From a virus, in the IMG/VR virus record IMGVR_UViG_3300011114_000900, positions 1 to 38,910 of that record: a stretch of DNA of 38,910 nucleotides; one strand, given 5' to 3'. Shown piece by piece: positions 1-38,910 of this stretch (its first letter is position 1; each line of letters begins with the position of its first letter). The translations under genes and the position numbers were made by a program. The notes beneath the pieces are model-generated. The model had not been told where the DNA came from. It did no database searches and was given only the letters and a program-made list of their open reading frames with translations.

Positions 1-539
1 GGGTTGTTGCCACCAATGGATGGATGGCTTGCCAGCCCGATGGAATGCTGGCCGAGGCCGTCATTGAGGGCAAGCACACCGCAGAACGGTTCTCAATGGA
101 TGAGTGCGTTGGCAAGTACCAGCCTCAGCTTCATCACTCAATGATCTGCACGCAGAAGAAGCGCGCATATCTCTCGGTGATCCGCGGCAACACCTATGAC
201 TACCAGGAGGTCGAGTTTGATCCCGATTATGCCAGCAAGCTCCTGCTGGCCGAGCGGGAGTTCTGGGAGTGCGTGACCCTAGGCATGCCGCCTGGGCCTG
301 GGGCGCCCATCCCGCCGCCGGAAGCCGTCAAAACCATCGATATGACGGGCAACAACCAATGGGCCGATGCCGCGGCTGAGTGGTTCGCATGCAGTGAGTT
401 CAGCAAACGGTTCGACAAGGCGGCGAATACGCTGCGATCGCTCGTTACGCCTGACGTAAAGCAGGCGTCTGGTCACGGAATCATGCTCAAGCGCGACAAG
501 CGCGGGGCGCTCAGGATCTCGGAGGTGAAAAATGTCTGA
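1..539 (+). CDS. YqaJ-type viral exonuclease, 5' truncated by window edge
   Basis: This is the C-terminal part of a lambda-exonuclease/YqaJ-like 5'-3' dsDNA exonuclease; the first complete codon is at 3 and the gene begins upstream of the window. The visible protein opens with a PDG motif followed by an E-G-K (ExK) element, then Y-x-x-Q-x-x-H-x-M. That is the usual order of PD-(D/E)XK active-site elements in YqaJ enzymes. The rest is less conserved C-terminal sequence. Such enzymes resect DNA ends for a partner annealing protein, and the next gene encodes one (ERF). The stop overlaps that gene by 8 bp, so the two are probably translationally coupled. Assignment rests on motif recognition; the family is fairly sure, the full length unknown. 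Confidence 0.8.
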   Translation, partial: VVATNGWMACQPDGMLAEAVIEGKHTAERFSMDECVGKYQPQLHHSMICTQKKRAYLSVIRGNTYDYQEVEFDPDYASKLLLAEREFWECVTLGMPPGPGAPIPPPEAVKTIDMTGNNQWADAAAEWFACSEFSKRFDKAANTLRSLVTPDVKQASGHGIMLKRDKRGALRISEVKNV

Positions 540-1173
540 TGAAATGAAGGCGCAAGCCGCTCTCTATGCCGCTCTGGCCAAGGCTCAGGGCGCCATGTCC
601 AACCCAATCAAAAACCGGGAGGTTTCGGTCAAGAGCGACCGGGGCGCCTACAAGTTTGCCTACGCCACTCTGGACGCGATCCTCGATGGCATCCGCGCCC
701 CGCTTGCCAGCAATGGCCTGAGTTTCACGCAGACCCTTGAGCGGACGCCCGAGGGCATGGTGATGTGCATGCGCCTGTTCCACTCCGGGGGCGGCGTTCT
801 GCATACGTGCATGCCCATTGACGCCAAGGCCCAGAAGATGCAGGAACTTGGCAGTCTCATCACCTTCGCCCGGCGCTACCAGATCGCGGCATTCTTCGGC
901 CTGGCTGCCGAGGAAGACGACGACGCGAACGCCGCAGACGGAAACAAGGTGGAGTCGGTCAGGGACAAGCCTGCGAAGAGCGATGACACCAGGGCCAAGT
1001 TCAAGACCATCCGCGATGCTATCATGTCTGCCGCGCAGGCGACCGACATCGCTGAGATCCTGATCGCGAACAAGGACACGCTGATGGAGATCAAGAAGGT
1101 CTCTGAGGCTGGCTATCAGGCGATCATGAAGGCCAAGGACGATCGTCTGGCCGAACTCGAAACCGCTGAATGA
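532..1173 (+). CDS. erf: ERF-family single-strand annealing protein
   Basis: A 213-residue protein of the ERF (essential recombination function) superfamily. It anneals complementary single strands during phage recombination or genome circularisation. The N-terminal half has the typical ERF pattern: an ALAKAQG-like helix, F-A-Y-A-T-L-D-A-I-L, and then G-S-L-I-T-F-A-R-R-Y near residues 105-120. An acidic EEDDDANA linker follows, then a helical C-terminal tail that is likely a partner-binding region. It starts within the end of the exonuclease gene and is followed 11 bp later by a small gene behind a strong GGAGGAG site. Exonuclease plus annealing protein is a common phage recombination pair. 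High confidence in the family. Confidence 0.9.
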   Translation: MSDEMKAQAALYAALAKAQGAMSNPIKNREVSVKSDRGAYKFAYATLDAILDGIRAPLASNGLSFTQTLERTPEGMVMCMRLFHSGGGVLHTCMPIDAKAQKMQELGSLITFARRYQIAAFFGLAAEEDDDANAADGNKVESVRDKPAKSDDTRAKFKTIRDAIMSAAQATDIAEILIANKDTLMEIKKVSEAGYQAIMKAKDDRLAELETAE

Positions 1174-1184
1174 AGGAGGAGTAA

Positions 1185-1424
1185 ATGAGCGATCGTCTCG
1201 ATGCCCTGCACGGGCAGACCGGCAAGAACGGGAAGACCTACTGGCAGAAGATCGGCGCCGCCTGGAAGTCGAAGAAAGGGGATGGCTACACCCTCTACCT
1301 CGACTACCTGCCGTTGAACTCCAAGGACGGCAAGATCGTTATCACCCTGTCCGAGCCGCGCCAGAAGTCTGACGGGCAGAAGTCCACCAGCCAGAGCGAC
1401 ATGAACGACGAAGTCCCGTTCTGA
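1185..1424 (+). CDS. Small phage protein with SSB-like acidic C-terminal tip
   Basis: A 79-residue protein with a strong ribosome site (GGAGGAG) just upstream. The core has aromatic and basic residues (K-T-Y-W-Q-K-I-G-A-A-W) and alternating hydrophobic strands, ending in a polar linker and the tip N-D-E-V-P-F. Bacterial single-stranded-DNA-binding proteins end in a D-D-D-I-P-F type tip that docks repair and replication enzymes, so this tip looks like a match. The core resembles a family of small phage proteins near recombination genes that are annotated only as hypothetical. Position directly after exonuclease and ERF supports a DNA-transaction role. I infer, but cannot show, an OB-like fold. 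Confidence 0.7.
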   Translation: MSDRLDALHGQTGKNGKTYWQKIGAAWKSKKGDGYTLYLDYLPLNSKDGKIVITLSEPRQKSDGQKSTSQSDMNDEVPF

Positions 1425-1744
1425 TGATCACGGAGGACGAGATCGAGCGGCACTTGGATGCCCTTGAACGGCTGGGAGAGAAGTCCGCGATCGCCCGAGC
1501 CGATGCCGACCATGCGGACCAAATGCTCAAAACGGTGTACGCGCATGAATACCTAAAATCGGATCTCCCACGTACCGCAGATCGGGAGGCCGCTGCTTAT
1601 GCCAGCGAGGCATACAAGGCGGCACTGACAGAACGGCGGGAAACCTTCATCGCCGCGGAAAAGATGCGGCACGAACGAGCCTGGCGGGAGCGAATCATCG
1701 ACGCCTGGCAAACCATGTCAGCAAACAAGCGAGGAAAGATATGA
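1424..1744 (+). CDS. Hypothetical helical protein in recombination operon
   Basis: A 106-residue protein I cannot assign. It starts at an ATG that shares one base with the preceding stop (TGATG junction). It is highly charged and predicted to be almost wholly helical, with heptad-like stretches (D-A-L-E-R-L-G-E-K and E-R-R-E-T-F-I-A-A-E-K), so a coiled-coil or small helical bundle is likely. It shows no membrane segment, cysteine motif or recognisable catalytic motif. It ends in an ATGA overlap with the AT-hook gene. Its place between recombination-associated genes suggests an accessory role in DNA metabolism. Confidence 0.65.
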   Translation: MITEDEIERHLDALERLGEKSAIARADADHADQMLKTVYAHEYLKSDLPRTADREAAAYASEAYKAALTERRETFIAAEKMRHERAWRERIIDAWQTMSANKRGKI

Positions 1745-1962
1745 GCGACGAAACCATCGAGGCCCCGAAGCGCAAGCGCGGTCGGCCCCGCAAGAACGCC
1801 ACGCCCGTGGCCAGCGTCCAGCCCTGGAACGGGTTCGCGGCAAAGCACCCTGCGGCATATGCTGCTGCGACCTTGCGACTGATCGCCAAGGTCAGCACGG
1901 AAACCGAGGTCCGGAACCTTGCGAACAACGCGGCAGCCGAGTTCGAGGCAACTGCGGCTTAA
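1741..1962 (+). CDS. AT-hook small DNA-binding protein
   Basis: A 73-residue protein with a canonical AT-hook near residues 10-18 (K-R-K-R-G-R-P-R-K). This peptide inserts in the minor groove of A/T-rich DNA. The remainder is an alanine-rich helical region (A-K-H-P-A-A-Y-A-A-A-T-L-R-L-I-A-K) that could dimerise. It begins in an ATGA overlap with the previous gene, consistent with co-translation. Likely a small nucleoid-type or accessory DNA-binding protein. The AT-hook is seen directly; any regulatory role is inferred. Confidence 0.65.
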   Translation: MSDETIEAPKRKRGRPRKNATPVASVQPWNGFAAKHPAAYAAATLRLIAKVSTETEVRNLANNAAAEFEATAA

Positions 1963-1981
1963 GCAGTTATGGGCGAGGGAT

Positions 1982-2155
1982 GTGGACTTGGCGTTGTCCC
2001 TCCTTCGCCCATTCAACTCGTTCCTGGTCGAGATGCCGACCGACTTTCAATACCGCCGCATGATCAAGATCATCCGCGCGAGGCAGAACAGGACCGAAGA
2101 CCGCTACTGCCACGCATGGTGCGAAGAAGGGGTTAGGGTATGGCGAATCAAGTAG
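1982..2155 (+). CDS. Small hypothetical protein, uncertain start
   Basis: A reading frame of 57 residues if the GTG at 1982 is used; a TTG at 1919 would extend it into the AT-hook gene. A purine-rich GAGGGA lies just before the GTG but is close to it. The sequence has a hydrophobic N-terminal segment (L-A-L-S-L-L-R-P-F), then a basic helix (R-R-M-I-K-I-I-R-A-R) and a C-H-A-W-C pair of cysteines near the end. Composition looks protein-like, unlike the Pro/Arg-rich alternative frame opened by the ATG at 1969. It overlaps the endolysin start by 16 bp. Function unknown. Confidence 0.45.
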   Translation: MDLALSLLRPFNSFLVEMPTDFQYRRMIKIIRARQNRTEDRYCHAWCEEGVRVWRIK

Positions 2156-2523
2156 ACCATAGCAGGTACTTCACCCGGCAAGAGCTGGCCTGCAAGCACA
2201 CCGATAACTGCCTGATGGATGCAGGCTTCATGCGGCGGCTCGATGCTCTGCGCGAGGAATACGCAGCCCCGATGATCCTGTCTTCGGCCTATCGCGATCC
2301 CAAGCACCCCAAGGAGGCCGAAAAGGCAGTCCCTGGCATGCACGCGCGGGGCCGGGCGGTCGATGTGCTTTGCTCTGGTGGAGCCGCACACAAGCTTCTG
2401 AAACTGGCCCTGCTGCACGGGTTCACCGGGATCGGGATCAGCCAGTCAGGTTCGCCAGACAAGCGTTTCCTGCACCTCGATGACCGGGAATGGGCGACGC
2501 TCTGGACCTACCCTACTTCTTGA
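2140..2523 (+). CDS. M15-family peptidase endolysin
   Basis: A 127-residue zinc peptidase of the M15_3 type (D-Ala-D-Ala carboxypeptidase/L-Ala-D-Glu endopeptidase-like), expected to cut peptidoglycan cross-links during lysis. The zinc site is visible: H68 and D75 in G-M-H-A-R-G-R-A-V-D, and H112 in F-L-H-L-D-D. The SSAYR motif at 48-52 before it is also typical. The protein is a bare catalytic domain with no signal peptide or wall-binding domain, so it would need a holin for access. It ends head-to-head with the minus-strand 3TM holin gene, the two stop regions overlapping by 11 bp, so lysis functions are split across strands. Confidence 0.85.
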   Translation: MANQVDHSRYFTRQELACKHTDNCLMDAGFMRRLDALREEYAAPMILSSAYRDPKHPKEAEKAVPGMHARGRAVDVLCSGGAAHKLLKLALLHGFTGIGISQSGSPDKRFLHLDDREWATLWTYPTS

Positions 2524-2911
2524 GGGCCGAGGCAATGACCGGGGCGACCTTTTCGACGCTCCTGCCGATCACGTAGCCGCCGAGGCCAATCTCGATCAAC
2601 CCGAGCAACCGAAGTTCCAGAGCTTCCGAGACGCCTGGCGCCGTGTACCCGGTCCACTTGCCGACGATGAGAGCGACGAAAACCATCATCGTCAGAGGGC
2701 GCCAGTTCCTCTGAAGCCAGGACTCGCCTTCAGCCTCCGCACGGATGACCTGGGCCGCGGCAGCCTCGATCTGCGCTTGATTGGCGATCAGGGCCTCATT
2801 GAGCCTCGCCTGGATCTCCATCCTCTTCAGCTCGTCCTCCGCATTCGGGAAGACGGACTTTGCGACCTGGCTGAGTATAGGCCCCAGGACCGGCAACAGG
2901 GCTGCAAGCAT
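2513..2911 (-). CDS. 3TM holin (GTA-type)
   Basis: A 132-residue membrane protein resembling the three-transmembrane holins first described for gene-transfer-agent release. Layout: hydrophobic N-terminus (L-A-A-L-L-P-V-L-G-P-I-L), a charged helix of about 50 residues rich in E, Q and A, then the W-R-P-L-T-M-M-V-F motif opening a second membrane segment, and a third hydrophobic segment near 105-120. I chose the start at 2911 because it lies in a TGATG junction with the upstream gene and begins right at the first hydrophobic helix. A longer in-frame start would add an arginine-rich stretch that looks like shadow. It is the last gene of the late block and meets the endolysin tail to tail. Confidence 0.75.
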   Translation of the reverse strand: MLAALLPVLGPILSQVAKSVFPNAEDELKRMEIQARLNEALIANQAQIEAAAAQVIRAEAEGESWLQRNWRPLTMMVFVALIVGKWTGYTAPGVSEALELRLLGLIEIGLGGYVIGRSVEKVAPVIASALKK

Positions 2912-3156
2912 CAGTGCATGACCTTCCCGAAGACCCAGGCGAATGCGCTGCCGACGACAGTCAGCAGACCGCCGATCTTGAGGGCCAGCCACCACGCGCC
3001 CTTGCCCATGTTTGCGGCATCGAGCAGAAGCTGGACCTTGGCCTCAAGGCGATCAAATCGCTCATCTGTTCGCTTGTCCCTAGCCACCCTGGCAAGGATG
3101 AACTCGTCCAGCCTGCCTTCGAGACGACCGAGATCCCGGTTCAATTCATCTGGCAT
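2911..3156 (-). CDS. Small coiled-coil protein with C-terminal membrane anchor
   Basis: An 81-residue protein: a charged amphipathic N-terminal half (L-G-R-L-E-G-R-L-D-E-F, later R-F-D-R-L-E-A-K-V-Q-L-L-L) that should form a coiled coil, then one hydrophobic C-terminal segment (A-W-W-L-A-L-K-I-G-G-L-L-T-V-V). This topology resembles XhlA-type lysis accessory proteins. It overlaps the holin start by one base, supporting a lysis role as second holin, antiholin or inner-membrane partner. Upstream in-frame ATGs would add over 70 low-complexity residues inside the tail-spike gene and were rejected. No spanin lipobox is visible. Confidence 0.65.
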   Translation of the reverse strand: MPDELNRDLGRLEGRLDEFILARVARDKRTDERFDRLEAKVQLLLDAANMGKGAWWLALKIGGLLTVVGSAFAWVFGKVMH

Positions 3157-3157
3157 G

Positions 3158-4747
3158 TCAGGCTCCGTTGTTGCTTCTTGCAATCTCAAGCCAATTCCCG
3201 CCGACACGGATGAAGGTGATTGTGTCCTCATCGTTGTCGAGCGTGAAATCACCAGCCATTCGTAGGTTTCCAATCCCATCCTGAAACAGCACGGTCTGCG
3301 TGCTGGTATTGGTCTTGAAGGTGATGACTTGGCCTTCGTATCCGTTGGTGATCGAAGATATGTTTGCGCTTGCGGTCGTGATGACCGAGAATGCAAATCC
3401 GATTCTTCCGGCGTTCATTGCCCCAAGCACTGGATCCTGCTGAATGGTGGCATTGCTTGCGGAACCTGTATTTTGCGAGAAAATAGAAACACCGGCTTTA
3501 ACAGATGACGATATCTCTGCGGCCGTTGAAGCCCTTGACGAGAAGTCATTCCCAGTAATTACCAGGCGGTCCACCTCTCCTGTTGCAACAACACATGACG
3601 ATTCAGCTCTGACCGTGTTGCCTGTCACTACCATGTATTTACCCATAAGTGCCGCGGCAGAACTCTGCGTGATCCTTATGCCGACCTGAGGAGCATCAAT
3701 TACGTTCGAGGCCAATATTGCCGAGCCAGGAGCAAACCTTACCTCCCACCCAGACATCACGTTTGAAGATATGACAGTTTCCGCAATGTTGGCAGCATCG
3801 ATCGGAAAGCAGAACGTGCTGTTTCCTACCATGATATTGTTTGAGATGGTGGCGTAAGAGACCCCCTCCATCTTCAACTGCGAACCGGCGCCGCTGACAG
3901 AAACTCGATTGCCGTTAATGACAAAATTTGAGCAACTAATTAGCCTGATTGCCCCGGTTCCCAAGCCAAGCCCGCTGTTACTAACTACGCAATTCGATAA
4001 AGTTCCGTTCACACATCTTGTGAAGTTAATCATCCAAGTTGAGAGTGACTCAATAGTCACACCATCAACTCCAGAGAACCTGACCGGAGTATTTTGCCCA
4101 GCGCTTTGAATTTTTCCCCCAGTGATTGAGATGTTCCTTAGCGGGGTAGTGCGAGAAATCGATGGAGACGTACCGTATTGAAACGCAAGCGGGTTCGCCA
4201 GAAACACGGCCGATGTTGTAACCGAAACGACGGAAACTGTATCTCCGTTGTAAATCGAATAAGTAAAACTCAATATATCTCCTGAGTTCACACCAGAAGT
4301 ATTGACATCGCTGATCGTCGATGCAGCGGCGCTTACGGTTCCTAAGGTTATCCAGGTTTCCGACTTTGCTGACGCCTTCATGCAAGTAAAAGCAGAAGCG
4401 GCAATGATAGTCGCTGCATCGTCCATCACGATGCTTCTGTTCGACGGGATGGTCACCAAAGTCGAGAATCGATACAGACCTGATGGAACGTAGACGCTGC
4501 TAGACGCATTGATCGCCAATTGAAACGCTGGGGCGTCGTTTCCCGTCCCATCGCCAATTGCCCCGAAGTCCTTGACGCTAACAGTGTCCAGCAGCTTCGC
4601 GTTGGTCGATCGCTCTACGGCTCCGCTGATACCGGCCGTGTAGTTTGCGTCCATCCATGAATCGATGAGATTGGCGAAATCGCCCTGCATCGGCTTAAAG
4701 TTCGCGACCCAGATTGCCTTTAGCGTGGCTTTGCTGAGAGCGGTCAT
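3158..4747 (-). CDS. Tail spike, pectate-lyase-like beta-helix
   Basis: A 529-residue receptor-binding protein. Residues 1-36 form a virion-anchor motif shared with the next gene and with 13784-14389 (L-K-x-I-W-V, F-x-P, F-A-N-L-I-D-S-W). Around residue 57 comes the classic opening of a pectate-lyase-3 beta-helix (V-K-D-F-G-A-I-G-D-G-T-G-N-D), followed by many short N/S/V-rich rungs such as I-T-G-N-T-V and I-S-S-N-V-M. The last 80 residues look like a beta-sandwich cap. Such spikes bind and often cleave surface polysaccharide; I cannot locate the catalytic residues. The middle part of the gene is visibly more A+T-rich than its neighbours, as expected for an exchangeable receptor domain. Confidence 0.8.
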   Translation of the reverse strand: MTALSKATLKAIWVANFKPMQGDFANLIDSWMDANYTAGISGAVERSTNAKLLDTVSVKDFGAIGDGTGNDAPAFQLAINASSSVYVPSGLYRFSTLVTIPSNRSIVMDDAATIIAASAFTCMKASAKSETWITLGTVSAAASTISDVNTSGVNSGDILSFTYSIYNGDTVSVVSVTTSAVFLANPLAFQYGTSPSISRTTPLRNISITGGKIQSAGQNTPVRFSGVDGVTIESLSTWMINFTRCVNGTLSNCVVSNSGLGLGTGAIRLISCSNFVINGNRVSVSGAGSQLKMEGVSYATISNNIMVGNSTFCFPIDAANIAETVISSNVMSGWEVRFAPGSAILASNVIDAPQVGIRITQSSAAALMGKYMVVTGNTVRAESSCVVATGEVDRLVITGNDFSSRASTAAEISSSVKAGVSIFSQNTGSASNATIQQDPVLGAMNAGRIGFAFSVITTASANISSITNGYEGQVITFKTNTSTQTVLFQDGIGNLRMAGDFTLDNDEDTITFIRVGGNWLEIARSNNGA

Positions 4748-5625
4748 TATGCAATCTCCGTCACGGTGATGGACGAGGCCGCAACGCCTCCATACAAGCG
4801 CGCACCGCTGACACCGTTTAACGCCACGGTGGACGCCACATTGCCGCCAGAGCGCATCTTGAACGAGGTAGCTGCCGTGCTGCCAGAAGCGACGATTGCC
4901 CGCATGCTGGCCACGAATCCTTCGTTGGTCTGGTAATACTGCCCCACCGCAGCTATCGCGCTCGAGGTCGAGTCTCGAAACAGCGCGGAGGTGATGTACG
5001 CATTGGCGTTCGTGGACATGCAGGCGTTGACCTCGACCAGCAGGTTGCTGCTAGCCGATTTCGGCGTGATCGTAACCGTCAGGAATTCCGTGCCTTCGGT
5101 GTTCTGCGGGATCGTGTCGTCCGAGGGCGTCGTTGTCGTTCCGGTGACATAATCCGACCGGGAGTACGACACTTGCTGGATGATGGCAGACCACTGGAAC
5201 GAGACATCCGCAGCCGTCCCATTGGAGATCAGCGTCTGACCGGTCGTCCCCACGCGGGCGAGCTTGGCCAGCGTGATCGAGTTGTCCACGATCGCCGCCG
5301 CCGAAACCGATGCAGCCTCGATGTTGGCAGCGGAGACCGTGGATTGCGTGGCCAGCGTCCCCAAGCCAAGGACGGATCTGGCAGACGCCGCGGTTGCCGT
5401 GGCCGCCAGATCCTGCCCCGTGGCCCCTACAGCCAGGAACGAGACCGTGGATGTGCTGGTGATGTTGACGAGGCCAGTCGAACCCGCAGAGACGGCCTGG
5501 CCGATCGCCTGTAGGCTGACGTAGTAGTCCGTCCAGGAGTCGATCAGATCGCTGAAATTGGACGAGGTGGGCTGGAAGTAGTTGACCCAGATCGACTTCA
5601 GCGATGCCTTGCTCAGCGCGGGCAT
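4747..5625 (-). CDS. Tail fibre protein
   Basis: A 292-residue fibre protein. The N-terminus (about 36 residues) is nearly a copy of the tail-spike N-terminus, with L-S-K-A-S-L-K-S-I-W-V and L-I-D-S-W, so both probably plug into the same virion site. A serine/alanine/threonine-rich shaft follows, with A-S-A-R-S-V-L-G-L-G-T-L-A-T-Q, a motif common in phage fibres, and then D-N-S-I-T-L-A-K-L-A-R-V-G. Residues 165-292 look like a beta-rich receptor or trimerisation head. The stop abuts the tail-spike start. Enzymatic activity is not apparent. Confidence 0.75.
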   Translation of the reverse strand: MPALSKASLKSIWVNYFQPTSSNFSDLIDSWTDYYVSLQAIGQAVSAGSTGLVNITSTSTVSFLAVGATGQDLAATATAASARSVLGLGTLATQSTVSAANIEAASVSAAAIVDNSITLAKLARVGTTGQTLISNGTAADVSFQWSAIIQQVSYSRSDYVTGTTTTPSDDTIPQNTEGTEFLTVTITPKSASSNLLVEVNACMSTNANAYITSALFRDSTSSAIAAVGQYYQTNEGFVASMRAIVASGSTAATSFKMRSGGNVASTVALNGVSGARLYGGVAASSITVTEIA

Positions 5626-5632
5626 GGGAGCC

Positions 5633-5743
5633 TCAGTAGTTGCGGTTGCGGCGCGCCGGGTTGGTCTTCTGCGCCGGGGCCGGGGCCGACTTCGTGCCGC
5701 CGGTCGGGTACTGGCAGTTCACCTTGCAGGAATAATGTTTCAC
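5633..5743 (-). CDS. Micro-gene, 36-residue protein with two cysteines
   Basis: A short frame of 37 codons. It begins with GTG in a GTGA overlap with the stop of the DUF6496-like gene and is preceded by a GGAGGCGGAA ribosome site. It ends 8 bp before the tail-fibre start. The product opens K-H-Y-S-C-K-V-N-C-Q-Y-P-T-G-G, with two cysteines four apart, and ends in a basic P-A-R-R-N-R-N-Y tail. Four-base overlap, ribosome site and tight packing argue that it is real although very short. Function unknown; a small metal-binding or virion-associated peptide is possible but unproven. Confidence 0.6.
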   Translation of the reverse strand: MKHYSCKVNCQYPTGGTKSAPAPAQKTNPARRNRNY

Positions 5744-5907
5744 TTCCGCCTCCCCTTCTTGGCCATTCCGGCTTCCGAGAGCGCGATCGCAATGGCCTGG
5801 CCGCGCTTCTTTACCACGGGGCCGCCCTTGCCGCTATGGAGGGTCCCCGACTTGTATTCCCGCATGACCTTCGCGACCTTTGCGGGGCCTTTCATCTGCT
5901 TCTTCAT
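5740..5907 (-). CDS. DUF6496-like small basic protein
   Basis: A 55-residue very basic protein that matches my memory of the DUF6496 pattern: K-V-M-R-E-Y-K-S-G-T-L-H-S-G, then G-P-V-V-K-K-R-G-Q-A-I-A-I-A-L-S-E-A-G, with a lysine/arginine tail. Members are found in many phages, bacteria and metagenomes, and the function is not known to me. I use the ATG at 5907 because it forms an ATGA overlap with the large upstream gene; a longer start adds arginine-rich shadow sequence. Its charge suggests nucleic-acid contact, perhaps co-ejection with DNA or a scaffold-like role in the virion. Confidence 0.7.
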   Translation of the reverse strand: MKKQMKGPAKVAKVMREYKSGTLHSGKGGPVVKKRGQAIAIALSEAGMAKKGRRK

Positions 5908-8693
5908 CGCATTGCTCCGATCATTCTCGATGCGTTTTCCGACCAAACCGCGGGCAGGTCGTGCGCCCATGTCTTGCCGCTTGGATCACCGATATCAGGC
6001 TCATTCAGAACTGCGCCAATGGCGGCGGCACGACTCCTGGCGCCAGGAGTGTCCCTGGATCTGGTCATAATCCGCTGGAAGTATTCAGGGTCTAAGATGG
6101 CCCTGGAGATCCGATCGCGCATCTCTCCACGAGCAGTCTGTAGGGCATATGTCAGCGCACGGGATTCCGGGCTAAGAACGCCGACAACCACACGACCAGC
6201 TCGTCGGGCAAGCTCAAGACCAGCACCTCCGCCAACAGGCTCTGCACCCGTGGAAAGGCGCGCAACGTCAGGGAACATCGTCGCCGTGGCCTCGCCAACC
6301 AAACGCAGACGGGCGCCGAAATCAGGACCAAGCGATTTCGCCAACCATTGAGCCTGCTTAGGGTCCTCAAGCATCTTGCGGAGTTTATCTGTGTCAACAA
6401 TCCTGGCCGCGCCCTGTTCACCGGTTTTCGTGATGTCGTCGTAAACCCGCTTCCTCATCATCCCGCGGATCGCGTCTGCAACCCCGGCATTGCGGGGATC
6501 GAGCGCAAGACGGCGAAAGACTGCGTCAGCCTGCTCAATGCTCTTCTTCTCATAAAAACCATCGAACCAACTGCTGAGTGTCCCGTCAGCAGGGATGCCA
6601 ACTGCGCGCCGAATCTCCTGCAGCTGAGCCGCCGATCGAAGCTGGTTGCGCTCTGCCGGGGTGAAGAAGACAGTGATTGCCGAATCCGGAGCGTCAATCG
6701 CCCTTTCCAGAACACCCTGGCGGATCTTCCGCCCCATGCCGTAAGCCTTGGCAAGCTCAGACATCTGGAGCATGAGCATGCCGCGGACTTCTTCGCGCTC
6801 CCGGCCCTGCAAGTACGGCGCTACGGCACGCGCGGTGTCGGCATCGATGGATAGGTCGTCCAGGAACTCTTCCGCCGTCTCAGAGCGAGCGCGCTTTGGG
6901 CTGACGGTAAAGGCATCGGCAATTTTTGCTCTGCGGAACGTCGTTTTGAGGCGCGCCCAATCAGCATCGGCCCGCTCAAGATCGGCAACGGCCTGTTGCC
7001 CGCGACCTGTCTTCGCAAGAAGCGCATTGCGATCAGCGACAAGCCCTTCTTCGAGCCTGGCAAGCTGGTCAATCTCTCCGCTCCAATCTCCGCGATATGC
7101 CTTACGGATGGCAGTACGGAGATCCGAAATAGCTTTGCTATACTGGTCAAACGTGATTTCTTTCAGTTCTGTCTTGGCCGGGATGGATTCATAATCCAAC
7201 CCAAGTCCTCCAGGCGTTTCCCTATAGAGGGAGCGCACTGCCTCTCCAACCAACTTGCGGTTGTCTTCGGTCAACGACGGAAGAATGCGAGTGCGGAAAT
7301 CTGCGCTTAATTCATCAAGTACGTCGGCAGTCGAAGATGCCGGTTGCGTCGTCGCGGCGGCTTCTCCTGAGATCTGCTGGTAAACCTTCTTTACGGCATC
7401 CTGTTCAGATCTCTCTGCTGTCCTGATTGTCTGGGTAATCCGTTCTCCGAGGTCAGCGGCAGGTCGTGTCGGGGCGACGGCGCGCATCATCGCCTGCGTT
7501 TCTTCGATCCCAGGCGCCGCACGTTCAACGGCCTGGCCGATCGCTTGCATATCTGGTGCTGCTCCGCCAGCAGCCTCAGGGATCTCACGCTGGATGGTCC
7601 CGCCAGCGGCTTGTTCGCGAGCGACCGCCCGCTCCTGGAACTCTCTCTGCTTCGGCAAAGCAGCGGTGGAAGCAATCTTTTCTTCAGCGGACTTGAAGAA
7701 AGAGGCGAGCGATCGAGCAGTTGCGCTGTTGATGTTGTTCTGCTGGGCAAATGCCGGATCTGACATGACGGCAAAAACGTCACCGACCGTCAGCGTACCC
7801 TGTCCCAGAGATCCAGCGCGCGACCTGGCTTCCTGAACCGCAGCTTCAAATTGGCTTGGGTTTATGTCTCCGAGATTAGGCATACCCCTGACAGCCGCCG
7901 TCTTGAGTAACCTGTGGAGGGCGACACCCGCACCTTCACCAAGAGCTTGCGGCCATGACTCATTGAACGCGGCAACCTGTAATTCGGCGTCGGAAATGTC
8001 TGGAGGGATGATGCCCCTGGCCCGCCCCTGGCGAAGCCTGAGCATCTCAGCGGCAAATCGAGTTGCCCCGCCACCCGCGGCAGCCATGAGTGCCGGGAAC
8101 CTCAGAACAGGGATATTGGTCCGCAACGCCGCGCCGCCCATGCCCCCCAATGCGCCAGCAACTTCAGGCACGGCAGTCGGCAGGATTGATTGAATGTCCC
8201 GGCCCCTGGCTGCGAAATCCAAAGGCTTCATAAAGCCTTCAGGGTCGCGCACCGTCTGCCAATTGGCCTCGCCCTTCTTGCGATAGATGATCTCGCCCTT
8301 ATACGGACCCTCTGTCTGAAGCTGCTCAACCTCGAAGTCAGGGCCAAGCGCTGCCTTGTATCCCTGAAGGCGATTGAGTCCGTAAGCAGATTGATACCTG
8401 GCTTCTCCAGGAGCCTCGCCAACAGTGAGACCCTTTTCAAGCAATTGCGCTTGCCCAAGGGCAGTCTTACGCTCGCGTTCAGCCGCCAGCATGGCAGCCT
8501 CTTCACTCGGTCGCACATCGGCCCTCATCGGAGGCAGAATGGCCGCCTCACGACGAAGGGAAGCTGCCTTCTCAATATCTGCTTGCGGAGGTCCCTGCGG
8601 AGGTTGAGGCTCCTGGCTCACAAACTGAGCGAAGGGGTTTGCTTGCGAGTCCTGTACAAATTGAGCGAAGGGGTTCTGTTCAACCATTGTCAT
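5904..8693 (-). CDS. Large internal virion / DNA-ejection-type protein
   Basis: A 929-residue protein, the largest in the window. The N-terminus carries two copies of N-P-F-A-Q-F-V (about residues 7-13 and 19-25) in a disordered Q/P-rich leader. Such short motifs occur at the start of several large phage internal proteins. Residues 150-215 hold a glycine/alanine-rich hydrophobic stretch that could insert in a membrane. The remainder is long charged helices with many arginines and glutamates. No lysozyme or transglycosylase motif is evident. Its place after two other Q/A-rich proteins and the nozzle gene matches the ejection-protein cluster of podoviruses (T7 gp14-16 or P22 gp7/16/20 by position, not by visible sequence). 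Confidence 0.6.
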   Translation of the reverse strand: MTMVEQNPFAQFVQDSQANPFAQFVSQEPQPPQGPPQADIEKAASLRREAAILPPMRADVRPSEEAAMLAAERERKTALGQAQLLEKGLTVGEAPGEARYQSAYGLNRLQGYKAALGPDFEVEQLQTEGPYKGEIIYRKKGEANWQTVRDPEGFMKPLDFAARGRDIQSILPTAVPEVAGALGGMGGAALRTNIPVLRFPALMAAAGGGATRFAAEMLRLRQGRARGIIPPDISDAELQVAAFNESWPQALGEGAGVALHRLLKTAAVRGMPNLGDINPSQFEAAVQEARSRAGSLGQGTLTVGDVFAVMSDPAFAQQNNINSATARSLASFFKSAEEKIASTAALPKQREFQERAVAREQAAGGTIQREIPEAAGGAAPDMQAIGQAVERAAPGIEETQAMMRAVAPTRPAADLGERITQTIRTAERSEQDAVKKVYQQISGEAAATTQPASSTADVLDELSADFRTRILPSLTEDNRKLVGEAVRSLYRETPGGLGLDYESIPAKTELKEITFDQYSKAISDLRTAIRKAYRGDWSGEIDQLARLEEGLVADRNALLAKTGRGQQAVADLERADADWARLKTTFRRAKIADAFTVSPKRARSETAEEFLDDLSIDADTARAVAPYLQGREREEVRGMLMLQMSELAKAYGMGRKIRQGVLERAIDAPDSAITVFFTPAERNQLRSAAQLQEIRRAVGIPADGTLSSWFDGFYEKKSIEQADAVFRRLALDPRNAGVADAIRGMMRKRVYDDITKTGEQGAARIVDTDKLRKMLEDPKQAQWLAKSLGPDFGARLRLVGEATATMFPDVARLSTGAEPVGGGAGLELARRAGRVVVGVLSPESRALTYALQTARGEMRDRISRAILDPEYFQRIMTRSRDTPGARSRAAAIGAVLNEPDIGDPSGKTWAHDLPAVWSENASRMIGAMR

Positions 8694-10351
8694 CCCCCGA
8701 GAGCGCGTTGCGCGGAACCAGGACCGAAGATCTGCTCAAACTGTTCCCTTGTCCCTCTCCCACTTCTCAGGAACTCAATGGCTTGCGGAGTCGGCTGCGG
8801 GAACTGACCTTGTGCTGGAGCCTGCTGGGATGCTGGTTGCGCGGGTGCTGCTGGTTTGCGGATGGGGACGGGTTCAGGATATCGCTGGTTGATCGGAGTA
8901 ATGCGCCGCCGCTTTGCATCAAGAGTATTTGAAATATACTCCTCAACTTGGTCCAGAGCAGCATTCACAGCCCTGGGATCGGTCAGCAGGTTTGCCCCTG
9001 CCTGTCCAACAATTTGAAGGGCCTGCTGGACGTCCTGGTTCGACAATCTGCCGCCAGGATCAAGAGACTTCGCAATCGTCGGACCAAGGATGAGCATGTT
9101 TGACTTGAAAGCCTGCGCCTGAGGGGAGTTGTCACGCTCCAGCCACGAGAACGCACTTTTTGTCCGATCACTGATCTGCGGATCCGCGAAGAACCTACGG
9201 TTAAATTCAGCCGCAAGTTGCTCCGTAGGGCGATCGAGGTTGATGCCGGTCAGAGCAGCAAACTGCGCCAGACCGCCGCTCAAGGCCTGAGAAAGAGATC
9301 CGGTGACACCCATGATCGACGCACCACGTTGCGCGACCTGACCGCGGATCCGATCCATCAAAGAGAAAGCGACATCTGCCCCAGCAAGCTGGTTTTCAAA
9401 GTTGGTGACCTCTTTCTCTCCAGCCCCAGGCTTCGTGCCTGTGAGTGCGCGGTCCTCTGCTGCCTTGGCCTCATCTGTCCGTCCAGAACGGACAAGAACA
9501 TTGTAATTGACCATCCACGGCATCAGCCTGCCGCCGCTTACGTTGGTGTAAATACCGGTGTTAGGGTCCTTCACAATATCTTCAGTCGCACCAGCCGTAG
9601 ACTTGGGCGCGGCAGGTTGCTTTATGGGCAATCCCGCTTGTCTTGCGTAGCTGACGGCTTCCTGCATCACTTGCGCCGAGTTCTTGTTGGGCGCATCAAA
9701 CTCGTTGATGGCTTCGAGCAAGGTTTCGCGCGCCGCGATGGGGTCTGCAAAGTTCTGAGCGGCCCGATCGATGCTCGTAAGCATGTCCCTGAATCGGCGA
9801 TCGCCACGAGAAGCCTGCGCCTCAACCAACCTCAGCATGTCCCTGGGCGTCAGTTCCTGGCCAGCAGTCCTCCGCTCAAGACCAGAGAGGGCATTTGCGA
9901 TATTGTATGCGCGCGTCAGATCCTGGCTCTGTGCCTGGCGCAATGCCGTCGCAAAATCCACTTGACCCGGCTTCTGGATCGTCTGAAGAGCCGCCGAGAT
10001 GATGTCACCAAACCCAGGGCGGGTCTGCGCCATCAACTGTTGCTCAAGGATGCGCGAAATGTTCGTCGCCCGCTGCCGAGCTTCGGACGACATGGTCGGC
10101 CGGGGGGCACCCTGCGCGCCGATGTTCGCAGCATCAGAGACCGCAGACTCAATTGCGGATACATCCGCGGGCGTAATGCCTGGCTGATTGACGGGCGGAG
10201 CTGGCGGCGGCGGAGGGGGAGGTTCCGGCATGGCAGTCGGCCCAGTCACCGGAGGTCCAGGGGGTGCGCCAGTCATCGGCAATCCAGACGGAGCCTGATA
10301 CGGGTCAACCGGAGGTCCGTAAGGCGCCCCGACCTGCATGTTGACTGCCAT
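8690..10351 (-). CDS. Internal virion-type protein with proline-rich N-terminus
   Basis: A 553-residue protein in an ATGA overlap with the gene after it. The first 60 residues are extremely proline/glycine-rich, with an unbroken run of eight prolines, and probably disordered. The rest is predicted mostly helical and rich in Q, A and R. A second proline/glutamine-rich linker lies near 495-530 before a short tail. It has no catalytic signature I recognise. Position between the 215-residue and 929-residue proteins suggests that the three form an ejection-protein set delivered with the DNA. Assignment is by context and composition only. Confidence 0.55.
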   Translation of the reverse strand: MAVNMQVGAPYGPPVDPYQAPSGLPMTGAPPGPPVTGPTAMPEPPPPPPPAPPVNQPGITPADVSAIESAVSDAANIGAQGAPRPTMSSEARQRATNISRILEQQLMAQTRPGFGDIISAALQTIQKPGQVDFATALRQAQSQDLTRAYNIANALSGLERRTAGQELTPRDMLRLVEAQASRGDRRFRDMLTSIDRAAQNFADPIAARETLLEAINEFDAPNKNSAQVMQEAVSYARQAGLPIKQPAAPKSTAGATEDIVKDPNTGIYTNVSGGRLMPWMVNYNVLVRSGRTDEAKAAEDRALTGTKPGAGEKEVTNFENQLAGADVAFSLMDRIRGQVAQRGASIMGVTGSLSQALSGGLAQFAALTGINLDRPTEQLAAEFNRRFFADPQISDRTKSAFSWLERDNSPQAQAFKSNMLILGPTIAKSLDPGGRLSNQDVQQALQIVGQAGANLLTDPRAVNAALDQVEEYISNTLDAKRRRITPINQRYPEPVPIRKPAAPAQPASQQAPAQGQFPQPTPQAIEFLRSGRGTREQFEQIFGPGSAQRALGG

Positions 10352-10353
10352 TG

Positions 10354-11001
10354 TCAGCCCCCAAACCGCTCAAAGCGATTGCGCTGGAAGATGTCTCCGA
10401 ACAGATCCTGTGGACGAGGTTCGTTCACGCTTCCCTGCACTGGACCCTGCGTCGCTTGGCCCATCAGGGGCAGTCTGCCAAGGATCTCACCAGCCCCGTA
10501 CAAGCCGCCAGCAAGACCGGACAATTGGGCCGCTCGCTGCTGCTGCCGCGCCCTGTTGGCAACATCATACCCCTGCATAGCGGTTCCGTAGGCCCCGGCA
10601 GCCCCAGACAACTGCGCCCGAGCAGCGGCATCAGCCTTCGCCTGCTCGTTCTGGCCCATCTCCGTGATCATCCTGGCTGCGGCCTCATCTCGGCGCGGGT
10701 TGCGCGCATAGAACGAGGTCCCGCCGCCAGCCTGAAAGCGGCGAGCCTGTCGCGCCTGTTGTCCGAGGTAGTCTCGCATGGCCTGCAACTGGGCCGTCCT
10801 GGACTGCTCCATTGCCTGCTGACGAGCCTGTTGGAACATGGGGCTCTGCGGGTTGGCAAGGGCCTCAGCGATCGCTGCCTGCCTCTGAGCCGCCTGGCGT
10901 ATGGCCTTCGACTCGCCGCCGCCGCCAAGTCCAAACATGGACCCGACGCTGGCCGCCGCGCCAGCCAAACCAAGTGCATCGCGAAGGAACTCGAATGCCA
11001 T
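10354..11001 (-). CDS. Small internal virion-type protein
   Basis: A 215-residue protein, first of the three putative ejection proteins. The N-terminus is a hydrophobic glycine-rich helix (L-G-L-A-G-A-A-A-S-V-G-S-M-F-G-L-G), a membrane-inserting pattern also seen in small ejection proteins. Then come long A/Q/R-rich helices and a glycine-rich C-terminal segment (G-L-A-G-G-L-Y-G-A-G). I place the start at the ATG at 11001, which shares one base with the nozzle stop; a GTG one codon upstream is the alternative. Role inferred from position and composition. Confidence 0.6.
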   Translation of the reverse strand: MAFEFLRDALGLAGAAASVGSMFGLGGGGESKAIRQAAQRQAAIAEALANPQSPMFQQARQQAMEQSRTAQLQAMRDYLGQQARQARRFQAGGGTSFYARNPRRDEAAARMITEMGQNEQAKADAAARAQLSGAAGAYGTAMQGYDVANRARQQQRAAQLSGLAGGLYGAGEILGRLPLMGQATQGPVQGSVNEPRPQDLFGDIFQRNRFERFGG

Positions 11002-13061
11002 CACCGTCTCCCAAGGATCTCTGCGTACACCGTGAACCCGGCGAGGACATCAGGTCCCGCCGTATCCTCCGTCGTGAACGACAACCGAAATGACTTCCCC
11101 CGCCAGCGGAGCGGAGTCTTCTGTCCCATCGTCTGGGCTGTACCGACCGGGACGGCTCCAATCGTAAAGATGCCGATCGGCCGCCCACCGATATCTTCGC
11201 GCGCCGTCACCGACACCGTATCGAGCGCGAGCATGTCGAAATCGCCCGTAGCCTCGATCCGATACACGACGTTACCGGCTACCTGGTAGTTGGGGATGAT
11301 GAAGTTCCCCATCTTGATGCGCGTGGTCTTGCGTGGCTCCTCAAGGGTCAGCCAGCCCGTGACATATTCTGTCGTATAAGTTGACCCGGCATCGGTGTAG
11401 GTGCCTTGGTCAAACGTATAGACCCGCCCCCCAGAGCCGCCGAGGATGAGGTCGGAGTTGTTCCTGACCGCCATCACACGCTGCGCGCCAATCTGACCGT
11501 CGAAATCAGCCCAACTGGCCCCGGCAAGAAGCCGCCCGTCATCAGCCAGGAAGTTCGCGTAATTGTAGACGTAGAGTTTGCTGGCAATCTTCAGGACGAT
11601 CCAGCTACGCCGAGGATAGTTGACCGCCTGAATGTCTGGCTCATTTGGATTTTGCCGCACGACATCACGAATAATGCCGCGCAGTGTGTTCTTGATCTGC
11701 TCAGACAGGTTCGACCGCTGAAGATTATTGGTGTTTATCAGAAGGCTAATGCTCAACAGCCCGTCATATCCTACGAACGACACATCGTTGCCGGTATTTA
11801 CGAATCCATCAGGGCTGACAAGACCCTGCGGGAACAGACCAGCAGGCGTCAGATCCGTGGGGTTTGTGCCGCGGTAGGCATAGACCGCGCGCTCCGAGCC
11901 GACGATGAGGTAATTCTGGAACGTCTCCAGAGCCTTCACGGTGTCGGCGCCGTCCTGCTGTGTGCCGATATTCAGCGTCCGTGCTTCCAGCGTCTCGGAA
12001 TCGACCGTGAAGTCCTGAATGTCATCCACGCCAGACGCCACGATCTCGCGCTTGTTTCGGGCATCGACCATCCAGGCGCGCCCGAAGTGGACATGGATGA
12101 ACGACGCGATCGGCATCGCAGACTTGTGCAGGGTGATCGTATCCCCCGCGACCATAGTCGGGATGCCAGGAGACAGGAACAGGCCGGAAGACGCTACCGA
12201 AGAGATGAACGTGGCGGCATTACGTGTCGTATTGTGGACGATATCCCCAGCCCTGGTCTCCGTCGTCAACCAGTTCGAGACGCGATCTGCGGACACGGAA
12301 ACGAATGTTCCCGATCCCGCAACCCCGGTCACGGTCGCCACGTTGTCAGGGACCCCATCGACATCGACCACGTTAAGCTCGATCGTGTCGTAGATCTTGT
12401 AGGCGTCTCCAACCGTAGGCTCCCCGCCGACACCACCGGTCGCCGTGCTTCCAAACCCGAGCGCTGCCGCGGACATCGGCGTGTGGCTGACCCTGGCCGA
12501 AGTAACAGCGGTTACAATGCCGTAGGAACCGCGTTTAGCGTTGAAGACGATGTCACCAGCCGTGACAAAGGTCGATGCCGTCCAGTCCACAATGTCTGGA
12601 TCTGTCAGGGCCGCGGCTGAGGTAGAGGCGCCGCAGAAACCCTGCTCCATGATCGGTTCAAGCTGCTCAAAGTCACCCGACACGCTACTGATGGCAACCT
12701 GGCGGTCGTAACCGTTCCAGAACACCAACTTGTTGCCGAACTGAATCGACCGCACTCGCGCGGCTGTCGTAAACGCATGAACCTGCGTCCACCCATTGTC
12801 GATCCGCCGGAAGATGATGCCTTCAGCCGAAGCGAACAGCGTTTCGTTGCCGTCGTTGTCCACGTATTCGTGCAGACCCGTGACCGTCCCCTTGGTCGGC
12901 AAGTCGCCGCTGACAGCAACATACCCAGGCCGCTTTTCCGCCCCGCCCGCGGCATTGATGAAGCGGTTGCGGAAGCGGATAGCGTAATCAACCGGGACTT
13001 CAGTCTCCGTGAAGTTGGTCGCAAGCCCGCGTTTGGCGATATCGTAGAACCGCTCGCCCAT
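11001..13061 (-). CDS. Tail nozzle / hub protein (T7 gp12 or P22 gp10-like role)
   Basis: A 686-residue beta-rich protein. The start contains the pattern F-R-N-R-F-I-N-A-A-G-G-A-E-K-R-P-G-Y, typical of podovirus tail hub or nozzle proteins that begin with an N-x-I-x-x-x-G-G-x-x-K-R-P-G type motif. The body shows repeated short beta units like V-F-W-N-G-Y-D-R and Y-A-Y-R-G-T-N, suggesting a beta-propeller. It lies directly after the adaptor gene (one-base overlap) and before the ejection-protein set, the usual podovirus order. It would close the portal channel and form the distal tail tube. Family placement is by motif and context. Confidence 0.7.
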   Translation of the reverse strand: MGERFYDIAKRGLATNFTETEVPVDYAIRFRNRFINAAGGAEKRPGYVAVSGDLPTKGTVTGLHEYVDNDGNETLFASAEGIIFRRIDNGWTQVHAFTTAARVRSIQFGNKLVFWNGYDRQVAISSVSGDFEQLEPIMEQGFCGASTSAAALTDPDIVDWTASTFVTAGDIVFNAKRGSYGIVTAVTSARVSHTPMSAAALGFGSTATGGVGGEPTVGDAYKIYDTIELNVVDVDGVPDNVATVTGVAGSGTFVSVSADRVSNWLTTETRAGDIVHNTTRNAATFISSVASSGLFLSPGIPTMVAGDTITLHKSAMPIASFIHVHFGRAWMVDARNKREIVASGVDDIQDFTVDSETLEARTLNIGTQQDGADTVKALETFQNYLIVGSERAVYAYRGTNPTDLTPAGLFPQGLVSPDGFVNTGNDVSFVGYDGLLSISLLINTNNLQRSNLSEQIKNTLRGIIRDVVRQNPNEPDIQAVNYPRRSWIVLKIASKLYVYNYANFLADDGRLLAGASWADFDGQIGAQRVMAVRNNSDLILGGSGGRVYTFDQGTYTDAGSTYTTEYVTGWLTLEEPRKTTRIKMGNFIIPNYQVAGNVVYRIEATGDFDMLALDTVSVTAREDIGGRPIGIFTIGAVPVGTAQTMGQKTPLRWRGKSFRLSFTTEDTAGPDVLAGFTVYAEILGRR

Positions 13062-13774
13062 CAGGTCCTCGTTGAGATCCCCGGCTGGAAGCGCGTGAAC
13101 TCTCCTGTCTTTGCGGTCTGTCGCCCAAGGCTGTTGTTCCGCAAGACGAAGAACTTGCCCTGCGCCGCCTTGTATTGATCCGTCTGCACCCCGCCCGACT
13201 CATCGAGGATCGCGGCGGCATGCAGACCAGCAACCATCACCCGCCCAGGGAACGGGACAACCACATTATCGTCATTCCCAGCCTCGTAGCGCGGGGGTAG
13301 GACCTGGAATCGTACATGGGCCGCATTGCCGTCATACGTCGTCCCAGGGCGCGGAAACAGGCCAAGGCGTGGGTTGCCGTCAGCATCTGTGCCGTCCACC
13401 GTATAGCGCGAGGGGGTTCCGATCGACTGCGTGCGCGTCAGCAGCCGGAACTCGTTCTTGTCTGCAATCGGCTCAAGGCTGGCGATCCGGCCGGATACAT
13501 AGACTTCCTGGATCGAATGGATGAACCGCTTGGCGGTAACCAGGGCCGTGGTCGAAATCGTGTAGACAGACTGCCCGCAGACCATCGTAACCGCAGCCGA
13601 AGCCTGGAGTTCATTCCAGGTGCCGTAGTCACACAGGTCCTCGATCGTGTCGTTGATGAGGTTGACGCAGTTCCGGGTGAACAGGTTGGCTGTCGTGGCC
13701 GTCACCCGCCGCACATTCATCCGGTCGCAAACCTCATTGACGATTTCCAGAACCGTCAGATACGGCGACGCCAT
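13061..13774 (-). CDS. Head-tail adaptor (T7 gp11-like)
   Basis: A 237-residue protein that I assign as the adaptor ring between portal and nozzle. The N-terminal half is helical, with V-L-E-I-V-N-E-V-C-D-R-M-N-V and a helix around I-N-D-T-I-E-D-L-C-D-Y-G-T-W. The C-terminal part is beta-rich, with P-S-R-Y-T-V-D-G-T and L-G-L-F-P-R-P, elements often seen in podovirus adaptor proteins. Its size and position immediately before the nozzle gene fit. Its TGA shares a base with the nozzle ATG. I see no catalytic motif. Confidence 0.7.
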   Translation of the reverse strand: MASPYLTVLEIVNEVCDRMNVRRVTATTANLFTRNCVNLINDTIEDLCDYGTWNELQASAAVTMVCGQSVYTISTTALVTAKRFIHSIQEVYVSGRIASLEPIADKNEFRLLTRTQSIGTPSRYTVDGTDADGNPRLGLFPRPGTTYDGNAAHVRFQVLPPRYEAGNDDNVVVPFPGRVMVAGLHAAAILDESGGVQTDQYKAAQGKFFVLRNNSLGRQTAKTGEFTRFQPGISTRT

Positions 13775-13783
13775 GCGTCATCC

Positions 13784-14389
13784 TCACGTATTCGTTGCCT
13801 TCAGGACGGCGAAACGGATCTGAACAGCCTCAGACAGCGTGCCAGCAGCCTGAAGATTGAACAGAGAAAGACGGGCAGAGTTAGCCCGCAGGTTCGAAAC
13901 CTGGACGACATACGCCCCGGCCGTCGCGGACGAGGAGATGTTCGTGATCACAGCGTCAGTCGCAGCAATCCTGGTGTTCTTCAGGGCAAACGTTATGGAA
14001 GCCTGTGCCGTCAGGGCGGCATTGGACATTGTGATCGTTCCGCACATCGCGTTCAGCGTAACGGCGGAGGTCTTTTCGCCCGTCTGCGTGACAGTGCCGC
14101 CAGCGGTGAACTCGATCTGCGTGAACTTGGCCGTTGTGGCGACCAGGTTTGTGATGTTGGCACTAGACGAGTTCAGGGTCGTGAATGTCCCCTGGGCAGC
14201 GCCAACGGTTGCCGCGGACAAGGCTGCCGCAGAAAACCCGCCTGCGAAACTGATCGGGCTATTGATGGTCTGCGATGCCGTCTCGGCAAGATTGAGGGCG
14301 CTATCGATCAGATTGGCAAAATCGCTTCCAGTCGGACTTTGGCCAGTCGCGAATGCTTGCTTGAGTGTAGCGCGATCCTGCTCAGACAT
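13784..14389 (-). CDS. Fibre-like structural protein with shared anchor motif
   Basis: A 201-residue protein. The first 35 residues (A-T-L-K-Q-A-F, S-P-T-G-S-D-F-A-N-L-I-D-S) match the anchor of the tail spike and tail fibre. A short helical/alanine segment follows. The C-terminal 110 residues form a beta domain containing G-T-V-T-Q-T-G-E-K-T-S-A-V-T-L-N and C-G-T-I-T-M, a fold recurrent in phage virion proteins. It likely sits on the tail or capsid surface and may connect longer fibres. It lies between the adaptor and a hypothetical gene; the start is the first ATG and overlaps the upstream stop by one base. Confidence 0.65.
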   Translation of the reverse strand: MSEQDRATLKQAFATGQSPTGSDFANLIDSALNLAETASQTINSPISFAGGFSAAALSAATVGAAQGTFTTLNSSSANITNLVATTAKFTQIEFTAGGTVTQTGEKTSAVTLNAMCGTITMSNAALTAQASITFALKNTRIAATDAVITNISSSATAGAYVVQVSNLRANSARLSLFNLQAAGTLSEAVQIRFAVLKATNT

Positions 14390-14823
14390 CAGTTCACCGG
14401 GGGCAGGGGTTGGTTGTCAGGGAAGACGATAAACGAGCATCCGATCTCCATGCGAGAGACGCTGCTCCCGACATAGAGGTTGTACCCAGGGAACGGTTTC
14501 AGAGGCGTCCGATAGCTTGGGTACACGATGAAGGACTCCTCGATGACCATAGTTCCAACCCCAAGCGCCCAGATCCCATCATTTTGATAGGCAGGGCGAG
14601 TCTTGCAGGCTGGCGGGCTTGCCTCATCAGGGCGGACAAATGGAAGGGATTTTGGGTCGTTCTCGGATGTGATGAACCACTGGGGGTCGATTGGCTCGTC
14701 CTGATCCTTGCGGACATACATCCCGTCCCAGCGACGGACAACCTGATCCGAATAGAGGACTTGGCCGGATTCGTCATCGACAACCAGCCACTTCCCTTTC
14801 CGGTATCGGTTGCGGTCATGCAT
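14389..14823 (-). CDS. Virion-module protein with degenerate zinc-ribbon-like N-terminus
   Basis: A 144-residue protein. The N-terminal 50 residues resemble a small phage zinc-ribbon family that reads roughly C-D-x-C-G, then W-D-G-L-x-V-C, then W-E-P-R-H-P-Q. Here the layout is kept (V-V-D-D-E-S-G, R-R-W-D-G-M-Y-V-R and D-E-P-I-D-P-Q) but the metal-binding cysteines are replaced by D, S and R. The C-terminal half has the beta-rich segments G-I-W-A-L-G-V-G-T-M-V-I-E-E-S-F and L-Y-V-G-S-S-V-S. It sits among structural genes and is probably a minor virion protein. The similarity is from memory and needs a profile search. Confidence 0.55.
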   Translation of the reverse strand: MHDRNRYRKGKWLVVDDESGQVLYSDQVVRRWDGMYVRKDQDEPIDPQWFITSENDPKSLPFVRPDEASPPACKTRPAYQNDGIWALGVGTMVIEESFIVYPSYRTPLKPFPGYNLYVGSSVSRMEIGCSFIVFPDNQPLPPVN

Positions 14824-15167
14824 CAGGCGACCCGCTCAGGACCGCTCTGAAGGGCCATGATCTCAAATGTAGCGGCACCACTCGAACGAACAGTAAACCG
14901 CCAGCATGATGCAGGGCCAGTGAATGTGGCTGCCGTGCCAGTTGAAAACGCCACACGTTCAGTCCAGTGCGCCGACGTAACTCCGGTCTGCAAAACTCGG
15001 TCAATGGTTGACGAAGCCGAGCATCCAGCCAGGAAACTGCCAGTGCCGGAAACGACACGGAAGTTGAAGCCATATTCCTGGGTTGAAACCCAAGTATCCG
15101 TTGGCCAGTAGATTACCGTACTGGCGGCGTCGGTCAGGCTAAATGACCAGTTTTTCGGCCTTGCCAT
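14823..15167 (-). CDS. Small beta-rich structural protein
   Basis: A 114-residue protein with almost continuous beta-strand character: W-S-F-S-L-T-D-A-A-S-T-V-I-Y-W, F-N-F-R-V-V-S-G-T-G and C-W-R-F-T-V-R-S-S-G. It has two isolated cysteines. I use the ATG at 15167 because it lies 1 bp after the triplicated gene's stop; the upstream in-frame start would overlap that gene and add a basic shadow. It has no recognised family. Location between two structural genes suggests a minor capsid or decoration role. Confidence 0.6.
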   Translation of the reverse strand: MARPKNWSFSLTDAASTVIYWPTDTWVSTQEYGFNFRVVSGTGSFLAGCSASSTIDRVLQTGVTSAHWTERVAFSTGTAATFTGPASCWRFTVRSSGAATFEIMALQSGPERVA

Positions 15168-15168
15168 G

Positions 15169-16599
15169 TCAGACTCCGTAAATCGAAGGGTCGAGGCGGG
15201 TGTAGACGATCTCGATCGCCGCGTTTGCACTCAGCGCCGCGATGCTGCCAGATGCTGCCGCGACGTTGATGTAAACCGGTTGGGCCGTAGCGCCAGACAC
15301 CGCGCGATTTACGCCCGTGTAGCCAAAAGCCACCGGAGCTGTTGACGAGATCACCGAATACACCCCGGCCGCCGAAACCGAAACCGATCCCAGCAGATCC
15401 GAGGTGAAGGTCGTCGGGGAGGTCGTGGCCCGGACCGTCGCCTCACCAGCCGCGGCCGTGGCGGCGATGTAATTGATCTCGGTCAAGACTGCCCCAATCG
15501 GGATGTAGCCAACCAATTGGCCAGACACGACTCCGTTGGTGCTGGTGATGTTCGTCGTCAGCCGAGACAGGCGTCCCCAGCCAATATCCTCGCGGCCGCT
15601 GAACTGTCCGGTCAGGCGTCCTGTTCCGATTGGCCCCTGGAAGTCGGTTTCCTTCTGACCCACGCCAGGGAAGCCGTCTCGCTGGCCAAACCTGGTGAAT
15701 GCGATTTCAGCCACCGCGGCAAAGCTCGTCAGGGGGCCGTTACCGGATACAAGCGTCATCTGCACCGGTTGGCTCGATCCCGTGTTCAGGGCGCGAAAGA
15801 TCGTGCGGGCCGCGGTAGCCAGGGCGATCTTGTAAACGCCAGCCGCAGACACCCCGATTGACCCAAGGTTATCGCCATCCGTCCCAGCGGAAAACCGGAC
15901 AGTCGCGTCACCGACAACGCCGCTTTTCACGTAGAAGTTTATCTCGTTCAGAAGCGCGCCATACGGGATCACCCCGACCACCTGAGCGGTGACCGGCGCA
16001 GACTGAGCCGTGGACTGCTGCACGGTCTGAAGGTTGGCGTAGGTGTTCCTCGTCGGGATGCCGGTATCCTGGGCGCCGGAAACGATCGGCCCCTGGTACG
16101 TCGTGTCCGCCGCTTTCCATGCCGCCGAAATGTCTGGGCGCTGATCGAGAGCGATGCGCGTGTAGACAACCTCAATCCACGCCGCTGAGGAAAGGGCGCT
16201 GGTCGTGCCAGAAATGGCCGCGGAACTGAAGTAAATCGGGGTGGGGTCAGCCGAAACCTTGGCGTGACCATAGGGAAGCGTGGTCTGAGCCGTCGCCGCG
16301 TTCACGTAGGCCCGGTAAATGGCGTTGCCAGACACCGTCACGGAGCCGAGATTGTCGGATCCAGCGGCCGTCGTGCCAAAGCGGAACACTGCCTCCCCGG
16401 TAAATGCCCCGGCCTTCCAGACGTTGATTTCGGACAAAATACCATCCGGCGGCAGGACGGCAACCGCCCGGCCAGTCACGGGAAGCGTCGTGACGGGGGT
16501 CCAGGTGGTGAATCGACCGTAGGCTTTCGTGGTCGTTCGAGGCGCACCGGTATCCAACCCAGACGCCAAAGGCCCGAGGAACTGCGTTTTGTGGCTCAT
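15169..16599 (-). CDS. Structural protein made of three tandem homologous domains
   Basis: A 476-residue beta-rich protein built from three copies of a roughly 145-residue unit at about 5-150, 167-304 and 318-470. Each unit opens with an aromatic-x-G-P motif (F-L-G-P, Y-Q-G-P, F-Q-G-P), has an E-I-N at 57, 219 and 374, an L-G-S followed by a V-S element near 84, 245 and 403, and ends in Y/F-T-R. The G-V-Y after V-S-A-A-G is also shared by units 2 and 3. It is transcribed just after the terminator downstream of the major capsid gene. Role unknown; a trimeric-like decoration or fibre built by intragenic triplication is plausible. Confidence 0.7.
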   Translation of the reverse strand: MSHKTQFLGPLASGLDTGAPRTTTKAYGRFTTWTPVTTLPVTGRAVAVLPPDGILSEINVWKAGAFTGEAVFRFGTTAAGSDNLGSVTVSGNAIYRAYVNAATAQTTLPYGHAKVSADPTPIYFSSAAISGTTSALSSAAWIEVVYTRIALDQRPDISAAWKAADTTYQGPIVSGAQDTGIPTRNTYANLQTVQQSTAQSAPVTAQVVGVIPYGALLNEINFYVKSGVVGDATVRFSAGTDGDNLGSIGVSAAGVYKIALATAARTIFRALNTGSSQPVQMTLVSGNGPLTSFAAVAEIAFTRFGQRDGFPGVGQKETDFQGPIGTGRLTGQFSGREDIGWGRLSRLTTNITSTNGVVSGQLVGYIPIGAVLTEINYIAATAAAGEATVRATTSPTTFTSDLLGSVSVSAAGVYSVISSTAPVAFGYTGVNRAVSGATAQPVYINVAAASGSIAALSANAAIEIVYTRLDPSIYGV

Positions 16600-16620
16600 G
16601 TGCGGAAATCCCTTGCTAGG

Positions 16621-16657
16621 ACGGAGGGATCATATCCGTTTCTTCGCGGCCCGTAAG
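16621..16657 (-). promoter_or_regulatory. Possible promoter restarting transcription after the capsid terminator
   Basis: Reading the minus strand between the terminator and the triplicated gene, a TATGAT (-10-like, 5 of 6 to consensus) is seen 17 bases after CTTACG, which is a weak -35. It would restore expression of the downstream tail genes. The -35 is poor and there is no experimental support, so this is only a candidate. Confidence 0.25.
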
Positions 16658-16666
16658 GGACCCATA

Positions 16667-16700
16667 GAAAAAGGGGCGACCCGAAAGCCGCCCCTCTCCA
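16667..16700 (-). terminator. Rho-independent terminator after the major capsid gene
   Basis: Reading the minus strand, GGGGCG, a 10-base loop, CGCCCC and then a run of five T form a GC-rich hairpin with a T tail. It lies about 25 bp after the stop of the major capsid gene, whose transcript runs leftwards. It should cap the highly expressed capsid transcript and reduce read-through to the tail genes. The hairpin and T run are seen directly; strength is inferred. Confidence 0.75.
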
Positions 16701-16720
16701 AAAGTCAGACCGGCGCGGGG

Positions 16721-17614
16721 TCAGGCCCCGGCCGAACCGTAGGCATACCGCCAGTCGGTGACGCCGACCGAGAAGCGCGCCGTCGTCTTGATCTTCAGGT
16801 TCTCCGTGTCGAACTCGTTGTCACGGGTGATCTGAGCGTTACGGCGACGGTAGAACGTGGCGCCAGCCTTCGTGTTGGTCATGATGAACCAAGCGTCGGG
16901 ATCCGTCAGGAACGGATTGACGATCAGGTCGAGCTGACCAGCCATCGGGTTGATGTCGTTGTCGGCAGACCCAACGGCGAACTTCGTCCCCAGGATCTTC
17001 TCGGCCACGAAGCGATTGGTGGGAGCCACCAGCAGCTTCTCAGGCATGAGGTTGATCTTGAGGCCGCTGTCGTCGTTCCAGGCCATGATATCGATGTAGG
17101 CCTGTTCCAGAGACGCCTGCGTAAGATCGGAGGCGACTGCGGGCTGGTTGCTCTGCGTACCACCGCGCACGTTGGGGTGCGAAGCGTTGAAGAACGACAC
17201 GCCATCGGCGCCGAGCATGCTGGACGAGAAGCCGAGGTTGAAGACGGAGGCAGAAACGGTCTCCTCAGTCTGGCGCATCGACTCCGCAAGCATCCGCGGA
17301 ACGTTGTTGATGACGTTATACTGCTCATCCTCCATCAGCTCCTGAGTGATGATCGTCCCGAGACCGTAGGTCAGGTTGACGTATTCACGCTGGTAGCCCT
17401 GGAGCATGTCCACGTAAGGAACCGAGGCCGATTCCGTCTTCTGGCCAACGAGGCCAAAACCGGTGATGCCTTGTTCTTTTTCGAACGCCTTCGTGCTGCG
17501 GCGCAGGATCATCATCCGGCTCCACAGCGGCGGGTAGCGTCGATACGTGTCGGCCCAGATCGTGCTGATACCAGGCCAAAGCAGTTCGGGGAAATTGGAA
17601 GTGCCTGTGGTCAT
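16721..17614 (-). CDS. Major capsid protein (Mu gpT-like)
   Basis: A 297-residue protein resembling the Mu-like gpT major head family with the HK97 fold. Seen: an N-terminal arm with F-P-E-L-L-W-P-G-I, then Y-G-L-G-T-I-I-T-Q-E-L-M-E-D-E-Q-Y-N-V, F-F-N-A-S-H-P-N-V-R-G-G, a P-T-N-R-F-V-A-E-K-I-L-G element and the C-terminal G-V-T-D-W-R-Y-A-Y-G. It follows a decoration-type protein and a scaffold, preceded by a strong GGGAGGAC ribosome site. A terminator lies right after it, as often seen for the most abundant virion protein. No separate protease gene is evident. Confidence 0.85.
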   Translation of the reverse strand: MTTGTSNFPELLWPGISTIWADTYRRYPPLWSRMMILRRSTKAFEKEQGITGFGLVGQKTESASVPYVDMLQGYQREYVNLTYGLGTIITQELMEDEQYNVINNVPRMLAESMRQTEETVSASVFNLGFSSSMLGADGVSFFNASHPNVRGGTQSNQPAVASDLTQASLEQAYIDIMAWNDDSGLKINLMPEKLLVAPTNRFVAEKILGTKFAVGSADNDINPMAGQLDLIVNPFLTDPDAWFIMTNTKAGATFYRRRNAQITRDNEFDTENLKIKTTARFSVGVTDWRYAYGSAGA

Positions 17615-17629
17615 GTGGCGTCCTCCCTA

Positions 17630-18226
17630 TCAGGTCGAGGTCAGGGAGTGGAGGGCGATACGGACCTCAAGGTCGATGTCCGTGTTGCCCCAGGCGGCAT
17701 TGCTCGCAAAGCTGCCAAGCCCGCGCGATTCGGTCGGAGACACGCCGACGACCTGGAAGGTCTTGACGGACGTATCGGCCGAGGCGGCGCGAAGCTGCAT
17801 GATCGACGTACCGGCAGCGGTATTGCCGCCGTTGGTCGCCGCAGTCAGCGAAACGTACTGCCCAATCAGCGATTCAGCCGCAGATCCATCGACCTGGCAG
17901 ATGAACGTGATGTTGACGTTGTCGTAGACCGCCGCCCAGCCGCTCGTCGACGAGGGCAGGAACGGGCCGCGCGAAGGCTGCGAGAAGGTCAGCGGGCGGC
18001 CGTTGTCATCGAACATCTGCGCGACAACACCCAAGCAACGGGTATTGGCGGCAGCGTTGCCCGAAACACGGACGACACCGAGGCCACTGGGGTTGAAGCG
18101 AACCGGGTCGCCGATGAACAAGCCCTGGGTGTTGCCGGTAGCCGTCACGCGATACATGCGCGTCGGCAGGTCACCACCCGCGGCATTGTTCCGAACGGGG
18201 GCGAACCCGAACGGTGCATTGCTCAT
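17630..18226 (-). CDS. Capsid decoration-type structural protein
   Basis: A 198-residue beta-rich protein directly upstream of the major capsid gene and behind a CAGGAG ribosome site. It opens with A-P-F-G-F-A-P-V-R-N and then Y-R-V-T-A-T-G-N-T-Q-G-L-F-I-G-D-P-V, a pattern common in phage structural proteins encoded next to the capsid gene. A later segment reads R-C-L-G-V-V-A-Q-M-F-D. It probably binds the capsid surface as cement or decoration. The family is recognised by pattern only. Confidence 0.65.
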   Translation of the reverse strand: MSNAPFGFAPVRNNAAGGDLPTRMYRVTATGNTQGLFIGDPVRFNPSGLGVVRVSGNAAANTRCLGVVAQMFDDNGRPLTFSQPSRGPFLPSSTSGWAAVYDNVNITFICQVDGSAAESLIGQYVSLTAATNGGNTAAGTSIMQLRAASADTSVKTFQVVGVSPTESRGLGSFASNAAWGNTDIDLEVRIALHSLTST

Positions 18227-18244
18227 GGTTGTGTCTCCTGAAGG

Positions 18245-18688
18245 TTAATCAATCTTGATCTCGCCATCGACAAGCGCACCAGTCTTGGCACGAATGTCGT
18301 TCTTGGCCCTCGCCGTGAGACCGGACAGTTGCTGCTGCGAGACCTCGCGGTAGTAGGACTCCCGCTCTCGCGCCATCTCTTCCGGCATCTTCATGAGAAC
18401 CATATCCCTATACTCCAGCACACCGGCAGGAGCGCCCGCACCGCTGTCCACTCCGTTGGGACGGTCGTGAACGGCATCGTGCCGACTTGCGGCTTCCCAC
18501 CCTTCGGCACGCTTTTTCAGCATGTTTGCGGGGTCGGTATGAACCCAGCGCAACCGCGACGCAGGGTCCTTGCTCCTGATGGCGAGAGGTGCCGCCGGGG
18601 TCCACGACCGGTTCCCCTTCTTGACGGGCTTCATCCTGCCACGAGCGCGAGGCTCGATCTCACCGTCCAGGATCTCATTGTCACTCAT
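18245..18688 (-). CDS. Capsid-module hypothetical protein
   Basis: A 147-residue charged protein between scaffold and decoration genes. It has an acidic start (M-S-D-N-E-I-L-D-G-E-I-E), a basic arginine/lysine segment, the element R-L-R-W-V-H-T-D-P-A-N followed by E-G-W-E-A-A, and a helical C-terminal part (E-E-M-A-R-E-R-E-S-Y-Y-R-E-V). Proteins with this R-W-V and E-G-W-E pairing occur in capsid modules of other phages, but I know no function. It stops 18 bp before the decoration gene. A head-assembly role is inferred from context. Confidence 0.6.
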   Translation of the reverse strand: MSDNEILDGEIEPRARGRMKPVKKGNRSWTPAAPLAIRSKDPASRLRWVHTDPANMLKKRAEGWEAASRHDAVHDRPNGVDSGAGAPAGVLEYRDMVLMKMPEEMARERESYYREVSQQQLSGLTARAKNDIRAKTGALVDGEIKID

Positions 18689-18689
18689 A

Positions 18690-19601
18690 TCAGTCCTCCA
18701 CCGAAACAGCCCTGGTCAGGGCCTGCTTCTGCTTAAGGTATAGGGCATGCGCGTCCTTGGCCGACTTGGCCATAGCCCCGCGACCACCCATGAACATCAT
18801 CTCGGCAACCGCTCGCTCCTGGGCACTCAGTCCCGATCGCTCCTGGGCAGGGGGCCGAGAACTGCGCGGCGCCGAGAAAGCGCGACGAACCGGATTGCGC
18901 GGGGCATCATCCTCATCGTCAGGCTCCATCAGTTTTGCCATTCGACGATCGACTTCGGCCAGGATCTCCCGAATCGAGGCATCCGCCATATCGGCAGAAC
19001 CGGCGACTCGGCGGATCATGTCCTGGGTAGTCGCAAACTCTGGGTGATCGGGCCGCGCCCACGGACGGACAGGTTCTTCATCGTCACCAACCTGCTCCTG
19101 CCATGTCTTCAACACCTTCATCTCGGTGTCCGAAATGGCCGGAGCCTGCGGTGCGGGAGCTGGAGAAGCTTTCGTCTCCTGCTTGATCTCCAGGAGGCGT
19201 TCGTTGACGTTGATGAAAGCTTCCGTGTCGCCGGTAGCCAGAGCCTCGCGGGCACTCTGTTTGAGTTGCTTGAGTTCCGCCTGGGTCTTCTCGTCCTTCA
19301 TCCCGGCGTACATCGTCTCAAGTGCCTGCTGGAGCTTTTTGTTCTGCTCCGCGAGAAGATTGACCTGGCGCTCCGCCCGGCTGGCTTTCTCGTTGGCTTC
19401 CTTGGTGTGGCGATAGAGCCGGTTGAAGCGAGCCTTCAGCTTCGCGTCTTCGATCTCAACGAACTCGGCCCCGTCCTCTTCCCGCGGCTCAGGTTTTGCC
19501 TCTGCCTTGGGTTCTGGAGGCTTGGCCTCCGGCTTGGGCTGCGGAGCGGGGGCCGCCCCGACTTCATCGTCGGAAACCTCAATCGTATTTGCCGTGGTCA
19601 T
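18690..19601 (-). CDS. Scaffolding-type protein
   Basis: A 303-residue, acidic, proline/lysine-rich protein. The N-terminal 45 residues are disordered (P-Q-P-K-P-E-A-K-P-P-E-P-K). Residues 55-140 form a strong coiled-coil region (R-H-T-K-E-A-N-E-K-A-S-R-A-E-R-Q-V-N-L-L-A-E-Q-N-K-K-L). A second linker and then a helical C-terminus rich in R, M, K and A follow. Its size, composition and location just upstream of decoration and capsid genes fit a scaffold that nucleates procapsid assembly. It overlaps the GroES gene by ATGA, suggesting coordinated synthesis. No protease motif is visible. Confidence 0.7.
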   Translation of the reverse strand: MTTANTIEVSDDEVGAAPAPQPKPEAKPPEPKAEAKPEPREEDGAEFVEIEDAKLKARFNRLYRHTKEANEKASRAERQVNLLAEQNKKLQQALETMYAGMKDEKTQAELKQLKQSAREALATGDTEAFINVNERLLEIKQETKASPAPAPQAPAISDTEMKVLKTWQEQVGDDEEPVRPWARPDHPEFATTQDMIRRVAGSADMADASIREILAEVDRRMAKLMEPDDEDDAPRNPVRRAFSAPRSSRPPAQERSGLSAQERAVAEMMFMGGRGAMAKSAKDAHALYLKQKQALTRAVSVED

Positions 19602-19897
19602 GCTGCCTCCTCGATGATGCCGATGACGTCCTCTTCCTGCATGACGAACAGCCCAGGCTCAAACGCAACGGGCTTTGCCGCCCATTTGCCGAACAGGACA
19701 CGGTCGCCAGCCTTCAGGGATTCGCAGGTTTCGCCAACGGAGACGATCACGCCTTCGTCGGGAATCTGCTTGTCTTCAACGGCTTCGGGGACTTTGAACC
19801 CCATCTTCGCAAGGCCTGTATATTTTGAAGCAACGGTCGATTGAAGGGTTTCCGCACGGACGACCACCCGCGCGAAAAGCGGTTTCAGCTTCCTCAT
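19598..19897 (-). CDS. groES: Phage-encoded GroES-like co-chaperonin
   Basis: A 99-residue Cpn10-fold protein. It opens L-K-P-L-F-A-R-V-V-V-R like GroES and ends with E-D-V-I-G-I-I-E. The G-V-I-V-S-V-G-E strand and L-K-A-G-D-R-V-L-F-G-K are typical. The segment G-F-K-V-P aligns with the host mobile-loop G-I-V-L-P. It has a strong AGAGGAG ribosome site. Phage co-chaperonins such as T4 gp31 replace host GroES so that GroEL can fold the phage capsid protein. Here the gene is fused by ATGA to the scaffold gene, upstream of the capsid gene, which strongly supports a capsid-folding role. Confidence 0.85.
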   Translation of the reverse strand: MRKLKPLFARVVVRAETLQSTVASKYTGLAKMGFKVPEAVEDKQIPDEGVIVSVGETCESLKAGDRVLFGKWAAKPVAFEPGLFVMQEEDVIGIIEEAA

Positions 19898-19961
19898 GTT
19901 CTCCTCTTGCGCTCATGCGCTGAGAGGAAAATACAACCTTGATGGGAATATGTAAGAGGGG

Positions 19962-19995
19962 GTCGGGAAGACGGGGGAGGAGTCCGCTTCCCGAC
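19962..19995. repeat. 9-bp inverted repeat upstream of groES
   Basis: Perfect 9-bp arms (GTCGGGAAG and CTTCCCGAC) flank a 16-base purine-rich loop. No T run follows on either strand, so it is not a standard terminator. It lies in the 129-bp gap between the 11-codon micro-gene and the groES gene. It could be an mRNA processing or stability hairpin, or a protein-binding site. Confidence 0.6.
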
Positions 19996-20032
19996 GATCA
20001 AACCCGATTTCTCGGTGTATGATCCAAGCGGA

Positions 20033-20068
20033 TCAGCAACCGCGCTTGCCCTTTTTCTTCATCTTCAT
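20033..20068 (-). CDS. Possible micro-gene of 11 codons, very basic peptide
   Basis: A frame of 11 residues, M-K-M-K-K-K-G-K-R-G-C, between a structural gene and groES. It has a strong GAGGGGG ribosome site about seven bases before the ATG and starts 13 bp after the stop of the gene before it. Six of its eleven residues are lysine or arginine. No other frame occupies the place. It is far below the size that normal gene finders report. It may encode a real peptide or serve as a translational coupling element; I cannot tell which from sequence alone. Confidence 0.4.
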   Translation of the reverse strand: MKMKKKGKRGC

Positions 20069-20081
20069 GTCAATCACCCCC

Positions 20082-20897
20082 TCACAAGGTTCCTCGAATA
20101 GCCTCATAGGCCTGACTTGGCGTAGAGGCCTGCCTGCCGAATGCCGTGCCGAGATACTGCTGCTCAACTGGTAGCAGGTACGCAGCCTCGTTCAATCCAC
20201 CTTCAGGCCTGACAAGTTCCTGGGCCAACAGAGAAGCGTAATACTTCCTGGCCGGTTCGCCACGGAATGCCGAATTGGCCCCCTGGGTTCCAAGCGTGCC
20301 GATCGCCGCCCGCTGCTGGAGATTGGTCATGCCGGGTCCAAGTAACTGGGATAGTTCGCCAGGGATCGCGCCAACAGAGGGACGCAGGTAGGACGGAGTC
20401 GGCATCCCGAGAGCTGAAGCCAGGACATCGCCGCCTACGCCGCCTTCCGGGCCAATTGATGCCTGAAACTCTCCCGTGGATGGCGTCCCACCAAAGGCCC
20501 GAGCCTCGCCGCCGTAGTATCGATCGTTGATGCCCTGCATGAGTGATGCAAGCGCGCCAAGCCCAAATCCGCCAAGGGCGCCAGCAAGTGTCGGACCTGC
20601 GGTCTGAGGGTTTTCAAGGCGGCCGACAAAGTCAAATGCAGACGGAGTCGATGCCGTAACCCCGCCGCCTTCCTGCGTGCCCCCTGTCGTATCCGCTCCA
20701 GGGTCGCTACCCAAGCCAGTGCCGGGGTCGAACGCATACTCGCGCATGCCGGTCTTTGGGTTCATGTTCCCAGAGCCACCCATCGCCTTGAGGATTGCCT
20801 TTTCGCGCGGGTTCACATGGGCAAGTTCCGTGTCTCCACGGCGCCCGTGCCTGCGGACGACCTCAAGGGCTTCAGCGAGTTTCATGGGGTTCCGCAT
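20082..20897 (-). CDS. Structural protein with GGSGNMNP motif
   Basis: A 271-residue protein. Near residues 38-53 it contains A-M-G-G-S-G-N-M-N-P-K-T-G-M-R-E-Y, a motif seen in many phage proteins of unclear role encoded near capsid or tail genes (similar to M-G-G-S-G-T-I-N-P). The first 30 residues are a basic helix. A glycine/alanine-rich segment (A-L-G-G-F-G-L-G-A-L-A-S-L) around 105-118 may enter a membrane or line a channel. The rest is P/G/Q-rich. I use the ATG at 20897, two bases after the previous stop. A minor virion or ejection role is the best guess. Confidence 0.6.
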   Translation of the reverse strand: MRNPMKLAEALEVVRRHGRRGDTELAHVNPREKAILKAMGGSGNMNPKTGMREYAFDPGTGLGSDPGADTTGGTQEGGGVTASTPSAFDFVGRLENPQTAGPTLAGALGGFGLGALASLMQGINDRYYGGEARAFGGTPSTGEFQASIGPEGGVGGDVLASALGMPTPSYLRPSVGAIPGELSQLLGPGMTNLQQRAAIGTLGTQGANSAFRGEPARKYYASLLAQELVRPEGGLNEAAYLLPVEQQYLGTAFGRQASTPSQAYEAIRGTL

Positions 20898-20898
20898 G

Positions 20899-21099
20899 TC
20901 ACACCAATAGGTTTGGGTCCTGGAAGACTCGGCCGAGATGCTGAAGGCACATGTCGAAGCCCTGGGCGCGGCCAAGGCTCAGAAGGTCATTGGCCCCTCG
21001 GTATCGGTGAACCGGGTCTTCCTTCTTGAGCGCCTTCAAAAACCCTTGGGTGACGGGATGCCGCTTCCACATCTCGATTTCATCGGGATCAAGTTTCAC
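20899..21099 (-). CDS. Small hypothetical protein
   Basis: A 66-residue protein starting with GTG in a GTGA overlap with the preceding 52-residue gene, with an AGGAA ribosome site. It begins L-D-P-D-E-I-E-M-W-K-R-H-P-V-T-Q-G-F-L, a pattern I associate with small phage proteins of unknown function, and is predicted helical. It sits in a train of small genes between the repeat-rich protein and the GGSGNMNP protein. Function unknown. Confidence 0.6.
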   Translation of the reverse strand: MKLDPDEIEMWKRHPVTQGFLKALKKEDPVHRYRGANDLLSLGRAQGFDMCLQHLGRVFQDPNLLV

Positions 21100-21254
21100 T
21101 TCTTCCTCGCTGCCCGCATGTTGTCCACGAGATTGGGGTAGGGCCGACCAGCCGCCTTTGCCGAGGCCTTGGCAGATGCCTTTTGGCCGGAAGACAGCTT
21201 CTTCGGCTTGCCAAGGGATTTGGGCCGGGCGCGGTCCCAGATTGGTTTCTTCAT
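21096..21254 (-). CDS. Conserved small basic protein, GRPYPNLVDN motif
   Basis: A 52-residue basic protein. It starts K-K-P-I-W-D-R-A-R-P, continues with G-K-P-K-K-L-S, a lysine/alanine helix, and ends with the distinctive G-R-P-Y-P-N-L-V-D-N-M-R-A-A-R. I recognise this pattern from many environmental phages and metagenomes; no function is established to my knowledge. The start at 21254 lies 1 bp after the previous stop. It may be a nucleic-acid-binding virion component. Confidence 0.7.
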   Translation of the reverse strand: MKKPIWDRARPKSLGKPKKLSSGQKASAKASAKAAGRPYPNLVDNMRAARKK

Positions 21255-21255
21255 G

Positions 21256-21504
21256 TCAGCACTTCCAAGCTCTAAGAGCCTTATTAATCCGCGAATTGGG
21301 ATCATTGGCAGTTTTCGCTGATGTAAGTTTCTTCTTCATCCCACCCATCCGGGCACAGAATGATTTCTTGCGTGGCCCACCTTCTGGTTGGGGCGGCTTC
21401 AAGGTGCCGCCGGTCGCCGCCTTGTAACTGGCGCGACCTTTGGCGTTGAGACCTCCCTTCGGGTTTTGGCCTTCTTTGCGCTGCCAAGCTGGCGTCTTCG
21501 GCAT
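21256..21504 (-). CDS. DUF6321-like protein
   Basis: An 82-residue protein that matches my memory of the DUF6321 pattern: R-K-E-G-Q-N-P-K-G-G-L-N-A-K-G-R-A-S-Y-K, then S-F-C-A-R-M-G-G-M-K-K-K-L, T-A-N-D-P-N-S-R-I-N and a C-terminal A-L-R-A-W-K-C. It has two cysteines and a high net positive charge. An AGAGGAG ribosome site precedes it. It is found in many phages, usually with small basic neighbours as here. Function unknown. Confidence 0.7.
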   Translation of the reverse strand: MPKTPAWQRKEGQNPKGGLNAKGRASYKAATGGTLKPPQPEGGPRKKSFCARMGGMKKKLTSAKTANDPNSRINKALRAWKC

Positions 21505-21563
21505 GACTTGCTCCTCTACCGATCAATCTAAAGCAGGGCGCGTCTTGTGTATCGCCCCTATGA

Positions 21564-22430
21564 TCAAACGATGCCAAGGGCGACCAGAACCGCAATCTCT
21601 TCGTCCAGATCCTCTGCCTTGACAATGAACCGCTTGGGCATTGAGGAATTGACCTCCTCAATAAGTTTCTGGGCTTCGGCGGATTTTGGCGGTTGAGGTG
21701 GCGGCCCTTGGATGATTTCAACTGGCTCAGGCGGCTCGTCCAGGCGGCGCAGGATCTTGCGGATCTTGCGAACATCGCGCTTGCCCAGGCCTTGGGACAG
21801 CATCTCTGCCAGGCGATCGCCACGAACGCCCTCGGCCGGTCCGATCTCCCGGTCATTGACCACAACAACAGGCGGCTCATTCCTGCCTGCCCGCAAATAA
21901 ACCCCTGGGCTGACCTGCCGAATGAACGATCCAGGACGCCGCTGATACGACGCCCATCGAGCAAACTTGGTCGGGACCGATGCCGCACCGCCAACTGCCT
22001 TGCCCTGAGCAGATACGGTGGAAGACCCGCTAGCCGATGCCGTAGCGCTGGCAACCCCAATGAATGAGCCTTGCGCGTCAACCTGGGAGCTTCCCTGAGC
22101 AAGTGCTTCAGCGGCAGCGATACTTGCGCCCTGGGCGGCGACTGTGGATGTGCCAGAAGCACTCGCTGTTGCCGACTGTATATTTTCAGCCGCCTCACCC
22201 TGAGCGCTGACTGTTGATGTCCCAGACGCAGAAGCAGTTGAAGAGTTAAATGCGGCGCCCTGGGCGTCTACGGAGCAAGTTCCAGTAGAAATAGCAGTAG
22301 ATGAAAATAAACTAGCCCCAACTGCCGATACGGTTGAGCTGCCGCTGGCAGATGCAACAGCAGATGAAACTCCACCGCCCGCCCCAAGAAGTCCACCGAA
22401 TAATAACGTTAACCCTTGAAGCTCAGACAT
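21564..22430 (-). CDS. Repeat-rich surface-type protein
   Basis: A 288-residue protein. Residues 27-145 hold six imperfect repeats, about 20-23 residues apart, based on S-A-S-G-T-S-T-V-S-A-Q-G-x-A. The period and the alternation of small residues suggest a beta-roll or fibrous stack. After a linker (near 150-165) a C-terminal region has V-V-V-V-N-D-R-E-I, a K-R-D-V-R-K-I-R-K-I-L-R-R-L basic helix and a proline-rich stretch P-P-P-Q-P-P-K. It may be a fibre-like or decoration protein with an adaptor tail. No known family is recognised. Confidence 0.6.
   Translation of the reverse strand: MSELQGLTLLFGGLLGAGGGVSSAVASASGSSTVSAVGASLFSSTAISTGTCSVDAQGAAFNSSTASASGTSTVSAQGEAAENIQSATASASGTSTVAAQGASIAAAEALAQGSSQVDAQGSFIGVASATASASGSSTVSAQGKAVGGAASVPTKFARWASYQRRPGSFIRQVSPGVYLRAGRNEPPVVVVNDREIGPAEGVRGDRLAEMLSQGLGKRDVRKIRKILRRLDEPPEPVEIIQGPPPQPPKSAEAQKLIEEVNSSMPKRFIVKAEDLDEEIAVLVALGIV
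21996..22352 (-). repeat. Six tandem coding repeats (about 60-69 bp each)
   Basis: This is the DNA of the six repeats inside the 288-residue protein; units start at residues 27, 47, 67, 90, 110 and 132. They differ in codons, so the copies have diverged and are probably not a very recent expansion. Confidence 0.75.
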
Positions 22431-22457
22431 GGCTCATTGCTCTGCAATTTGACACTT

Positions 22458-22474
22458 AATTGATTCGATCAATT
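22458..22474. promoter_or_regulatory. 17-bp palindrome, operator-like
   Basis: AATTGAT and ATCAATT flank a TCG centre: a perfect 7-bp inverted repeat in an A/T-rich 67-bp gap between the 56-residue gene and the repeat-rich gene. The rest of the late block has few such gaps. It could bind a dimeric regulator. A clear promoter next to it is not seen. Confidence 0.45.
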
Positions 22475-22497
22475 CTGCACACAAAGAGCCAAAAATA

Positions 22498-22668
22498 TCA
22501 GGTTATAATTTTTTTGAGTTTGTCGATGGTGGTTTTGACTTCGATGATCTGGTCCTCAAGTTGCATCACACCGTCGAGATCGCCCACGGCTTCAGAGTTA
22601 CGCCTAGCCAGGGCCAGCTGGTCTAGGCGCTTCTCTGCCATCGAAAGAAGATATTCGATGGTCATCAT
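22498..22668 (-). CDS. Small coiled-coil protein (56 residues)
   Basis: A 56-residue frame too short for ordinary ORF lists. It begins at an ATG pair three bases after the preceding gene's stop. It is helical throughout: M-A-E-K-R-L-D-Q-L-A-L-A-R-R-N, then a glycine-aspartate break, and L-E-D-Q-I-I-E-V-K-T-T-I-D-K-L-K-K-I-I, a good two-helix coiled coil. Small proteins of this design are frequent in phage structural modules. No close ribosome site is obvious; a GGAAGAAG lies about 14 bases upstream. The plus-strand frame here looks like its shadow. Confidence 0.6.
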   Translation of the reverse strand: MMTIEYLLSMAEKRLDQLALARRNSEAVGDLDGVMQLEDQIIEVKTTIDKLKKIIT

Positions 22669-22670
22669 GA

Positions 22671-23342
22671 TCAGATCGGGACTTCTTCCCAGGTCAGGCG
22701 GCCAACAGCACTGAAGACCGTAGACGAGGTGGTGTTGAGGAGGGCCAGGACGCCGCCGGGCGGAACGATGATGCTGCCGTCCAGATCCTCACGGCCCGAA
22801 TAGGAGGGCAGAAGGGCAGTGCTGCCCAGCGTCGTGTAGGTCAGGCCGGAGGGGCTGGGAAGCTGCGAACCGGCAGCAACCACAAGGTTGTTGGTGAGGC
22901 CCGTCAGCGCGGTAGCACCAGCAAAGCCCTTCACCTGAGAACCGGTGGCAATCAGGGTCTTGGAGTTGTAGGGCGTAAGGCCGGTCGAGATGGCACCATT
23001 GCCGGTGGAAACTGCCCACACGAAGGCACCGGGACCGGCGCCCGAAATCAGGTTGTTGCTGAAACAATTCAGCATTGCCTGAAGCACCACGGCGTTGACG
23101 GTGCTGGACGACGGATTGTAGATGCCGAGGATTGGCGTCGTCGTGGCAGTCAGCGTGATGGTGTTCGCAGACAGCGCCTGCACCGCCGTGTGGCCGGTGA
23201 AGTAGACGTTGTTTCGATAGTTCTGCTCGTAGTAGCGACCGTGCAACTCCGAAACAATGATGTCACCCTGGCGACCCTGACGCACGGGCGGGTTGACACC
23301 GTCACCGAAGTTGACCGGACCGGTGGTTCCTTGAACAAGCAT
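22671..23342 (-). CDS. Structural protein of beta-rich type
   Basis: A 223-residue protein rich in T, S, G and V with many short beta strands and no charge clusters. It contains H-G-R-Y-Y-E-Q-N-Y-R-N-N-V-Y-F-T-G, a G-I-Y-N-P-S-S-S element, and closes with S-S-T-V-F-S-A-V-G-R-L-T-W-E-E. Proteins with this organisation appear in virion modules of many podoviruses and are annotated only as hypothetical or structural. An AAAGGAGCC ribosome site precedes the ATG. Likely a minor capsid or decoration protein. Confidence 0.65.
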   Translation of the reverse strand: MLVQGTTGPVNFGDGVNPPVRQGRQGDIIVSELHGRYYEQNYRNNVYFTGHTAVQALSANTITLTATTTPILGIYNPSSSTVNAVVLQAMLNCFSNNLISGAGPGAFVWAVSTGNGAISTGLTPYNSKTLIATGSQVKGFAGATALTGLTNNLVVAAGSQLPSPSGLTYTTLGSTALLPSYSGREDLDGSIIVPPGGVLALLNTTSSTVFSAVGRLTWEEVPI

Positions 23343-23354
23343 AGCTAGGCTCCT

Positions 23355-24650
23355 TTACTGATTGAAGAGAGTGGGATCATCTCGGAAGTTTTGGCCGTCA
23401 TCCGGCATCACCGAGTTGATGCCTAGCCAGTAGGGAAGATCCGTGATCTTCGCATTCAGCAATTTCAATTCGCGCACCACGTTATTGAGGGCATCGATGA
23501 TGCCTTCCTCGGCAGGCGCGGTGGCGTCGGGCAGCGTTGCAGCCAAGCGGCCGCGAACATCGCCAGTGGCGCGCTGCACCTTGCCTTCAAGGTCAGTGAT
23601 GCCCATCAACTCAGGGGCAAAGGCGGCATTGGTGGCGCCGATCAGCGAAGTGCCCGCCGCGAGGGGGCCGACGACGCGGGTGTTGCCGCTGGTGTCTGTC
23701 AAGATGCGTCGGACGTTGGTGCCATCGCTGCCAGACATCTGGACGGGGTTGTTGGTGCTATGCGCGGCGCCGGGGGCCGTGGGGCCAAATGCGTTGACGC
23801 CAAGCTGGGCAGAAGCATTGCTAACGCCAGTACCGGCAATTTGGGTCAGGTTGATCTGAGCGTTATAAGGTATTGTGCCAAATGTTAGAGGATTTCTCCG
23901 CAGATAAACATTCCAGGTAAAGGTAGTTGTTGAGGCATTAACGCCACAGGTAAATCTTAGATACCTACCGATGACCGGGATTGAGTATATTCCATTTGTG
24001 GTAATTATGTTTGTTGCCGTAGCATATTGCTGCACGCCCGTACCAGTATGGTTAAACGCAATTGCTTTTACCCAATTTACAGAGTTCATGCTCCACTCTA
24101 TTTCAACTGGAGCAGAGCTAGATCCGGTAATTTGCTGAGCAATTACGCTTTGATACCCATCGCAGTCTATTAAAGCAAAAGTACCCGTCTCCCCAGTGTT
24201 AAATCTTGCGACGATAGGAATTACGGTTGTTTCGGTTGACGAAAGAAATGCACCATTTTTGTCTACAATCGCTTGCCGCTGAGCGCCCGTGGCGTCGCGA
24301 CCGGCAATCGGCATCGGCGTCGCCGTGTCGATTGGCAGCGGATACGACGGATGCAGGCCGACCATCTGCACGGGTTCGTCGCCCAGCAGCGCGGCGTTGG
24401 GGGCGTTGAGCGTCTCAGCAGACTGCTCGTTGACCTGCGTCGCGTCAACTTGCAGTGAGCCATTGCTGCTGATGATGGCTTCCGGCCCCTGATCAAAACG
24501 GACGGGTATCGGATTGGTAGAAGAGACATCTCCATCAGAAACGCCATCTGCCCCAAGTGTCAATTTAATGCGTTGATGCAGTACGCCGCCGATATCGTCG
24601 GCAGCGGCTGTCGCACCAGATCCTGGGGTAATTGCTACATTGTCGGCCAC
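23355..24650 (-). CDS. Structural protein with mosaic central domain
   Basis: A 431-residue protein using a GTG start right after the preceding TAA, with a GGAGG ribosome site. The N-terminus (A-D-N-V-A-I-T-P-G-S-G-A-T-A-A-A-D-D-I-G-G) is a common phage virion pattern. The centre (roughly residues 130-265) is beta-rich, with I-E-W-S-M-N-S-V-N-W and R-Y-L-R-F-T-C-G-V-N, and its DNA is visibly more A/T-rich than the flanks. The C-terminus is helical (L-N-N-V-V-R-E-L-K-L-L-N-A-K-I) and may trimerise. It is probably a fibre or capsid decoration with an exchanged domain. Confidence 0.65.
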   Translation of the reverse strand: MADNVAITPGSGATAAADDIGGVLHQRIKLTLGADGVSDGDVSSTNPIPVRFDQGPEAIISSNGSLQVDATQVNEQSAETLNAPNAALLGDEPVQMVGLHPSYPLPIDTATPMPIAGRDATGAQRQAIVDKNGAFLSSTETTVIPIVARFNTGETGTFALIDCDGYQSVIAQQITGSSSAPVEIEWSMNSVNWVKAIAFNHTGTGVQQYATATNIITTNGIYSIPVIGRYLRFTCGVNASTTTFTWNVYLRRNPLTFGTIPYNAQINLTQIAGTGVSNASAQLGVNAFGPTAPGAAHSTNNPVQMSGSDGTNVRRILTDTSGNTRVVGPLAAGTSLIGATNAAFAPELMGITDLEGKVQRATGDVRGRLAATLPDATAPAEEGIIDALNNVVRELKLLNAKITDLPYWLGINSVMPDDGQNFRDDPTLFNQ

Positions 24651-25082
24651 TTAGTCCTCCGTGATGATCGTGCCGCTCAAGATGCGGGGCGTCACACCAT
24701 TGCTGACCGCGATGTTTGGAGTCAGGGTGCCGCTATAGAGGATCTTGCCAGTTCCAGCGGAATCAGTACCGACCGAGAAGAACGCAGCAGTCGTTGTCGC
24801 TCCGCCTGTGGAAGCCGCAAAATCAAGATTTGCCGCCAGGGCAACGGTGTTGGCCGATACGACAAATGCCGCAGACGTCCTGGCCACGCTCGCGCGAACG
24901 TAGGAGGTGTAGGAGATCTCTGACGTCGATTGGTTGCCAGACTCTCCGGGATCTGCCGTGTGCAGCGCAAAATAGAACGCGGTCGCAGCGGAGGTGGATG
25001 CGTTCTGCGCGATCGTCGCAATCGTCCCGCCGTTAAAAATCAACTTCAGCAGGTCGTTCTCAAAGACATCACCCTTGGACAT
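24651..25082 (-). CDS. Phage structural protein with S-K-G-D-x-F-E-N-D-L-L start
   Basis: A 143-residue beta-rich protein. It starts S-K-G-D-V-F-E-N-D-L-L-K-L-I-F-N, a motif widely seen in phage virion proteins often called tail fibre or hypothetical. It then has A-L-H-T-A-D-P-G-E-S-G and S-Y-T-S-Y-V-R-A-S-V-A-R-T. The ATG overlaps the end of the portal gene by 14 bp. Function is not established; a minor virion component is most likely. Confidence 0.65.
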   Translation of the reverse strand: MSKGDVFENDLLKLIFNGGTIATIAQNASTSAATAFYFALHTADPGESGNQSTSEISYTSYVRASVARTSAAFVVSANTVALAANLDFAASTGGATTTAAFFSVGTDSAGTGKILYSGTLTPNIAVSNGVTPRILSGTIITED

Positions 25083-27342
25083 TGCTATCTCCTTCGTGTC
25101 TGATCGTTACCTCGCGAGGTTGAGACACGATCTTAACTTCTTTCGGACCAGTTATGGCCGTGGTCATGACCTTCATCATCTCGGCCATTTGCTTGGCGCC
25201 GTTCTCAGATGACTGGGCAACAGCCTGCTGCTGTTCGCGGCTTGCCTGTGTCCTGGCGGCCTCTGCCTCGCGCTTGACCTCGGCATCCATCATGATCTTT
25301 TCGCGATCGATCTGGGCCTGGATCTGCAACTTCATAGTTGCCAGCTCGCGCTCAAGATTCATCTTCTCCTGGGCGACCGCGCGCTCATTGGCCAGACGCA
25401 TTTCCTGGATCATGCGCTCAGACTCGATCCGCATCTGTTGCAACTGCTGATCCCCGGCAATCCTAGCCTGCTCGATCTGCGTCTGAACCTGCTGCTTCTG
25501 TTGCTCCAGCATCATCTCCTGCTGGGTACGCTGCTGCTCAAACTGAAGCTTTGCCGCCTCAACCTGGGCCTTCTGCTGTTCAGCCATAGCCTTTGGATCG
25601 GGCGGCGGAGGCGGCATTTCCTCAATGCTGCGCGGCAGCAAACCATCGATGCTGTCGATCTCCATCTCCTCAAGGAGACGGCGGGAGATCCGCAGCAAGG
25701 CGTCCTGGTTGTTGGCGATCAGAGGATTCTTCGTGGCAAACTCAAACAGGAACTGCGCCTTCTGTATTCTGGCCTGCTGGCTGGCTAGACGCGGATCTGC
25801 CACCGGCATGATCATCATGTCCTGGGCGAAGTCCTCGGCTGTGACCATTGCGGCTTGAGCGCCGTCAGGGGTCAGCGTCACAAATGCCTCATACCCACGG
25901 AAATACAGGCTGTTCAGGCGATAGATCTTGTTGAGTTCCTTCGACCAGGAATTGAGCAGGAACTCCTGAACCGATGTGAAGACCGTCAGCGCCTGGTCGA
26001 TCAACTGGCTGACCGTGTTGGGCTGAAGGACCTTGGTCACATCCCCAGACACCGCATCCGTCGTGGCGCCGATTCGCTGCGCTCGTGCCTCAAGAGCCGT
26101 CATCGCCTGCATGACAGTCGGGGGCGGGGCGGGGAACGAAAGTGTCTTGATGCCCTTCTGGATGTCGTCCGTGCTGGCAGAAACCGCCTTCAACGATCCG
26201 AGTTCGATTTTCACCGGCCCCTTGTTGATGTTCAGGCTTTCGGAGATGAACCCGGACATGTTGCCAGCGATCGACAACGTCGTGGCGTCAATGAACTGCC
26301 GCAGCAACTTGTTGATGGCGATGTTCGTGTTGCCGAGAAGGAACCCCAACCCAAACCCGTAAAAGCCGTCAGGGTTCACCAGGAACCGGTAATGGGTGTA
26401 TTCCTCAATCGGCATACGCCCGTTGGTTGGCCGCCCGGTGTTATCCACCTCGTACCGCACCTCGATCCGCAGAAGCTCCTCAGAGGTGATGTCAACCCAG
26501 ACCTTGTAGGGTTCGGCAATGCCATCGCCATCAAGGTCGAGATCGCGATGCTGCTCGATGATCTGAGCGTAGTCGTCACTCTCGGCATTGACCTGGACGA
26601 TGCCCGTATCCTGGTCGTTCTGGTCCTGGATCGGGGATCGGTACTGGCCAATTTGCATAGGATCGGGGGCCACGAGGAAGTAACCCTCGCTCGCCCGGAT
26701 CCGGCCATCATTGAGGGCTATGTGGATCAGTTCCGTCTTCCGCGGCACCTCGTCAATGTTCACCGGGCCAGCAGAATAAGGAACAAACAGGTCCTCCGCA
26801 CGCACGGGACGCACAACAATCCGGTTCATCACCGGGTCGAAATACGTCTTTGTGAAGTCGGAGCCGTGGACCGCGACGCGCAACAGCATCGCAGCCTTGT
26901 CCTCCTTGTAGGACTGCTCCTTCACAAACAGTGACCATTGAAGGTACTGGGCGACCCGCTTTGCCCTCTCCGCAGAGCCTTCAACCTGAGGCCCAACAGG
27001 GATGGCGGCAACAGGCATACGAGACGGGAAGAAAGCCTTGTACGCACGAGCCTGGAAGCTGTTGCAGGCTTCCGTGAGGATGCCAAGGCTCTCCGTGCTG
27101 CTTCCCTCCCAAGGGCGGTTTACCGGCGCGTCCTGCTGGTTGTAGACAGACACCCAGTCGGCGTGCATGGCATCCCATCCCTGCCGGGACAGGCGATCGG
27201 ACTGAAAGTCTTCGAGGCAAAGCTGCGCGATCTCGCGGCGAGCTTCCTTGTCCAGCCCCTCGGCAACATTGACCAGGAACGCGGAAAGAATCGGCCGCTT
27301 CTTGCGCTTGATCTTGCTGCTATCGCCCCGGTATTTGCTCAT
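25069..27342 (-). CDS. Portal protein
   Basis: A 757-residue protein that I assign as the portal. It has N-terminal W-D-A-M-H-A-D-W-V-S-V-Y-N and W-E-G-S-S-T-E-S segments, a T-K-T-Y-F-D-P core strand, Y-R-F-L-V-N-P-D-G-F-Y-G-F-G-L-G typical of large portals, and then A-R-A-Q-R-I-G-A. From about residue 580 a very long Q/E/R-rich coiled coil runs close to the C-terminus, matching the barrel extension of P22-type portals. The length is close to the 725 residues of P22 gp1. It sits downstream of the terminase genes with the glycan island in between. The start forms an ATGA overlap with the upstream gene. Confidence 0.85.
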   Translation of the reverse strand: MSKYRGDSSKIKRKKRPILSAFLVNVAEGLDKEARREIAQLCLEDFQSDRLSRQGWDAMHADWVSVYNQQDAPVNRPWEGSSTESLGILTEACNSFQARAYKAFFPSRMPVAAIPVGPQVEGSAERAKRVAQYLQWSLFVKEQSYKEDKAAMLLRVAVHGSDFTKTYFDPVMNRIVVRPVRAEDLFVPYSAGPVNIDEVPRKTELIHIALNDGRIRASEGYFLVAPDPMQIGQYRSPIQDQNDQDTGIVQVNAESDDYAQIIEQHRDLDLDGDGIAEPYKVWVDITSEELLRIEVRYEVDNTGRPTNGRMPIEEYTHYRFLVNPDGFYGFGLGFLLGNTNIAINKLLRQFIDATTLSIAGNMSGFISESLNINKGPVKIELGSLKAVSASTDDIQKGIKTLSFPAPPPTVMQAMTALEARAQRIGATTDAVSGDVTKVLQPNTVSQLIDQALTVFTSVQEFLLNSWSKELNKIYRLNSLYFRGYEAFVTLTPDGAQAAMVTAEDFAQDMMIMPVADPRLASQQARIQKAQFLFEFATKNPLIANNQDALLRISRRLLEEMEIDSIDGLLPRSIEEMPPPPPDPKAMAEQQKAQVEAAKLQFEQQRTQQEMMLEQQKQQVQTQIEQARIAGDQQLQQMRIESERMIQEMRLANERAVAQEKMNLERELATMKLQIQAQIDREKIMMDAEVKREAEAARTQASREQQQAVAQSSENGAKQMAEMMKVMTTAITGPKEVKIVSQPREVTIRHEGDSNVQG

Positions 27343-29291
27343 CCGTACTGGTCCTCGAAGCTAGGCAAGTTTCCCTTGGTGTTCTGCCAAAGCCACGCGA
27401 CCATGCCAGGCCCGTGCGCGTCCCAATGGATCCAAGGGCATTCGTTCAGGAACCGGCTGAAATCCTGCGCCTGACAGAGAATGTCGCGATCGGTCCAGAA
27501 CTGTTTTTTGGCCTGGCCCGCGCCGACTTCCATCAGGAAGTATTTCTCCGTGCCGTCCTGATGCCTCGCGTTCTTGTCGATCTTGGAGTCGTCAAGATGG
27601 CAAGAATCAAAGGCATAAAGCCCGATTGAACTGAATCCAAGGAACTGCCAAGCCAGGATCATAGCACGCCCGGCAGACGAAGATCCTCCCCCCATGAGGA
27701 ACTTCTTGTGGCCATCCGGCAAGACGGAGACCTCATCGGCACCGACAGCCGCATGCCATCCGACCACCCTGCCTCCGGTATCCAGCAGGCGCTTGACGGT
27801 CGAGGGGTCAACCATCGACGCGCAGAAGTAGATCACCCCCGGATGGGCCGCCGGAAGAAGATCGGCCCGCGGCTCTCCATGCGTCGAAATACCCTCGTGC
27901 GGGCGCGGATCCAGCAGGACGCAGGCATGGGGAGTAATCCCGGCATCTGTGAGTTTGCGGTGAGAGTGCTTGACGCAGAAGACAAAAGCCCCCTCGTCCA
28001 TTTCCTTACGGATGCTTGCAATCGTCTCAGGCAGTTCTAGGCTAGGGCCAGCCGAGACAATGACCGCTCGCCTGCGATGAGGTTTGGTCGATTTGACCCA
28101 TGTCTTCATCAGTTCAAGATTGGCCCTGATGTTGGCGCGGATCGTGTCATCAGCGACGCAGTTTTGCGTCTTGACCAGCATGTTTGTCTGGTAAGCGCCA
28201 TTCGTAATGGCCAGGGCGTCTTTCTTTGAGATGACCTCAAGCTCACGGTGGCGGAAGACAGATAGATCGCCGGGAAACTTCATGGTCCGATCGACAGCAA
28301 GGTGGATGTAACCGCCACCCTTGGCCATCTCAATACTGTCGAAGGCAATCAGATCTGTTTTGACGTTGTTGATCCCAAACCTGGTCGTATCGACATGGGC
28401 GCCAGCGGCGTCCTGTGAGTACCAGCCCCGGTAGATGACTCGCTTGCCGTCCAGTTTAGCGACCATCTCCCGCAGCGCTTCAACCGGTTGCATGTCGCAA
28501 TCCAGGACGAAGACACTGGCGTCGCTGTCGTGTATTTCGTCTCCAGGGCGGACGATCTTTGCCGTCTCCCCATCGATCAAACGGGCCAGGATCTCCGCAT
28601 TGGTCATCTCAACCTTGCGGTTGCCCTTTTTGTGGATAAAGTATTCATTGAGAACGGACGCCTCAAAAGCATCCAGTCCATGCGGGCCAAGTCCTGCCGG
28701 GGCCAGGTCTTCCCATACCGAATCTGCAAACTTGGTATGCGCCACTAGCATGATCATGAACGCGTGGCTGTCGTGCAACTCCTGCAACTTGAGGATGTTG
28801 TCGCTTTCGTAGAGATTGACGTAACGCTCAAGGAAGTCTTTGCCCTTGCGGCGCAGATTGAACGACATGAACCCGCACTCTGGATGCGGAGCGCTATCGG
28901 CGCGAGACAGCAGGGCGCCGTCCTTGTCCTCAGGGCATATCTTGGCCAGCAAATCGTTTGTGATCGGCGCTCTCGTTTCAACGTCTCCATCGAGCCAAAT
29001 CAGATAGTCATAGCCCTCCGCGTCCCGCAGACTTGCCTTTAGGGCAAAGACTTTGTGGCAGAACCGCAGCAGATCCTGCCGGTAATCGTACCCTGGCTTA
29101 CTGGGATCCAATGCCCGGCTCGCATGACGGGTCTTGAATGCCTTGAACTGCTCATCAAGAGACAGGTGCCAGTCCGTGATGACAAGTTTCGTGCAATTCT
29201 GGGGCCAAAACCTATCAAACGTCTCAACCCAACGTCGGCCGTAGAGTTCGTAGCCGGTGTCTGACCAGCTTGTGACGACGAGTGCCTTCAT
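27339..29291 (-). CDS. Glycosyltransferase fused to a MAF/DUF115-like domain
   Basis: A 650-residue two-domain protein. Residues 1 to about 250 are a glycosyltransferase A-like domain with a D-G-D (DxD) metal site at 101-103 in I-W-L-D-G-D-V-E-T-R. From about 408 a second domain has V-I-V-S-A-G-P-S-L, C-V-K-H-S-H-R-K-L, G-I-T-P-H-A-C-V-L-L-D-P and a G-G-G-S-S-S-A-G-R-A motif, matching the 6-hydroxymethylpterin pyrophosphokinase MptE-like/MAF group. MAF proteins transfer nonulosonic acids to flagellin. A phage carrying both domains in one polypeptide suggests glycan transfer to a protein or surface sugar. It overlaps the FkbM gene by four bases. Confidence 0.75.
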   Translation of the reverse strand: MKALVVTSWSDTGYELYGRRWVETFDRFWPQNCTKLVITDWHLSLDEQFKAFKTRHASRALDPSKPGYDYRQDLLRFCHKVFALKASLRDAEGYDYLIWLDGDVETRAPITNDLLAKICPEDKDGALLSRADSAPHPECGFMSFNLRRKGKDFLERYVNLYESDNILKLQELHDSHAFMIMLVAHTKFADSVWEDLAPAGLGPHGLDAFEASVLNEYFIHKKGNRKVEMTNAEILARLIDGETAKIVRPGDEIHDSDASVFVLDCDMQPVEALREMVAKLDGKRVIYRGWYSQDAAGAHVDTTRFGINNVKTDLIAFDSIEMAKGGGYIHLAVDRTMKFPGDLSVFRHRELEVISKKDALAITNGAYQTNMLVKTQNCVADDTIRANIRANLELMKTWVKSTKPHRRRAVIVSAGPSLELPETIASIRKEMDEGAFVFCVKHSHRKLTDAGITPHACVLLDPRPHEGISTHGEPRADLLPAAHPGVIYFCASMVDPSTVKRLLDTGGRVVGWHAAVGADEVSVLPDGHKKFLMGGGSSSAGRAMILAWQFLGFSSIGLYAFDSCHLDDSKIDKNARHQDGTEKYFLMEVGAGQAKKQFWTDRDILCQAQDFSRFLNECPWIHWDAHGPGMVAWLWQNTKGNLPSFEDQYG

Positions 29292-29893
29292 GAATGCCTC
29301 CAGGTGAAGATCTGGTCCTTGTTCACCCGTGCTGCCGGGCGATACCCCAGATTGCTGAGATAGATCGTGGTGTCGGCGTCAGGCATCTCAACGATCAGGA
29401 CCGGGTGATCCCGCCTAAGCGTCATCGCGGCCCCTTTCAAGATCGAAAACTCGCTGCCCTGGGTGTCGATCTTGATCAACTGCACATGCAGATAGTGGAA
29501 GTCGTCAATCGTGAAGACGCGAGTAGGTCCGTCATCGCCGGGGATAAAGCTCCTGGCGCCAGAGTTATGATCAGCATCGATGTTGACGTAACCCCAGCCC
29601 TGCTTCTCTCCGACCGCGGCGTGGATTGGGCGGATCCAGGGCATCTGCTTCACGTTCTCGACCAGGCAGGCGTAGTTGTCAGGATCCGGCTCAAAGGCCA
29701 GAACCTCGGCAAACTGCGACATCCTCCGTGTAAAGATGCCGACATGCGCTCCAGCGTCGATTGCCACGCCATCCATTTTCGGGACAAACGTCATCGCCAG
29801 GTCAAAGATCGGACGCTGGTAGTTCCTCACACCCCCAAAGAAGTGCTTGTCGCTCGCAGGCATGACAATGCCATCACGAATTTCCTGCCTCAC
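29288..29893 (-). CDS. FkbM-family methyltransferase
   Basis: A 201-residue SAM-dependent methyltransferase of the FkbM type, which usually methylates sugar hydroxyls in surface glycans. Seen: motif I A-I-D-A-G-A-H-V-G-I-F-T (about 44-55), E-P-D-P-D-N-Y, V-F-T-I-D-D-F, I-K-I-D-T-Q-G-S-E (the typical FkbM K-I-D-x-x-G-x-E) and L-I-V-E-M-P. The start is a GTG in a GTGA overlap with the preceding gene, with a GGGAGG site. It probably methylates a glycan made by neighbouring transferases. Confidence 0.85.
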   Translation of the reverse strand: MRQEIRDGIVMPASDKHFFGGVRNYQRPIFDLAMTFVPKMDGVAIDAGAHVGIFTRRMSQFAEVLAFEPDPDNYACLVENVKQMPWIRPIHAAVGEKQGWGYVNIDADHNSGARSFIPGDDGPTRVFTIDDFHYLHVQLIKIDTQGSEFSILKGAAMTLRRDHPVLIVEMPDADTTIYLSNLGYRPAARVNKDQIFTWRHS

Positions 29894-30630
29894 TCAAACC
29901 TCCCGCGGACTTTCATCATGTGATCGTACTCAGCCATCCACCAGCCCGAGAACGCGCAGTCACGCATGTGATCGAACCATGGACCGCCATCAGTGAAGTG
30001 CATCAGGCGCGGTTTGATCTTCCGGGACGTATGGCCAACCAGGAAGTTCCAACCGAGATCGAGGTCACCGATCTCCCTGTCCTTCAACCACTGGAACCGA
30101 TGAAGGAACGAGCCAGGCTGCGTATTGACGACCTCTGGCGTGAGCTTCTGGTTTGATGGATGTCCGCAGTTCCAGAGAATCACCGAGGACCAGTTCTTCC
30201 GCGGATAGGCCTTCTGGATCTGGTTGTCCATCTTTCGCGAACTGGTTGGCTGGTGATCGACCTTGGCTACCATCACTGCGTAGTCGTCGTTCCTGGCGGC
30301 GGCAAGCTTGCCGATGTCGTCAACCCAAAGTACGTCGCAGTCGGTAAAAAGCGCCCAGCCCTTGTAGTTCTGCAACGCCGGGACGAGGAATCGAGTGAAC
30401 GCAAACTCAGTACTGAACGGCTGCCCATCGAGGGCATCAAACATGTTGCCGCTTTCATTGACCTCCCAGCGGCGAGAGAAAAGCCCCTGATCCCTTAGGT
30501 TTTTGTGCTTCAAAGCCTGCACATAGAGCGGAATAGTCGATTTCCGTTGGGCGGAAAACATGGCGACGTCATAGGCATCCTTCTCCCTGGCGTCGAACCC
30601 TATCCAATAGGGGAATGGATCAGTCTCCAT
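29890..30630 (-). CDS. Glycosyltransferase, DxD type
   Basis: A 246-residue GT-A-like glycosyltransferase. The metal-binding motif is D-C-D-V-L-W-V-D-D-I, and a later R-K-N-W-S-S-V-I-L-W-N-C-G-H and L-M-H-F-T-D-G-G-P-W-F are typical acceptor and closing motifs in family-8-like transferases of phages and bacteria. The N-terminal I-G-F-D-A-R-E-K-D-A-Y fits the nucleotide-binding start. It overlaps the upstream methyltransferase gene by 11 bp. Donor and acceptor sugars cannot be told from sequence. Confidence 0.8.
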   Translation of the reverse strand: METDPFPYWIGFDAREKDAYDVAMFSAQRKSTIPLYVQALKHKNLRDQGLFSRRWEVNESGNMFDALDGQPFSTEFAFTRFLVPALQNYKGWALFTDCDVLWVDDIGKLAAARNDDYAVMVAKVDHQPTSSRKMDNQIQKAYPRKNWSSVILWNCGHPSNQKLTPEVVNTQPGSFLHRFQWLKDREIGDLDLGWNFLVGHTSRKIKPRLMHFTDGGPWFDHMRDCAFSGWWMAEYDHMMKVRGRFE

Positions 30631-31135
30631 CGAACACGATCTCCAGCTTGGCCGGGTACTTCGGCAGCATGAGGGGAAGTGCGTCGAACATGCCGTACCA
30701 CCAATCCGGTGACTGAACTGTCAGATGGGCGTTTCTCCCATCGGGCAAGGTCTTCTTGGCCTTGCGGGTGGAGATGGCAAAGAACGCAAACTTGTCGGCC
30801 CTTATCACAGCCTCAAAAATTGCGGCCATGATCTCCGTGCCCTCAAGATGCTCTAGAACATCGCAGCAGATCACGCCATCAAATGGCCGCATCGGATGAG
30901 GCAGCTTGTCGATTCCGAGAACCGCAGGATCGTACAGGACGGGCTTTGCCACACCCCACTCCTCGTGAAGCTTCTGCTCGTCGTACTGCATTCCCTTCCC
31001 GCTGCCAAAGTCGAGAAGCGTTTTTGCGCCATGCTTGTCGATTAGAGCCTTGATTGCGGGCGACCACTTCGCCGTGCTGTGGCCGGGAAAGTATCCCGAT
31101 TCGTGCATCTGCCTGTAGAGATCAATGTTTTTCAT
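30620..31135 (-). CDS. Class I SAM methyltransferase
   Basis: A 171-residue Rossmann-type methyltransferase. Motif I is L-L-D-F-G-S-G-K-G-M, then F-D-G-V-I-C-C-D-V-L-E-H-L, the usual D-V-L-E-H motif of sugar and small-molecule methyltransferases. I use the ATG at 31135, which forms an ATGA overlap with the upstream gene and starts with a helix carrying Y-R-Q-M-H. The target is unknown; island context suggests a sugar or lipid-linked intermediate. Confidence 0.8.
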   Translation of the reverse strand: MKNIDLYRQMHESGYFPGHSTAKWSPAIKALIDKHGAKTLLDFGSGKGMQYDEQKLHEEWGVAKPVLYDPAVLGIDKLPHPMRPFDGVICCDVLEHLEGTEIMAAIFEAVIRADKFAFFAISTRKAKKTLPDGRNAHLTVQSPDWWYGMFDALPLMLPKYPAKLEIVFDGD

Positions 31136-31644
31136 GACAATTTCTCCCCAATAACCCACATGTCCAAGCCCTTGCGCGTGAATTTGGCGTCATGAGACGC
31201 TTCACGAATGAAGAACCCGGCAGCATTCATCTCCTTGATAAACTCGCTGACCGTCCAGAGGTACTGGTGAGGCACTCCACCAAACCACTGCTCGCCATAC
31301 AAAGCCCACTTGCCGATGTTGACCAGTCCGTCCTTGGTCTCAATCGAAGGGGCCAGAGATCCCTTTTCATAGAAGGCAATCGCGCGATCGAGATCAGGCA
31401 TCTCAACAGCGAGTAGGCCTTGGGGCCTGAGTTTTGCATACCAGAGCGGCAACAGGTTCACCGTCAGCCACCGCGGCATGGTCTGGATCGTGCCCACGCA
31501 GAGGATCTGGTCGATAGTTCCATCCCTGGCATCCAGGACGTCCTGGTAGTTCTCAATCAACATCCAGCCATACATTGGCTCTCCGCCCATCTTGAGGCGG
31601 ATGACATCTATGCCCTGTTCCTTGGCCCGGTCATTGATGTTCAT
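31132..31644 (-). CDS. Methyltransferase-like protein lacking motif I
   Basis: A 170-residue protein resembling the C-terminal half of class I methyltransferases: a hydrophobic strand before L-P-L-W-Y-A-K-L-R-P-Q-G-L-L-A-V-E-M-P-D-L-D, Y-G-E-Q-W-F-G-G-V-P-H-Q-Y-L-W-T and an A-G-F-F-I element. The glycine-rich SAM-binding motif I is not visible, so it may be a degenerate or non-catalytic partner, perhaps of the adjacent methyltransferase. It overlaps both neighbours by ATGA. Moderate confidence. Confidence 0.6.
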   Translation of the reverse strand: MNINDRAKEQGIDVIRLKMGGEPMYGWMLIENYQDVLDARDGTIDQILCVGTIQTMPRWLTVNLLPLWYAKLRPQGLLAVEMPDLDRAIAFYEKGSLAPSIETKDGLVNIGKWALYGEQWFGGVPHQYLWTVSEFIKEMNAAGFFIREASHDAKFTRKGLDMWVIGEKLS

Positions 31645-31970
31645 CTGACCAGCCTCTCACACGTAGACCACTTCATGTAGACCCGCGGCTCGTTCTCGGG
31701 CTTGAATGGCTCTGGATCTATCCTGACGACCAAAATATCGGCGCGTCCAAGCCACCGCTCGCCAGTTGCCCAGGCATCCTTCTTACGTTGCTTTGCCTCC
31801 ACCAGAACCCGATTTCCGTCCTTCAGGACAGCCTCGACGTCGTGGGGGAAGGCATCAAACGCACCAGACCCAGGTTGTCTGCGGGCAAGCAAGCCCAGCG
31901 ACTCAAACTGTTTGACGATCCATTGCTCCAGGCGCCGACCCTTGGCTTTGGCAGACTTTGCCTTGATCAT
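31641..31970 (-). CDS. PD-(D/E)XK nuclease, Hjc/VRR-like
   Basis: A 109-residue nuclease. Residues E15, D44, E58 and K60 sit in G-R-R-L-E-Q-W-I-V, P-H-D-V-E-A-V-L and V-E-A-K-Q, the order of a PD-(D/E)XK active site. It resembles archaeal Hjc and small phage resolvase-like nucleases, with P-G-S-G-A before the catalytic D. I use the ATG at 31970 (ATGA overlap with the upstream gene). Near the terminase genes it may resolve branched DNA before packaging. It is embedded in the glycan island without obvious link to sugars. Confidence 0.75.
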   Translation of the reverse strand: MIKAKSAKAKGRRLEQWIVKQFESLGLLARRQPGSGAFDAFPHDVEAVLKDGNRVLVEAKQRKKDAWATGERWLGRADILVVRIDPEPFKPENEPRVYMKWSTCERLVR

Positions 31971-32758
31971 GCCGCACCTCGATCGGTCTGGATCTCGCCA
32001 TTGTCGATCATGTGCCACCAGGCAACGCCTTCTTTCATCTCATCCACGGTGAAGTTCCTGCCAGCAAGGTAGGCAAGTGAGTTCAGGCGGGAATTGTCGT
32101 CGCCAAGCCAGTAATGCCCCTTGCCCGGCAAGAAGTTCTTGTTGCCAGCAATGCAGAACGGAATGCCACGCTGAAGGCACTCAACCGAAATCGTACTGTT
32201 GAAGCTCGCAAAGGCGCCAAGGTTCTCATAGAAGTCCGCGCCCTTTGGACCTTTCTCGACCACCTTAAACTCAAGATCCGGCCACATCTTCGTCGTCTGG
32301 TAGCGCCAGATGTCATCGAAGTTGTCGGGCAGGTTGGCGAACTTACGCATGAAATGACTTGGCGGCTGGTACGCCAGGATCTGGCCTTTCTGCGGTTCTT
32401 TGAACGGTTCCGTACGCAAGACGCCCCTATCCATGAACATGTCCCGCCGCTGGGTGTCTCGTGTCGTCGGTGGACGGTAAGTGTTGCTCTGGCATTCGCG
32501 AGAGAACCGGTAGAACCCATCCCACACATTCAGGCCGGACGAGCGGTTGAACATGCCGTGATCGACATGGATCCAGGCCTTCCCCTCATCCCTGCACCTC
32601 GATCGCAGGTCCTGGGCATACAAGATCCCGTAGTGCATGTTGTTTTGGCCAAGGTCATCTCCGTGCCTGGCCTGGACCGCCCCAAAGAACTGCCTGGCGA
32701 GAAACTCGCCCTCAGGGTGCGGAGCGCGCCAAGGGCTGAAGAACTTTAACGTGTCCAT
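31967..32758 (-). CDS. Putative GT-B-like glycosyltransferase
   Basis: A 263-residue protein with W-I-H-V-D-H-G-M-F-N, an F-Y-R-F-S-R-E-C-Q segment and F-A-S-F-N-S-T-I-S-V-E-C-L-Q-R-G-I-P-F, which resembles the donor-binding part of capsule-polysaccharide-type GT-B transferases (x-N-S-x-x-x-x-E-x-x-x-x-G-x-P). The start at 32758 is supported by a perfect AGGAGGTGAT site five bases upstream; a GTG two codons earlier is inside that site and less likely. It belongs to the island by position. Catalysis is not proven. Confidence 0.6.
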   Translation of the reverse strand: MDTLKFFSPWRAPHPEGEFLARQFFGAVQARHGDDLGQNNMHYGILYAQDLRSRCRDEGKAWIHVDHGMFNRSSGLNVWDGFYRFSRECQSNTYRPPTTRDTQRRDMFMDRGVLRTEPFKEPQKGQILAYQPPSHFMRKFANLPDNFDDIWRYQTTKMWPDLEFKVVEKGPKGADFYENLGAFASFNSTISVECLQRGIPFCIAGNKNFLPGKGHYWLGDDNSRLNSLAYLAGRNFTVDEMKEGVAWWHMIDNGEIQTDRGAA

Positions 32759-32760
32759 AA

Positions 32761-33063
32761 TCACCTCCTGAAAGTATAGCTTTCGTACCTCAATCCGCCC
32801 ATGAGCCTGGCCCAGGCCTCTTCGGCCTGATTCAGATCCTGTGGCATTTCTTCTCCGTTTGGATCGTACTCGTACACGATGATGATCGATCCATTGCCCG
32901 ACTTAAGCTGATTGACCGCATGTACGACATTTAGCGACCGAAGCCTGGCTACCGCATTGCGGGCGACTTCGGGCGGGAGGGCAAGAGCATGCTCTATATC
33001 CCTCGTCATGAATGGCTTCTTGTGCGTTGCAAGCCATTGCTCAACAAGTCTAGAAACGTTCAT
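32761..33063 (-). CDS. Small winged-helix-like protein
   Basis: A 100-residue protein with a helix-turn-helix style segment (T-R-D-I-E-H-A-L-A-L-P-P-E-V-A-R-N-A-V-A-R-L-R-S-L-N-V-V) followed by strands I-I-I-V-Y-E-Y, a winged-helix-like order. Its ATG overlaps the TerL stop by four bases. It could regulate the late block or aid DNA packaging. The similarity is structural guesswork. Confidence 0.55.
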   Translation of the reverse strand: MNVSRLVEQWLATHKKPFMTRDIEHALALPPEVARNAVARLRSLNVVHAVNQLKSGNGSIIIVYEYDPNGEEMPQDLNQAEEAWARLMGGLRYESYTFRR

Positions 33064-34553
33064 CGTCCCCTCCGAGACCTGACCGCATAAGGATCGCGCG
33101 CCGCTCCTCCGTGCTGACCGGCGAGTTCGCGCATCTCTTCATTATACCGGTCTTGTTCCGTTGTCACGCGCAGAAACTGGGACAGACAGAGCGTGGACTC
33201 ATCGTAAACATGATCCTCTTGCGTTCTCGTGGCGGGTCCCTTTTCAGGCTCCATCGTATCCAACACAAGCCCTGGAACCGTGCGCCAGAAATGCCTGCAA
33301 TTTGACGTAACGTAAAACATTGGCACTGTTTTCCCGTCGTCTGACCTGTCGCCAATCAGGCGATTCACTATTTCCGTGTAATTGGCTTTCCGATCCCTGC
33401 GGCCCTGCCTGAGAACGACGCGCCCATTGCTTGCAATCCGCATATTTTGCTGCGGGCTTGGCCCGTCCTGGCTGGCCCACATCTGCGGGTCGGCAATCCG
33501 CATGTCGATCGGAGGAAGATCCATCTCCTGCTCCAGCTTAAGGATCTCCCTGGCGACTTCGCCTGACGACATCCGGCATCCAATGTCAGCCTCGCCAGAC
33601 CAGCCATACCACTCCGCAAACCTGACAACCGCTCCCTTGGGCAGATGTACCTCAGGGAACCCATCCTTCTCCGCCAGCACCGCCCCTTCAGAGATCGTGT
33701 ACCAGCCTATTGAGAACGGCTTGGCGGTTCCCCAGTCCATAGCCATGATGTGGGTCCAGTGCCGCGGTGGCTTGAATGGCCGTACCATATGCCGCCCGCG
33801 TTCGAGCATGGACAAGGCTGCTCCAGCCACCACATCCCAGTCGCCGTCCCGGAGTGCCTTGGCCCGTTCGGCCGACAAGGCGGTGAAGGTTCCCTCATAG
33901 TTCTCAACATCCAGGTAAGGGTTATCGTCCATCCGCGCGGGGATGTAGACGCTTGTCCAGCCTTTGCTGCGTTTTGTAGCAGTCGTCCGGTCGTGGAACA
34001 TGTGCATCGGCGGCGCCTGCTCGATGAACACCTCCCGCAAGAAGTTATGCGCCGGGCCGCCAGGGTTCGAGCCAATCACAATCCGCGGAAACATGTCAGG
34101 CTGCGTTGGCTCCCACCGCCCAAGCCGCACACGAGTCCTCAGAAACTTGAGCTGATCCGGCAGAAACAGCGCGCCCTCATCGATCCCAAGCCAGTGCATC
34201 TCCGCGCCCTGGTATTTGAAGATGTCCGCCTGGTCCTCGGCAAAGCAAAACTGAAGGAAACTATCGTTGTAGAACGTCAGCTTCCGATCAGTCTCCTTCC
34301 AGGTCGCAACCTCTTGCGGAATCGCCATCTGCTGGATCGGGATCAGATGGTTGTCCTTCAACTCAGGATACGTTCGCCGGAAAAGATACGCCTGCAAGCC
34401 AGGGTTCTCCAGGCAAGCAATCAAACCATCCATCCGCAAGGCATGGCTCTTCCCGCCCCCAGCAGCCCCGCCATACATCACCTGTCTGGCGCGAACTGCA
34501 TGCAAAACGGCCTGCTTATCGTTTGGCTGGTAGTTGAGAGACCACTTTGGCAT
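33060..34553 (-). CDS. terL: Terminase large subunit
   Basis: A 497-residue packaging motor. Residues 28-36 (G-G-A-A-G-G-G-K-S) form the Walker A site, followed by F-R-R-T-Y-P-E-L-K and the Walker B-like L-G-I-D-E-G. The nuclease part opens with M-A-M-D-W-G and later has D-H-V-Y-D-E-S and D-P-Q-M-W. It hydrolyses ATP to pump DNA into the procapsid through the portal and cuts the concatemer. The start overlaps the end of terS by 38 bp. High confidence. Confidence 0.92.
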   Translation of the reverse strand: MPKWSLNYQPNDKQAVLHAVRARQVMYGGAAGGGKSHALRMDGLIACLENPGLQAYLFRRTYPELKDNHLIPIQQMAIPQEVATWKETDRKLTFYNDSFLQFCFAEDQADIFKYQGAEMHWLGIDEGALFLPDQLKFLRTRVRLGRWEPTQPDMFPRIVIGSNPGGPAHNFLREVFIEQAPPMHMFHDRTTATKRSKGWTSVYIPARMDDNPYLDVENYEGTFTALSAERAKALRDGDWDVVAGAALSMLERGRHMVRPFKPPRHWTHIMAMDWGTAKPFSIGWYTISEGAVLAEKDGFPEVHLPKGAVVRFAEWYGWSGEADIGCRMSSGEVAREILKLEQEMDLPPIDMRIADPQMWASQDGPSPQQNMRIASNGRVVLRQGRRDRKANYTEIVNRLIGDRSDDGKTVPMFYVTSNCRHFWRTVPGLVLDTMEPEKGPATRTQEDHVYDESTLCLSQFLRVTTEQDRYNEEMRELAGQHGGAARDPYAVRSRRGR

Positions 34554-35259
34554 CCAAAGGCTCCGGCGTCACATCAATCACACCATTGTCCCGAGCAATC
34601 TGCTGGTCACGGCTCACATTGATCTCGATCACCAGCTTCTCAGGGACAGACTCCTGCCGGAAAACCTCTTTCCCGACATTCCGCTCCAGCATCCACGCCG
34701 CGGCACGCCAGTCCTCAGACCGCATGATCTTCTCCGCCAGCGGCTTTGCACTCATCGCACGCGCTCGACTAAACAGCGCGTCAACCTTCGGATACCGCCG
34801 CCTCCACCCAGTCACAGTCTCCGGCGCAAGCCCGGAAGCCTCGCACGCCAGGCTAAACGGAACCCCGCGCGCCATGGCATCCAAAGCCTCAGCAGCCTCC
34901 GCCAAAGGAAAACCATCCCCAGCCTCACTCTGACACAACCCATCAACCCACATCTCAACACTCGTATACCCAGCCCAATCAACACCCTCAACCACAGGAA
35001 CTCCCATCCTCCGCTTCACAACAGCCTCCCTCTTGCAAACATCCCACCCCTCACTCCTCAACCCCAACTCCCGCCCATCAATACACCACCGATGCCGTAA
35101 CCACCACTCAGCCGCTCCAGCCTCCCAACACCGCCGAATCATCCCCCAGTCAACATACGCCCCAACCGCCCACCCACTCGGCAATGGCTCACGGGTTTGG
35201 TCAAATTTGATTTTTTTTGTAGGGAACAAGGCCCCTCCTATCGGTGAACGTGGGGACAT
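34516..35259 (-). CDS. terS: Terminase small subunit, with unusual N-terminal half
   Basis: A 247-residue protein. The C-terminal half has a helix-turn-helix of TerS type: G-V-P-F-S-L-A-C-E-A-S-G-L-A-P-E-T-V-T-G-W-R-R-R-Y, followed by D-W-R-A-A-A-W-M-L-E-R-N. TerS binds the packaging site and guides TerL, whose gene overlaps the end of this one. The N-terminal 120 residues are unusually rich in W, G, V and R because the coding strand there is extremely G-rich. The start is uncertain: ATG at 35259, or a TTG at 35229 that has an AGGAGG site four bases before it. Confidence 0.75.
   Translation of the reverse strand: MSPRSPIGGALFPTKKIKFDQTREPLPSGWAVGAYVDWGMIRRCWEAGAAEWWLRHRWCIDGRELGLRSEGWDVCKREAVVKRRMGVPVVEGVDWAGYTSVEMWVDGLCQSEAGDGFPLAEAAEALDAMARGVPFSLACEASGLAPETVTGWRRRYPKVDALFSRARAMSAKPLAEKIMRSEDWRAAAWMLERNVGKEVFRQESVPEKLVIEINVSRDQQIARDNGVIDVTPEPLDAKVVSQLPAKR
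35211..35218. other. T8 tract at GC-skew switch
   Basis: Eight Ts sit at the point where the plus strand changes from C-rich (34780-35200) to G-rich (35220-35480), within a short A/T-rich patch from about 35198. It also falls near the 5' end of terS, so it may be coding. Confidence 0.6.
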
Positions 35260-35366
35260 ACACGTAGCGCTCGCAGCTCAGATTTGGAAACCCCAAGCCG
35301 GGGGGGGTCTGTCTCCGGCCGCTTCTCGACCCGCCGGGGAGGGGGGTCGGCCGATCGGTCTAGGCC

Positions 35367-35475
35367 GGGCAGGCTCCGGGCAGGCGCGGGCAGGGGAGGC
35401 GCGGCCGGGCAGGGCAGGGCAGCTGGAGGGTAGGCGTCGCGGGCAGGCGCGGTCAGGGCAGGCGCGGCGGGCAGG
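35367..35475 (+). repeat. GGGCAGG array, eight exact copies
   Basis: GGGCAGG occurs at 35367, 35378, 35388, 35407, 35412, 35441, 35456 and 35469, with spacings of 11, 10, 19, 5, 29, 15 and 13 bp. Longer CAGGCGCGG units recur inside. The plus strand is strongly G-rich, so G-quadruplex or R-loop formation is possible. It lies just upstream of terS, so a TerS/pac site, replication origin or iteron-like binding array are candidates. Confidence 0.8.
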
Positions 35476-35499
35476 TCGGACCTGGTGTTATAGTATAAC
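35473..35499. promoter_or_regulatory. Two adjacent palindromes, operator-like
   Basis: AGGTC-G-GACCT (35473-35483) is followed 3 bp later by GTTATA-G-TATAAC (35487-35499); both are perfect with a single central base. The second contains -10-like TATAGT and TATAAC hexamers on the plus strand and TATACT on the minus strand. No good -35 is seen for any. They could be binding sites for a dimeric regulator at a divergent promoter. Confidence 0.45.
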
Positions 35500-35796
35500 A
35501 TTTCATGCGAGCGGAGTAGAGTGACCACTTGGCTTGTGTTCGGCGCGCGCGTACCGCGTGGCGACTCGGCCTGGGACCGTGGGCGGACGGCCGGGCAGTG
35601 TCTGTCTCCCCCGTCGTGTATGGTCCTCTTACATAGGTGGATAGGTGTAAGCAATGCGGGGAGTTCTTTCTCTTCGGCCTCGATCGGCCGGACTCGATCC
35701 GCATCTTTCAAGCTCTAAAAATCCAGCCTTAAGATTTTCTTTAATCCGCTTCAAGAAAAACTAACGACGCATGGTTCGGCGCCTAGCGTTTTCCTC

Positions 35797-35825
35797 TTTA
35801 CTAGCTTGCGCCGCGCAAGTATAAA
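35797..35825 (+). promoter_or_regulatory. Candidate early promoter with operator in the spacer
   Basis: TTTACT (35797-35802), a 17-bp spacer and TATAAA (35820-35825) resemble a sigma-70 promoter. The spacer contains the perfect palindrome CTTGCG-CCG-CGCAAG (35805-35819), so a regulator could sit between -35 and -10. Transcription would begin about 35832, just before the first rightward gene, giving a short leader. Confidence 0.55.
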
Positions 35826-35854
35826 GGACGCCTTCGCAACCGATGAGGTATCCC

Positions 35855-36049
35855 ATGAAATTTCTCGCCCTCTTCGCCGTCGCCGTGCAGGCGGGACTAC
35901 TGTACCGCATCGCGCCAAGCGCCATCGAAGCGCTCCGCCTGATGCCCGCCACGCCTGATGCCCTGTCCATCGGCGCCGCTATCGTCGCCCTCTATGTGTG
36001 CGGCGCCTATTTCGGCGCGGCCGTCCTCTACGCCGTGTGGAGGCGCTGA
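35855..36049 (+). CDS. Small membrane protein, two helices
   Basis: A 64-residue protein with two hydrophobic segments (F-L-A-L-F-A-V-A-V-Q-A-G-L-L-Y and I-G-A-A-I-V-A-L-Y-V-C-G-A-Y-F-G-A-A-V-L-Y-A) and a basic W-R-R end. I choose the ATG at 35855 since an AGG lies six bases upstream; the ATG at 35843 lacks a close ribosome site. It is the first gene after the candidate early promoter and shares one base with the next start. Possibly a host-membrane or superinfection-exclusion function, but this is only inference. Confidence 0.6.
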   Translation: MKFLALFAVAVQAGLLYRIAPSAIEALRLMPATPDALSIGAAIVALYVCGAYFGAAVLYAVWRR

Positions 36050-36492
36050 TGATTTTTCTTCCATTCCTGCCGGACGCGCATCCCGCCTTTCCTATCGCCA
36101 GCCTGCCCGAGATTCCGAATCACTGGCGCGATTCATCAAACTGGCATGATGCCTGCCCGTCGTTTCTGGTCGCGACCGCTGATGACGGCGATGATGCGAT
36201 TGTCGTCTTCATAGAGTATCCCGAGATTGCGGATTGCGATCCGCCGGAACAGGATAACGGTCGTTATTCCGTCCATCGTCTCGGCGTAGAGGGCGAGGCG
36301 GGTATCGCTTATCACGGTGATGACTGGGACGTTGCGGTCGCGACCGCAAACGGTCTAGCCGCTTTCATCAATCTCGCCGAATACCGCGACGTCTCGTGGC
36401 CTTTCTGCGACAATTTTGGCAATCCGATGACGGCCGATGAAATGATGGTCAGCGACGGAATCGACGCCGAAGCTGATAGAAGCCGCGCATAA
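36049..36492 (+). CDS. Hypothetical acidic protein
   Basis: A 147-residue acidic protein (E, D-rich; A-D-D-G-D-D-A-I-V-V-F-I-E-Y-P-E) with a hydrophobic start I-F-L-P-F-L-P and several short strands. The ATG shares its first base with the preceding stop (TGATG). Acidic small early proteins in phages often inhibit host enzymes or mimic DNA, but I see no diagnostic motif. Confidence 0.6.
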   Translation: MIFLPFLPDAHPAFPIASLPEIPNHWRDSSNWHDACPSFLVATADDGDDAIVVFIEYPEIADCDPPEQDNGRYSVHRLGVEGEAGIAYHGDDWDVAVATANGLAAFINLAEYRDVSWPFCDNFGNPMTADEMMVSDGIDAEADRSRA

Positions 36493-36505
36493 ACAGGAGA
36501 TGACC

Positions 36506-36763
36506 ATGTACTTAACGGCCGAACAAATTGCACGCGCGGCGGAAGATTATTTTGGGCGCGAGAATCGAGCGCGGATTAACGCGGCGTATCGTAAACAAGA
36601 CGATAGCCATTTATGGCCCGTGTGCGGACGGTTTAACGTCACTGAACGCGCGATAAGGCGCATCCGCAAGTTAGAGCGTGACGGCGCGGTCATAGGCGAC
36701 GGCCTTGAATACGCCTACACGCTCGAAAACATCATGTCGGAGATAGTTAACTCCGCTCACTAA
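36506..36763 (+). CDS. Hypothetical small early protein
   Basis: An 85-residue protein starting M-Y-L-T-A-E-Q-I-A-R-A-A-E-D-Y-F. An AGGAG site six bases before this ATG decides the start over an earlier ATG that touches the site. It has a helical N-terminus and a V-C-G-R-F-N-V-T-E-R-A-I-R-R-I-R-K-L-E segment that could be a helix-turn-helix. Unknown function; DNA binding is possible. Confidence 0.6.
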   Translation: MYLTAEQIARAAEDYFGRENRARINAAYRKQDDSHLWPVCGRFNVTERAIRRIRKLERDGAVIGDGLEYAYTLENIMSEIVNSAH

Positions 36764-36779
36764 AATGAAAGGAAACGTT

Positions 36780-37019
36780 ATGTTCAAGGTCGAGATAACA
36801 GACACTTTTTGTGGGCAAGCCAATTACGCTTGGGTCGAGCGCCACACACTGGACCTTCCGGCCGATGCCTCGGCTTACCGCGTGACCCGGGCGGTCAAGC
36901 GCCTTGCTCTCTTGAGCGGAATCCGTACCGCTACCTATGATGACGGTACGTGCATCGAGGTTAAGCCGATCGGACGCAATGCCCCGTGCGTCGTAGCGTT
37001 CGCATCTTGGGAGGATTGA
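36780..37019 (+). CDS. Conserved small phage protein, GQANYAWV motif
   Basis: A 79-residue protein. It contains T-F-C-G-Q-A-N-Y-A-W-V-E-R-H-T-L-D-L-P-A-D-A-S, a pattern I have seen in small proteins of many phages. The AAAGGAAAC site six bases upstream chooses this ATG over one 15 bp earlier. Likely a helical/beta small protein of unknown role; it stops 3 bp before the next gene. Confidence 0.65.
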   Translation: MFKVEITDTFCGQANYAWVERHTLDLPADASAYRVTRAVKRLALLSGIRTATYDDGTCIEVKPIGRNAPCVVAFASWED

Positions 37020-37022
37020 AAG

Positions 37023-37427
37023 ATGGATAAGGAAGCCTTTCTTTCGGCAATGCGCCGATTCGTCTCCCAGCGTTCCGGGATGGATCCGCGGAATTATTCC
37101 GACCGCCGCAGCTTCATGGTCGAATACCGTGAAATGCTGCGAGATGGTCGAGACGCGCGGATCATGCTGCGCGCGATCGAACGTTCGGGCATTTCAGCGG
37201 ATGCAATCCGCGGATCGTTTAGCGCTTTTGGTGGCCGCCTGTCGCCGTCCCAATCCGGTCAGGCTCTAGACTACTGCGCCGGGCAGTATTGGGGTCTGGA
37301 GTATCGCCGCGCGGCGGCCGCAGTCTGCGCGCACGCGCTGTATCTACACTGGGGTCGCGGGCATCAGGCCCGACAAGAGGCCAAGCGTTCATTCGGAAAG
37401 CGCTTTGCGGATAGGTGGTTTCAATGA
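37023..37427 (+). CDS. Hypothetical early protein
   Basis: A 134-residue basic, arginine-rich protein (pattern F-V-S-Q-R-S-G-M-D-P-R-N-Y, D-R-R-S-F-M-V-E-Y-R-E-M-L) with helices and tyrosine/tryptophan-rich C-terminal part (Y-W-G-L-E-Y-R-R-A). Similar small proteins occur in phages, without known function. It overlaps the next micro-gene by ATGA. Confidence 0.6.
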   Translation: MDKEAFLSAMRRFVSQRSGMDPRNYSDRRSFMVEYREMLRDGRDARIMLRAIERSGISADAIRGSFSAFGGRLSPSQSGQALDYCAGQYWGLEYRRAAAAVCAHALYLHWGRGHQARQEAKRSFGKRFADRWFQ

Positions 37428-37504
37428 TCCGCTTCGCGATCGAGTTTTTCGCCTTCATCCTGTTCGGGATGGCCCTGATTGGCGTCCTGATAGCGTTTAC
37501 CTGA
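37424..37504 (+). CDS. Micro-gene, 26-residue membrane peptide
   Basis: A frame of 26 codons starting in an ATGA overlap with the preceding gene. It encodes a single hydrophobic helix (F-F-A-F-I-L-F-G-M-A-L-I-G-V-L-I-A-F) after a basic first residue, ending just before the ribosome site of the next gene. Such one-helix peptides often act on membranes or on host proteins. Very short, but the overlap and the clean hydrophobic pattern argue for it. Confidence 0.55.
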   Translation: MIRFAIEFFAFILFGMALIGVLIAFT

Positions 37505-37515
37505 GGGGTAATGAC

Positions 37516-37725
37516 ATGAAAACCGACACGCCATCGCTGGCCATCGCCTACCGTCAATGGATGAACAAGACGTTCTATGTCGCTAATTTGCCCGGAGAGG
37601 GGGGAGTAGACTGGGGATGGGACGATCGAGCGTCGCACGCCAGAAAACTCTCGCCGTATTGGCAACGCCGCTTCGCCGCAGACATGCGGTATATCGGTGA
37701 TCCGTACCGCATCATACCAGTCTAG
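37516..37725 (+). CDS. Hypothetical small early protein
   Basis: A 69-residue protein: a helical start (S-L-A-I-A-Y-R-Q-W-M-N-K-T-F), then an aromatic W-G-W-D-D and L-S-P-Y-W-Q-R-R-F. I use the ATG at 37516, behind a GAGGGGT site; a longer frame runs through the micro-gene in another frame and was rejected. It is the last gene before a strong terminator. Confidence 0.55.
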   Translation: MKTDTPSLAIAYRQWMNKTFYVANLPGEGGVDWGWDDRASHARKLSPYWQRRFAADMRYIGDPYRIIPV

Positions 37726-37745
37726 ATCTACCGTATCGCCCACTG

Positions 37746-37776
37746 CCCCCCGGCCTGAAAACCGGGGGGATTTTTT
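37746..37776 (+). terminator. Strong rho-independent terminator
   Basis: CCCCCCGG, an 8-base loop and CCGGGGGG make a perfect 8-bp GC stem, followed after one base by six Ts. It ends the 35855-37725 rightward transcript. Seen directly; strength inferred. Confidence 0.9.
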
Positions 37777-37867
37777 CGAGCTGATTCCAGGCGCGCGAGC
37801 TACGCGGCGCCGCACGCGACCAGGTCTATAGGTTGATCATGCGCCAGGTCCAGGCCGTTCGCCCCTC

Positions 37868-37910
37868 ACATGCGCTCGCCCGCGCCTGCGCCGCTACGCG
37901 CACGCGGCCG
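37868..37910. repeat. Degenerate third copy of the GC-rich element
   Basis: A segment containing CTCGCCCGCGCC and then GCGCCGCTAC with a gap relative to the two good copies. Weaker and partly overlapping other GC-rich sequence. Confidence 0.35.
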
Positions 37911-37950
37911 AGGCCGATAGGGGACCAGGCGCACCGCCAAGCCGTCAAAG

Positions 37951-38000
37951 TCGCTTTATATCGGGTCTCGCGCCCGCGCCGCTGTCCGTAGGCCGCCGCG
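37951..38000. repeat. Duplicated 50-bp GC-rich element, copy A
   Basis: Starts TCGCTTTA, then a 7-base variable part, the 18-mer TCTCGCGCCCGCGCCGCT, two bases, CCGTA and, 5 bases on, CCGCG. Copy B has the same order and spacing, with about 38 of 50 positions identical. A purine-rich GAGG-GAT pattern also follows in both. Confidence 0.8.
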
Positions 38001-38036
38001 ACAGATAGAGGGATCGGATGAGCGCCCGAAAGAAAA

Positions 38037-38067
38037 GAGCCCGACAGGACGGCAATCCTGCGGGCTC
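38037..38067 (-). terminator. Hairpin, likely terminator on the minus strand
   Basis: GAGCCCG, an unpaired A, CAGGA, a 6-base loop, TCCTG and CGGGCTC form a long hairpin. Reading the minus strand, TTTTCTTTC follows, so it can terminate leftward transcription. On the plus strand no T run follows. It lies between copies A and B of the element. Confidence 0.6.
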
Positions 38068-38135
38068 GGATTTCGGCGGCGAAGGACCCTCACAAGGACC
38101 TAAACCCCTCACGCCTAGGCCGGACTGTAAAGAAC

Positions 38136-38159
38136 CGAAGAGGCCATGTCTACTCTTCG
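38136..38159 (+). other. Hairpin before copy B
   Basis: CGAAGAG and CTCTTCG (7 bp) with a 10-base loop, followed by CTTTAA on the plus strand. Its right arm overlaps the first bases of copy B. Could end a short RNA or act in regulation; evidence is only the inverted repeat. Confidence 0.4.
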
Positions 38160-38206
38160 CTTTAATGATGTTCTCGCGCCCGCGCCGCTACCCGTACGTA
38201 ACCGCG
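38157..38206. repeat. Duplicated 50-bp GC-rich element, copy B
   Basis: Same order as copy A: TCGCTTTA, a 7-base variable part, the 18-mer TCTCGCGCCCGCGCCGCT, two bases, CCGTA, 5 bases, CCGCG. It is 206 bp from copy A in the same orientation. It precedes a purine-rich AGAGGAGGAT and the candidate promoter of the next gene. Confidence 0.8.
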
Positions 38207-38229
38207 CGAAGAGGAGGATATTTCCCTAT

Positions 38230-38258
38230 TGACTGTTGCGACCGTATCGGGCATTAGG
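38230..38258 (+). promoter_or_regulatory. Candidate promoter for the DnaA-like operon
   Basis: TTGACT (5 of 6 to consensus), 17 bp, then CATTAG (poor -10). It lies between copy B and the gene at 38295. The weak -10 suggests an activated promoter or a relaxed host consensus. Confidence 0.3.
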
Positions 38259-38294
38259 GGCGTCGCAGCACCTGCGCTGCGCTAGGAGGAGCTT

Positions 38295-38579
38295 ATGACG
38301 ACCTGCATTGATGTCATGATGTACCAGGCCGCTCTCACGGAGCCGAGACCGATCGGGGTGAGATACACATGGACGGCCGAAGAGGCGACGTCGGGCCGGG
38401 CGGGACGATCCGCTGACCGTCTGACGCTGGCGATCGGGACCGCGTATGTAAACGCGCTGAGCGTCGTGATCGAGGAGTCCACCGCCGAGGCCCTTGCCTA
38501 CGCGATCATCGGCGCCATTGCCGACCGTCGCCGAAACCTCGCCCTCTTGGCGCCCAAGGCAGAGGAGGTCCGGGCATGA
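38295..38579 (+). CDS. Hypothetical protein upstream of the DnaA-like gene
   Basis: A 94-residue protein behind an AGGAGGAG ribosome site. An alanine-rich helical C-terminal half (A-L-A-Y-A-I-I-G-A-I-A-D-R-R-R) follows a mixed N-terminus (C-I-D-V-M-M-Y-Q-A-A-L-T-E-P). It overlaps the next start by ATGA. No known family; probably an early regulatory or replication partner. Confidence 0.55.
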   Translation: MTTCIDVMMYQAALTEPRPIGVRYTWTAEEATSGRAGRSADRLTLAIGTAYVNALSVVIEESTAEALAYAIIGAIADRRRNLALLAPKAEEVRA

Positions 38580-38881
38580 TGGATCCTAATCACCAAGCCG
38601 CTGAGGCGATCGTGCATCTCATCGCGGATCATTTCGGTGTGCCGGTTCAAGACATTCTCGGACCGCGGCGTAACCCGCCCCTTCCCTTGGCCCGCGCGAT
38701 CGCCGCTGCGATCATGTACGACCTGCTGAGGGGAATGACGACAACCTCGATCGCCCACTACTTCAACGGTAGGACTCATAACTTCACACTGCGATCGGTC
38801 GAGATCTGCAAGAACACCGAGACCTATGCCCGCTTGCGTCAGCGGGCGCTCAACATGCCAGCGGTGGAGCGCCTGCCATGA
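38576..38881 (+). CDS. Stand-alone DnaA domain IV-like protein
   Basis: A 101-residue protein that matches the C-terminal DNA-binding domain of DnaA: F-G-V-P-V-Q-D-I-L-G-P-R-R, an A-R-A-I-A-A-A-I-M-Y-D-L-L-R helix, then T-S-I-A-H-Y-F-N-G-R-T-H-N-F-T. Normal DnaA reads G-G-R-D-H-T-T-V at the last site, so the motif is altered (R-T-H-N-F-T). The AAA+ part is absent. It may recognise DNA at a phage or host origin, or compete with host DnaA. It begins with an ATGA overlap. Confidence 0.75.
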   Translation: MMDPNHQAAEAIVHLIADHFGVPVQDILGPRRNPPLPLARAIAAAIMYDLLRGMTTTSIAHYFNGRTHNFTLRSVEICKNTETYARLRQRALNMPAVERLP

Positions 38882-38910
38882 GCGAACGTCGAGCTTGCCA
38901 AGGCGCCGGC
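38878..38910 (+). CDS. Start of a further gene, cut by the window end
   Basis: An ATG in an ATGA overlap with the DnaA-like gene; only 11 codons (M-S-E-R-R-A-C-Q-G-A-G) are visible. The short string resembles the start of some IS3 OrfB transposases, but this is too little to use. Likely the next gene of the operon. Confidence 0.4.
   Translation, partial: MSERRACQGAG

Follow-up and report, generated by a model that had tools for sequence, protein, structure and literature searches.

A conserved island of glycosyltransferase and methyltransferase genes between the terminase and portal genes of an uncultured phage lineage

Seven consecutive open reading frames (ORFs) lie on the minus strand between the genes of the terminase large subunit (TerL) and the portal in the window, the whole 38.9-kb virus record analysed here. 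They are transcribed in the order G7, G6, G5, G4, G3, G2 and G1, and their predicted products include glycosyltransferases and methyltransferases. We tentatively read this island as a cassette of soluble enzymes, expressed late, that build a methylated glycan and decorate a virion protein of the phage itself as particles are assembled. The starting point is the co-encoding of these enzymes in a late operon, and from it we infer every further step of the proposal.

The first-pass annotation of this DNA had described seven consecutive minus-strand genes joined by short overlaps and placed between TerL and the portal, which is borne out by the ORFs and their starts. The ORF list bounds G7 to G1 (all on the minus strand) at 31967-32764, 31641-32018, 31132-31644, 30620-31159, 29890-30630, 29288-29893 and 27339-29291. 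Direct reading of the sequence gave the starts of G6 and G4; that of G6 is placed at 31970 rather than 32018, and that of G4, more likely, at 31135 rather than 31159, because ATGA overlaps then result and the relatives agree. There are nine junctions between TerL and the portal; when the conserved starts are used, eight of them are four-base overlaps, and the remaining one, between G4 and G3, is an overlap of 11 bases. The strand opposite the island contains only mechanical ORFs, as expected of a GC-rich genome. Because of the overlap with packaging and portal genes, the island products are expected to be made late and in the cytoplasm, together with those of the packaging and head genes. In addition, no hydropathy peak above 1.6 and no transmembrane stretch is found in the island proteins, which therefore look soluble and cytoplasmic. 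The features of the locus are listed below.

34516-35259, minus strand: TerS, upstream of the island with TerL
33060-34553, minus strand: TerL, upstream flank (phrog_979, E 1e-33)
32761-33063, minus strand: 100-aa ORF between TerL and G7 in the same overlapping chain, winged-helix-like at best (only a sub-threshold Pfam match); kept in most relatives, absent from some
31967-32764, minus strand: G7, 265 aa, predicted GT-B fold of retaining Kdo transferases (KpsC/WbbB/KrkA; AlphaFold model and structure matches)
32354-32368, minus strand: residues 133-137 of G7 (QPPSH), site of the QXXXD nucleophile motif (alignment)
31641-31970, minus strand: G6, 109 aa, predicted Hjc-type PD-(D/E)XK Holliday-junction resolvase (phrog_244, E 1e-6; PDB Hjc profile, E 1e-5)
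31132-31644, minus strand: G5, putative degenerate class I methyltransferase (alignment; Pfam in homologues)
30620-31135, minus strand: G4, predicted class I SAM methyltransferase with an intact LLDFGSGKG motif (PF13489, E 3e-5; phrog_24759, E 1.5e-19)
29890-30630, minus strand: G3, predicted GT-A-type glycosyltransferase (phrog_28018, E 2e-57)
30334-30342, minus strand: DxD motif of G3, D97-C-D99 (invariant in homologue alignment)
29288-29893, minus strand: G2, predicted FkbM-family methyltransferase (PF05050, E 6e-15; phrog_8156, E 6e-25)
27339-29291, minus strand: G1, 650 aa, predicted to join a GT6-like GT-A domain to a Maf-like (PF01973) domain (Pfam; Foldseek on a weak model)
28602-29291, minus strand: GT-A domain of G1, residues 1-230 (stand-alone homologues; GT6 fold matches)
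28983-28991, minus strand: DxD motif of G1, D101-G-D103 (invariant in homologue alignment)
27597-28136, minus strand: Maf/MptE-like (PF01973) domain of G1, residues 386-565 (Pfam)
25069-27342, minus strand: portal or head-to-tail connecting protein, 757 aa, downstream flank (tblastn to annotated portals)

Judging from its Pfam and fold matches, G1 appears to be a GT6-like domain joined to a Maf-like (MptE/DUF115) domain, which agrees with the GT-MAF fusion proposed for it earlier and specifies the glycosyltransferase part. PF01973 scores 54 bits (E 2e-14) against a curated cut-off of 34.6 and is found in the homologues too. The AlphaFold model of G1 is weak (pLDDT 65); its first Foldseek match is a Maf enzyme (5mu5), GT6 galactosyl/GalNAc transferases come next, and MptE (8sd5) is among the matches below 5mu5. 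The GT-A domain has free-standing homologues in Mosig and MW202713, and the GT-A and Maf halves are two separate ORFs in L084, a phage-like contig of 50 kb that is catalogued with a Myxococcales MAG. Maf enzymes use CMP-nonulosonates to O-glycosylate flagellin at Ser/Thr, and CMP-Kdo is accepted by two of them (PMC11339370). Though G1 resembles these flagellin glycosyltransferases in its PF01973 domain, above cut-off, and in its first model match, it differs from them in being fused to a GT6-like domain and in lying in a phage head operon without a flagellin partner. In all relatives its context is the packaging and head operon, with no link to flagellin. A literature search combining phage, DUF115 and glycosyltransferase found no paper.

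For G1, G3 and G7, PDB sequence-profile searches gave chance or very weak matches only; G7 is placed through its predicted fold alone. The AlphaFold model of G7 is confident (pLDDT 89), and all 22 of its PDB matches with E<=0.001 are Kdo transferases. Like KpsC (GT107), WbbB (GT99) and KrkA (GT140), it has the whole two-domain fold, with Z of 8-11.6 (11.6 to KpsC). The GT-B-like character first assigned to G7 is retained, and narrowed to the fold of Kdo transferases, with catalytic motifs that are eroded. Two motifs, HP and the nucleophile motif QXXXD, are common to retaining Kdo transferases (PMC10148158; PMC12887879). Among 12 G7 sequences, the Gln of QXXXD is found in 11, while the Asp position is variable (H/D/P/Q/V/G/T/A). 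The (K/R)XHP CMP-binding motif is not conserved in G7, most homologues having K-[GS]-P-K at this site. In contrast to KpsC, WbbB and KrkA, G7 is also shorter, and HP is missing from its close homologues as well. RPHP is retained in L083, a distant phage homologue, and both motifs are retained in the homologue of the podovirus MW202713. None of the 12 G7 homologues has a Pfam match, and tblastn of G7 against cultured phages gave no match, whereas a profile search does find cultured-phage matches. Given the variable Asp and the loss of HP, G7 is a relative by fold rather than a demonstrated Kdo transferase, and it may use different chemistry or act as a scaffold.

The remaining glycosyltransferase, G3, is best assigned by its sequence to phrog_28018 rather than to GT8 (PF01501), to which its match is weak (13.7 bits, below the cut-off of 24.3). 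Its DxD motif, already named in the first description of G3, is invariant across distant phage homologues, together with a C-terminal H-x3-G-x-P. The FkbM methyltransferase proposed for G2 is upheld, as PF05050 scores 56.2 bits against a cut-off of 22.7. G4 likewise retains its assignment as a class I methyltransferase; its match to PF13489 (Methyltransf_23) is below the curated cut-off, and its motif I is invariant in the alignment. The description of G5 as a methyltransferase-like partner needs correction for the window: eight of the nine homologues match PF13489, but the G5 of the window does not. The SAM-binding motif I is lost in the window and in one relative (L002), and sister phages retain NLGCGG and HVVEHF. 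The G5 of the window appears to be an eroded methyltransferase. G6, previously described as a PD-(D/E)XK nuclease, does have the corresponding residues (D44, E58 and K60, invariant in the alignment, in the D/ExK catalytic pattern) and is now better described as Hjc-like. It shares this pattern and a profile match (E 1e-5) with Hjc-type resolvases, differs from them in sitting inside a glycan cassette, and is probably not a glycan gene.

Conservation of the island was followed in 22 IMG/VR relatives, namely the contigs holding both TerL and the portal. G7, G6, G4, G3 and G1 are present in the same order and place in all 22, while G2 (15 of 22) and G5 (10 of 22) are less constant; contigs with a portal gene and without G1 start inside the portal gene. 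Pairwise dN/dS, calculated only where dS could be estimated, lies at 0-0.23 in the island and at 0.02-0.09 in TerL and the portal; the most distant pair gives no ratio for G5, G6 and G7, whose dS is saturated there. All island genes are under purifying selection where estimable. A chance cluster of ORFs is ruled out by this range of dN/dS together with the presence of the core five genes in every relative. The arrangement extends to L084, where identity in G1 is about 30% and the order is TerL-G7-G2-G4-G3-G1N-G1C-portal, with a capsid homologue further along. Within the lineage, neither of the two findings that would have spoken against the first-pass annotation is seen: profile searches do give FkbM and glycosyltransferase matches, and the core genes keep the same place in all 22 relatives, as they do in the distant contig L084. 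Another contig, L091, has the order G7-G3-G2-G1-portal. A profile search of genome contigs with G1 brought up a single phage-like contig, L084, and no homologue that is clearly bacterial. In cultured phages related through the portal only (22-30% identity; Alcaligenes QDWS535, HTVC023P, DSL-LC04, CRP-902, GB2A and Pag-Yong1), no island homologue is found in the stretches read.

Beyond this lineage, parts of the gene set recur widely. At least 599 stretches of viral contigs (600 listed) encode relatives of G3. At 75 G3 loci (74 viral contig stretches and L084, which are not independent samples), the G1 N-domain is found in 48, G7 in 46, G2 in 32, G4 in 14 and the Maf half in seven. Similar to the window, Mosig (Pelagibacter), CcrColossus and C1 (Caulobacter), the podovirus MW202512 and DLP_6 (Stenotrophomonas) have a G3 homologue beside homologues of G7, G4, the G1 N-domain and/or G2. 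By profile, all five lack the Maf half. Unlike in the window, the set adjoins ribonucleotide reductase (RNR) in Mosig, follows tail genes in CcrColossus and C1, and occupies the interval between capsid and tail genes in MW202512. G3-type loci inside or after structural genes are seen in MW202512, CcrColossus and C1, and also in L155; in Mosig, L134 and L161, homologues of G3 or G1 adjoin RNR or DNA polymerase. Because homologues adjoin DNA polymerase and RNR in other lineages, position alone is no proof of a virion target, and the argument from location is weaker than the first-pass annotation held, although the late-operon position itself stands. We infer that the glycan would be located on the virion or on the host surface. 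In the cyanophage S-SCSM2R, KdsB and KdsA lie within a few genes of the G3 homologue, which is an independent hint of a Kdo-type sugar.

The closest described parallel in gene layout is found in the Cluster O mycobacteriophages (Corndog, Catdawg, Dylan and Firecracker), in which a cassette of an O-methyltransferase and glycosyltransferases lies in the head operon (PMC4351075). Capsid peptides of these phages were under-represented in mass spectrometry, and capsid modification by the cassette was proposed (PMC4351075). A later report of glycosylated mycobacteriophage virions (Freeman et al. 2023) is cited in PMC12691614 and PMC12619734. As in Cluster O, the glycosyltransferase and methyltransferase genes of the window overlap, lie within the structural operon and adjoin the portal. 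However, the Cluster O cassette is located between the portal and the protease rather than between TerL and the portal, and its enzymes are TylF, GT2-like and GT25-like with no Maf domain. Furthermore, profiles of the island matched nothing at E<=1 in Catdawg, Firecracker and Dylan, which represented Cluster O in this comparison. The island is analogous, not homologous, to the Corndog/Catdawg cassette. As the Cluster O enzymes are of other families, the island represents the same idea with different enzymes, in a different operon slot and in an uncultured lineage.

If the island does decorate a virion protein, the Maf-like half of G1 would put the first sugar on Ser/Thr of that protein, the GT-A enzymes (the G1 N-terminus and G3) would lengthen the glycan, G7 would add or scaffold a Kdo-like unit, and G2 and G4 would methylate the product. 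G5 would be a non-catalytic methyltransferase partner, and G6 a resolvase sharing the operon. This reading is supported by the fixed place of the core genes between TerL and the portal, by their overlap with head genes and the purifying selection on them, by the soluble look of the proteins, by the action of Maf enzymes on protein Ser/Thr (PMC11339370) together with PF01973 in G1, and by glycan or methyl genes among the head genes of unrelated phages (Cluster O, PMC4351075; S20; MW202512). On the other hand, G3 and G1 homologues lie near DNA polymerase or RNR in some lineages, G7 is missing the signature residues of Kdo transferases, the model of G1 is weak and its PF01973 domain resembles MptE kinases too, and assembly proceeds without the island in cultured phages whose portal is related. 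Among the relatives compared, no virion protein was a universal candidate for co-variation with the whole island; for a 143-aa head protein encoded after the portal, no counterpart was found in G005 or G007, and a 476-aa Ser/Thr-rich protein encoded after the major capsid protein has no match in L084. A specific form of protein O-glycosylation, in which G1 acts as a non-flagellin Maf, G7 has changed chemistry, and a methylated Kdo- or nonulosonate-like glycan is placed on a head or connector protein before assembly, is conceivable but doubtful.

The main rival to a virion target is modification of the host, whose LPS, capsule or flagellin glycans would be changed late in infection, for example so that new virions are kept off cell debris or rival phages are excluded. 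Maf and Kdo-transferase-fold enzymes normally make flagellar or surface glycans, the same gene set occurs in auxiliary regions of other phages, and KdsA and KdsB accompany the G3 homologue of S-SCSM2R. We nevertheless consider host modification unlikely, as the island encodes no flippase and no membrane-anchored or lipid-linked transferase, the phage has no integrase for lasting conversion (no tyrosine integrase in eight records), and expression shortly before lysis, as suggested by the operon, would leave little time. Gtr-type lysogenic conversion was rejected on the same integrase result and on the absence of hydropathy peaks above 1.6 in the island proteins.

There are two further explanations. 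The genes may belong to no single pathway and instead perform separate small jobs or persist as eroded passengers, with PF01973 possibly acting on a nucleotide or pterin rather than on protein. The lost SAM-binding motif of G5, the lost nucleophile and HP motif of G7, and the sharing of PF01973 with MptE pyrophosphokinases, themselves among the matches of the G1 model, would fit this explanation, but no variation is seen in motif I of G4 or in the DxD motifs of G1 and G3. Moreover, the G1 N-domain, G7 and G2 turn up with G3 in many viral contigs, which indicates a shared pathway and makes a set of unconnected genes quite improbable. Alternatively, the glycosyltransferases and methyltransferases could decorate modified bases of DNA before packaging. 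Virus-encoded glycosyltransferases that hypermodify DNA are described by Pyle et al. (2024), as cited in PMC12619734, and the island has packaging genes and a nuclease as neighbours. Such hypermodification is disfavoured, to the point of being very improbable, because no thymidylate-synthase-type base hydroxymethylase was found in any of eight records, in a search in which the positive controls matched. In addition, the Maf and FkbM relatives work on glycans or proteins, and for 85 non-structural proteins, one DNA methylase was the only base-modifying family among the first 25 of 27 families. A search for Tet_JBP dioxygenases matched none of the eight records and none of its controls.

In the sources found, phage-encoded virion glycosylation is reported for mycobacteriophages. 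Action of G1 on a virion protein would represent protein O-glycosylation by a Maf-like-domain enzyme outside flagella. The GT6-Maf fusion and the Kdo-transferase-fold protein without its nucleophile are enzymes open to testing. The cassette is fixed and selected in a lineage of uncultured aquatic phages, and some of its families occur in hundreds of other viral contigs; virion decoration, if borne out, would make glycan decoration common among aquatic phages.

Homologues of the island genes occur on distant contigs, including one, L084 (QZKR01000020.1), that has been assigned to a Myxococcales MAG. This contig encodes homologues of the TerL, portal and capsid proteins of the window's phage group, and it is therefore phage or prophage sequence inside a Myxococcales bin. 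The host of Tetraselmis viridis virus S20 (L082) is annotated as a green alga; the layout of this record is typical of a tailed phage. The relevant genes of these two contigs and of a third, L155, are as follows:

L084 5988-6932, radical SAM/SPASM protein within the island, between the homologues of the class I methyltransferase G4 and the glycosyltransferase G3
L082 6455-12038, glycan and methyl genes (GT-D fold, weak MptE-like, FkbM), with the capsid region on one side and head closure Hc1 on the other
L155 10729-12912, fused glycosyltransferase and PF01973 enzyme from a distant lineage

Within the fused enzyme of L155, a weak Methyltransf_24 match lies between the glycosyltransferase part and the PF01973 part.

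In the early regions of five genomes (G001, G002, G004, G005 and G007), Pfam identified ERF annealing proteins, YqaJ exonucleases and DnaA C-terminal domain proteins, with no DNA polymerase family among the matches listed. Four further genes of the window lie outside the island:

3158-4747, tail-spike-like protein (phrog_7458)
15169-16599, 476-aa protein, 21% Ser/Thr, directly after the major capsid protein
19598-19897, GroES-like co-chaperonin, between the portal and the major capsid protein
24651-25082, 143-aa head protein (phrog_240), 26% Ser/Thr, directly after the portal

Unlike the remaining tail module, which is common to the window and the seven relatives compared, the tail-spike-like protein has no homologue in any of the seven, and it appears to be a receptor-binding protein that has been swapped. 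The portal-to-major-capsid slot of the co-chaperonin is conserved in distant cultured phages.

Two head-module products may be considered as recipients of the island glycan. The 143-aa protein is a candidate acceptor; no counterpart was found in G005 or G007. In each of the eight genomes under comparison, the 476-aa Ser/Thr-rich protein comes immediately after the major capsid protein, and its slot is occupied in distant relatives by a short cement-type protein. It is possibly a decoration protein and a candidate glycan acceptor.
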